DNA from: Actinomycetota bacterium
Lineage (GTDB): Bacteria; Actinomycetota; Actinomycetes; Mycobacteriales; HKI-0501
Assembly: GCA_030840805.1 (NCBI GenBank)
Contig: JAVEDU010000057.1
Span: forward strand, 1-42,195
Reading direction: 5' to 3'
Length of the DNA: 42,195 nucleotides
Position numbers and translations under genes: made by a program. The notes below the pieces were generated by a model that saw only the letters and a program-made list of their open reading frames with translations, was not told where the DNA came from and ran no database searches. Shown here one piece after another: positions 1 to 42,195 of the stretch (position 1 is the stretch's first letter; each line of letters opens with the position of its first letter).

Positions 1-2
1 GG

Positions 3-806
3 GCCGGTGGCATCCCCGAGCACCACGAGCGGTACGACGGGACGGGGTACCCGCTGGGGCTCGCCGGGACGGACATCTCCCGGGCCGGGCGGATGGTCGC
101 CGTGATCGACGCGTTCGAGACGATGACCGCGGCCCGCTCGTACAAGCAGCCGATGAACACCCGGGCCGCCCGCGCGGAGCTGGCCCGCTGCGCCGGTACG
201 CATTTCGACCCGCAGATGGTCCGGGCGTTCCTGAACATCTCGCTGCCCCGCCTCCTGTGGGCGATGGGGCCGCTCGCGCTGCTCGTGCACCTGCCGTTCC
301 TGCGTTCACTGGAGACGGCGGGGTCGCAGGTCGGCTCCGCGGTGGCGACCGGCGCCGGTGCCACCGTCCTCGCGGTCGGTGTCACGGTGGTCCCGGCTCC
401 CGCACCGGCGCCGCAGCCGCGGGTCGTCGCGCAGCAGGAGGCCCGGTCGGCGCGGACGCAGCCCGTTCCCGCCCCGCCCGGGGTCCGGCCCACCGACCGC
501 CCGGCCGCCTCGCCCTCCCCGAGCGCGACGCCGCTCGCGAGCCCCACGCCGACCTCGACCTCGACCTCGGCGTCCGCCAGGTCGGCGGTCCGGCGCTCCG
601 GTGCGGCACCGTCGCGGCCGGCGTCGCGGCCGGCGGCGCGGCCGGCGGAGTGGTCCACGCGGATGCCCCGACCGGACCCGGTCCGGACGCTGACCCCGTC
701 GAAGGGCGGCGACCGCCAGGATCACGGCGCCGACGCGGAGGACCAGAAGGACAAGCAGAGCAGGAAGAAGGCGAAGGAGACGGAGGGCGGGAAGGACGAC
801 GACTGA
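3..806 (+). CDS. HD-GYP domain protein, C-terminal part (5' end outside window)
   Basis: The open frame enters from the left edge; 267 residues are visible. The first ~60 carry the C-terminal signature of HD-GYP phosphodiesterases (HHERYDGTGYP, then a DAFETMTAARSYK stretch), the class that hydrolyses cyclic di-GMP or acts as a general HD phosphohydrolase. The HD motif itself lies upstream and is not seen. After the domain comes a hydrophobic stretch (LLWAMGPLALLVHLPFL) and a second one (GAGATVLAVGVTVV), then a ~130-residue tail rich in Pro, Ser, Thr and Arg ending in a charged Lys/Asp/Glu segment. The tail is low complexity and probably disordered; which side of the membrane it lies on cannot be told. 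The gene converges on the phosphoesterase gene, whose stop is 5 nt away. The family call is firm; substrate and full architecture are unknown. Confidence 0.85.
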   Translation, partial: AGGIPEHHERYDGTGYPLGLAGTDISRAGRMVAVIDAFETMTAARSYKQPMNTRAARAELARCAGTHFDPQMVRAFLNISLPRLLWAMGPLALLVHLPFLRSLETAGSQVGSAVATGAGATVLAVGVTVVPAPAPAPQPRVVAQQEARSARTQPVPAPPGVRPTDRPAASPSPSATPLASPTPTSTSTSASARSAVRRSGAAPSRPASRPAARPAEWSTRMPRPDPVRTLTPSKGGDRQDHGADAEDQKDKQSRKKAKETEGGKDDD

Positions 807-810
807 GCGG

Positions 811-1806
811 CTACGGCGCCACGTACGTGGGCGCGTTCGCCTCGATCAGGTGCTGGTGGAACGTGAAGACCTCGGGGTCGCGCGGGTCGACGGTCGCACT
901 GATCCAGTGGTTCTGGGCGCTGCCGAACGTCTGCACGCGCGTCACGTTCATCAGCACGTTGCCCACCTTGTCGGTCAGGGGCTTGTCGATCCGCAGGACG
1001 TGGGTGTCCCCGTTGACGAGCACCACCGGCCGTCCGAACGCGATCGCCTCCCGCGCCAGCGCCGTCGTGGTGTCCGTGTAGTGGCCGGTCGGGTCCGAGG
1101 TGGCCCACATGTCGGCCTGCATCACGACCATGACGGCGCGGTCGTGGCGGGCGGTCGCCGCCGCGAACGAGTCGTGGAGCCAGCCGAGGTTCGCCGCGTT
1201 GCGGGCGGTGTACTCGGCCAGGTCGCCGTCCACCTGCGTGCCGGTCGGGTCGAACTGGGGCGCGTTGTTGTCGCTGCCGGGGACGTTCAGCCCGACGTAG
1301 GTCACGCGGCCGAACGACCACCGCACGTTCTCCGGGAACTGCGCGCTCTGTCGGGTGAGCGGCAGTGTCCGCCTGCCGAGCGAGCGCGGGCCCGAGGCGA
1401 ACATCTTCCGCACCAGCGCGAGACGCTCGTTCGGGTCGTACCCGCCCGCGCTCGCCCGGTCGCAGTCCGTCCACTCGTTGTCGCCGGGTACGTACACGAG
1501 CGGGTCGCGGAACGAGGCGTAGCTGGCCGCGGCGAGGTCGTACGGCGGCTGGTCGCACCGCTCGCTGCCGTTCTTCAGGTCCCCGTCGAACGCGCTGAAC
1601 GCCAGGTGGTGGCGGTTGATGTCGGCCACCACGTTCGGGTACCGGGCCCGTCCGGTGTCCCCGTAGGGCATGTCACCGAGTAGCCCGATCTCGTACCGGC
1701 CGCGGTCGCGGGAGGCCCCGGCGGGGGAGGTGGCCGGGACGACCAGCAGGGCGGCGAGGACGGCCGCGGCACCGGCGGCGGTCAGGAGTGGTCGGCGCAC
1801 GGACAT
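811..1806 (-). CDS. Secreted calcineurin-like metallophosphoesterase
   Basis: A 331-residue protein with a signal peptide at residues 1-31 (arginines, then an Ala/Leu/Val core ending near AGA-S). The mature part shows the spaced metal-ligand pattern of calcineurin-like phosphoesterases: GDMPYGD at ~44-50, DGD at 74-76, GDNEWTDCD at 108-116, and a late NGDTHVLRID block. The central motif has Asn-Glu (GDNE) where the classical family has GNH[DE], so it belongs to a divergent subgroup. It should act outside the membrane on a phosphate ester, but the substrate cannot be told. It starts at ATG 1806 and is divergent from the glycerophosphodiesterase gene across 224 nt. Two secreted phosphoesterases side by side hint at phosphate scavenging; I see no Pho box that I would defend. 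Confidence 0.75.
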   Translation of the reverse strand: MSVRRPLLTAAGAAAVLAALLVVPATSPAGASRDRGRYEIGLLGDMPYGDTGRARYPNVVADINRHHLAFSAFDGDLKNGSERCDQPPYDLAAASYASFRDPLVYVPGDNEWTDCDRASAGGYDPNERLALVRKMFASGPRSLGRRTLPLTRQSAQFPENVRWSFGRVTYVGLNVPGSDNNAPQFDPTGTQVDGDLAEYTARNAANLGWLHDSFAAATARHDRAVMVVMQADMWATSDPTGHYTDTTTALAREAIAFGRPVVLVNGDTHVLRIDKPLTDKVGNVLMNVTRVQTFGSAQNHWISATVDPRDPEVFTFHQHLIEANAPTYVAP

Positions 1807-2030
1807 GGTGGCTCCTCGGTCGGGGTCCTCCAGGCAACCGGGTCCCGGCGGCGTGGCCCCGACCCGCAGGGGTACGGCGGGCGAACGGCCGGTGGCCAGG
1901 GCCCCGGGTCGCCGGCTCGACGGAAGACCGTCACGGGGCGTTCGATCGGCTGGACCGTTCCGTTCACCCTCGCCGGGTCGGCTACGCCTGTGACGACATC
2001 GCCGCCCTGCACCCGTCTCCTGGAGGCCCC

Positions 2031-3188
2031 GTGTTGCGTCCGCGCTCTCTCCGGGCTCTGCTGCTCGCCGTCCTCGCGGGCCTCGTGATGCTCGCTCCCG
2101 CCGCGCCGCTCACCACGCCGGCGGTGGCCGGACCGGACCGGGTCACCCTGATCCGCCCGGAGGCCGGGCGTCCGATCGTGATCGGTCACCGCGGCGCCTC
2201 CGGGTACCGGCCCGAGCACACCCTCGCCTCCTACGCGCTCGCGGTCGAGCTCGGCGCCGACTACATCGAGCCCGATCTCGTGTCGACCAAGGACGGCGTG
2301 CTGGTCGCCCGGCACGAGAACGAGATCGGCGGTACGACGGATGTCGCCGACCACCCGGAGTTCGCCGGCCGCCGGACGACGAAGACGATCGACGGCACGG
2401 CCGTCACCGGCTGGTTCACCGAGGACTTCACGCTCGCCGAGCTGAAGAGACTGCGCGCCGAGGAGCGGATCCCCGCGCTCCGGCAGCGCAACACCCTCTA
2501 CGACGGCCGGTACCAGGTGCCGACGCTGGACGAGATCCTGGCGCTGCAGGTGACGCTGTCCCGGCGGTACCACCGGGTGATCGGGGTGTACCCGGAGACC
2601 AAGCACCCGACGTACTTCCGGTCCCTCGGGCTGCCGCTGGAGGACGGCCTCGTCACCGCGCTGCGGCGGCGGGGCCTCGACCGGTCGAACGCGCCCGTGT
2701 ACGTGCAGTCGTTCGAGGTGGGCAACCTCCGTGCGCTCCGGCACCGTCTCCGGGTGCCGCTGATCCAGCTCATCGACGGTTCCGGCGCGCCGTACGACCT
2801 CCGGGCGGCCGGCGATCCGCGCACGTACACCGACCTGCTGACGCCGGCGGGGCTCGCCGAGATCGCGACGTACGCCGACGGGATCGGCCCCGCCAAGGAC
2901 CGGATCGTGCCGCGGGACGCGTCCGGCCGGCTGCTCGCCCCGACGCCGGTGGTCCGGGACGCCCACCGGGAAGGGCTGCTCGTGCACCCGTTCACCTTCC
3001 GGAACGAGAACCAGTTCCTGCCGCTGGACTTCCGCCGGGGGGCCGACCCGGCGGCGTACGGGAACGCCTTCGCCGAGTACCAGCTGTTCTTCGAGGCCGG
3101 GGTGGACGGCGTGTTCAGCGACAACGGTGACACGGCTCTCGAGGCCCGGGACGCGTGGGTGGCCGCCCGGAGCCACCGCGCGGCATGA
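2031..3188 (+). CDS. glpQ: Secreted glycerophosphodiester phosphodiesterase (GlpQ type)
   Basis: A protein of about 385 residues that should hydrolyse glycerophosphodiesters to glycerol 3-phosphate and an alcohol outside the membrane. A signal peptide covers residues 1-33. The GDPD core follows, with HRGASGYRPEHT at ~53 (catalytic His-Arg), YIEPDL giving Glu80 and Asp82, and the second catalytic His in ARHENE at ~95. Spacing and length fit the periplasmic GlpQ class rather than the short UgpQ class. I chose GTG 2031 because GGAGG at 2022-2026 lies just upstream and the signal peptide starts cleanly there; TTG 2034 is an equally possible start. The frame stays open upstream to 1788, but that part does not look like protein. 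A 61-nt palindrome follows the stop. Confidence 0.85.
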   Translation: MLRPRSLRALLLAVLAGLVMLAPAAPLTTPAVAGPDRVTLIRPEAGRPIVIGHRGASGYRPEHTLASYALAVELGADYIEPDLVSTKDGVLVARHENEIGGTTDVADHPEFAGRRTTKTIDGTAVTGWFTEDFTLAELKRLRAEERIPALRQRNTLYDGRYQVPTLDEILALQVTLSRRYHRVIGVYPETKHPTYFRSLGLPLEDGLVTALRRRGLDRSNAPVYVQSFEVGNLRALRHRLRVPLIQLIDGSGAPYDLRAAGDPRTYTDLLTPAGLAEIATYADGIGPAKDRIVPRDASGRLLAPTPVVRDAHREGLLVHPFTFRNENQFLPLDFRRGADPAAYGNAFAEYQLFFEAGVDGVFSDNGDTALEARDAWVAARSHRAA

Positions 3189-3200
3189 CCCCCTCCTCGC

Positions 3201-3261
3201 GTTGATCATGGGGTTTGCCACACGACACGCTGGCGTGTCTGTTGCAAACCCCATGATCAAC
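3201..3261. repeat. 61-nt palindromic element, copy 1 (possible terminator)
   Basis: The 18-nt outer arms GTTGATCATGGGGTTTGC and GCAAACCCCATGATCAAC are perfectly complementary. Inside them a second short stem GACACGC/GCGTGTC closes on a 2-nt centre. It begins 12 nt after the glpQ-like stop and ~100 nt before the next gene. Copy 2 at 27368-27428 is nearly identical. There is no T-tract, so it is either a dispersed palindromic repeat or an intrinsic-type terminator without U-run. Confidence 0.85.
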
Positions 3262-3359
3262 CGGGTGAAAGCCCCACGCGGCGGGCCGAAACGGATTAGC
3301 GTGCCTCGGGCGAGGCGCCCCATCGGCCGCCGGCGCCCGTCCCCGCGAAAGGACGAGGC

Positions 3360-6023
3360 ATGTTCGCGATCCGACGTTCCGCCGCTGTCGCCGCCGTATC
3401 CGTCGCCCTCCTCGCCTCCGCGTTCACCGCTCCGGTCCGCGCCGATCTGATCGGCCCCGGCTCGGCGGGGAAGGGCGTCGACCGGGTCGGTGCCCAGGAG
3501 GACGAGGGGAAGATCCCGGGCGTCAAGCCGTTCTTCTTCGAGGAGTCGATGGCCCGGCTGGCCCCGTACGGGTCGGTGGCGCCGGGCGAGTACACCGACG
3601 CGCTGGCCTCGCTCCGCGGCCTGCGCTCCCACGGCGGCCGGTGGAGCGAGGTCACCGACCAGCCGTACGACTCGGACGACCCGCGGTACCGCGATCTCGT
3701 CTACTCCAACTCCGGCTCGGGCTGGGGCGACGTGGCCGGCCGGACCACCGGCCTGGCGGTGGGCAACGGCTGGATGTTCGCCGCGGGCGCCAACGGCGGG
3801 GTCTTCCGCAAGCGGGTGACCGGCCACTCGTGGACACCGATCTCGGACGGCATCCTGTCGCTGTCCTCCGGCGACCTGGTCTACGACCCGGCGCGGGACG
3901 TCCTCTGGCTCGCCACCGGCGAGGCCAACACCGGTGCCACGTCCTATGTGGGCGCCGGGGTGTACCGGCTCACGCACGCCAGCACCGGGCGTTTCACCGA
4001 CGCGGACCGGGTCGGTGGCGACGAGCTGGAGAGCCGCGGCATCAACCAGCTGAGATTCGACGGCGCCGGCAGCGTGTACGCCGCGACGACCCGCGGCCTG
4101 TGGAAGCACTCGACGGACCCGAGGACCCACCGAGCGAGGTGGACGCTCGAGTTCATGCCGAACCCGGCGTCCGACAGCGACGTCACCCACCCCTACGACA
4201 ACATCGTGAACGACGTGCTGGTGCAGCCGGGGACCCACGGCCGGGTGGTGCTGATCAACTCGGCGTGGCGCTCCGGCGCGGCGTACAACGGGTTCTACCT
4301 GTCCACGGAGTCCGGTCGCAGCGGCAGCTTCACGCGGGTCGACCTCCCCGGCGACATCGACAACACCGACGTCGGGAACGCCGAGTTCGCGGCCTCCGCC
4401 ACCGGCTGGCGGTACTACCTGGTCCTGGAGAGCCCGAAGAGCATGGGCACCGACTCCGTGCTGCAGGGCGTGTTCACCGCGCAGGGGGCCGTGACGGGCC
4501 CCTGGACGCGCGTCGCCGACTCGGCAAAGCTCGGCGACAGCGGCTCCGCGCTGAAGGACGAGCCGGGATACCACGTCGGCATCCAGGCTTGGTACAACAA
4601 CTTCGTCGAGGTCGACCCGACCCGCCCCGACCACGTGTACCTGGGGCTCGAGGAGGTCTTCGAGTCCGAGAACGGCGGCGCCACCTGGAAGGCGATCGGG
4701 CCGTACTGGAACGGGCCGTTCCCCTGCTTCGACCCGACGGACCCCGGCGGGGGCTGCCCGCAGACGACGCACCCGGACCAGCACTCCATCGCCATCTCGG
4801 GCGGCTCGGTGTACGTCGGCAACGACGGCGGGGTGAAGTCGCGCCCGCTCGACCCGGGTCGGTCCACAGAGGACGCCCTCGGTCACGCGACCGACTGGCG
4901 GAACCAGAGCGTCGGGCTGCGGACCCTGCAGTACTACTCGGTCGGCGTCGGCCGTGACCCGAACGGCCGGGGAGACCTCGTCTTCGGCGGTCTCCAGGAC
5001 AACGGCGGTGCGCTGCTCCGCGCCGGCGCCCACGAGCAGGTCGAACCGTTCGCCGGGGACGGCGGCGACTCGATCGTCAACCCGCGCAACGGCTGCAACA
5101 TCGTGGACGAGTACACCAACCTCGTCCTCTGGATGACGAGGACCTGTGCCCGCAGCAACGCGGCCAACGACTCCGACACGCTCGACCTCACGGTGCCGGA
5201 CGTGAGCTCGCGCTTCACCGCCCCGATCCGCGTGGTGCGCGGCTCGAAGAACATCGGTGACCGGCGGTCCGAGCGCTGGGTGGCCGGCGGAAACTCGGTC
5301 TGGAGGCACGACTTCGCGTTCAGCTACACCGAGATCCAGGACCGGGCCGATCCCGCGCACGGCTGGCAGAAGCTGTACAGCACCGACAGCACGGGCCGGC
5401 GGCTCGTCGTCGGGCTGGACGCCGTCGCCGACCCCCGGTACCCGACGGACTACGCACACGACACGGTCTACGCGGCGTGGTGCGGCGAGGCCAATTGCAA
5501 CTCGGCGGGGTTCACGCGCGGGATCGCGACGAACTGGGGCGGTACCTGGACCGAGCTCGACCTGGCCGGGTTGCCGAACCGGTATCCCAACGCGGTCACC
5601 GTCGACCCGGCGGACCGGACGAACTCGACGATCTACGTGGTGTTCAACGGGTTCAACCGGCGGTTCGTCGAGGGTCCCGGCGCGGGCGTGAAGCACGTGT
5701 ACAGGGGCACGCTCGCGAAGAGGCCCGGCGGCGGGGTCGGCGTGACGTGGACCGATCTGTCGGTGGGCTTCCCCGACGTACCGGCCACGGATGTCGTGGT
5801 GGTGGGTCACCGGCTGGTCGTCGGCACGGACCTCGGCGTCCTCGTGGCGGACAAGAACGCCACGCCGGGACGCATCCGGTGGGCGCGGGTGGGCGGGAAC
5901 GCGGGCGCCGCCGGGGCCCTGCCGCTGACCGCGGTGTTCGACCTCCACGTCGGTACGGACGGCAACCTGTACGCCGCGACGCACGGCCGCGGTCTCTGGC
6001 GGACGAGGCTGTCCCGGCTGTAG
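3360..6023 (+). CDS. Large secreted BNR/sialidase-like beta-propeller protein
   Basis: An 887-residue protein with a signal peptide (residues 1-28, ending PVRA). The rest reads as a multi-bladed propeller of BNR/Asp-box type: repeated blocks of gly-rich strands such as GLAVGNGWMFAAGANGGVFRK near 135, an Asp-box SENGGATWK near 436, and a later NWGGTWTEL. Similar architecture occurs in the VPS10/sortilin, xyloglucanase GH74 and WD40/YVTN-like superfamily, and also in many uncharacterised actinobacterial secreted proteins. I do not see a defensible catalytic triad, so sialidase or glucanase activity should not be assumed. An extracellular binding or glycan-active role is an inference. The ATG at 3360 is preceded by AAGGACGAGG. 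It lies between glpQ and a fetB-like gene, with no obvious functional link. Confidence 0.7.
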   Translation: MFAIRRSAAVAAVSVALLASAFTAPVRADLIGPGSAGKGVDRVGAQEDEGKIPGVKPFFFEESMARLAPYGSVAPGEYTDALASLRGLRSHGGRWSEVTDQPYDSDDPRYRDLVYSNSGSGWGDVAGRTTGLAVGNGWMFAAGANGGVFRKRVTGHSWTPISDGILSLSSGDLVYDPARDVLWLATGEANTGATSYVGAGVYRLTHASTGRFTDADRVGGDELESRGINQLRFDGAGSVYAATTRGLWKHSTDPRTHRARWTLEFMPNPASDSDVTHPYDNIVNDVLVQPGTHGRVVLINSAWRSGAAYNGFYLSTESGRSGSFTRVDLPGDIDNTDVGNAEFAASATGWRYYLVLESPKSMGTDSVLQGVFTAQGAVTGPWTRVADSAKLGDSGSALKDEPGYHVGIQAWYNNFVEVDPTRPDHVYLGLEEVFESENGGATWKAIGPYWNGPFPCFDPTDPGGGCPQTTHPDQHSIAISGGSVYVGNDGGVKSRPLDPGRSTEDALGHATDWRNQSVGLRTLQYYSVGVGRDPNGRGDLVFGGLQDNGGALLRAGAHEQVEPFAGDGGDSIVNPRNGCNIVDEYTNLVLWMTRTCARSNAANDSDTLDLTVPDVSSRFTAPIRVVRGSKNIGDRRSERWVAGGNSVWRHDFAFSYTEIQDRADPAHGWQKLYSTDSTGRRLVVGLDAVADPRYPTDYAHDTVYAAWCGEANCNSAGFTRGIATNWGGTWTELDLAGLPNRYPNAVTVDPADRTNSTIYVVFNGFNRRFVEGPGAGVKHVYRGTLAKRPGGGVGVTWTDLSVGFPDVPATDVVVVGHRLVVGTDLGVLVADKNATPGRIRWARVGGNAGAAGALPLTAVFDLHVGTDGNLYAATHGRGLWRTRLSRL

Positions 6024-6038
6024 GACGGCCCGCCGTCC
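6023..6038 (+). terminator. Short GC hairpin after the BNR gene
   Basis: GGACGGC and GCCGTCC flank a CC centre immediately after, and overlapping, the TAG stop of the BNR gene. It is short and has no T-run, so it is only a weak terminator candidate. Confidence 0.3.
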
Positions 6039-6081
6039 CCGCGTGCTGCACGGGTCGGGCGTCCCGCCTAAGGTCCGAGCG

Positions 6082-6837
6082 GTGACACTCGCTCAACCAC
6101 CCACGCTGCTCCCGGTCGACGCCCGGCTCGGGGCCGCCGTGCTCCTGCTCGCCGTCGGCGCGGCGCTGGTGGCCTACCTCGGTGGGCTCGGGCACGAGCG
6201 CGGAATCCTCACCGCGGTCGTCCGGGCGGCGGTACAGCTCGGGATCGTCTCCCTGCTGATCGCCGCGATCGTGGGGTCGCTTCCGCTGACGGTCGCGTTC
6301 CTGCTGCTGATGTTCGGCGTGGCCACCTACACGGCGGGCCGCCGGATGACCCGCCACCGCAGCGGGTGGTGGGCGGCCGTCCCGGTGGGCCTCGGCACGG
6401 CGCCGGTGATCCTCGGCCTCCTCGTCGGCGGCCTCGTGCCCGCGAAGGGCATCGTGCTGGTGCCGATCGCGGGCATTCTCATCGGCGGCGCGATGACCGC
6501 CACCGCGCTCGCGGGGCGCCGGGCCCTGGACGAGCTGACCCAGCGCCGGGGCGAGGTGGAGGCCGCGCTGGCCTTGGGCCTGCCGGACCGGGATGCCGCG
6601 CTGGAGGTGTGCCGGCCGGGCGCCGCGCAGGCGCTCCTGCCGCCCCTGGACCAGACCCGGACGGTGGGGCTGGTCACCCTGCCGGGCGCCTTCGTCGGCA
6701 TGCTGCTCGGCGGTGCGACCCCGCTGGCCGCGGGGGCCGTACAGCTGTTCGTACTGGTGGCGTTGCTCGCGGTCGAGGCCGTGGCCGTCGTCGCCACGAT
6801 CGAACTCGCGGCGCGGGGGCTGGTGCGGCGCGGATGA
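6082..6837 (+). CDS. FetB/UPF0014-family membrane protein
   Basis: About 251 residues, almost entirely hydrophobic, with roughly seven membrane segments. It matches the UPF0014 (YbbM/FetB) family: the early GILTAVVRAAVQLGIVSLLI block, a central RRALDELTQRRGEVEAALALG loop, and RPGAAQALLPPLDQTRTVGLVTLPGAFVGMLLGG-type sequence that is the most conserved part of the family. In E. coli FetB pairs with the ATPase FetA in iron export under peroxide stress. No fetA-like ATPase gene is next to it here, so the partner is elsewhere or the role differs. I chose GTG 6082, with AAGGT eight nucleotides upstream, over ATG 6043, whose first residues look unlike the family. The gap to the next gene is 43 nt. 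Confidence 0.8.
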   Translation: MTLAQPPTLLPVDARLGAAVLLLAVGAALVAYLGGLGHERGILTAVVRAAVQLGIVSLLIAAIVGSLPLTVAFLLLMFGVATYTAGRRMTRHRSGWWAAVPVGLGTAPVILGLLVGGLVPAKGIVLVPIAGILIGGAMTATALAGRRALDELTQRRGEVEAALALGLPDRDAALEVCRPGAAQALLPPLDQTRTVGLVTLPGAFVGMLLGGATPLAAGAVQLFVLVALLAVEAVAVVATIELAARGLVRRG

Positions 6838-6880
6838 TCTCGGGTAGCCGGGTCCGGCCGTCCACCGCAGACTGACCGCC

Positions 6881-7960
6881 GTGACATCACGCACCGTAGG
6901 GGTCGAGGAGGAGTTCCTGCTCGCGAACCCCGAGACCGGCCAGATCCTCTCGCTCGCCCCGCGCATCCTGCGGACGGCGGGCGACGATCTCGAGGGGGAG
7001 CTGACCCGCCAGCAGCTCGAGACGGGGACCGAGCCGCGTCGCGACCTCGCCGGGGTCCGCGCCGAACTGGTCCGGCTGCGGCGGAGCGCCGCGGACTCGG
7101 CCGCCGCGGAGGGCGCGGCGCTGCTCGCGGTCGGGACCTCACCGGTCCCGGTCACCCCGGTGGCGACCACCGAGGACCGCTACCTGCGGATGATGGACCA
7201 CTTCGGACAGACCGCACGCGAGCAGCTCACCTGCGGCTGTCACGTCCACGTGGGGGTCGAGTCGCGAGCGGAGGCGATCGGGGCGCTGGACCGGATGCGG
7301 ACCTGGCTGCCGTGTCTGCTCGCGATCGCCGCGAACTCGCCGTTCTGGCAGGGCGAGGACACCGGGTACGCGAGCTACCGCACCCAGGTCTGGGACCGGT
7401 GGCCGTCCGCGGGCGGTACCGGCGCGTTCGGATCGGAGACGGCGTACGACGCGCTGCTCGACGGGCTGGTCGGCTCCGGCGTGGTGCTCGACCGGGCGAT
7501 GATCTACTTCGACGCCCGGCCGTCCGAGCGGTACTCGACCCTGGAGCTCCGGGTCGCCGATGTGTGCCTGGACCTGGAGGACGCCGTCCTGGTCGCGGCG
7601 CTGGGTCGGGCGCTGGTGAACACCGCCGCCGCCGCGTGGGACCGCGGGGAACCCATGGACGAGACGCGCCAGGAGCTGTTGCGGGCGGCCCGCTGGCGGG
7701 CGGCCCGGTCCGGTCTCGGCGGTGGTCTCGTGGACCCGGCCACCGGCGTTCCGGCGCCCGCCGGGACGGTACTCGGCCGGCTGGTCGCGCACGTCCGTCC
7801 CGCGCTGGAGGAGACCGGGGACCTCCACCTCGTCACCGCGGGCATCGAGCGGGTCCTGGGGCGCGGGACCGGAGCCGACCGGCAGCGCGCCGCGGGCCGG
7901 CAGGTCGGCGCGCCGGGCGTCCTCCGGTACGCGGCCGAGGAGACGCTCGCGGGCTGCTAG
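6881..7960 (+). CDS. Carboxylate-amine ligase, GCS2 (YbdK/EgtA-like) family
   Basis: A 359-residue protein starting GTG 6881, with the family hallmark GVEEEFLL at residues 7-14. It continues with QLETGTEPRRDL, a CGCHVHVGV block near 118-126 and AANSPFWQGEDTGYASYRTQVW near 150, all typical of GCS2-type ATP-dependent ligases. Family members join glutamate to cysteine or other amines; YbdK of E. coli is a weak glutamate-cysteine ligase, and actinobacteria often hold several paralogues alongside MshC and EgtA. Nothing nearby belongs to ergothioneine or mycothiol synthesis, so the substrate is unknown. It ends 31 nt from the convergent amidohydrolase gene. The family call is secure; the true reaction is not. 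Confidence 0.85.
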   Translation: MTSRTVGVEEEFLLANPETGQILSLAPRILRTAGDDLEGELTRQQLETGTEPRRDLAGVRAELVRLRRSAADSAAAEGAALLAVGTSPVPVTPVATTEDRYLRMMDHFGQTAREQLTCGCHVHVGVESRAEAIGALDRMRTWLPCLLAIAANSPFWQGEDTGYASYRTQVWDRWPSAGGTGAFGSETAYDALLDGLVGSGVVLDRAMIYFDARPSERYSTLELRVADVCLDLEDAVLVAALGRALVNTAAAAWDRGEPMDETRQELLRAARWRAARSGLGGGLVDPATGVPAPAGTVLGRLVAHVRPALEETGDLHLVTAGIERVLGRGTGADRQRAAGRQVGAPGVLRYAAEETLAGC

Positions 7961-7991
7961 CGCCGTCGGCGGCCTCGGCCGTGGGGGGCGC

Positions 7992-8915
7992 TCAGGACAC
8001 CGGGTCGGTGATCAGCGTGTAGTGCTCGGGCCGGCGGTGCGCGGCGAAGTTGAACAGCGTCTCCTTGTAGACCCGGCAGGCGTCCAGGTCGACCCGGGCG
8101 GTGACCACCTCGTCGTCGTCGGTCGCCGCCTGGGCGACGAGCTCGCCGGACGGCGCGATCACGCACGTCCCGCCGATCTGGGCGACGCCCGCCTCGACCC
8201 CGGCCTTCGCGACGCCGACGACCCACGTCCCGTTCTGGTACGCGCCGGCCTGCATGCACAGTCGATTGTGGAAGTCCGCGAGGCGCTCGGTGCCCGGCAT
8301 CTCCGGGATGAGTGCCGGCGTGTTGTAGCCCAGCAGGACCAGCTCGACGCCCTTCAGGGCCATCACCCGGTAGGTCTCCGGCCAGCGACGGTCGTTGCAG
8401 ATGCACATCCCGACCCGGCCGCCGAACGCGTCCCACACGCCGAAGCCCAGGTCGCCGACCTCGAAGTACCGCTTCTCCAGGTTCTGGTACGGATGGCCGG
8501 GCTGCACCTCGGTGTGCCCTGGCAGGTGGATCTTCCGGTAGTGGCCCACCGTCCGGCCGTCCCGCTCCACCAGGATCGAGGTGTTGAACCGCCGGACCAC
8601 GCCGTCGGGCTGCCGGGTCAGCTCGCCGTAGCCGAGGCAGAAGCCGACCCCGAGCGCGGCGGCCTCGTCGAACAGCGGCCGCACGCCCGCGTTGGGCATC
8701 GACTCCTCGAAGTAGGAGTCCAGCTCGGCCGGGTCCTCGATCAGCCAGTGCGGGAAGAACGGGGTGAGCGCCGCCTCCGGGAAGACGACGAGCTCCGCGC
8801 GCCGGGACGCACCCTCGCGGAGCAGCTCCACCAGCCGGTCCACCGTGGCCCGGCGGCTCTCCGACCGCTGGATCGGGCCCAGCTGGGCGGCGGCGACGAG
8901 CAGGGTGCGCGACAT
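7992..8915 (-). CDS. N-carbamoyl-D-amino-acid hydrolase (nitrilase superfamily)
   Basis: A 307-residue carbon-nitrogen hydrolase. The Glu-Lys-Cys catalytic set is visible: Glu47 in VVFPEAALTPFFPHW, Lys128 in HYRKIHLPGH, and Cys173 in GMCICNDRRWPETYRVM. The segment CNDRRWPE followed by GYNTP and the 304-residue class length are specific to D-carbamoylases, which convert N-carbamoyl-D-amino acids to D-amino acids, ammonia and CO2 in the cytoplasm. It is divergent from the ABC-transporter operon across 173 nt, and the product would feed the D-to-L conversion enzymes encoded there. I chose ATG 8915, preceded by GAGAGG, although the frame is open further upstream. A related beta-ureidopropionase or other N-carbamoyl amide substrate cannot be excluded. 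Confidence 0.85.
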   Translation of the reverse strand: MSRTLLVAAAQLGPIQRSESRRATVDRLVELLREGASRRAELVVFPEAALTPFFPHWLIEDPAELDSYFEESMPNAGVRPLFDEAAALGVGFCLGYGELTRQPDGVVRRFNTSILVERDGRTVGHYRKIHLPGHTEVQPGHPYQNLEKRYFEVGDLGFGVWDAFGGRVGMCICNDRRWPETYRVMALKGVELVLLGYNTPALIPEMPGTERLADFHNRLCMQAGAYQNGTWVVGVAKAGVEAGVAQIGGTCVIAPSGELVAQAATDDDEVVTARVDLDACRVYKETLFNFAAHRRPEHYTLITDPVS

Positions 8916-8984
8916 GTCGGGTCCTCTCCGGAGGCACGGCTGTGGGCATCGTGCCCCGCCGGGAGGCCGCGTTCCTTCGTCCAC

Positions 8985-9015
8985 CCGGACAAGGATCGGT
9001 CCGGATCTTGTCCGG
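8985..9015. promoter_or_regulatory. Inverted repeat in divergent promoter region, candidate operator
   Basis: Perfect 9-nt arms CCGGACAAG and CTTGTCCGG are separated by 13 nt, giving a 22-nt centre-to-centre spacing, close to two helical turns. It lies 69 nt before the carbamoylase start and 73 nt before the ABC ATPase start, as expected for an operator shared by two divergent transcripts. The PucR-type regulator at the far end of the operon is the obvious candidate ligand; that is inference. Confidence 0.45.
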
Positions 9016-9088
9016 GCGGCCATAGGGGCCGGTGCCCCGCGATCTCTACCTTCGGCCTCCACAGGAGACACACGGACGGGGGATCGCG

Positions 9089-10591
9089 GTGACGGCACCG
9101 GTGCTCGCGGTCGAGGCGCTCGGCAAGTCCTACGGGCGGCACCGGGTGCTCGACGACGTGACCTTCCGCCTCGCGGCCGGCGAGACCACCGCGCTGCTCG
9201 GCGAGAACGGCGCCGGCAAGTCCACGCTGGCCAAGGTGCTCGCCGGGGCGGTGCCGCCGGACTCCGGGCGCGTACTCGTGGACGGCAACCCGGTCCAGCT
9301 GTCCAGCCCCCGCGTGGCGCTGGAGCACGGCATCGCGTTCATCCCGCAGGAGCTGGTGTACGTCCCGAAGCTCACCGTCGCCGAGAACGTCTGCCTCGGC
9401 CGGTGGCCGCGTCGCGCGGGGTTCACCTCGGGCGCGGCGCTCCGCCGACAGGCCGCCGCCGAGGCCGAGCGGCTGGGCTTCGACCTGCCGCTCGACCACG
9501 CCATGGACACCCTCACCCTCGCGCAGCAGCAGATGGTGGAGATCCTCAAGGCCCTCGCCCGGCGCTCCCGGGTGATCCTCCTCGACGAGCCGACCGCCGC
9601 ACTGTCCAGTCACGACAGCGAGCGCCTTCTGAACGTCATGACCGGGCTCGCCGCGGACGGCGTCGGCGTCCTCTACATCTCCCACCGGCTGGACGAGGTG
9701 TTCCGCGCCTGCCGCACCGTCCACGTGCTCCGGAACGGCCACCTGGTCCGCTCGTCCGCCGTCGCCGACACCACGCCGCGCGGGGTGATCGAGGACATGC
9801 TCGGCCGCAGCGCCGACGAGGCCGTGGCGCCCACCCGGGACCGAGCGTGGGCCCGGCCGGTCCTGTCGGTCCGGGGCTATGAGCGGGCCGGCCTCCCGCC
9901 GCTCCGCGACGTCTCCTTCGACGTCGGGGAGGGCGAGATCCTCGGCCTGTACGGGGTCCGCGGCGCCGGCGCCGAGGTGATCGCGGAGACGCTCGGCGGC
10001 CTGCACCCCGAGGTGACCGGCGAGACCACAGTGGACGGCTCCCCGGTCCGGACGCTCCGGCGCCCGCTCGCCGCCCGGCGCGCCGGCATCGCGTACGTAC
10101 CGGCGGACCGGAAGTCGCAGGGCCTCGCCCTGACGCTGCCGGTCCAGCAGTCGCTGTCCATGCTGGTGCTCCGGAGCCTCAGCCGGTTCGGCGTGGTCGC
10201 GCGGCGCCGCGAACGGACCGTCGCGGGGAAGCTCGCCGCCGACGTCCACCTCCGGGCCCGCGGCCTCGGCCAGCTCGTCGGCGAGCTGTCCGGCGGCAAC
10301 CAGCAGAAGGTGCTGGTGGGCAGCCGGATCGCGATGCGCCCCAAGGTCCTGGTCCTCCAGGAGCCGACCCGTGGGGTGGACGTCGGGGCGCGCCTGGAGA
10401 TCCACCGGCTGCTCCGCCGGCTCGCCGACGACGGCACCGCGACGCTGCTGGTCACCTCCGACATCGAGGAGGCCGTGAACCTCTCCGACCGGCTCCTCGT
10501 CATCCGCGACGGTGCCGTGGTCAGCGAGTTCCCGCGGCCCGACTTCCGCTCCCAATCCGATGTGCTCCACGCAGCAGGAGGTCTCGACTGA
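9089..10591 (+). CDS. Sugar-type ABC importer, double ATP-binding protein
   Basis: A 500-residue tandem ATPase of the RbsA/MglA (CUT2) class. The first half has Walker A GENGAGKST, a degenerate signature LTLAQQQMVEILKAL and Walker B VILLDEPTAAL. The second half has the usual weakened Walker A (GVRGAGAEV), a proper signature LSGGNQQKV and a Walker-B block ending QEPTRGVDVGA. The asymmetry is normal for the family. It powers uptake with the permease and binding protein that follow; the stop and next start overlap (TGATG). The start GTG 9089 is preceded by GGGGGA; the frame runs upstream but without family similarity. The operon is otherwise wholly amino-acid-derivative enzymes, so the cargo is more likely an acylated amino acid or peptide than a sugar. 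This is inference. Confidence 0.9.
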   Translation: MTAPVLAVEALGKSYGRHRVLDDVTFRLAAGETTALLGENGAGKSTLAKVLAGAVPPDSGRVLVDGNPVQLSSPRVALEHGIAFIPQELVYVPKLTVAENVCLGRWPRRAGFTSGAALRRQAAAEAERLGFDLPLDHAMDTLTLAQQQMVEILKALARRSRVILLDEPTAALSSHDSERLLNVMTGLAADGVGVLYISHRLDEVFRACRTVHVLRNGHLVRSSAVADTTPRGVIEDMLGRSADEAVAPTRDRAWARPVLSVRGYERAGLPPLRDVSFDVGEGEILGLYGVRGAGAEVIAETLGGLHPEVTGETTVDGSPVRTLRRPLAARRAGIAYVPADRKSQGLALTLPVQQSLSMLVLRSLSRFGVVARRRERTVAGKLAADVHLRARGLGQLVGELSGGNQQKVLVGSRIAMRPKVLVLQEPTRGVDVGARLEIHRLLRRLADDGTATLLVTSDIEEAVNLSDRLLVIRDGAVVSEFPRPDFRSQSDVLHAAGGLD

Positions 10592-11592
10592 TGACGGCGG
10601 CGACCCCCACCCTGCCCGACACCACGCCCGAGAGCCGGACCAGCCGGTTCGCGCTCAACGAGGGCACGCTCCGCGGCGTGATCCTGGCGGCCTTCCTCGT
10701 CCTGATCGTGGTGTTCTTCAGCTCGCGCAGCGACGCGTTCTTCACCTCGGACAACGCCCTGAACATCCTGGTGAACGCCAGCGTGATCGGCATCGTGTCG
10801 CTGGGACAGGCGCTGACGATCATCTCCGGCGGCTTCGACCTCTCGGTCAGCGGCACCGTCCCGCTCGGCGCGGTGGTCTACGCGCTGTTGCTGAACGACG
10901 GGTACGGGGTGTTCGGCGCGCTCGCCGGCGTGCTGGTCGCCGGTGCGATCTGCGGGTTCGTCAACGGGCTGATCGTGGCGAAGGCCAACATCAACCCGCT
11001 GATCGCCACGCTCGCGACGATGTCGGTCACCGGCGGTCTCGCGCTGACCATCGCGGACGGCGTGCAGATCCCGTTCGACGACCCCGAGCAGGGCGTCCTC
11101 GCCGAGCAGTCGCTGTTCGGGGTGAACAACCACGTCTGGATCCTCCTGGGCCTGAGCCTGGTGGTGTTCGTGGCGCTGCGGTACACGGTCTTCGGCCGGT
11201 ACCTGTACACGGTGGGCGGGAACCGTGAGGCCGCCCGCCTCGCCGGGATCCGGGTGGACGCGGTGACCACCTGGGTCTACGTGTTCTCGGCCGCGTTCGC
11301 CTCGCTCGCCGGCGCGGTCCTGGCCAGCCAGCTCCTGACCGGCTCGGGCACGGCCGGCACCGACTCCGGCCTCCAGTCCGTCGCCGCCGTCATCCTGGGC
11401 GGCGCCTCGCTCGCCGGGGGCGTCGGCGGGGTGCCCGGCACGCTCATCGGGGTCCTGATCCTCGGGACGCTGGCCAACGGCATGGCGATCATGAGCGTTC
11501 CCGCCTTCTACCAGACCATCGCCACCGGCGTCGTGCTCCTGCTCGCGGTCGGTATCAGCCAGATCCGCCGGATCTCCCGCCGCGGCCGTTAG
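10591..11592 (+). CDS. ABC importer permease (RbsC/BPD_transp_2 family)
   Basis: A 333-residue membrane protein with about eight to ten hydrophobic segments. Family landmarks include SLGQALTIISGGFDLSVSG at ~70, ATLATMSVTGGLALTIADG at ~135, the conserved YTVGGNREAARLAGI cytoplasmic loop at ~205, and VILGGASLAGGVGGVPGT at ~267. This is the CUT2/branched-chain-type fold, in which one permease gene normally gives a homodimeric pore. It shares one nucleotide with the upstream ATPase gene and is followed after 17 nt by the binding protein, so the three form one importer. The cytosolic N-terminus of ~30 residues is polar and Thr/Pro-rich. Confidence 0.9.
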   Translation: MTAATPTLPDTTPESRTSRFALNEGTLRGVILAAFLVLIVVFFSSRSDAFFTSDNALNILVNASVIGIVSLGQALTIISGGFDLSVSGTVPLGAVVYALLLNDGYGVFGALAGVLVAGAICGFVNGLIVAKANINPLIATLATMSVTGGLALTIADGVQIPFDDPEQGVLAEQSLFGVNNHVWILLGLSLVVFVALRYTVFGRYLYTVGGNREAARLAGIRVDAVTTWVYVFSAAFASLAGAVLASQLLTGSGTAGTDSGLQSVAAVILGGASLAGGVGGVPGTLIGVLILGTLANGMAIMSVPAFYQTIATGVVLLLAVGISQIRRISRRGR

Positions 11593-11609
11593 ACGAAAGG
11601 GACAGGCAC

Positions 11610-12737
11610 ATGCGCAAGTCAACCCACCTCGGCGTTCTCGCCACTGCGCTCATGCTCGTGACCGGACTGGCCGCCTGCGGCAGCTCCGGCGGAAAGTCCT
11701 CAGCGGCCGGCGACTTCACGATCAGCGCCGCGAACTACACCGAGGCCGCCGCGCTGTTCCGCGTCATCCACACGAACCTCGACGACGTCATCAAGGCCAA
11801 GGACACCGGCGTCGCGGTGAAGTGGTACGACAACGCGGGTGACCCGGCGAAGATGACGCAGAACGCCCGGCTGATGGTGCAGGACAAGCCGGACGCGATC
11901 GTGATGTACCCGGTCTCCAACACGACGCAGGGCATCGGCAAGATCATCGGCGACAGCAAGATCCCGTGCGTCAGCGTGAACCTCGCGACGCCGAACTGCG
12001 CGTTCCTCAACATCGACAACCGCGCGCTCGGCATCGACTCCGCGAAGATCGTCGGCGCGGAGGCGAAGAAGCGCGGCTGGAACGCCTCCAACACGACCGT
12101 CCTGATCGGACAGAACGCGGCCTCGGGCGAGCAGGTCAACGACTGCGTCCGGTACTTCCACTCGACCATCGCGCCGATCCTCGGGCTGCCGACCGTCGAG
12201 CCCACCTCGATCACCCCGAACATGACCAAGGTCAGCGCGAACGCGATCCAGTTCGACGGCGGCTCGCAGCTCCAGCCCAGCTTCAAGGCCGTGAAGAACC
12301 TGCTGCCGAGCATCCCGAAGAACCACAACATCATCCTGTACACGGTGAACAACGACTCCACGGTCGGTGCGCTCCGTGCGCTGCAGGACGCCGGCCGGGC
12401 CGGGAACGACACCTTGCTGATGGCCGGTCTCGGCGGTGACGAGCAGGGCATCAAGGCGCTGCGCGAGGACCCGCGCTGGGTCGCCGAGGGCGACATCTTC
12501 GTCTCCTGGTGGGGCCAGTACGCGGTGGCGATGGCCCAGGCCCTCGCCAAGGGCGCGAAGCCGCCGGCGGAGGTCACCCTGCTCCCGCAGGTCGTCCTCG
12601 ACAAGAACACCGTGGACACCTACCACCAGCCCGGCAGCGTCGACGTCAAGCAGCTCCCGCCGCTGGTGGAGAGCAACGACTATCTGAAGCAGGGCGGCTT
12701 CCTCCAGGTCGTCGGCAACATCGAGGGGCTCAAGTAA
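11610..12737 (+). CDS. ABC importer substrate-binding lipoprotein (periplasmic-binding class I)
   Basis: A 375-residue protein with a lipoprotein signal: hydrophobic core then LAAC, giving lipidated Cys23. The mature part has the periplasmic-binding-protein I fold seen in ribose, autoinducer and BMP-type receptors: an early NARLMVQDKPDAIVMYPVSN segment, NLATPNCAFLNIDNRALGIDSAKIVGAE near 125, and a C-terminal AGLGGDEQGIKALRED with a WWGQYAVAMAQALAKG helix. Many such receptors bind sugars, but the class also covers purines, amino-acid derivatives and others. The ligand here is unknown; the enzymes encoded next suggest D-amino-acid-containing compounds. The RBS is AAAGGGAC. The TAA stop overlaps the ATG of the serine-hydrolase gene by one base. 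Confidence 0.85.
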   Translation: MRKSTHLGVLATALMLVTGLAACGSSGGKSSAAGDFTISAANYTEAAALFRVIHTNLDDVIKAKDTGVAVKWYDNAGDPAKMTQNARLMVQDKPDAIVMYPVSNTTQGIGKIIGDSKIPCVSVNLATPNCAFLNIDNRALGIDSAKIVGAEAKKRGWNASNTTVLIGQNAASGEQVNDCVRYFHSTIAPILGLPTVEPTSITPNMTKVSANAIQFDGGSQLQPSFKAVKNLLPSIPKNHNIILYTVNNDSTVGALRALQDAGRAGNDTLLMAGLGGDEQGIKALREDPRWVAEGDIFVSWWGQYAVAMAQALAKGAKPPAEVTLLPQVVLDKNTVDTYHQPGSVDVKQLPPLVESNDYLKQGGFLQVVGNIEGLK

Positions 12738-13627
12738 TGGACCGGACGACGACCACCGATCTCATCCAGGCGATCGCGGACCGCTGCTCGGGCAGCCTCT
12801 CGGTCTTCGCCCGCCACCTCGACACCGGCGAGGAGGTGGCGCTGGCGCCGGACGAGATCCTGCCGACCGCGAGCGTCATCAAGCTCCCGATCCTCGTCGA
12901 GCTGTACCGCGCGGCCGCCGCCGGTGAGCTGTCCCTCGACGACCGCGTCACGCTGCGGGACACCGACGCGGTCGGCGGGTCGGGCATCCTCAAGGTGCTC
13001 GGGGTCGGGCTCCAGCCGACCCTGCGCGACCTCGCGACGCTGATGATCGCGCTGTCCGACAACACCGCCACGAACCTCGTCCTCGACGCGCTCGGCGAGC
13101 TCGACGGCGTGAACGCCACGATGGACGCCCTCGGGTTCCCGACGATCCAGCTGCACAACCGGATCGACTTCGAGCGGATCGGCGGCGACGTCCGCAAGCT
13201 GGGCGAGTCGTCCACCCGCGACATGTGCGGGCTCGTCGAGGCCGTGGCCCGCGGGGAGGTCGTCAGCCCCGAGGTGTCGACGACGATCGAGGGCGTGCTG
13301 GAGACCCAGCAGTACCTCGACCAGGGGCCGCGGTACGTGCTCGCGATGCCCTACTGGCGGGAGCTCGGCCAGGACCCGATCATCCGGTACGCCGGGAAGA
13401 CCGGGTTCTTCACCGGCACGCGGGTCGACACCGGCATCGTCCGGTTCGCGGGCGGCGGCGGGTTCACGTACGCGGTCGCGAACCACGGGCTCGCCGACGA
13501 GACGTTCCTGCCGGAGTCCGAGGGCTCGGTGGTGAACGGGCTCGTCGGGAAGGCCCTGGTGGAGCACTGGTGGCCGGCCGACCAGGGCCCCGCCCCGACG
13601 GTGACCACCCCCTATGGAGGTCAGTGA
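12737..13627 (+). CDS. Beta-lactamase-fold serine hydrolase, apparently cytoplasmic
   Basis: A 296-residue protein with the class A beta-lactamase/transpeptidase motif set: SVIK (Ser46-Lys49), SDN at 107-109, and KTG at 221-223. A recognisable omega-loop ExxLN with the deacylating Glu of true class A beta-lactamases is not evident. There is no signal peptide: the protein begins MDRTTTTDLIQAIADRCSG, and its first residues align with the folded domain. It overlaps the genes on both sides by one base, inside a D-amino-acid enzyme operon. I infer a cytosolic amidase or peptidase acting on imported D-amino-acid-containing amides rather than an antibiotic-resistance enzyme. The fold is secure; the substrate is a hypothesis. 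The start ATG is fixed by overlap with the preceding stop. Confidence 0.8.
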   Translation: MDRTTTTDLIQAIADRCSGSLSVFARHLDTGEEVALAPDEILPTASVIKLPILVELYRAAAAGELSLDDRVTLRDTDAVGGSGILKVLGVGLQPTLRDLATLMIALSDNTATNLVLDALGELDGVNATMDALGFPTIQLHNRIDFERIGGDVRKLGESSTRDMCGLVEAVARGEVVSPEVSTTIEGVLETQQYLDQGPRYVLAMPYWRELGQDPIIRYAGKTGFFTGTRVDTGIVRFAGGGGFTYAVANHGLADETFLPESEGSVVNGLVGKALVEHWWPADQGPAPTVTTPYGGQ

Positions 13628-15222
13628 TGGCGCAGCGTCCGATCCTGGTCCGCGGTGCGGACCTCCTCGACGGCACGGGGGCGCCGGCCCGGCCGGCGGA
13701 CATCCTGATCCGCGACGGCGTGGTGGTGGCGGTCGACGCGCCCGGCGTCCTCCCCGCGGGCGACGCGGTCGAGGTCCTGGACGCGGGTGGACGTACGGTC
13801 ACGCCCGGGTTCATCGACGTCCACTCGCATGCCGACAACGCGCCGTTCCTCGGTGACGACGACGTGTCCAAGATCCTGCAGGGCGTCACCACCGAGGTCG
13901 TGGGCAACTGCGGGTTCAGCCTGGCCCCGCGCCTCGACGCGACCGGCGGTGTGATCGAGGACTACAGCCGGCGAATCTTCCCGCCGGTCCCGTGGGCCTG
14001 GCGTACGTTCGCCGAGCTGCTCGCCGCGACCGACGCGGCCGGCTACGTCACGAACTACGCCCCGCTGGCCGGGCACCACGCGCTGCGCATCGCGGCGATG
14101 GGGATGTCCGACCAGGCGCCGGACGCCGACCAGCTCGACCTGATGGGCCGGCTGCTGGACGAGGCGATGGAGGCGGGCGCGTTCGGCCTGTCGTCCGGGC
14201 TGATCTACCCGCCCGGGCTGTTCTCCGAGACCGACGAGCTGCTCACGCTGGCCCGGCGGCTGCCCGCGGGTCGGCCGTACGTCACCCACATGCGGGGCGA
14301 GGGCGCGCAGCTGCTGGCCAGCGTGGCCGAGGCCATCCGGATCGGCGAGGAGTCCGGCCGGCCGGTGCAGGTCTCCCACCTCAAGGCGGCCGGGAAGCCG
14401 AACTGGGGCCTGATGACGGAGGCCATCGCGCTGCTGGACGCGGCGCGCGCCCGGGGCGTCGCGGTGCGGCACGACGTGTACCCGTACACGGCGGGCAGCA
14501 CGATGCTCACCGCCACGCTCCCGCCGTGGTTCCAGGAGGGCGGCGAGCCCAGCGTCCTCCGCCGGCTGACCGACCCGGTGTCGCTCGACCGGCTCCGCGC
14601 CGACCTCGCGGTCAACAGCACCGACTGGGAGAACCTCTCCTATGGCGCCGGCTGGGACGGCGTGGTGATCGCGTCGTCGGCGACCCACACGTACGACGGC
14701 CTGTCCATCCAGGACGTGGCCGCGCAGAGTGGTGGGGAACCGTTCGACGCGCTCGTGCGGGTGCTGCTCGCCGAGGAGCTGAAGGTCAGCATGATCGTGC
14801 ACTCCATGCGGGAGGAGGACCTCGTCCTCGCCCTCACCCACCCCGAGACGATGATCGGGTCGGACGGACTGCCGCCCGGTCTCGGCGGCAAGCCGCACCC
14901 GCGGATGTGGGGCACGTTCCCGCGGATCCTCGCGCGGTACGTCCGGGACCAGGGGCACCTCACGCTGGCCGAGGCGGTGCGGAAGATGACGTCGCTGCCC
15001 GCGGAGACGTTCGGGCTCGCGGACCGCGGCGTTGTCGCGCCGGGCCGGGCCGCGGACCTCGTCGCGTTCGACGCCGGAACGGTGACCGACCGGGCCGACT
15101 ACGAGCACTCGACCCGGGCACCCGAGGGCATCGCCTGGGTGATCCAGAACGGCGAGGTGGTGGTCCGGGACGGGACATTCCTCGGCCGGCGGGCCGGTCG
15201 GCGCCTGCTCCCGGAGGGGTGA
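13627..15222 (+). CDS. N-acyl-D-amino-acid deacylase (D-aminoacylase)
   Basis: A 531-residue amidohydrolase-superfamily enzyme that releases D-amino acids from N-acyl-D-amino acids. It opens with a beta-sandwich segment, then GFIDVHSHADN (metal-site His66 and His68), VVGNCGFS with the bridging Cys95 typical of D-aminoacylases, YVTHMRGEG, QVSHLKAAGKPNWG and IGSDGLPPG, supplying the remaining His and Asp ligands. Length and motif order match the D-aminoacylase/D-glutamate deacylase family. In this operon it would give free D-amino acids for the GNAT enzyme. It overlaps the upstream stop by one base and is followed after 4 nt by the acyltransferase gene. A dipeptidase or hydantoin-type substrate is less likely given the Cys motif. 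Confidence 0.9.
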   Translation: MAQRPILVRGADLLDGTGAPARPADILIRDGVVVAVDAPGVLPAGDAVEVLDAGGRTVTPGFIDVHSHADNAPFLGDDDVSKILQGVTTEVVGNCGFSLAPRLDATGGVIEDYSRRIFPPVPWAWRTFAELLAATDAAGYVTNYAPLAGHHALRIAAMGMSDQAPDADQLDLMGRLLDEAMEAGAFGLSSGLIYPPGLFSETDELLTLARRLPAGRPYVTHMRGEGAQLLASVAEAIRIGEESGRPVQVSHLKAAGKPNWGLMTEAIALLDAARARGVAVRHDVYPYTAGSTMLTATLPPWFQEGGEPSVLRRLTDPVSLDRLRADLAVNSTDWENLSYGAGWDGVVIASSATHTYDGLSIQDVAAQSGGEPFDALVRVLLAEELKVSMIVHSMREEDLVLALTHPETMIGSDGLPPGLGGKPHPRMWGTFPRILARYVRDQGHLTLAEAVRKMTSLPAETFGLADRGVVAPGRAADLVAFDAGTVTDRADYEHSTRAPEGIAWVIQNGEVVVRDGTFLGRRAGRRLLPEG

Positions 15223-15226
15223 GCAG

Positions 15227-16009
15227 GTGTCGGCGGAGCGCGGGGGCGCCGGGACGGCCTGGGCGGATGCCCGGGCGGCGGCGGCTGCCGCCGGGGTGGA
15301 GATCACCGGGTTGACGGGCGCGGACGTGGCGGCCGCCCAGCAGCTGATCGGGGCGGCGTGGGGGCCGCACCAGGTCCCGCAGAGCAACCTGCTGCAGGCG
15401 GTCGCGCACGCCGGCAACACGCTGCTGGTGGCGCGGCGGGAGGCCGAGCCCCTCGGGGTGGTGCTCGGGTTCCTCGGCTGGGCGGGTGGCCTGCACCTGC
15501 ACTCGCACATGACCGCGGTGGTCGCCGGGCAGCAGTCCCGTGGCGTCGGCTACGCGCTGAAGCTGTGGCAGCGGGCGCTCTGCCTGGACCAGCGGGTCGG
15601 CTCGATCCGCTGGACGTACGACCCGTTGATCGCCCGCAACGCCCACTTCAACCTCGTGAAGCTCGGCGCCGACGTCACGGCGTTCCACCCGGACTTCTAC
15701 GGTGCGATGGACGACACCGTGAACGCCGGTGACGCCAGCGACCGGTTCGAGGTGACCTGGGACCTGGGCTCGGACCGGGTGGCCGACGCGGTGGCGGGGC
15801 GGCGTACCGCGGTCGCGGACGTGGCCGGGTCGCTCGCGATCCCGGCCGACTACGACGCCCTGCGGCGGCGCGACCCCGCCGAGGCACAGCGGGTGCGGAT
15901 GCGGACCCGGGAGGCGTTCCAGCGGCTCTGGACCGAGGGGCTGTCGATCGAGTGGTCCGGCGGCCGGTACGTGTTCGTGCGTCAGCCGGTGGGGAGCGTG
16001 CGTGGCTGA
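15227..16009 (+). CDS. GNAT acyltransferase, COG3375 type; putative D-amino-acid N-succinyltransferase
   Basis: A 260-residue GNAT-fold protein. The acyl-CoA-binding loop QQSRGVGYALK is at 102-112, followed by the subfamily hallmark IRWTYDPLIARNAHFNLVKLG at ~127-147. That subfamily (COG3375) is often encoded beside N-succinylamino acid racemase. In Geobacillus kaustophilus the homologous gene product succinylates D-amino acids with succinyl-CoA, making the racemase substrate. That the acyl donor here is succinyl-CoA rather than acetyl-CoA is inferred from context. The first ~25 residues are Ala/Gly-rich and may be a poorly conserved extension. The start GTG 15227 is preceded by GGAGG in the 3' end of the deacylase gene. 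Its end overlaps the M20 gene by 8 nt. Confidence 0.8.
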   Translation: MSAERGGAGTAWADARAAAAAAGVEITGLTGADVAAAQQLIGAAWGPHQVPQSNLLQAVAHAGNTLLVARREAEPLGVVLGFLGWAGGLHLHSHMTAVVAGQQSRGVGYALKLWQRALCLDQRVGSIRWTYDPLIARNAHFNLVKLGADVTAFHPDFYGAMDDTVNAGDASDRFEVTWDLGSDRVADAVAGRRTAVADVAGSLAIPADYDALRRRDPAEAQRVRMRTREAFQRLWTEGLSIEWSGGRYVFVRQPVGSVRG

Positions 16010-17111
16010 GAACCTGATCCTCGACAGCATGCTCGGCGTGCTGGAGGACCTCGTGATGACAGAGACCCCCAGCGACGACCGGGCCCTGCTCGACCAGGGC
16101 ATGCGGCTGACGTCCGCCCTGGTCCACCGGCTGCTCGGCGAGGTGCCGGAGACGCTGGAGTCCGGCGGCCGGCCGCATCTGCGGTTGCGGGGGAGCGCAC
16201 CCCGGCCGGTGCTGCTGCTGTGTCATCTCGACACGGTGTGGCCGGCCGGGACGGCGGCGCGGTGGCCGTTCGCGGTGACCGGGGAGCGGGCGACCGGGCC
16301 CGGGGTGTTCGACATGAAGGCCGGGCTCGTCCAGGGGCTGTACGCGCTCAGCTCGGCCGCGTGCCAGGACGACGTGACGCTGCTGATCACCTCCGACGAG
16401 GAGATCGGGTCGCCGTCCTCGCGGTCGCTCATCGAGGCGGAGGCCCGCCGGTCCCGGGCCGTGCTCGTCCTCGAACCCAGTGCCGACGGCGCGCTGAAGA
16501 CCGCGCGCAAGGGCGTCTCGATGTACCGGCTGAACGTGACGGGCCGGGCCGCCCATGCCGGGCTGGAGCCCGAGCGGGGCGTCAACGCGCTGCTGGAGCT
16601 CGCCCACCAGGTCCGGGCGGTGGCCGCGCTGACCACCGACGGGACCAGCGTCACGCCGACCACCGCGACCGCCGGGACGACGACGAACACCGTGCCGGCC
16701 CACGCGGAGCTGGCCGTCGACGTCCGCGCCTGGACGGTCGCGGAACAGGACCGGGTGCACCGGGCCCTGACCGGGCTCCGCCCCGCGCTGGCCGGCGCGG
16801 CGCTCCGGCTCGACGGCGGCATCAACCGGCCGCCGCTGGAGGCCGTCCGCTCGACGGTCCTCGCCGGAGTCGCGGAGGAGTGCGCCGCGTCGCTCGGGCT
16901 GGCGCCGCCCGGCCGGGCCGCGGTCGGCGGCGCGTCCGACGGCAACTTCACCGCCGCGCTCGGAGTCCCGACCCTGGATGGTCTCGGCGCCGTCGGCGGG
17001 AACGCCCACGCCGAGGGCGAATGGCTGGACGTCACCACGATCACGGATCGGACCGCGCTGGTCCGGGCGCTGCTGGAGCGCCTCACCGGTCCGGAAGGGG
17101 AACCCGCATGA
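16002..17111 (+). CDS. M20 metallopeptidase/deacylase; putative N-succinyl-L-amino-acid hydrolase
   Basis: A 369-residue M20-family protein. The di-zinc site residues are visible: His75 and Asp77 in CHLDTVW, Asp104 in GVFDMKAG, the Glu pair at 133-134 in SDEEIGS, a Glu in LEPSADG near 160, and a C-terminal His in GNAHAEGEW. The insertion pattern of a dimerisation domain between is normal, and similarity is closest in feel to glutamate carboxypeptidase (CPG2) members. In the known D-to-L pathway an M20 enzyme cleaves N-succinyl-L-amino acids to L-amino acid and succinate; gene order GNAT-M20-racemase supports the same role here. The start GTG 16002 lies inside the end of the GNAT gene. The stop overlaps the racemase ATG (ATGA). 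Confidence 0.85.
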   Translation: MAENLILDSMLGVLEDLVMTETPSDDRALLDQGMRLTSALVHRLLGEVPETLESGGRPHLRLRGSAPRPVLLLCHLDTVWPAGTAARWPFAVTGERATGPGVFDMKAGLVQGLYALSSAACQDDVTLLITSDEEIGSPSSRSLIEAEARRSRAVLVLEPSADGALKTARKGVSMYRLNVTGRAAHAGLEPERGVNALLELAHQVRAVAALTTDGTSVTPTTATAGTTTNTVPAHAELAVDVRAWTVAEQDRVHRALTGLRPALAGAALRLDGGINRPPLEAVRSTVLAGVAEECAASLGLAPPGRAAVGGASDGNFTAALGVPTLDGLGAVGGNAHAEGEWLDVTTITDRTALVRALLERLTGPEGEPA

Positions 17112-18214
17112 AGCTGGAAGCCGTGGAGCTGCGCCGTCTGGACGTGCCGCTGGTCCGGCCGTTCCGCACCTCGTTCGGGGTGCAGACACACCGCGACGTC
17201 CTGCTCGTCCGGGTGCTCACCGACGAGGGCGAGGGTTGGTCGGAGTGCGTCGCGCTCGCCGACCCGGTGTACTCCAGCGAGTACGTGGCCGGTGCGCAGG
17301 CGGTCCTGACCGGCCACCTGCTGCCGCGGCTGTTCGCGGCCGCGGACCTGACCGGGCGGTCCGTCGCGCCCGCCCTCGCCGGGGTGATCGGGCACCGGAT
17401 GGCGAAGGCCGCCGTGGAGACCGCCGTCCTGGACGCGGAGCTGCGCTCGTACGGCATCTCGCTCGCCCGGTACCTCGGCGCGGAACGGTCCCACGTGGAG
17501 TGCGGGGTCTCGGTCGGCATCGCGTCCTCCGTCGATGCCCTGCTGGCGGAAGTCCAGTCCTATGTGGACCAGGGATACCGACGCATCAAGCTGAAGATCC
17601 AGCCCGGCTGGGACGTCGAGCCGGTGCGCGCGGTGCGGGAGGCGTTCGGGCCGGACCTGCCGCTGCAGGTGGACGCGAACACCGCCTACGACGCGGCGAC
17701 GATGCCGCGGCTGCATGCGCTGGAGGAGTTCGGGCTGCTGCTGATCGAACAGCCGTTCGTCGAGGAGGACCTGCACCAGCACGCCGTGCTGTCCCGGCAG
17801 ATGCGTACGCCGGTCTGCCTGGACGAGTCGATCGTGTCGGCGGCCGTCGCGGCGGACGCGATCAACCGTGGCGCCTGCAGCATCGTCAACGTGAAGGCGG
17901 GCCGGGTCGGCGGGTACCTGGAGTCCGTGCGGATCCACGACGTCTGCGCCGCGCTCGGCGTGCCGGTGTGGTGCGGCGGCATGCTGGAGACCGGGCTCGG
18001 CCGGGCGGCGAACCTGGCGCTCGCGGCCCTGCCGAACTTCCGGCTCGTCGGGGACACCTCGGCCTCGGACCGGTACTTCGCCGAGGACCTCACCGAGCCG
18101 TTCGTGCTGGTCGACGGCAGGCTGCCGGTGCCGACCGGGCCCGGGGTGGGCGTGGACCTGCGGAGGGACGTGGTGACCGCGATGACGCAGAGCACGGAGA
18201 CGGTCCGCCCCTGA
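17108..18214 (+). CDS. N-acylamino acid racemase / o-succinylbenzoate synthase-like (enolase superfamily)
   Basis: A 368-residue enolase-superfamily enzyme. All catalytic residues fall at the positions known for the Amycolatopsis N-acylamino acid racemase: Lys161 and Lys163 (KLK), metal ligands Asp189 (VDANTAY), Glu214 (IEQP) and Asp239 (LDES), and the second base Lys263 (NVKAGRVGG). The family is bifunctional with MenC; I see no menaquinone genes here, while an acyltransferase and two deacylases precede it, so racemisation of N-succinyl-amino acids is the likely job. It is translationally coupled to the M20 gene by ATGA and is the last gene of the operon. A 55-nt palindrome lies 18 nt after its stop. 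Confidence 0.9.
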   Translation: MKLEAVELRRLDVPLVRPFRTSFGVQTHRDVLLVRVLTDEGEGWSECVALADPVYSSEYVAGAQAVLTGHLLPRLFAAADLTGRSVAPALAGVIGHRMAKAAVETAVLDAELRSYGISLARYLGAERSHVECGVSVGIASSVDALLAEVQSYVDQGYRRIKLKIQPGWDVEPVRAVREAFGPDLPLQVDANTAYDAATMPRLHALEEFGLLLIEQPFVEEDLHQHAVLSRQMRTPVCLDESIVSAAVAADAINRGACSIVNVKAGRVGGYLESVRIHDVCAALGVPVWCGGMLETGLGRAANLALAALPNFRLVGDTSASDRYFAEDLTEPFVLVDGRLPVPTGPGVGVDLRRDVVTAMTQSTETVRP

Positions 18215-18232
18215 TCGGTGCGCCCACCCTCC

Positions 18233-18287
18233 CGTGATCACCACCGCTTTCCGGGGTCAGAGCGCCGAAAAGGCGGTGGTGATCACG
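18233..18287. terminator. 55-nt palindrome between convergent genes, likely bidirectional terminator
   Basis: Outer arms CGTGATCACCACCGC and GCGGTGGTGATCACG are perfectly complementary over 15 bp, with a partly paired interior containing GAAAA and CTTTCC. It sits in the short space between the racemase stop and the convergent regulator stop. The TGATCA near the outer edges recalls the 61-nt repeats at 3201 and 27368, but the rest differs. Confidence 0.65.
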
Positions 18288-18292
18288 AGGAA

Positions 18293-19852
18293 CTACGTCA
18301 GCAATCGCAGCTGGAGCGACGCCATCAGCCGCTCGCTCGGGTCCTCCAGGTCCATCCCGGTGAGCTCGGTGATCCGCCGGAGCCGGTAGCGCACCGTGTT
18401 CGGGTGGGTCTGCAGGGCCTGCGCGGCGGCCCCGACATCCCCGAACCGGTCCAGGTACTCCCGCAGCGTCTGGAGGAGCGCGGTGTCCAGCCCGGCCACC
18501 CGCCCCGCCCGCAGGTGCTCCCGCTCGCGCAGCACGTCGAGGATCTCCAGCACGTTGGCCTGCGCGCGCACATCGTCCAGCGTGGCGACGGACTCCGCGG
18601 TGGGCTCGCGGAGCAGCACCCGCAGCACCCGGTCCGCCTCGCGGCGCGCCCGGGCCACCCCGTCCGCCGACGGCACGGGCGCGCCGATCCCGGCCAGGAC
18701 CCGGGCCCGGACCGCGTCGCTCACCCGCCGGGCCGCGTCCCCGGCGAAGCGCCGCAGGTCCTCCGGGCGCTCGATCGGGAGCACCGCGTACACCCGCGGG
18801 CCGACGTCCACGGTGAGGGTGCCGCGGTGCAGCGTGGAGCAGTACAGGTCCACGACGCCGAGCAGCCGCTCGGTGGGCACGCCGCCGCCGGGCACCTCGA
18901 ACGCCACCACGGCGTACGTCGCGTCGTGGTCGATCCCCAGCCGCACGGCCACGAGGTCGGGCGCGGAGCCGCCCTCGACCAGCTCCCGGACCAGTGCCCG
19001 CCGGGCCGTCGACTCCTGGAGCAGATCGAGCCGGTGCCGGACGATGTGCAGCGCCGCGGTCTGCGCCGCTTCCCGCAGGATGCGCTCGTGGTCCGCGACC
19101 AGCGGGCGGCCCGCCTCGGCCACCCAGATGAAGCCGAGGATCTCGCCCGCGGCACGCACGCTCACGGCCACCCGCGCCCGTAGCCCGACGTCGGGTACCG
19201 CGTCCATGTGCACGATGTCGTCGCCGGACAGCAGTCGCCGCAGCACGCCCTTCTCCTGGATCAGCCGGGTGTACCGCTGCGGGACCTGGCGGCCGAGGAT
19301 CGTCTCCTTGCGCGGTTCGTCCACCTCGCCGTCGTGAGTGGAGTAGGCGAGCACCCTCGACTGTGGATCCTCGATGGTCACGGCGCCGGCGATCTCGGCG
19401 GCCAGCACGCTCGCGAACGCGAACAGGTCGCCGAGCGCCACCCCGGCGACCTCCTGCCGGCGGCCGGTGCCGATCCCGACGCGGAGCATCGCCGCGAGGT
19501 GCACCCACGGGACGTCCAGCGGGGACGCCAGCAGCGCGAGCCCGTGCCGGCGGGCCTCCTCGCCCAGCGCCGCGGGGAGCGGGCCGGTCGTGTGCAGCAC
19601 AACGGCCGAGTACCGGCGCTCGGCGGCCTCGTGCAGCACGGCGGGCGCGGCCGGGGAGCCGGGGTCCACCCCCACGGCGAGCAGCACCTCGTCCGTACCG
19701 GCGGGGATCGGGTACAGCGGGTCGTGGATCGTCACGCCCGCGACCGGCCGGTCCAGTCCCGCACCGGCGGAGGCGACGGTGAGCAGACCCGGGCCGAGCC
19801 GGCCGAGCACGTCCCGCACGGTCAGGGCGGGCTCGTTCGGTGCGTGGTGCAT
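18293..19852 (-). CDS. PucR/CdaR-type transcriptional regulator
   Basis: A 519-residue regulator. The N-terminal PucR domain (LTVRDVLG, then VAGVTIHDPLYPIPAGTDEVLLAVG) spans roughly residues 8-130. A central ligand/GAF-like and GGDEF-like region includes VAVSVRAAGEILGFIWVAEAG-type sequence. The C-terminus carries the PucR helix-turn-helix: LLQTLREYLDRFGDVGAAAQALQ then HPNTVRYRLRRI. Such regulators control purine, allantoin, amino-acid and sugar-acid breakdown. Its convergent placement at the end of the D-amino-acid operon makes that operon and the carbamoylase the probable targets, possibly via the inverted repeat at 8985-9015; this is inference. I chose ATG 19852; no clear RBS is visible, so the message may be leaderless. 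Confidence 0.85.
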   Translation of the reverse strand: MHHAPNEPALTVRDVLGRLGPGLLTVASAGAGLDRPVAGVTIHDPLYPIPAGTDEVLLAVGVDPGSPAAPAVLHEAAERRYSAVVLHTTGPLPAALGEEARRHGLALLASPLDVPWVHLAAMLRVGIGTGRRQEVAGVALGDLFAFASVLAAEIAGAVTIEDPQSRVLAYSTHDGEVDEPRKETILGRQVPQRYTRLIQEKGVLRRLLSGDDIVHMDAVPDVGLRARVAVSVRAAGEILGFIWVAEAGRPLVADHERILREAAQTAALHIVRHRLDLLQESTARRALVRELVEGGSAPDLVAVRLGIDHDATYAVVAFEVPGGGVPTERLLGVVDLYCSTLHRGTLTVDVGPRVYAVLPIERPEDLRRFAGDAARRVSDAVRARVLAGIGAPVPSADGVARARREADRVLRVLLREPTAESVATLDDVRAQANVLEILDVLREREHLRAGRVAGLDTALLQTLREYLDRFGDVGAAAQALQTHPNTVRYRLRRITELTGMDLEDPSERLMASLQLRLLT

Positions 19853-19960
19853 CCGCTCAGGATGGCGTAGCGGCCGGGGCCGCGAGGCGGAACGGCGCGG
19901 TCGGCGGCGCACGTCGCCGGATGCCATGCTGGGACCACGTCTCGCGCGGGAGGGATGCCC

Positions 19961-20935
19961 ATGTGGAGCCGGCTCGACCGCTACCAGCAGGGGCATCCCT
20001 GGCTCGGCTTCCCGATCGCGGTGCTCTACAAGTACATCGACGACCAGGGCGGCTACCTCGCGGCGCTGATCACGTACTACGGGTTCCTGTCGCTGTTCCC
20101 GCTGCTGCTGCTCGGCGTGACGATCCTCGGCTATCTCCTCCAGGGCGACCCGGCGCTCCAGGCGAAGATCATCAACTCCGCGCTGCGGGAGATCCCGGTG
20201 CTCGGCGACCAGCTCCGGGAGAACGTCCAGGGCCTGCGCGGGAGCGGCCGGGCCCTCGTCACCGGGGTCCTCGTGGCGCTGTACGGCGTGCTCAACGGCA
20301 GTACCGCCGTGCAGTCGGCGCTGAACCGGATCTGGGGCGTGCCGCGGTACCGGCGGCCCAACCCGTTCGTGGCCCGGATCCGCGGCCTCGTCCTGCTGGG
20401 CATCCTCGGCATCGGGCTGCTCGCCACCACCGCGGTGTCCGAGCTGCCGTCCCGCGGCCTCCTGGCCGTGGTCACCGTCGTCGCCGCCGTCGTGGTGAAC
20501 ACCGGGATCCTGCTCGCCGCGTACAAGCTCCTCACGGTGCGGGACGTCGGGCTGCGCGACCTCTGGATCGGCGCGCTCGTCGCGTCGGTGGCGTGGCAGG
20601 CGCTCCAGGAGGTCGGCGGCTACCTCGTCCGGCACGAGCTGCGCGGCGCGAGCCAGGTGTACGGCGTGTTCGGGATCGTCCTCGGCCTGATGGCGTGGCT
20701 GTACCTCGGCGCGGTGATCCTCCTGTTGTCCGCCGAGATCAACGCCGTACGGACCGACCGGCGGTGGCCGCGCGCGCTGCTGACCCCCTTCACCGACGAG
20801 GTGGACCTCACCCGGGCCGACGAGAGCAGCTACGACGCCTACGCGCAGACCGAGCGTCACAAGGGCTTCGAGCAGGTCGACGTCCGGTTCCACGACCGCG
20901 ACAGCGAGGGGGCGGGCGGCGAGCGGGGGGCCTGA
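19961..20935 (+). CDS. YihY/BrkB-family inner membrane protein
   Basis: A 324-residue protein with about six membrane segments and the YihY/virulence-factor-BrkB signature: LITYYGFLSLFPLLLLGVTILGYLLQGD at the first helix pair, an amphipathic middle with ALNRIWGVPRYRRPNP, and the C-terminal YGVFGIVLGLMAWLYLGAVILLLSAEINA block. The family was once annotated as ribonuclease BN, which is not supported. The function remains unclear; envelope or transport roles have been proposed. The C-terminal ~60 residues are polar and acidic. Of two in-frame ATGs, 19961 has GGAGGG at a proper distance, while 19955 abuts it. It is divergent from the PucR gene across 108 nt and 18 nt upstream of the M50B-like gene. 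Confidence 0.85.
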   Translation: MWSRLDRYQQGHPWLGFPIAVLYKYIDDQGGYLAALITYYGFLSLFPLLLLGVTILGYLLQGDPALQAKIINSALREIPVLGDQLRENVQGLRGSGRALVTGVLVALYGVLNGSTAVQSALNRIWGVPRYRRPNPFVARIRGLVLLGILGIGLLATTAVSELPSRGLLAVVTVVAAVVVNTGILLAAYKLLTVRDVGLRDLWIGALVASVAWQALQEVGGYLVRHELRGASQVYGVFGIVLGLMAWLYLGAVILLLSAEINAVRTDRRWPRALLTPFTDEVDLTRADESSYDAYAQTERHKGFEQVDVRFHDRDSEGAGGERGA

Positions 20936-20953
20936 CCGGGCAGGATGCCCGGC

Positions 20954-21658
20954 GTGGACGTTCTCGGTGAGGTATGGCAGCGGGCCGTGGTCACCCAGGA
21001 CCGGCCCACCGGCCAGATCGTCGCGGCGGCGGCGTTCGTGGCCGCCCTCCTCGTGCTCGTGCCGGGTGCGTGGCCGGTGGCGCGGCATGTCGTCACGATC
21101 GCGCACGAGGGCGCGCACGGCCTCGCGGCCCTGCTGAGCGGCCGCCGGCTGGCCGGCATCCGGCTGCACTCGGACACGTCCGGGCTCACCGTCTCCTCGG
21201 GGCGGCCGACCGGGTTCGGGATGGTCCTCACCTCGTTCGCCGGGTACGTGGGCCCGGCGCTGCTCGGGCTCGGTGCGGCGTTCCTGCTGGCGGCGGGGCG
21301 TGCGGGCGCGCTGCTGTGGAGCCTGCTCCTGCTGCTGGCGTTGCTGCTGGTGCAGATCCGGAACTGGTTCGGGCTGTGGTCGGTCCTGGTCAGCGGCGGG
21401 GTGGTGTTCGCGGCCTCGTGGTGGCTGCCGGAGCGGGGGCTGTCGGCGTTCGCGTACCTCGTCGCCTGGTTCCTGCTGCTGGCCGCGCCGCGGCCGGTAC
21501 TGGAGCTGCAGACCAAGCGGTGGCGCGGCCAGGCGCGGGACTCCGACGCCGACCAGCTCGCCCGGCTCACCGGCGTGCCCGGCATCGTGTGGGTCGGGGT
21601 GTTCCTCGCGGTGACCGTGGGGGCGGCGGTGCTCGGCGGCAGCGTGATCCTCGCCTGA
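20954..21658 (+). CDS. M50B-like site-2 metalloprotease family membrane protein
   Basis: A protein of about 234 residues with six or so membrane segments and the zinc motif HEGAH at 51-55 in a hydrophobic context (VVTIAHEGAHGLAALLSGRRL), as in the peptidase M50B-like family common in actinobacteria. A later PRPVLELQ segment near the end of the membrane part is not the classical LDG motif of S2P proteases, so catalytic competence is uncertain. I chose GTG 20954, which has AGGA nine bases upstream; ATG 20945 is an alternative adding three residues. It lies 18 nt after the YihY gene and is probably co-transcribed. Its substrate is unknown. Confidence 0.75.
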   Translation: MDVLGEVWQRAVVTQDRPTGQIVAAAAFVAALLVLVPGAWPVARHVVTIAHEGAHGLAALLSGRRLAGIRLHSDTSGLTVSSGRPTGFGMVLTSFAGYVGPALLGLGAAFLLAAGRAGALLWSLLLLLALLLVQIRNWFGLWSVLVSGGVVFAASWWLPERGLSAFAYLVAWFLLLAAPRPVLELQTKRWRGQARDSDADQLARLTGVPGIVWVGVFLAVTVGAAVLGGSVILA

Positions 21659-21738
21659 AATCGCGACCGTGAAGCCGTGAACTCCGGGGACGGTTCCTCG
21701 TACGGTGTGGGCACCGAGGGGACCGCCAGGGGGTCACG

Positions 21739-22629
21739 ATGGATGCCGCACTCGTTCGCCGCGCGTGGCAGCTCGGGGAGATCGTCCACGACGTCACGTA
21801 CTTCGCCCCGGAGACGAGGGCCGCGGGTGGCGCATTCGGCCTGCCCAGCGGGTGGATGACCTACTTCGGCTGCCGCGCGGCGCCGCTGGGCGCGGTGTCC
21901 GCCGCGACCGTGGCGGCGACGTTCTACCACTTCGCGCCGGCGATGGTGGCGCGGTCCGTGCCGGAGGTCTGGCGGTACGCGACGCCCGAGCAGCTGCTCC
22001 ACGCCCGGCTCGCCGCGGTCGACACCGCGCTCCGGCGGGTGCTCGCGGGCTGGGGTGGCGGCAACGGTGGCCTCGTCGGCGAGGTCGTCACGCGACTCGG
22101 CCGGGCGGCGGAACTGGCGGTACGGGCGGCGGTGGCCGTCGAGCCCGCCGGCCGCCCGCTCGCCGCGGCCAACGCGGCGCTGCCCATCCCGGCCGCGCCG
22201 CATCTCGCGCTGTGGCAGGCACTGACCACCCTCCGGGAACACCGCGGCGACGGCCATGTCGTGCTGCTGGTGGCGCGGGGGATCGGGCCGGTCGAGGCGC
22301 TGGTGCTCGCGGCGGCGTCGGGCCGGGCCCCGGCGGTGCTGCTGCGGGAGAACCGGCGGTGGACCGGGGACGAGTGGCGCGAGGCGGAACGGTCGCTGGC
22401 GGCGCGCGGCTGGCTCGATGACTCCGGCGCTCTCACCCCGGCCGGCGCGGCCGCGCGCGAGGACCTCGAGTCGGCGACCGACGAGCTGGCCGCCGCGCCG
22501 TACCGGGCGCTGGGAGAGGACGGCGTCGCGGAGCTCGTGGCCGAGCTGTGGCCGGTCGCGGACCGGCTCGTCGCCTCGGGGACCGTCCCGGTCCCGAATC
22601 CGGTCGGGGTCACCTGGCCGCCGGACTGA
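21739..22629 (+). CDS. SCO6745-family protein, function unknown
   Basis: A 296-residue soluble, largely helical protein. Its opening (LGEIVHDVTYFAPE, then FGLPSGWMTYFGCRAAPLG and ATFYHFAPAMVARSVPEVW) is characteristic of the SCO6745 family of actinobacteria. The C-terminal half has a winged-helix-like arrangement (WREAERSLAARGWLDDSGALTPAGAAAREDLE) resembling the C-terminal HTH of that family. No catalytic residues or cofactor motif are recognisable. The start ATG 21739 is preceded by AGGGGGTC. It stands alone between the M50B-like gene and a 342-nt gap. The family call is good; no function should be inferred. Confidence 0.75.
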   Translation: MDAALVRRAWQLGEIVHDVTYFAPETRAAGGAFGLPSGWMTYFGCRAAPLGAVSAATVAATFYHFAPAMVARSVPEVWRYATPEQLLHARLAAVDTALRRVLAGWGGGNGGLVGEVVTRLGRAAELAVRAAVAVEPAGRPLAAANAALPIPAAPHLALWQALTTLREHRGDGHVVLLVARGIGPVEALVLAAASGRAPAVLLRENRRWTGDEWREAERSLAARGWLDDSGALTPAGAAAREDLESATDELAAAPYRALGEDGVAELVAELWPVADRLVASGTVPVPNPVGVTWPPD

Positions 22630-22971
22630 CCCCTGCGGGACCTCCCCGGTGGACGCGGACCGGGAACAGCGGCCGGCGGACGCCTGGGCGTCGCGCCGCT
22701 GACGACCGAGCTGGACCCCGGGTCCGACGCCTGGAGACGCGGTACGGGCGCCGGCCCTCCGTGGCCGCCGGGCGCGAGCGGGAGGCGGTCTCGGTCGCGC
22801 CCGGCGCACCGGCATCGCACCTGCCCCGGCACCCGCGGTCCTGCGCCGACCACGCCCGGCTGCTCGTCGATCCTTAGCGCGGAGTTGGGGTCGCCCTTCC
22901 GTGCGCATGGGGCACGCCGCGACACGCTCCTCCTCGACACCGACGCATCGCATCGACCCGAGGAGCCCGCC
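22630..22971. other. 342-nt gap with no recognisable gene
   Basis: Short frames here show no family resemblance and no convincing start. The last ~70 nt must hold the promoter and RBS (GAGGAG at 22960) of the following small gene. I see no tRNA, riboswitch or convincing hairpin. Confidence 0.5.
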
Positions 22972-23385
22972 ATGATCCGCAAGACCCTCTACGCCACCGC
23001 CGTCGCCACGTTCGGTCTCGTCCTCGGAGGGGGCGCCTACGCCGTCTCGGCCGCCGAGGGCCCCGCGGCCACGGCCCGCCCGGTCGCGAACACCGCCCCG
23101 GCGGCCGACGACCACGGCGGCCGGGTGGCCCGCGACCGGCGCACCGAGCCGGGCGACGACCGCCGCTCGTCGCCGACGTCCACCGCCACGCCGCGCTCGT
23201 CCGCCACGTCCGCGGCCCGGGACGACCACGGCGGCCGGGTGGCCCGGGACCGGCGTACCGAGCCGGGCGACGACCGCCGCTCCAAGGCCGGCCGGGGCAG
23301 TGACGACCGGGGCGCCGACGACCGGGGCGGGGACCGCCGGGGCAGTGACGACCGGGGCAGTGACGACCGGGGCAGCGACGGCTGA
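22972..23385 (+). CDS. Small secreted repetitive, highly charged protein
   Basis: A 137-residue protein with a signal peptide (RKTLYATAVATFGLVLGGG core, ending near VSAAEG). The mature chain is low complexity. A 20-residue unit running DDHGGRVARDRR to GDDRRS occurs twice, encoded by two 62-nt direct repeats 114 nt apart that differ at two positions. The tail is made of GSDDRG-type units. Asp and Arg dominate, with no Cys and few hydrophobic residues, so it is probably disordered. It belongs to no family I know. The start ATG 22972 has GAGGAG six bases upstream; the upstream open frame is not credible. It converges on the histidine-kinase gene 12 nt away. The repeats and bias could tempt one to call it spurious, but start, RBS and signal peptide argue for a real gene. 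Confidence 0.6.
   Translation: MIRKTLYATAVATFGLVLGGGAYAVSAAEGPAATARPVANTAPAADDHGGRVARDRRTEPGDDRRSSPTSTATPRSSATSAARDDHGGRVARDRRTEPGDDRRSKAGRGSDDRGADDRGGDRRGSDDRGSDDRGSDG
23107..23282 (+). repeat. Pair of 62-nt direct repeats inside the repetitive gene
   Basis: Copies at 23107-23168 and 23221-23282 match at 60 of 62 positions by eye. They keep the reading frame, indicating internal duplication within the gene. Confidence 0.8.
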
Positions 23386-23397
23386 GCGGTCTCGCAG

Positions 23398-24675
23398 CTA
23401 GCCGACCGCGGCGCCCAGGTGGACCGTCACCCGGGCGCCGCCGCCGTCCGAGTGCAGCTCCAGCCGGCCCCCGGAGGACTCCGCCGCGCGCCGGACGATG
23501 TCCACTCCGAGCCCGGTCGACCCCGCGTTGCTGTGCCCGCGCACCCCGGCCGCCGGGCCGAACCCGGGCCCGTCGTCGCTCACCTCGAGCACCGCGCCGC
23601 CCGTGGCCGCCGCCGTGACGGCGACCCGCATCGGCGTGCCGTCCGGCGTGTGGGCGAAGACGTTCTCCAGCATCGCATCGACGGCGGCGCCCAGATCGGC
23701 GGCGGTGAGGCGTACCGGCAGCTCCCCGGCGGGCAGCCGGAGGTCCAGCGGGCGGCCGGTGTCCTCGGCCAGTACCGACCAGAACTCCACCCGGCCCCGC
23801 ACCACCGCGACCGCGTCGCAGCGCGCGGCGAGCCCTTCCCGTACCGGCCGGCGGGCCTCGTGGATCACCGCGTCGACCATCCGTTCCAGCGCGACGACGT
23901 GGTTGCCGACGCGGTCGGCCTCGGTCCGGTCCCGCAGCGCCTCGGCGTCCAGCCGCAGTGCCGCCATCGGCGTGCGGAGCCGGTGCGACAGGTCGGCGAC
24001 CAGCTCCCGCTCGCTCGCGAGCAGCTCGGCGATCCGGGTCGCGAGCCGGTTCAGCGCGACGCCGACCTCGGCAACCTCCGGCGGGTCGTCCACCTCGGAC
24101 CGGGCGGTCAGCTCGCCGGTCGCGAGCCGATGCGCCGTGCAGGCGAGCTCGGCCACCGGACGCAAGGCGCGGACCGCGAGCCGGTCGGCGAGCACCACCG
24201 CGATGAGCAGCAGCAGCAGCCCCAGCCCGGCCAGCACGGTGAGGCTCGCCGTCACGCCCTTGCCCAGCAGCGAGTCGGGGACGAGCGTGAGCACGACGGC
24301 CCGGCCGGACCCGGTGTCGACCGGCACCACGACGAGCCGCCCGTCCGGCCGCTGCACGTTGAACGCCTGACCGGCCCGGGCCCGCGCGAGGGCGTCGGGG
24401 GCGGACGGCGTGCGGCCGTACGTCGTGCCGTCGGGGAGCACGACGCTGGTGCGGCGCTCGGACTGGCCGTCGTCGAGGAGGTCGACCGCCTGGCGCAGCT
24501 CGGACCGGCTCGGCAGGACGGCCACCAGCACCGCGGTGCTCTGCGCCTCCTGGATCCCGCCGTGCATCGCACGGTCGACCGCGAGGTCCCGCACCAGCAC
24601 GGCCAGCGGGACGAGGAACGCGATGACGACGAGGGACACCGTCGCGGCGACCAGCAGTGCGATCCGGCGCCTCAC
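23398..24675 (-). CDS. Sensor histidine kinase (OmpR-system partner)
   Basis: A 425-residue membrane kinase. Membrane helix 1 is at ~5-28, an extracytoplasmic sensor of ~110 residues follows, helix 2 is at ~141-165, then a HAMP linker (LAVRALRPVAELACTAHRLATGEL). The phospho-acceptor His231 is in DLSHRLRTPMAALRLDAEAL. The ATPase domain has N-box Asn336 (DAMLENVFAHTPDG), G1 SDDGPGFG and G2 GSTGLGVDIV. It starts at GTG 24675, overlapping the regulator stop (GTGA), so the two are co-translated. The sensor domain matches nothing I know, so the stimulus is unknown. Layout resembles envelope-stress pairs of streptomycetes, and the divergent membrane-anchored protein may be part of the sensing. Confidence 0.9.
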   Translation of the reverse strand: MRRRIALLVAATVSLVVIAFLVPLAVLVRDLAVDRAMHGGIQEAQSTAVLVAVLPSRSELRQAVDLLDDGQSERRTSVVLPDGTTYGRTPSAPDALARARAGQAFNVQRPDGRLVVVPVDTGSGRAVVLTLVPDSLLGKGVTASLTVLAGLGLLLLLIAVVLADRLAVRALRPVAELACTAHRLATGELTARSEVDDPPEVAEVGVALNRLATRIAELLASERELVADLSHRLRTPMAALRLDAEALRDRTEADRVGNHVVALERMVDAVIHEARRPVREGLAARCDAVAVVRGRVEFWSVLAEDTGRPLDLRLPAGELPVRLTAADLGAAVDAMLENVFAHTPDGTPMRVAVTAAATGGAVLEVSDDGPGFGPAAGVRGHSNAGSTGLGVDIVRRAAESSGGRLELHSDGGGARVTVHLGAAVG

Positions 24676-25358
24676 GGGTCCGGGACCGCCAGCTTCACCC
24701 CGACCCCGCGGACGCTCACCAGGTACCGCGAGGTGGACGCGGTCTCCCCGAGCTTGCGGCGCAGCCAGGACAGGTGGACGTCGACGGTCTTGTCGGACCC
24801 GCCGTACGGCTGGTGCCAGACCTCGGCGAGCAGCGTCTGCTTGCTCACCACCTCGCCCGCGCGGGCGGCGAGGAACAGGAGCAGGTCGAACTCCTTGCGC
24901 GCGAGCTGGAGCGACGCACCGTCCAGGCTCGCCTCGCGGCTGCGCGGGTCGACCCGCAGGCCGCCGATCTCCAGCGGGCCCGCGCCGCCGTCGGTGTCCG
25001 CGGAACGCCGGAGGACCGCCCGGATCCGGGCGTTCAGCTGCTCGGCGGTGAACGGCTTGACGACGTAGTCGTCGGCCCCCGCCTCCAGCAGCCGGACGAT
25101 CTCCTGCTCGTCGTCGCGGGCGGTCGTGACGATCACCGGAACCCGCGTCACCGCGCGGAGCATGGTGAGCAGCGTCAGCCCGTCCAGGTCCGGCAGCCCG
25201 AGGTCGAGCAGGACGAGCTCGACGCCCGGTTCGACGGCCGCCTGGAGCCCCGCCATCGCGGTCGCGGTGGACGTCACGGCATGCCCGCGTTCGCCGAGGG
25301 CACGGATGAGGGAGGTCCGGATCGCGAGGTCGTCTTCGACGAGCAGGAGCTGGGCCAC
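24672..25358 (-). CDS. OmpR/PhoB-family response regulator
   Basis: A 228-residue regulator. The receiver domain covers 1-~117 with the acidic pair at 9-10, phospho-acceptor Asp52 (LLDLGLPDLDG) and Lys in DDYVVKPF. The C-terminal winged helix is typical: LARKEFDLLLFLAARAGEVVSKQTLL, a recognition helix ending VDVHLSWLRRKLGE, and the YLVSVRGVGVKL wing. It starts with GTG 25358 and is first in a two-gene operon with the kinase. The divergent 25459 gene, 100 nt away, is a natural target. Confidence 0.92.
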   Translation of the reverse strand: MAQLLLVEDDLAIRTSLIRALGERGHAVTSTATAMAGLQAAVEPGVELVLLDLGLPDLDGLTLLTMLRAVTRVPVIVTTARDDEQEIVRLLEAGADDYVVKPFTAEQLNARIRAVLRRSADTDGGAGPLEIGGLRVDPRSREASLDGASLQLARKEFDLLLFLAARAGEVVSKQTLLAEVWHQPYGGSDKTVDVHLSWLRRKLGETASTSRYLVSVRGVGVKLAVPDP

Positions 25359-25458
25359 GGCCTGACCGTAGATCGTCGGACCGTCCGGGGTGGCGAAAGG
25401 GCGCCTCTTGGCGGTGTCTTAGCCCCGCCATGAGGCACGCCGGGGCAGGATGACCGGC

Positions 25459-26025
25459 ATGGACGACGACCGGAAGACCCCGCGCCGTCTGGGCGGCGTG
25501 GCGCTCACCGGGTTGTGGCTCGCCGCCGCCGCGGTCGCCGTGGGGGTGGGCTTCGGCGCCGTCCGGCTGGTCGGCGACAAGGTGACCGACGAGATCCCCG
25601 CCCCGCTGTCCGCGGGCCGGGTCGCCGACGTGTCGGCCACGCCGGGCGCGCCGGTGGCCTCGCCGTCCACCCGCCCGTCGCCGCCGGCGAGCGCTCCCCG
25701 GGGGACGACGACCCCGGCCCGGCCCGCGCCCGGGCCGGCGCGCACCCGCCCGGCCGAGGACCGGAACCCGACCTCGCCCGCCCGCCGGACCACGTCCACC
25801 CGGACGGTCCTGGTCACCGGCGGCACGGTCGCGGTGCGCTGTACCGGCAACAGCGTGGGCCTGCTGTACGCGCGGCCCGACGACGGCTACGCCAGCAAGG
25901 TCGGGTCCCGCGGGCCGGCCGAGGTGGAGGTCGAGTTCGAGTCCACTGCGGACCGGGGCGGCAGCGGCCGGGTCAAGGCCCGCTGCTCCGGTGGTACGGC
26001 GAGCGTCGAGACCCGGAACCGCTGA
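25459..26025 (+). CDS. Membrane-anchored extracytoplasmic protein next to two-component system
   Basis: A 188-residue protein with one membrane helix at ~14-35, a Pro/Thr/Ser/Arg-rich linker at ~55-115, then a small beta-rich domain (VLVTGGTVAVRC to the end) holding Cys128 and Cys176, which could form one disulfide. Proteins of this layout are frequent beside OmpR-type systems in actinobacteria, but no function is established that I know. It is divergent from the response-regulator gene, suggesting it is regulated by, or a partner of, the kinase. I prefer ATG 25459, with AGGA eight bases upstream, over ATG 25450. A short GC hairpin (CGCCGC/GCGGCG) follows the stop, before the next gene in the same direction. 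Confidence 0.7.
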   Translation: MDDDRKTPRRLGGVALTGLWLAAAAVAVGVGFGAVRLVGDKVTDEIPAPLSAGRVADVSATPGAPVASPSTRPSPPASAPRGTTTPARPAPGPARTRPAEDRNPTSPARRTTSTRTVLVTGGTVAVRCTGNSVGLLYARPDDGYASKVGSRGPAEVEVEFESTADRGGSGRVKARCSGGTASVETRNR

Positions 26026-26056
26026 GCGCCGCCTCGCGGCGGGGGATGATGCCTGG

Positions 26057-27346
26057 GTGGCGAGCCGACAGGGAGCCGTGACGGCGTGGGCCCGCTCCCG
26101 GGCCCGGGCGGGCGCCGAGCTGCTCCGGCAACGGGGCCGCACGGCGATGCTGCGCGCGGTCCGCCTCACCGGCGCGTCGGTCGCGGCGTACCTCGTCGCG
26201 GATTGGCTGCTCCCGACGTACCGGCCACTGCTTGCGCCCCTCACGGCATTGCTGATCGTGCAGATCACGTTCGTCAGCACGATCACCGACAGCCTCCGTC
26301 GGGTGCTGAGCGTGGTGGCCGGGGTCGTGCTGGCCGTGCTGTTCTCGGCGACCCTCGACTTCAGCTGGTGGAGCCTCGGACTGCTCATCGGCGCGTCCAT
26401 CGTGATCGGCCAGCTGCTGCGACTCGGGCCGCACCTGCTGGAGGTGCCGATCAGCGCGATGCTCGTGCTGGGTGTCGGGGTGACCGGCGCCGAGACCGCC
26501 GCCGAGGGACGCATCGTGGAGACGCTGATCGGCGCGGCCGTCGGCGTCGCCGTGAACATCCTCTGGCCGCCCCCGGTCCAGATCCGGTCGGCGGGCGACG
26601 CGATCCACCGGTTCGCCGCCGACACGGCCGCGTTCCTCGACCGCATTGCCGACGAGCTCGCCCACGGCCTCACCGAGGAGACGGCGTCGCGCTGGATCGA
26701 CGACGCCCGCCGTCTGGACCTGTCCGTCACGCGGCTCGACCGGGCACTCGTCCACGCCGCGGAGAGTCGCCGGCTCAACCCCCGGGCGGTCGGTACGCCC
26801 GACACCGGCCCGCAGCTGCGTACCGGCCTGGACACCCTCGAACACTGCGTCGTGGCGATCCGGAGCCTGTGCCGGACCATCGTGGACGGGGCCCGGGTGT
26901 GGCCGGAGGAGGAGCGGGAGCGACTCGACGAGGTCCGGGACGTGCTGGCCGTGCTGCTGCGGGACCTGGGGCGGGCGCTCCGGGCGTTCGGCGTGGTGCT
27001 GCGCGTCGAGGTGGAGGGCGTCGACGACATCGCGCATGTCGGCGACGCCGATCTCGCGGACGCGCTCGACGCCCTGCACCGCGATCGCGGCAACCTCACC
27101 CGGCTGCTGCTGGTGGACCCGGCGGGCGACCCGCACCGCTGGCAGCTGCACGGCGCGCTGCTCGCGGTCGTCGACCGGGTGCTGCGTGAGCTCGACGTCG
27201 GCGAACGGGCCCGGCTGCGCGAACGGCTGCGCGAGGAGGCCCGCCGTGACCGCGCCCGGACCACGCAGGCGGTGGACCGGCTCCGGCTGACGACCCAGCA
27301 GGCGGCCGAGCGGCCGCGGCGGTGGCTCCGCCCGCCCGCCCGCTGA
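26057..27346 (+). CDS. FUSC/ArAE-type membrane protein (aromatic acid exporter-like)
   Basis: A 429-residue protein. The N-terminal half has five or six hydrophobic segments (from VRLTGASVAAYLVADWLLP through LLIVQITFVSTITDSLRRVLSV to VETLIGAAVGVAVNILWPP), the pattern of the FUSC/ArAE half-domain. The IL-WPPP end of the last helix is characteristic. The C-terminal half is soluble, helical and rich in Arg/Leu/Asp, likely coiled. In enterics such proteins export aromatic carboxylic acids; in actinobacteria the substrate is unknown. I chose GTG 26057, preceded by GGGGGA; the upstream open frame from 25991 overlaps the previous gene and has no family similarity. A 61-nt palindrome follows 21 nt after the stop. 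Confidence 0.75.
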   Translation: MASRQGAVTAWARSRARAGAELLRQRGRTAMLRAVRLTGASVAAYLVADWLLPTYRPLLAPLTALLIVQITFVSTITDSLRRVLSVVAGVVLAVLFSATLDFSWWSLGLLIGASIVIGQLLRLGPHLLEVPISAMLVLGVGVTGAETAAEGRIVETLIGAAVGVAVNILWPPPVQIRSAGDAIHRFAADTAAFLDRIADELAHGLTEETASRWIDDARRLDLSVTRLDRALVHAAESRRLNPRAVGTPDTGPQLRTGLDTLEHCVVAIRSLCRTIVDGARVWPEEERERLDEVRDVLAVLLRDLGRALRAFGVVLRVEVEGVDDIAHVGDADLADALDALHRDRGNLTRLLLVDPAGDPHRWQLHGALLAVVDRVLRELDVGERARLRERLREEARRDRARTTQAVDRLRLTTQQAAERPRRWLRPPAR

Positions 27347-27367
27347 TCCCTCGCCGCGCCCTTCTGC

Positions 27368-27428
27368 GTTGATCATGGGGTTCGCAACACGACACGCCGG
27401 CGTGTCTGTTGCAAACCCCATGATCAAC
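27368..27428. repeat. 61-nt palindromic element, copy 2 (possible terminator)
   Basis: It folds into an almost complete 30-bp hairpin: the left arm starts GTTGATCATGGGGTT and the right arm ends AACCCCATGATCAAC, meeting at GACACGCC/GGCGTGTC with one mismatch and one bulged C. It differs from copy 1 at 3201 at only four positions by eye, mostly substitutions that restore pairing in the inner stem. Both copies lie in the same orientation just after a plus-strand gene. Confidence 0.85.
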
Positions 27429-27525
27429 TCGGGGTGGGGCTGGTCTCTGGCGGTCTCGCGGCCCGTCTCGCGGGCCTACTACGCTGGGGCCGTCCGGAGA
27501 TCTGCGCGAAACGGGGGTGCGGCTG

Positions 27526-28116
27526 GTGTCGTCCGACGCCCCGGCTCGCCGTCCCGCCGGGACCGCCGACCCGCGCGGTGCCGCCGTCGCGCTCGGTACC
27601 GGCCGCGCCCGGCTCGCCCGCGGCACGGTGGCCGGTACCGCGGGCCTTGCCCTCTCGCTCGGCTGGCACGCCACCGCGGGCGGGGGCGTGCCCGGCATCG
27701 GGGCCCTCGTGCTCGCCGCCTGTGTGGCCGCGGCCGTCTGCACCTGGTGGGCCGCCCGCCGCCGGGGGCCGGTGGCGCTGCTCGCGCTCACCGGTTCGCT
27801 GCAGGTCGGGCTGCACGTCCTGTTCGAGCTCCTCGCCGGGCACCACGGCAGCGCCGCGCTCCTGCCCGGCCCGGGGATGACCGCCGCGCACGTGCTCGCC
27901 GCGGCCGGCGTCGCCTGGTTCCTCGCCCGCGGGGAGGACGCGCTGTGGGACGTCTGCGCCGCGCTCACCCACGCGTGGGCGCCCGCCCCCGCCGCCGTGT
28001 CGCCGCTCGCGCGGCCCGCGGTCCCGCCGCTCCCGCCGCTCCGCATCGACCCCGCCGGGGTCGTCCTCGCGCGTTCGCTGCCCCGCCGCGGTCCGCCTGC
28101 CCTCTCGATGGCCTGA
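27526..28116 (+). CDS. Small integral membrane protein ahead of copper genes
   Basis: A protein of about 196 residues with roughly four membrane helices (near 30-45, 58-75, 82-105, 118-132) and a Pro-rich cytosolic or external tail. Histidines cluster at helix ends (LGWHATAGG, QVGLHVLFELLAGHHGS, MTAAHVL), which could bind metal. It precedes ycnI, copC and copD in the same direction, separated from ycnI by 107 nt including a hairpin, and similar small membrane proteins are often found with YcnI in actinobacteria. A role in copper handling is inferred from place only. The start is uncertain: GTG 27526 has GGGGG eight bases upstream; GTG 27517 is in frame three codons earlier. Confidence 0.6.
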   Translation: MSSDAPARRPAGTADPRGAAVALGTGRARLARGTVAGTAGLALSLGWHATAGGGVPGIGALVLAACVAAAVCTWWAARRRGPVALLALTGSLQVGLHVLFELLAGHHGSAALLPGPGMTAAHVLAAAGVAWFLARGEDALWDVCAALTHAWAPAPAAVSPLARPAVPPLPPLRIDPAGVVLARSLPRRGPPALSMA

Positions 28117-28124
28117 TTGCCGGT

Positions 28125-28142
28125 CCGGGACCTCCGTCCCGG
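28125..28142 (+). terminator. Hairpin between membrane-protein gene and ycnI
   Basis: CCGGGAC and GTCCCGG pair perfectly around a CTCC loop, 8 nt after the upstream stop. No T-run follows, so terminator function is tentative. Confidence 0.4.
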
Positions 28143-28223
28143 GCGCCCGGCCGCGGTGACGTCTCCCGCGATCCCCCATCGAGTCGCGTACGTCGTACGC
28201 ATCCCCAGAATCGAGAGAACTCC

Positions 28224-28943
28224 ATGCATCTTCCTGCCATCTCCCGGACCGTGGCGGCCGCCGCGGTCGCCGTCGGCGTCGCGCTGGCCGTCCCCGCCGC
28301 GGCGCAGGCCCACGTGTCCGTGTCGGCCGACACGGCGGTCCAGGGCGGGTACGCCAAGCTCGTGTTCCGCGTGCCGAACGAGTCGGACACGGCCTCCACC
28401 ACCAAGCTGGTCTTCACCCTGCCGAAGGACACCCCGATCCCGTCGATCCGGACCAAGCCGAAGCCGGGCTGGACGGCGACCGTCACCAAGGAGAAGCTGC
28501 CCCAGCCGGTGAAGACCGACGACGCGACCCTGACCGAGGCCCCGGCCACGGTCACGTTCACGGCCGGGAAGGGCGTCGCGATCGGCCCGGGGCAGTTCGA
28601 CGAGTTCGAGCTCTCCGGTGGGCCGCTGCCCGCGACGGAGCGGCTCAGCCTGCCCGCCGCGCAGTACTACTCCGACGGCACGGTGGTGAGGTGGGACCAG
28701 CCGGCCGTGGACGGCAAGCCCGAGCCGCAGCGGCCGGCGCCGGTGCTCGCCCTCGCGGCGGCCACCGGCTCGGGGCACCACGCCGGCGCGGCGGGTGACA
28801 CCGAGGCGGCCGGTCACACCGAGGAGGAGAGCGGCGAGGACGGGCTCGCCCGCGGGCTCGGCATCGCCGGGCTCGTGGTCGCCCTGCTCGCCGCCGGGCT
28901 CGGTGTCCTGGCGCTGCGCCGACGGCCGGGTACGCCGGCCTGA
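28224..28943 (+). CDS. ycnI: YcnI-family copper-associated protein (DUF1775)
   Basis: A 239-residue protein. The signal peptide (1-29) ends AAAQA, leaving His as the first residue of the mature chain (HVSVSAD). In YcnI proteins that N-terminal His, with a nearby Glu and a Trp, binds copper. The DUF1775 domain follows (ADTAVQGGYAKLVFRVPNESDTASTTKLVF and the PGQFDEFELSGGPLP block). A C-terminal membrane helix (GLGIAGLVVALLAAGLGVLAL) anchors it outside, after a His/Glu-rich linker. It precedes copC and copD, the usual partners, so it probably acts as an external copper chaperone or sequestering protein. ATG 28224 was chosen from the signal peptide; GAGAG is eight bases upstream. Confidence 0.88.
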   Translation: MHLPAISRTVAAAAVAVGVALAVPAAAQAHVSVSADTAVQGGYAKLVFRVPNESDTASTTKLVFTLPKDTPIPSIRTKPKPGWTATVTKEKLPQPVKTDDATLTEAPATVTFTAGKGVAIGPGQFDEFELSGGPLPATERLSLPAAQYYSDGTVVRWDQPAVDGKPEPQRPAPVLALAAATGSGHHAGAAGDTEAAGHTEEESGEDGLARGLGIAGLVVALLAAGLGVLALRRRPGTPA

Positions 28944-28955
28944 CGATCCACGCTC

Positions 28956-28992
28956 GGCGTGGTGGCCCGCCCGCGCGGCGGGCCGCCACGCC
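28956..28992 (+). terminator. Very stable 16-bp hairpin between ycnI and copC
   Basis: GGCGTGGTGGCCCGCC pairs with GGCGGGCCGCCACGCC over 16 bp (one G-U in RNA) around a 5-nt CGCGC loop. It fills the 68-nt gap, starting 13 nt after the ycnI stop and ending 19 nt before copC. No T-run. It may terminate part of the ycnI transcripts or stabilise processed ends. Confidence 0.6.
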
Positions 28993-29011
28993 CGATCCGG
29001 AAGGGGGAACG

Positions 29012-29575
29012 ATGGCCCGGAAGCTCCGGCTCCACCTGGCCGCGGCGGTGCTGGGCGCGGCACTGGCCGTCCTCGCCGCGGTCCCCGCGCACGCGCACGA
29101 CCAGCTGGTGTCGAGCAGCCCGGCGGACGGGGCTGCCGTGCCCGCGCCGCGCCGCATCGAGCTGGCGTTCGACGACGTCGTCCTCGACCGGTACGACCAG
29201 CTCGTCGTCACCGGGCCGGACGGCCGCCGGTACGACCGCGGTGAGCCACGCGTCGTGGACAACACGATCGCGGTCGACGTCGCGCCGCTGCCGGTGACCG
29301 GCGGGTACGTCGCCGCGTTCCGGATCGTCTCCGCGGACGGGCACCCGGTGACGGGCCAGATCCGGTTCACGGTCACCGCCGTCACGCCGGGGGCGACCCC
29401 GGGGCCGGTGGACACCGGCGCGTCGCCCGCGGCGGCCCCGGACCCCGGTCCGTCCTCCGCGCTTCCGCTGCTCGCCGCGGGCGTGGGCGCCGTGGTGGTG
29501 CTGGCCGTCGGTACCGAGGCGGTACGCCGCCGCCGGTCCCGCGGCGCCCCGGCGGCCGGCGACGAGCACCCGTGA
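29012..29575 (+). CDS. copC: CopC copper-binding protein
   Basis: A 187-residue protein with a signal peptide (1-28) ending AHA, so the mature protein begins His-Asp. CopC proteins use this N-terminal His with the Asp and His of an SxDGH motif to bind Cu(II); both are here (HDQLVSSSPADG at the start, RIVSADGHPVTG near 108). No Met-rich Cu(I) loop is evident, so it looks like the Cu(II)-only type. A Pro/Ala linker leads to a C-terminal membrane helix (LPLLAAGVGAVVVLAVGTEAV), making it membrane-tethered. The stop overlaps the copD start (GTGA), which implies coupled translation. Confidence 0.9.
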   Translation: MARKLRLHLAAAVLGAALAVLAAVPAHAHDQLVSSSPADGAAVPAPRRIELAFDDVVLDRYDQLVVTGPDGRRYDRGEPRVVDNTIAVDVAPLPVTGGYVAAFRIVSADGHPVTGQIRFTVTAVTPGATPGPVDTGASPAAAPDPGPSSALPLLAAGVGAVVVLAVGTEAVRRRRSRGAPAAGDEHP

Positions 29576-30648
29576 GCAGTGGGCGGGCCGGGGCGGCCCA
29601 CAAGCCGCGCACCGGGGCCTCGGTGTGGCCGGGCTGGGCGCTGGTCGGACCGGCCGGGGCCGCCGCCGCGCTGCTGACCGCGGCGGCGGCCCTCGTCTAC
29701 GGCGGCGGGCTCACCCCGCAGGCGCTGCCCGGCCTGACCGACGCGGGCGCGCTGACCGGCTGGGCGCTGCCGCTGACGCGGGTGCTCCTCGACGGTGCCG
29801 CGGTGGTCACGGTGGGGCTGCTCCTGACCGGAGTCGTCCTGGTGCCGTCGCCCGGGGGCCGGCTGTCCGGCGCCGCCCGGTGGTACCTGCGGGCCGCGGG
29901 GGCCGCCGCGGGCGGGTGGGCGGTGGCCGCCGTGGCCGGTGCGGTGTTCACGGTGTCGGACATCCTCGGCCTGCCGGTGGGGCAGCTGACCGGGCCCGGG
30001 CTGCTGGTCGACATCGCGCAGAGCCGCGCCCTGCTGGTCGAGGCGGCGCTGGCCGCGGTCGTCGCGCTCGCCACCGGGTGGGTACGCGGCAAACCGGCCG
30101 CCGCCGCCCTGCTCGTGCTCGCCGTCGTGGCGGTGCTGCCGCCCGCATTCACCGGCCACGCCGCGGACGCGCGGGACCACGGCACCGCGGTGAGCAGCCT
30201 GGTGTTCCATCTCGTCGGCGTGACGGTGTGGGTCGGCGGTCTCGCCGGGCTGCTCACCTATGCCACCCGCCACCCCGGGCATCCCGGCGGGCACGACCGC
30301 ACGGTGTCGCCCACGGCCCGCCGCGCGGCGGTCACCGCGGCGGCGCGGCGGTTCAGCGGTATCGCGCTGGTGGCCTACGCCGTCGTCGCGGCGTCCGGCG
30401 CGGTCAACGCGTGGGTGCGGCTGGACTCGTTCGCCGCGTTCACCGGTGGCACGTACGGCCGGCTGGTGCTGGGCAAGATCGTCGCGATCACCGCTCTCGG
30501 CGTGCTGGGGCAGCTGCACCGGACCCGGACGCTGGACTCGCTCACCCGCGGGCACCGGCGCGCGTTCATCCGGTTCGCCACCGTCGAGGTGCTGGTGATG
30601 GCGGTGGCGATCGGGCTGGCGGTCGGGCTCTCGCGTACCCCGATCTGA
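29572..30648 (+). CDS. copD: CopD-family copper import membrane protein
   Basis: A 358-residue protein with about eight to nine membrane helices. It contains the CopD landmarks: LPLTRVLLDGAAVVTVGLLLTG near 65, DIAQSRALLVEAALAAVVALATGW near 145, the conserved HGTAVSSLVFHLVGVTVWVGGLAGLLTY block near 203, and GRLVLGKIVAITALGVLGQLHR near 302. In the CopC-CopD pair, CopD is thought to move copper across the membrane, receiving it from CopC. It starts GTG 29572, overlapping the copC stop by four nucleotides, and ends 7 nt from a convergent gene. Confidence 0.88.
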   Translation: MSSGRAGAAHKPRTGASVWPGWALVGPAGAAAALLTAAAALVYGGGLTPQALPGLTDAGALTGWALPLTRVLLDGAAVVTVGLLLTGVVLVPSPGGRLSGAARWYLRAAGAAAGGWAVAAVAGAVFTVSDILGLPVGQLTGPGLLVDIAQSRALLVEAALAAVVALATGWVRGKPAAAALLVLAVVAVLPPAFTGHAADARDHGTAVSSLVFHLVGVTVWVGGLAGLLTYATRHPGHPGGHDRTVSPTARRAAVTAAARRFSGIALVAYAVVAASGAVNAWVRLDSFAAFTGGTYGRLVLGKIVAITALGVLGQLHRTRTLDSLTRGHRRAFIRFATVEVLVMAVAIGLAVGLSRTPI

Positions 30649-30655
30649 TCCCGGG

Positions 30656-31219
30656 TCAGTGGTCCTCGCCGCAGCACGGGGTCGGGTTCGGCACCTCCCA
30701 CGGCACGAGCCGGTGCGGGTCGGTGTGGCCCACGAGCAGCACCAGCTCCCCGTCGCGGTACCGCGGCCGGACGAATCCGCCGGTCTGCACCACCGCGTCC
30801 GCCGCGAACTCCCCGTGGCTGCTCTCGACCCGGTCGACGGCGGTACGCGCGAGCACGTCGCCGACCGCGACGTCGCCGCCGATCAGCTCGATGCCGGGGA
30901 AGTGCACCGCCCGGCCCCCGGTCCGCTCGTGGTGGGCCGTCGCGGCCTCCCGGGCGCCCGCCCGCCGGTCCACCGGCCCCTCCTCGCGGTCGCCGAGCAC
31001 GACGGCCGCCGCCGGCTCGGCCCGCCTGATCGCGTCGGCGACGACCGCCAGCGTCGCCGGGTCACCCGAGACGCTGACGGCCTCGTGCCGCCACGGGGTG
31101 TCCACCAGATGCGTGCACGCCGTCACGGGGGCCCGTACCGCGCCGAGCGCCTCCCGGAGGAGGCGCTCGGCGTCGGCGGCACGGGCGTGCAGCGCGGAGG
31201 CCCCGAGGACGGCGGTCAA
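30656..31219 (-). CDS. Unrecognised 187-residue protein coupled to the PHP gene
   Basis: I do not recognise the family. The chain is soluble, alpha/beta-like (AVLGASALHARAADAERLLREALG, then AVVLGDREEG), and ends TPCCGEDH, a Cys-Cys/His tail that could bind metal. It follows the PHP-domain gene on the minus strand. The best start is TTG 31219, because it overlaps the upstream TGA in the manner of ATGA junctions; no ATG fits, and GTG codons further in would remove conserved-looking sequence. Coupled translation suggests it works with the PHP protein, though it has no signal peptide while the PHP protein has a Tat signal. The copper genes converge on it from the other side, so a metal link is conceivable but unproven. 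Confidence 0.6.
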   Translation of the reverse strand: MTAVLGASALHARAADAERLLREALGAVRAPVTACTHLVDTPWRHEAVSVSGDPATLAVVADAIRRAEPAAAVVLGDREEGPVDRRAGAREAATAHHERTGGRAVHFPGIELIGGDVAVGDVLARTAVDRVESSHGEFAADAVVQTGGFVRPRYRDGELVLLVGHTDPHRLVPWEVPNPTPCCGEDH

Positions 31220-32958
31220 CGCCGGACGTCCACGAAGATCGGGTTCGAGTAGAACCACAGGTCCTGCCACGGGTCGGCGTTGCCGCGGACGTCGGCGGCC
31301 GGACCGTGCGGGTCCACCCGCGCCCCGAGCAGGCCCGGCTGCGACCGCCTGCCGTCGGTGCCCCGGAGCCGCAGGTAGAACGGCCGGGAGACGTCCCGCA
31401 GATCGATGTTCAGCACGATCCGGCCGCGCCGGCCCGCGACGTCGAACGACGTCGCGACCCGGGTGTCCGGGGTGGCGAACGTGTCCCGGTCGGCGGCGGG
31501 ACCGGTGACCTCGCCGCGGATGACGTCCACCCGGGTCAGTTTCGGCACCTCGCCGTGGTAGTTCGGGCGCCGGGCCGGGTCGATCGTGACGGTGAGCCGC
31601 AGCCGGGCGCCCCGCCGGACCCGGAGGAACCCGCCGAGGGTCGCCCCGCGCTCGTCCCGGCCGTGTTCGGCGAGCCGGACGTCGAGGCCGTCGATCAGCT
31701 GGCCGTGGTCCACCCACACCCGGCCGGCGCGCAGGCCCGCCATCACGTCGGTGTAGCCGTACCGGGCCGCGCCGACGTGGGTGCGGCTGTAGCAGCCGGG
31801 GAAGAAGTCGCCCTGCGTCGGGACCGGCGCGCCGCCGGAGACCGGGTCGGGGTACTGCCCGTCGGTGTCGAAGGAGTGGCCCGGCGCGAACGCGCCCCGC
31901 ACCTGGTCGTCGCCGTACACCGAGTGCGAGTCGGAGTTGGCGGAGATCCACCACGGGCGGCCCTCGGCGAGCAGCGAGTCCCACATCCCGCCCACGGTCG
32001 CGGTCATCCAGTCGAAGCCGCCGTAGGTCACATAGGACGCCAGCGGGTACGCCGGGAACGACTGGGCGGACGGCCCGCTGTCGTAGTAGCCGCGGCCGTT
32101 GGTCTGGTGCCCGGGTCCGGGGATCGCGGCGGCCTGGTGGCCGGGGGCACCCTCGAACCCGACGGCGATCTCCGGAGCCGCGTCACGCCAGGCGCGGATC
32201 TCGTGGGGGGAGTCGAGGCCCTTGCGGGCGGGGTGGTTCGCGAGCATCAGGGCGTCCGCGACCGTGCCGGCCCGCCGGTGCTCGGCGAGGAACCTCAGGC
32301 CGGCGACCGCGAGCGCCTCGTTCTTCGCGGTGTTCGGCCCGCCGGGCGTGCCGTCCGTCGCGCCCGCGACGGCGCCGTCGTACCCGGTCTCGAACTGCTT
32401 GAGCAGCGACACCTCGTTCGCCCCCGGTGCGACGAACACCGTGCCGTGCTCGGCGGCCGGGATGTTCCACTCCAGGCCCTGGAACACCAGCGTGCGCGGG
32501 TTCGCGGCGCGGGCGGCGCGGATGTGCGGGTTCACGTTCTCCACGCCGATCTTCGCGTGGGCGTTGGACCCGTGGTCGGTGATGACCAGCCAGTCCAGGC
32601 CGTACTGGGCGGCGTGCCGGGCCTGGTCCTCCACGCGGTACAGGCCGTCGGGGCTGAACTGGGTGTGGATGTGGTGGTCGCCGGCGAGGAACGTCAGCCG
32701 CTCCTGGTCGTGCCGGCGGCGGTACGCCTCGGCCGCCTCCGCGTCGGCGGGCCCGGCCGCGGCCGGTGTGGCGCCGAACGCGCCCAGCGCCGTGGCGCCC
32801 GCGCCCATCAGGCCGGCGTTGCGCAGCAGGGTGCGGCGCGACAGCGCCCGGGGGCTCAGCTCGGTGTCGGGGACGGTGGGGTCGGCCCACTCCGGCGGCG
32901 GCGGCGCGTGATCGTGGGAGTGGTCGTGGGGATGGTCGTGCCCGTGGTCGTGCGCCAT
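31216..32958 (-). CDS. Tat-exported PHP-domain phosphoesterase with His-rich leader
   Basis: A 580-residue protein. Residues 3-17 hold eight His at alternate positions (AHDHGHDHPHDHSHDH). A Tat signal follows, with the twin arginine in SRRTLLRNAG at 40-49 and a hydrophobic stretch to ~68. The PHP domain begins near 90: GDHHIHTQFSPDG gives the His-x-His pair 96/98, LVITDHGSN supplies Asp128/His129, and GLEWNIP a Glu near 165. PHP domains are trinuclear metal phosphoesterases. The C-terminal ~120 residues look like a beta-sandwich. Cofactor loading before Tat export would suit an N-terminal metal-binding leader; that is inference. It starts at ATG 32958 with GGAG upstream and overlaps the next gene by 4 nt. 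Confidence 0.82.
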   Translation of the reverse strand: MAHDHGHDHPHDHSHDHAPPPPEWADPTVPDTELSPRALSRRTLLRNAGLMGAGATALGAFGATPAAAGPADAEAAEAYRRRHDQERLTFLAGDHHIHTQFSPDGLYRVEDQARHAAQYGLDWLVITDHGSNAHAKIGVENVNPHIRAARAANPRTLVFQGLEWNIPAAEHGTVFVAPGANEVSLLKQFETGYDGAVAGATDGTPGGPNTAKNEALAVAGLRFLAEHRRAGTVADALMLANHPARKGLDSPHEIRAWRDAAPEIAVGFEGAPGHQAAAIPGPGHQTNGRGYYDSGPSAQSFPAYPLASYVTYGGFDWMTATVGGMWDSLLAEGRPWWISANSDSHSVYGDDQVRGAFAPGHSFDTDGQYPDPVSGGAPVPTQGDFFPGCYSRTHVGAARYGYTDVMAGLRAGRVWVDHGQLIDGLDVRLAEHGRDERGATLGGFLRVRRGARLRLTVTIDPARRPNYHGEVPKLTRVDVIRGEVTGPAADRDTFATPDTRVATSFDVAGRRGRIVLNIDLRDVSRPFYLRLRGTDGRRSQPGLLGARVDPHGPAADVRGNADPWQDLWFYSNPIFVDVRR

Positions 32959-33139
32959 GGCTGCTCCAGGTTCCGGCCGGTCCAGGTTCGGGTCGGCAAC
33001 GGGCGGAACGCTAGGGGCGCCAGACGTCCGGCCATCGGGACCGGGGTGGCCGGTCGGCAAACATTGCCGGGCCCGCACATGTCCCCGGACATCCGGTGGC
33101 CCCCCGGTGTGCGAACAGGTCTGTGGGGTAATTCCGGGG

Positions 33140-33168
33140 TTGACGGGAAGACCGACCGGTCTGATCCT
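33140..33168 (+). promoter_or_regulatory. Possible vegetative promoter of the DUF4193 gene
   Basis: TTGACG at 33140 and GATCCT at 33163 are 17 nt apart, about 70 nt before the GTG start. The -35 is good, the -10 weak. This 281-nt divergent region otherwise shows no structure I can name. Confidence 0.3.
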
Positions 33169-33239
33169 TACGTCACGGAATGTGCCTTCATGATCGCAAC
33201 CTGTTCAGCCGCCCCTACTCCGACCGGAGGTGACCCACC

Positions 33240-33539
33240 GTGGCAACCGACTATGACGCCCCGCGCCGCGGGGTCGACGTGCTCGACACCGTCGATGATG
33301 TCTCGACGCTCGGCCGGGTCACCCGGGACCGGTCACGTTCGTCCGATGTGGACGCCCCGGAGGTGGCCGATGCCGTGGACCTCCCCGGCGCCGATCTGTC
33401 CGGTGAGGAGCTCGTCGTCGTGGTCGAGCCGATGCGCACGGACGAGTTCCGCTGCGGGAGCTGCTTCCTCGTGCAGAGCCGCCATCTCGTCGCCGACGAG
33501 CGACGGGGCGCGCCGATCTGCCGCGACTGCGCCGCCTGA
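33240..33539 (+). CDS. DUF4193-family small Cys-rich protein
   Basis: A 99-residue protein that opens MATDYDAPR, the signature of the DUF4193 family found across actinobacteria. It has an acidic middle (GADLSGEELVVVVEPMRTDEF), then two Cys pairs, CGSC and CRDC, separated by ~20 residues, which look like a zinc ribbon. The function is unknown. The GTG start has GGAGGTGA upstream, a strong RBS, which fits high expression. The family is widely conserved, so this locus is likely core chromosome. Confidence 0.88.
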   Translation: MATDYDAPRRGVDVLDTVDDVSTLGRVTRDRSRSSDVDAPEVADAVDLPGADLSGEELVVVVEPMRTDEFRCGSCFLVQSRHLVADERRGAPICRDCAA

Positions 33540-33552
33540 ATCGTCGGTGGAC

Positions 33553-33570
33553 CTCCGGCGACGGCCGGAG
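33553..33570 (+). terminator. Hairpin after DUF4193 gene
   Basis: CTCCGGC and GCCGGAG pair over 7 bp around GACG, between the DUF4193 stop and the RBS of the next gene. No T-run. It could separate the two transcripts. Confidence 0.4.
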
Positions 33571-33582
33571 TAGGAAGGGGTG

Positions 33583-35112
33583 ATGGCGGAGCGATACCGC
33601 GAAACCGAGCGCAAGTACGACGTGGACGAGGCGTTCGAGTTGCCGGTGCTCGCCGGGAGCGACCCGGTCGTGGGGGTCCACGGTCCGGTCGAGGAGCTCC
33701 TCGACGCCACCTACTACGACACCGCGGACCACCGGCTCGCCGCGGCCCGCACGACGCTGAGGCGGCGGACGGGCGGTGTCGACGCGGGCTGGCACCTGAA
33801 GCTCCCGGTCTCGGACGGCACCCGCGACGAGGTCCGGGTACCTCTCGACGGTGAGGGGGCCGCCCTGCCGCCCGAGCTGGCGTCGCTGTCCCGGGGTGTC
33901 ACCCGCGGCCGGGAGGTGGCTCCGGTCGTCCGGCTGCGCACCGCGCGCTCGGTGTACCGGCTGACCGGTACGGACCCGAGCGGCGCCGAGGTGACGCTGG
34001 CCGAGGTGAGCGACGACCGGGTCGTCGCCCAGGGGATGAGTCTCGGCCTGGAGATCCTGGCGTGGCGCGAGGTCGAGGTCGAGCTGGTCGACGGCGACGC
34101 CGAGGTGCTCGACGTGGTCGAGCGGCTGCTGCGGCGGGCCGGTGCGGTGCCGTCGGCCTCCGCCTCGAAGCTCGCCAGGGCGCTCGGCCGCCTCCCGTCG
34201 GCCGCACCGTCCGGGCGGCCGCCGGGGCGGAGGTCGCCCGCGGCCGAGGTCGTCGGTGCCTACCTGCGGGAACAGGTCGAGTACCTCACCGCGCAGGATC
34301 CCCGGGTGCGCCTGGACGAGCCCGACTCGATCCACCAGATGCGCGTCGCCAGCCGGCAGCTGCGGAGCGTCCTCGGGGCGTACCACCCGCTGTTCGACCG
34401 GGAGGTCACCGATCCGATCCGGGCCGAGCTCAAATGGCTTGCCGGGGTGCTCGGCGAGGCGCGGGACGCCGAGGTCATGCACGAGCGGCTCCGCGCCCTG
34501 GTGGCCGCGGAGCCGGACGACCTGGTCCTGGGTCCGGTGGTGGCCCGGATCGACGGCGAGCTGAGCTCCCGGTACCGGGACGCGCACGCCGAGGTGATCG
34601 CGACGCTCGACGGGGAGCGGTACCTGGCCCTCCTGGGCGCGCTCGACGCGCTCCTGACCGCGCCGCCGTTGTCCGACGTGGCCGCCGGCCGGGCCGCCGA
34701 CGTGATCCCGCGCCGGGTCCGCACGACCTGGCGACGGGTCCGCGACGCGGCGTCGGCCGCCGACACCGCGCCGCCGGAGCGGCGGGACGAGGCCCTCCAC
34801 GAGGTGCGCAAGGCCGCGAAGCGCGCCCGGTACGCGAGCGAGGCGGTGCGCTCGGTGTTCGGCGCGGACGCGAAGGACTTCGGCCGGCAGATGAAGGCGG
34901 TCCAGAGCGTGCTCGGCGACCAGCACGACAGCGTGGTCACCCGGGCGGAGCTCCGGGCGATGGCGAGCCGGGCCTTCCTCGCCGGGGAGAACGGCTTCAC
35001 GTTCGGCCGGATGCACGCCCGCGAGCAGGAGCTGGGCAGCGCGCTGACCGAGGCGTACGGCGGAGTCTGGTCCGAGGCCGCCGCGAAGAGGCTCCGCCGC
35101 TGGCTGCGGTGA
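33583..35112 (+). CDS. CYTH-CHAD domain protein
   Basis: A 509-residue two-domain protein. The CYTH domain is at ~1-200: the ExExK metal/phosphate motif is ETERK at 7-11, followed by the alternating basic and acidic strands of the triphosphate tunnel fold (TLRRRTGGVDAGWHLKLPV, RSVYRLTG). The CHAD domain starts near 222, with the conserved HQMRVASRQLRSVLGAY and later EVRKAAKRARYASEAV helices, whose His and Arg/Lys residues bind polyphosphate. Such proteins hydrolyse tripolyphosphate or bind polyphosphate granules. I chose ATG 33583 after AGGAAGGGG. It is 67 nt upstream of a receiver-HPt gene, with no evident functional tie. Confidence 0.9.
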   Translation: MAERYRETERKYDVDEAFELPVLAGSDPVVGVHGPVEELLDATYYDTADHRLAAARTTLRRRTGGVDAGWHLKLPVSDGTRDEVRVPLDGEGAALPPELASLSRGVTRGREVAPVVRLRTARSVYRLTGTDPSGAEVTLAEVSDDRVVAQGMSLGLEILAWREVEVELVDGDAEVLDVVERLLRRAGAVPSASASKLARALGRLPSAAPSGRPPGRRSPAAEVVGAYLREQVEYLTAQDPRVRLDEPDSIHQMRVASRQLRSVLGAYHPLFDREVTDPIRAELKWLAGVLGEARDAEVMHERLRALVAAEPDDLVLGPVVARIDGELSSRYRDAHAEVIATLDGERYLALLGALDALLTAPPLSDVAAGRAADVIPRRVRTTWRRVRDAASAADTAPPERRDEALHEVRKAAKRARYASEAVRSVFGADAKDFGRQMKAVQSVLGDQHDSVVTRAELRAMASRAFLAGENGFTFGRMHAREQELGSALTEAYGGVWSEAAAKRLRRWLR

Positions 35113-35179
35113 CGGCGCGGCGCCCGCGCCCGGCGGTCCGCACCGGACAGGATGGCGCGGAGCGGCACAAGGGGGTGTC

Positions 35180-35953
35180 ATGGCGGAGCGGGTGCTCCTC
35201 GTCGAGGACAACGAGATCGACCGGATGGTGGCCACCGCGTTCCTCGGGCGGCTCGGGTACGAGACGGAGACGGCCGCCGACGGCGACCGGGCCCTGGCCA
35301 TGCTCGCGGCGGGGTCCTACGACGCGGTGCTGCTGGACTGCAGACTGCCGGGCCGAGACGGGTTCGAGGTCGCGGCGGAGCTCCGGCGCCGGGAGGGGAC
35401 CGGGCCGCGCACTCCCGTCCTCGCGCTGAGCGCCGCCGCCGTGGCGGAGGCGAACCGGTGCCGCGCCGCCGGGATGGACGAGGTGCTCGCCAAACCGGTC
35501 ACCCTGACGACGCTCGGGGCGGCCCTGGCGCGCTGGGTCAGGCCCGCTGCGGCGGCGCCGCGTACCGGTGGCCCCACCCCGGTTCCGGCCGCACCCACCG
35601 GCGCGCTCGACCCCGCCCGGCTGGCCGAGCTGCGGGGCCCCGATCCCGCCGGGTACGCCGAGCTGATGGCCGACCTCGCGCGGTCCTTCGCCCGGCGGGG
35701 GACCGAGCTGCTCGACCGCCTGACCGCCGCCGTCCACCGCGGCGACGCGGCCGGGGCCGCGATGGAGGCCCACGCCCTCAAGGGGTCCGCCGGCAACCTC
35801 GGGGCCGCCCGGCTGGCCGGGCTCGCCGCCGACGTGGAGAGGCTGGCGCGCCGCGGCGAGCTCACCGGCGCCCGGGAGATCCTGCCGGGCATGGCGGCCG
35901 AAATCGGGCAGGTCCGGCGTGAACTGGCGGAGCTGACCGCCACCGGCGGCTGA
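35180..35953 (+). CDS. Receiver-HPt phosphorelay protein
   Basis: A 257-residue protein. The receiver at 1-~120 has the acidic patch at Glu9/Asp10, phospho-acceptor Asp53 (LLDCRLPGRDG) and Lys in EVLAKPVTL. After a Pro/Ala linker an HPt domain at ~150-257 holds the phospho-His in MEAHALKGSAGNLGA. There is no DNA-binding or enzymatic output, so it should carry phosphate between a kinase and another receiver. The hybrid kinase and two other receiver proteins encoded next are likely partners, though the kinase already has its own HPt. The start is ATG 35180, with no strong RBS (GGGGGTGTC just upstream). Confidence 0.88.
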   Translation: MAERVLLVEDNEIDRMVATAFLGRLGYETETAADGDRALAMLAAGSYDAVLLDCRLPGRDGFEVAAELRRREGTGPRTPVLALSAAAVAEANRCRAAGMDEVLAKPVTLTTLGAALARWVRPAAAAPRTGGPTPVPAAPTGALDPARLAELRGPDPAGYAELMADLARSFARRGTELLDRLTAAVHRGDAAGAAMEAHALKGSAGNLGAARLAGLAADVERLARRGELTGAREILPGMAAEIGQVRRELAELTATGG

Positions 35954-36052
35954 GCACGCGGCGGGTTCGCTCACACCGCGTGGCGCCGACCAGTACCTTG
36001 CGTACGGGAGTCAGGTCGCCGGGGCGGCGACCACGCTCAAGCGGAGGACCTC

Positions 36053-36445
36053 ATGGCGCGCATCCTGGTCGTCGACGACGATCCCGACATCCGGGGACTT
36101 GTCCTGCGCCGGACCGAGGCAGCCGGGCACCAGGTGCTCGGCGCCGCCGACGCCGCCGAGGCACTCGCGCTGGTCCGGGAGAAGGGCGCGCCCGAGGTCG
36201 TGGTCCTCGACGTCGTGATGCCGGAGACGGACGGGCTCACCCTGCTGGGTCAGCTCCGGGCCGAGACCGGGCAGCCCGCGCTGCCGGCGGTGTTCCTCAG
36301 CGGGCGGATCGAGGCCGACGACATCGAGGCCGGCCGTGCGCTCGGCGCCCGGTACCTCACCAAGCCGTTCGTGGCGTCCGCCCTGCTGGGCGCGATCGAC
36401 GCCGCGCTCGCCGACGTCACGGGGACCCGGCAGACGGGCTGGTGA
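36053..36445 (+). CDS. Single-domain response regulator
   Basis: A 130-residue stand-alone receiver: acidic pocket DDD at 8-10, phospho-acceptor Asp53 (VVLDVVMPETDG), a conserved Ser in VFLSGRIEADD, and Lys in YLTKPF. It has no output domain, as in CheY- and DivK-like messengers. The RBS is AGGACC. Its last 29 nt overlap, in opposite orientation, the end of the GGDEF gene, an unusual convergent overlap. It may shuttle phosphate from the neighbouring hybrid kinase. Confidence 0.88.
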   Translation: MARILVVDDDPDIRGLVLRRTEAAGHQVLGAADAAEALALVREKGAPEVVVLDVVMPETDGLTLLGQLRAETGQPALPAVFLSGRIEADDIEAGRALGARYLTKPFVASALLGAIDAALADVTGTRQTGW

Positions 36446-37376
36446 CCGCCGGGGCCGGGAGCTCCGCCGCCTCCGCGGCCACCACGGCGTTCCGGCCGTT
36501 CGCCTTCGCCCGGTAGAGCGCCTGGTCGGCCCGCTGCAGCACGGCGGCGGTGTCCGGGAACTCCGGTGTCAGCCCGGCCACCCCGGCGCTCACGGTCAGC
36601 ACGCCGTACTCGGGGTTGCCGCTGTGCGGCAGCGCCCGTTCGAGGATCGAGGCGCGGGTGCGGTGCAGCGCCGCGAGGGCCGTCTCCACCGACTGCTCCG
36701 GGAAGACGCAGAGGAACTCCTCGCCGCCGTACCGGTAGCAGCTGTCGCCCACGCGGGAGGTGTTCGCGAGCACCTCGCCGACCATCCGCAGGGCCGCGTC
36801 GCCCGCCGGGTGCCCGTACCGGTCGTTGAACGCCTTGAAGTGGTCGACATCGAGAAGCGCGACGCTGTACCGGTGCCCGTACCGGGTCACCCGGTCCGCC
36901 AGCGAGGCGAGGTCCTCCTGCAGCTGGAGGCGGTTGCTCAGCCCGGTGAGCGGGTCACGGCGGGCGGCCGTCCGCAGCTCGATGTTCAGCCCCTCGAGCC
37001 GGCGGTGCAGCGCGCTGACCCGCTCGGCCGCGATCAGCCGGAGCTGGAGCTCGTCCCGGTTCAGCGGCTTCGACAGATAGTCGTCCGCCCCGGCGAGCAT
37101 GCCCTCGCGGGCCTGGGCCGGCTGGTGCAGCCCGCTCGCCAGCACGACGTAGGTGTACCCGGCGTCGAGTTCGTCCCGGATCCGCCGGCACAGCTCCAGG
37201 CCGTCCATGTCGGGCATCACCCGGTCGCTGATCACGACGTCGACCGGCGACTCCTGGAGCAGCGACCACGCCTCGCAGCCGCTCGCGGCGAGCACGCACT
37301 CGTGGCCCAGCGAGGTCACCATGGCCTGCACGACCACGCGCGACACGGCGTCGTCGTCGACGGCGAGGATCTTCAC
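36417..37376 (-). CDS. Response regulator with GGDEF output (diguanylate cyclase)
   Basis: A 319-residue PleD-like protein that should make cyclic di-GMP when phosphorylated. The receiver has acceptor Asp51 (VVISDRVMPDMDG) and Lys in DDYLSKPL. A coiled linker at ~110-138 leads to the GGDEF domain, with DPLTGLSNR at 141 and the active-site loop GGEEF at 217-221. The product-inhibition site RxxD is present (RVGD, 208-211) exactly five residues before it, so feedback control is expected. It starts GTG 37376, overlapping the hybrid-kinase stop (GTGA), which makes the kinase its probable phosphodonor. An HD-GYP protein at the left edge shows that cyclic di-GMP signalling may recur in the region. 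Confidence 0.92.
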   Translation of the reverse strand: MKILAVDDDAVSRVVVQAMVTSLGHECVLAASGCEAWSLLQESPVDVVISDRVMPDMDGLELCRRIRDELDAGYTYVVLASGLHQPAQAREGMLAGADDYLSKPLNRDELQLRLIAAERVSALHRRLEGLNIELRTAARRDPLTGLSNRLQLQEDLASLADRVTRYGHRYSVALLDVDHFKAFNDRYGHPAGDAALRMVGEVLANTSRVGDSCYRYGGEEFLCVFPEQSVETALAALHRTRASILERALPHSGNPEYGVLTVSAGVAGLTPEFPDTAAVLQRADQALYRAKANGRNAVVAAEAAELPAPAVTSPSAGSP

Positions 37377-40300
37377 TTCGTCTCCCGGCCCTGGTCGTCG
37401 CCGCGCAGTCCGTCGAGGGCGGCGGCGACGCGGTGGTACTCGGAGCCGATCCCGGCGGCCTGGGCGACCAGGTCGCCGGTCCCGGTGCGGCCGGACTCCT
37501 CGGCGTCGCGGAGGAGCTCGGCCAGCCGGACGGCGCCGACGATCTGGCTGCTGGACTGCAGGGTGTGGGCGATCCGCGCGACGGTGGCGCCGTCGGCGCC
37601 GTGCGCGGCGGTGACCAGCTCGCCGACCCAGCCGGTGCCCTGGTCGAGATAGCTGTCGAGGACCGCGCGGCGGGTGGCCGGGCCGGCCTCGCCGAGCTGC
37701 TGGAGCAGCCCGTCGAGGGCGGCGGGGTCGATCGGCCCGGGGCAGCCGGCGGCGGTCACCGGGGTGGGGTCGGCGCTCGGCTCGGGCCCGGTCCCGGCCG
37801 GGTCCGAGCCGCGCCGCCCGAACCGCGCCAGGATGTCCTCGAGCTCCTTCGCCCGGACCGGTTTGGCGAGGTACCCGTCCATCCCCGCGGCCGCGCACGC
37901 GTCACGGTCGGAGATCAGCGCGCTCGCGGTCACCGCGACGATGTGGGGCTGGCGGTCGGCGGCCACCTGCGTCCGGATCCGCCGGGTGGCCTCGAGGCCG
38001 TCCATCTCGGGCATGTGGATGTCCATCAGCACGACGTCGTACGGCTGGCGCAGCACCGCGTCCAGGGCCTCCCGGCCGTTGGCCACCGTGTCGACCCGGT
38101 GGCCGATCCGGGCCAGCATGAGCTGACCGACCCGCTGGTTCACCGCGTTGTCCTCGGCGAGCAGGATCCGCAGCGCGGTGCCGGGAGCGGCCGCGAGGCC
38201 GGCGGGGGCCGGGTGGCCGATCTCGTGCCCGGGCCGCAGCGTGCGCGCCACGACGTCGCGCAGCGCCGCCGTCTTCACCGGCTTGGTGAGGTACGCCGCG
38301 AACTGCTCGCCGGTCGGCGGACGGCCGATGCTGGTGAGCAGGATCAGCGGCACGTCCTGCCCGGCCGGCAGCTCCCGCAGCCGCGCGGCCAGCGCGTCGC
38401 CGTCCATCAGCGGCATCGTCATGTCGAGGATCGCCAGGTCGAACGCGTGGCCGGTCGAGATCAGCTCCAGCCCCTCGGCCGGTGTCCCGACGTCCGTGCA
38501 GGACATGCCCCAGCCCTCCAGCTGGAGTCGCAGGATGCGCCGGTTCGTCGGGTTGTCGTCGACGACGAGCACCGACCGGCCGGGCAGGTCCGCCGCGATC
38601 GAGTCCGCCACCGGTGCGCCGGTGTGGAGCGCCGCCGGCAGGGTCGCGGTGAACGTGAACGTGGAGCCGTCGCCGACCGTGCTGGTCACCTCCAGGTTCC
38701 CGCCCATGGCCTGGACGAGGGCGCCGCTGATCGCCAGCCCCAGCCCCGTACCGCCGTGGACCCGGGTGGTGGACGCGTCGACCTGGCTGAACGACTTGAA
38801 CAGCCGGTCCATCCGGTCCGCGGGGATCCCGATGCCGGTGTCGGTGATGGTGAACCGCAGTGTGCCGGGGGCGGCGCCGGGCTCGACGCTGAGCAGGACA
38901 TCGCCGCGCTCGGTGAACTTGACCGCGTTCGACAGCAGGTTCGCGAGCACCTGCCGTACCCGCGTGACGTCCCCGACGACATGGGGCGGGCAGGCCGGGT
39001 CGAGCTCGTACATCAGGTCGAGGTCCTTGGCCGAGGCCGCTGCGGCGACGAGGTCGAGCCCGCTCTCGACGCAGTCGCGCACCGAGAACGGCGCCCGCTC
39101 CAGCTCCAGCTCGCCGGCCTCGATCTTGGAGAAGTCGAGGATGTCGTTGAGGATCCCCAGCAGGGCGTCACCGCTGCTGCGGACCGTCTCGGTGAAGTCC
39201 CGCTGCTGAGGATCGAGGTCGGTGTCGAGCAGCAGCCCGGTCATCCCGATGACGGCGTTCATCGGGGTGCGGATCTCGTGGCTCATCGTGGCGAGGAATG
39301 CCGACTTCGCGGCCGTGGCGGCGACCGCGGCGTCGCGGGCCTCCGCCATGGCCCGGGCGGCGCGTTCCAGCTCCGCCGCCGCCTCGCGGGCCTCGGTGAC
39401 GTCGCGGTTCACGCTGATCAGGCCGGTCACGGCGCCGCTCGCGTCGCGTACCGGCACGGTGATGGACTCGGCGACGCGGGTCGCGCCGTCCCGGTGGACG
39501 AACGGGATGTCCGCATGGAGGCTGTCGTGGTCGGCGAGGTGGGCGACCACCTCGGCGAGCCGGCGGCGCGTCTCGGCGCGGTCGGCCCGGATCGTCGGCA
39601 TGCGGCCCAGGAGGGCGCGCCTCGGCGCGCCGGTGAGGCGTTCGGCCGCGGTGTTGCAGTCGAGCAGCACGCCCTCGGCGTCGGTGATGAACACGGCGTC
39701 GCTGATCGACTCGAACACGATCGCCTGGCGCCGGAGCTCCTCCTCGGCCCGGGTCCGGTCGCTGATGTCGCGGGTCGAGGTGTGGATCTCCAGCAGCGCG
39801 CCGTCCGGTGACCGCACCGCGGTGCTCACCGATTCGACCCGGATCCAGCGCCCGTCGGCGTGCCGGACGCGGAGCCGGAGAATGACCCGGTCGGGACCGT
39901 CGGCGAGGCCGAGGTGCCCGGCCCGGACGTGCTCGATGTCGTCCGGATGGAACACCGTGTTCGGGTGCACGCCGATCAGCGTCTCCGGCTCGACGCCGAG
40001 CAGCGTGCGGGACGCCGGGGAGACGTAGAGCAGCGGGCCGTCGGGGACGTGCCGGGAGATCAGGTCGCTGGAGTTGTGCGCGAGCAGCCGGTAACGCGCC
40101 TCCGACTCGGTGAGCGCGGCCTCGGCGGCGCGGCGGTCGGTGACGTCCTGGCTGGTGCCGGTCACCCGGAACGGCCTGCCGTCGCCGTCGAGCTCGCCCT
40201 CGACGTCGCCGGCGATGTACCGGATCTCGCCGTCGCGGATCGTGCGGTGGTCGAACCGGTGGATGCCGCCGGCCGTCGCGGCACGCCGTACCGCCTCGCG

Positions 40301-41305
40301 GCTCGCCTCCCGGTCGTCCGGGTGGATCAGCTCGATCATCAGCTCCGGCGTCACCGCGGTGTCCGGCGGGAGGTTCTTGATGACGTACATCTGCGGGGAC
40401 CAGGTGAGCCGGAGGGTGTCCACGTTCAGCTCCCAGGACCCCACCCCGGTGAGGTGCTGGGCCTGGACGAGCATCTCGCGGCTGCGCACCAGCTCGGCGT
40501 CCCGGTTCAGCAGCGAGTGCGCCATCTCCTCGACATCGGCGGCGAGCGAGACGAGCTCGGCGGGACGGTCCCGGCCGGCGGCCGCTGCCAGTTCGGCCGT
40601 CCTCTCCAGGTCCCCGTCCCGGATGCGGTGCACGGTGCCGGCGAGCTCGTCGATCGGGTCGACCAGCGCGCGCACCAGCCGCCGGTGCTGGCGGTGGACC
40701 CCGACGAGCACGATCAGCCCGGCCAGCGCGCTCAGCCCGAGCCCGATCCCGGAGACCACCCGCCGCGCGGCGACCAGGTCGTCCTTGCGGTGCTTCAGCG
40801 CCTCGATGAGCGTTCCGGCCGTGCGCCGATACGAGTCGAACAGCGTCTTGCCGTCGAGCTGGAACGCCACCCGCTGCGCCGCCGGAACCAGGTGGCCGTG
40901 GACGACGGGCTCGGCCCAGGTGTCCTGCCATCGGGTCGCCTGCTCCGCGGCGGTGCGCAGGAGCGGGGCGAGCTCCCGGTCGGCGCGCAGCGCGTCGAGC
41001 GCCACGGCGAGGTTGGTGGCGGTGGCCGTGCGCTCCTCGACGTACAGCTCCAGGAAGGAGGCCGCGGTGTCGGGGTCGGCGTCGCTCAGCAGGTAGCCGC
41101 GAACGCCGGTCTCCTGGTTGACCATGCCCTCGTGGGCCTGCCGGACGGCCCGCGTTGCCTGGTCGGTGCGGTAGACCGCGGGCTCGAAGTAGCCGTAGTC
41201 GGCACCGAACACGGCGCTGACGACGGCGAGGAGCAGCACGACCACCGTGGCGACGCCGCGGTACGACCGCGACACCACCCGGCGGAGCGACCGCTCCCGC
41301 GCCAT
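37373..41305 (-). CDS. Large hybrid sensor histidine kinase (CHASE3-HAMP-PAS-HisKA-REC-REC-HPt)
   Basis: A 1310-residue protein. In order: membrane helix ~18-36, CHASE3 sensor (NQETGVRGYLLSDADP near 85), second helix ~185-205, HAMP, three PAS domains between ~300 and 660, HisKA with the phospho-His in MSHEIRTPMNAVIG near 680, HATPase with N-box NLLSNAVKFTERGD and G2 GGTGLGLAISGALV, receiver 1 (LVVDDNPTNRR, LAILDMTMPLMDG), receiver 2 (LLAEDNAVNQRVG, VLMDIHMPEMDG) and a C-terminal HPt with HTLQSSSQIVGA, a variant of the usual HxLKGSS. This is a complete internal phosphorelay. I chose ATG 41305, preceded by GGGGAAGG; ATG 41356 would add 17 residues. It is coupled to the GGDEF gene. Confidence 0.92.
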   Translation of the reverse strand: MARERSLRRVVSRSYRGVATVVVLLLAVVSAVFGADYGYFEPAVYRTDQATRAVRQAHEGMVNQETGVRGYLLSDADPDTAASFLELYVEERTATATNLAVALDALRADRELAPLLRTAAEQATRWQDTWAEPVVHGHLVPAAQRVAFQLDGKTLFDSYRRTAGTLIEALKHRKDDLVAARRVVSGIGLGLSALAGLIVLVGVHRQHRRLVRALVDPIDELAGTVHRIRDGDLERTAELAAAAGRDRPAELVSLAADVEEMAHSLLNRDAELVRSREMLVQAQHLTGVGSWELNVDTLRLTWSPQMYVIKNLPPDTAVTPELMIELIHPDDREASREAVRRAATAGGIHRFDHRTIRDGEIRYIAGDVEGELDGDGRPFRVTGTSQDVTDRRAAEAALTESEARYRLLAHNSSDLISRHVPDGPLLYVSPASRTLLGVEPETLIGVHPNTVFHPDDIEHVRAGHLGLADGPDRVILRLRVRHADGRWIRVESVSTAVRSPDGALLEIHTSTRDISDRTRAEEELRRQAIVFESISDAVFITDAEGVLLDCNTAAERLTGAPRRALLGRMPTIRADRAETRRRLAEVVAHLADHDSLHADIPFVHRDGATRVAESITVPVRDASGAVTGLISVNRDVTEAREAAAELERAARAMAEARDAAVAATAAKSAFLATMSHEIRTPMNAVIGMTGLLLDTDLDPQQRDFTETVRSSGDALLGILNDILDFSKIEAGELELERAPFSVRDCVESGLDLVAAAASAKDLDLMYELDPACPPHVVGDVTRVRQVLANLLSNAVKFTERGDVLLSVEPGAAPGTLRFTITDTGIGIPADRMDRLFKSFSQVDASTTRVHGGTGLGLAISGALVQAMGGNLEVTSTVGDGSTFTFTATLPAALHTGAPVADSIAADLPGRSVLVVDDNPTNRRILRLQLEGWGMSCTDVGTPAEGLELISTGHAFDLAILDMTMPLMDGDALAARLRELPAGQDVPLILLTSIGRPPTGEQFAAYLTKPVKTAALRDVVARTLRPGHEIGHPAPAGLAAAPGTALRILLAEDNAVNQRVGQLMLARIGHRVDTVANGREALDAVLRQPYDVVLMDIHMPEMDGLEATRRIRTQVAADRQPHIVAVTASALISDRDACAAAGMDGYLAKPVRAKELEDILARFGRRGSDPAGTGPEPSADPTPVTAAGCPGPIDPAALDGLLQQLGEAGPATRRAVLDSYLDQGTGWVGELVTAAHGADGATVARIAHTLQSSSQIVGAVRLAELLRDAEESGRTGTGDLVAQAAGIGSEYHRVAAALDGLRGDDQGRETK

Positions 41306-41406
41306 CCGACCGACCTTCCCCCCGCGGATCACCGATGCGTCCGCATATACCACCATCGGCGTCCCGGCCGGTCACCTGAGCCGCGGGCGGTCGGCATGAT
41401 GAGTTC

Positions 41407-42195
41407 ATGGAACTCGGACTCGGCGGGCGACGTGCACTGATCACCGGCGGATCACGGGGGATCGGTCTCGCGATCGCCCGCGCCCTCGTCGCGGAGGGGG
41501 CGGCGGTCGCGCTCTGTGCCCGCGGCGAAGCGGAGCTGGCCGACGCGGTGGCCTCGCTCGCCGCGTCCGGTGGCCGGGCGGTCGGGATCCGCGCGGACGT
41601 GACCGACGAGGCCGACCTGACCGCCGCGGTGGACCGCGCCGCCGCCGCGCTCGGCGGGCTCGACCTGCTCGTCGCGAACGCCGGGGGCGCCGCCGGTGGC
41701 GGGCTGCTGGACTCCACCCCGGCGGACTGGGTGGCGACCTACGGGCTGAACGTGCTCCACGCCGCGCACGCCGTCCGCGTCGCCGTGCCGTACCTGGCGG
41801 GCAGCGACGCGGCCGCGGTGCTGCTGGTGTCCTCGTTGTCGGCGCACCGGCCCGGCTCCCGCTCCTCGTACGCGACCGCGAAGGCGGCCGAGAGCCACCT
41901 CGCCCCGGTGCTCGCCGACGAGCTCGGCGGGCGGGGTATCCGGGTGAACGCGATCAGCCCCGGCTCGACGCTCGTCCCCGGCGGTGGGTGGGACCGGATG
42001 CGGGCCGAGCGGCCGGCCGAGTTCGACCGGTTCGCCGCGGAGGAGTTCCCGGCCGGGCGGCTCGTGACGGCGGAGGAGGTCGCCGACGTGGCGTGCTTCC
42101 TGCTGTCGCCGCGGGCCGCCGGGGTGAACGGTGCCGACGTGGCCGTGGACGGGGGCCAGCAACGGCCGGGCCCCCGCCGCCCCACCCCGCGTTGA
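41407..42195 (+). CDS. SDR-family oxidoreductase (3-oxoacyl-ACP reductase-like)
   Basis: A 262-residue classical short-chain dehydrogenase. The cofactor motif TGGSRGIG is at 13-20, NAGG at 91-94, the catalytic Ser at ~142-143, and Tyr155-x-x-x-Lys159 (YATAK). The basic residues near the loop (ARGEAEL at ~38) suggest NADPH preference. The C-terminal INAISPGSTLVPGGGW and AADVAVDGGQ-type end fit the FabG-like group. The substrate is unknown. It is divergent from the hybrid kinase across 101 nt and its stop is the last codon of the window, so the gene is complete. Confidence 0.9.
   Translation: MELGLGGRRALITGGSRGIGLAIARALVAEGAAVALCARGEAELADAVASLAASGGRAVGIRADVTDEADLTAAVDRAAAALGGLDLLVANAGGAAGGGLLDSTPADWVATYGLNVLHAAHAVRVAVPYLAGSDAAAVLLVSSLSAHRPGSRSSYATAKAAESHLAPVLADELGGRGIRVNAISPGSTLVPGGGWDRMRAERPAEFDRFAAEEFPAGRLVTAEEVADVACFLLSPRAAGVNGADVAVDGGQQRPGPRRPTPR

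Follow-up and report, generated by a model that had tools for sequence, protein, structure and literature searches.

An actinobacterial operon predicted to link uptake and hydrolysis of D-amino-acid compounds to D-to-L inversion

Results

The sequence under study (hereafter, the window) is one whole contig, 42,195 nucleotides long, from the 4.46 Mb genome of an Actinomycetota bacterium – the one genome of its genus in our comparison. Gene calls combined open reading frame (ORF) and codon-position analysis with Pfam and NCBIfam scans, and coding status is backed by the codon GC pattern and, for the racemase and the PucR regulator, by protein matches. We identified a ten-gene locus that comprises eight plus-strand genes forming one operon (from 9032, or an alternative start at 9089, to 18214), a divergent D-carbamoylase gene, and a convergent gene for a PucR-family regulator. 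The operon encodes the three components of a ribose-type ABC importer, a serine hydrolase with a class A beta-lactamase fold (BLA), a D-aminoacylase, a COG3375-type GNAT, an M20 hydrolase, and a racemase. Within the importer part, the ATPase and permease genes overlap by 1 nt, a 17-nt gap separates the permease gene from that of the substrate-binding lipoprotein (SBP), and the SBP and BLA genes overlap by 1 nt. Within the enzyme part, the BLA and D-aminoacylase genes overlap by 1 nt, a 4-nt gap precedes the GNAT gene, and the M20 gene overlaps both the GNAT gene (8 nt) and the racemase gene (4 nt). A first-pass annotation had described all of these genes as overlapping or nearly abutting, with a D-carbamoylase and a PucR regulator at the flanks; ORF and Pfam/NCBIfam analyses confirmed the genes, their coordinates, and their strands, with the carbamoylase divergent and PucR convergent behind a hairpin.

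The divergent promoter region contains a long, perfect inverted repeat, CCCGGACAAG-13 nt-CTTGTCCGGG (8984–9016). A palindrome search allowing up to two mismatches found it to be the sole such site in its own genome, and it is conserved just partly in G825, a genome from another order of the same class. We consider this repeat a weak candidate for an operator. At the opposite end of the operon, a hairpin with 18-bp arms (18233–18287) is probably a terminator common to both convergent genes. The PucR-family regulator (18293–19852, minus strand; PF13556, PF17853, PF07905) has identically placed orthologs (57–59% identity) in both G825 and Pseudonocardia, and the locus is probably under its control.

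The importer consists of an ATPase with two ATP-binding domains of the ribose/arabinose type (9032–10591), a permease (10591–11592; PF02653), and the SBP (11610–12737; Peripla_BP_4), orthologs of which are 65–79% identical. Pfam and NCBIfam place the components in the ribose/CUT2 type and detected no SBP_bac_5, Dpp/Opp, or amino-acid-type parts among them; by sequence, the window importer lies outside the known amino-acid and peptide importer families. Ribose-type importers are best known for sugars. Relatives of the window importer elsewhere, however, adjoin genes for other amide hydrolases (M81 with PF13354, M20, or amidase), favoring an amide over a sugar as the ligand, and we infer that the substrate is an external D-amino-acid compound. 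The AlphaFold model of the SBP (pLDDT 46, from a three-sequence alignment) was too poor for comparison, and no ligand was therefore proposed from structure. On the Aureimonas plasmid pAU20b (L167:5810–11891), the same importer family occurs with a PF13354 hydrolase, and an M81 (MlrC-type) metallopeptidase takes the place of the inversion genes.

Besides the M20 enzyme, the locus encodes three hydrolases. The N-carbamoyl-D-amino-acid hydrolase (D-carbamoylase, nitrilase superfamily; 7992–8915, minus strand; PF00795) is identical to the solved enzyme 8i99 at 186 of 304 positions (61%; E 1e-123) and contains the catalytic Glu-Lys-Cys within the motifs FPEA, YRKIHLPGH, and CNDRRW; we regard this assignment, made from alignment and motifs, as solid. 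Its G825 ortholog (76% identity) occupies the same divergent position. No hydantoinase gene was found within the window, and the genome encodes just two sub-cut-off relatives, on other contigs. The D-aminoacylase (N-acyl-D-amino-acid deacylase; 13627–15222) aligns with the solved D-aminoacylase 1m7j over most of its length (E 4.5e-89), with the metal-ligand motifs HSH, NCG, THM, SHLK, and SDG in place.

BLA (12737–13627; PF13354) contains the SxxK, SDN, and KTG motifs and lacks a signal peptide. Against NCBIfam it scores highest with the class A beta-lactamase model, yet the 77 bits fall far short of the 200-bit cut-off, and the equivalents of E166 and N170 – aligned by eye – are D and I, apparently not conserved. 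On the score and these seemingly missing residues, we rejected its assignment as a class A beta-lactamase conferring beta-lactam resistance. BLA's second-best solved relative is 2j7v, which we take to be the cyanobacterial PBP-A. PBP-A is a dd-carboxypeptidase/endopeptidase (PMC11189452). BLA seems more likely to be a D-peptidase/amidase than a resistance enzyme, though the hydrolases of the window could serve unrelated substrates.

The last three genes of the operon encode the GNAT, the M20 hydrolase, and the racemase. The N-succinyl/N-acylamino acid racemase (17108–18214) is identical to the Amycolatopsis N-acylamino acid racemase 1sja at 227 of 353 positions (64%). All six catalytic residues claimed for it in the first-pass annotation are present (the Lys pair K161/K163, D189, E214, D239, and K263), and its Lys-Lys bases and metal ligands are those expected of the NSAR/OSBS family. 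The 260-residue GNAT (15227–16009) matched no Pfam or NCBIfam family and no PDB sequence significantly, so assignment to a family from sequence alone was dropped and structure used instead. Its AlphaFold model (pLDDT 93.9, from an alignment of 45 sequences) matches GNATs in the PDB by Foldseek. Its homologs adjoin racemase genes, among them a Priestia GNAT encoded beside menC (28% identity over 89% of the length, E 2e-20). Its annotation as a GNAT is thus borne out by homologs and the predicted fold rather than by a family model, and we propose that it is a succinyl-CoA:D-amino acid N-succinyltransferase.

The M20 metallohydrolase (16002–17111; PF01546, PF07687), a proposed N-succinyl-L-amino acid hydrolase, groups with carboxypeptidase G2 (CPG2) and has its metal-ligand motifs in place. 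Priestia, rather than Geobacillus kaustophilus, provided the Bacillota reference for GNAT and M20. The Priestia M20 is a TIGR01891 amidohydrolase that is hardly alignable to the CPG2-like enzyme of the window. The window protein, earlier called an M20 deacylase, therefore belongs to the M20 family but falls in the CPG2 branch rather than that of the Bacillota GNAT-menC partner; sharing the Bacillota branch is not known as a defining feature of the GNAT-NSAR-M20 pathway.

We next examined whether these genes travel together across genomes, and found that they do at three levels – the whole locus, the importer-GNAT block, and the general plan. The full ten-gene set recurs in G825 at 59–79% identity, identically arranged and divided between two contigs. 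One (C227) carries the SBP, permease, and ATPase genes, divergent from the D-carbamoylase gene; the other (C256) carries the hydrolase, D-aminoacylase, GNAT, M20, and racemase genes, with PucR convergent. Because both contigs end at the SBP/BLA junction, we infer that they are adjacent. A close D-carbamoylase occurs in 2 of the 395 genomes of the class, exactly those with the locus (the window genome and G825), and is thus confined to a rare variant.

Parts of the locus persist elsewhere. Two freshwater actinobacteria (L035, L036) have most of the gene set, with an importer-BLA-D-aminoacylase-GNAT operon standing apart and a second GNAT together with racemase and M20 elsewhere in the genome. 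Two Pseudonocardia loci (L033, L037) keep GNAT-M20-racemase-PucR and only remnants of the hydrolase; these BLA fragments (L033:9626–9910, L037:571–723) lie directly upstream of the intact GNAT-M20-racemase genes, suggesting that the front part of the operon was lost. Genome G538 retains a relic of the importer operon (L174:6769–10701) in which a deletion fuses ATPase residue 217 to SBP residue 268 and the GNAT match stops at residue 177; no racemase was found in this genome. In a metagenome-assembled genome from another phylum, Dormibacterota (L034:9863–12976), a GNAT-M20-racemase set resembles that of the window (racemase 76%, M20 61%, and GNAT 58% identical), possibly through horizontal transfer or a binning error.

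Among 40 GNAT loci of the order, 37 include a racemase, 25 a PucR regulator, and 24 an M20 enzyme. Further genes at these loci encode S12 hydrolases (22), oligopeptide SBPs (20), S9 peptidases (14), amidohydrolases or D-aminoacylases (11), and PF13354 proteins (7–8). None of the 40 control stretches, drawn from the same genomes, contained the surveyed hydrolases, racemase, M20, or PucR. Racemase, importer, and an extra hydrolase co-occur at 19 of the 40 GNAT loci versus none of the 40 controls – figures that indicate linkage rather than exact probabilities, as the Fisher tests ignore genome relatedness and some query proteins were picked from GNAT loci. All seven inspected genomes whose GNAT lacks an adjacent racemase encode one elsewhere. 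These counts show that actinobacterial loci repeatedly combine uptake, hydrolysis, and D-to-L inversion, with the importer usually of the oligopeptide type. The GNAT-racemase pair also occurs in Priestia and on Deinococcus and Sulfitobacter plasmids.

Other neighbors vary. In Microbacteriaceae (L039–L053; Cryobacterium, Agromyces, and relatives), a saccharopine-dehydrogenase-like protein repeatedly precedes the GNAT, as does an FAD-dependent (DAO) oxidoreductase in several. At five actinobacterial loci (L058, L060, L062, L077, L086), M20 and GNAT-racemase are transcribed divergently, and some of these have an XPB-type DNA helicase gene nearby.

Discussion

The GNAT, racemase, and M20 enzyme reportedly form a succinyl-CoA-driven, irreversible D-to-L amino acid pathway in G. 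kaustophilus (Sakai et al., 2006). The window likewise encodes the three together, and we propose the same three steps for it. It differs in adding an importer, three presumed D-amino-acid-releasing hydrolases, and PucR, and in its CPG2-branch M20. The DgcN-DgcA D-glutamate pathway proceeds by N-acylation, enolase-superfamily racemization, and deacylation of a D-amino acid. Its chemistry is that of the route proposed here, but the acyltransferase and racemase subfamily differ, and the window racemase scores 99 bits against the DgcA model (cut-off 400 bits). The DgcN-DgcA pathway is mentioned in PMC10845958. Industrial hydantoinase/amidohydrolase cascades mix D-carbamoylase, acylases, and NSAR (PMC7431475); these are artificial enzyme mixtures, whereas the window is a natural locus without a hydantoinase gene.

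Similar in overall plan is a cluster on Deinococcus ficus plasmid pDFI1 (L169) that encodes a racemase, a GNAT, a peptide ABC importer, an S12 hydrolase, an amidohydrolase, and a dipeptidase. Its amidohydrolase is 38% identical to the window D-aminoacylase, but its importer is of the oligopeptide type, its serine hydrolase belongs to PF00144 rather than PF13354, and the stretch read contains no M20 gene. Literature searches, with subscription journals mostly not covered, returned no description of the combined locus. The earlier suggestion that it is undescribed stands in that sense, but the plan itself is common across Actinomycetota, and Deinococcus has a comparable set. Our analysis upheld the operon structure and the enzyme assignments, and the gene neighborhood proved to be conserved; the lack of linkage that the first-pass annotation had named as a refuting outcome was not observed. 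The idea of an unusual combination did not hold up. Since the plan is recurrent, we consider the window a variant, set apart by its rare type of importer, its D-carbamoylase, and its M20 from outside the Bacillota branch: the inversion core was already known, and the exact gene set is a rare variant.

We propose, with a probability of roughly 70% and on the basis of homology and gene order, that the locus, probably under PucR control, serves the catabolism of D-amino-acid-containing amides by a route that ends in succinylation-driven inversion. The importer would take up a D-amino acid compound in acylated, carbamoylated, or short-peptide form. In the cytoplasm, BLA may cut D-peptide or D-amide bonds, and, judging from their homologs, the D-aminoacylase and D-carbamoylase would free D-amino acids from N-acyl and N-carbamoyl forms, respectively; the order in which these hydrolases act is our conjecture. 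The GNAT would then N-succinylate the D-amino acid with succinyl-CoA, the racemase would interconvert the N-succinyl-D and -L forms, and an L-specific M20 would remove succinate, drawing the route irreversibly toward the L-amino acid. Arguing against this scheme are the usual association of the importer family with sugars, the departure of the M20 enzyme from the Bacillota branch, and the low identity (28%) of the GNAT to its Priestia homolog. Going further, the locus might be a self-contained, conserved pathway in which a recruited ribose-type importer and a PBP-A-like D-peptidase, D-aminoacylase, and D-carbamoylase feed one inversion line; it would then be one version of a general module for D-peptide catabolism in actinobacteria, in which importers and hydrolases can be exchanged – an extension that we put forward tentatively, at below even odds.

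Other readings assign the same genes different roles. The racemase and M20 might act directly on imported N-acyl or N-carbamoyl amino acids and degrade both enantiomers, much as industrial amidohydrolase processing does, with the GNAT in a side role. The substrate range of this racemase family does include compounds with N-acetyl, N-carbamoyl, or other N-acyl groups (PMC7431475), and the D-aminoacylase and carbamoylase have those substrates in common. Such a scheme would, however, make needless the racemase's most faithful partner (37 of 40 loci), and it would leave the free D-amino acids yielded by the D-aminoacylase and D-carbamoylase to be returned to the racemase by the one protein of the locus able to do so, the GNAT; we judge it unlikely. 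Only slightly less probable in our estimate is that the locus handles muropeptide-derived D-amino acids and D-peptides during peptidoglycan turnover, with BLA as a D,D-peptidase. The kinship of BLA with PBP-A fits this, as does the recurrence of S12 and PF13354 hydrolases and oligopeptide importers at loci with the trio, but BLA has no signal peptide, and D-carbamoylase and D-aminoacylase have no specific fit to muropeptides. Read as a statement of the natural substrate, a cell-wall source is compatible with the catabolic, succinylation-driven route that we favor.

We consider it highly improbable that the locus serves catabolism of, or resistance to, a beta-lactam-like or other xenobiotic amide. 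The SxxK, SDN, and KTG motifs and the best NCBIfam match would accord with a beta-lactamase, but the sub-cut-off score, the cytoplasmic location, the apparent lack of conservation at positions 166 and 170, and a neighborhood of D-amino acid metabolism all argue against it.

N-succinyl/N-acylamino acid racemases are known chiefly from biotechnology, and a catabolic route ending in succinylation-driven inversion would provide them with a physiological role that can be tested. It would also single out a family of cytoplasmic hydrolases with a beta-lactamase fold and a probable role in D-peptide use, and offer a source of new enzymes for making chiral amino acids. More broadly, our results suggest that a single inversion line, fitted with front ends that can be exchanged, allows many actinobacteria of soil and fresh water to feed on D-amino acids and D-peptides.
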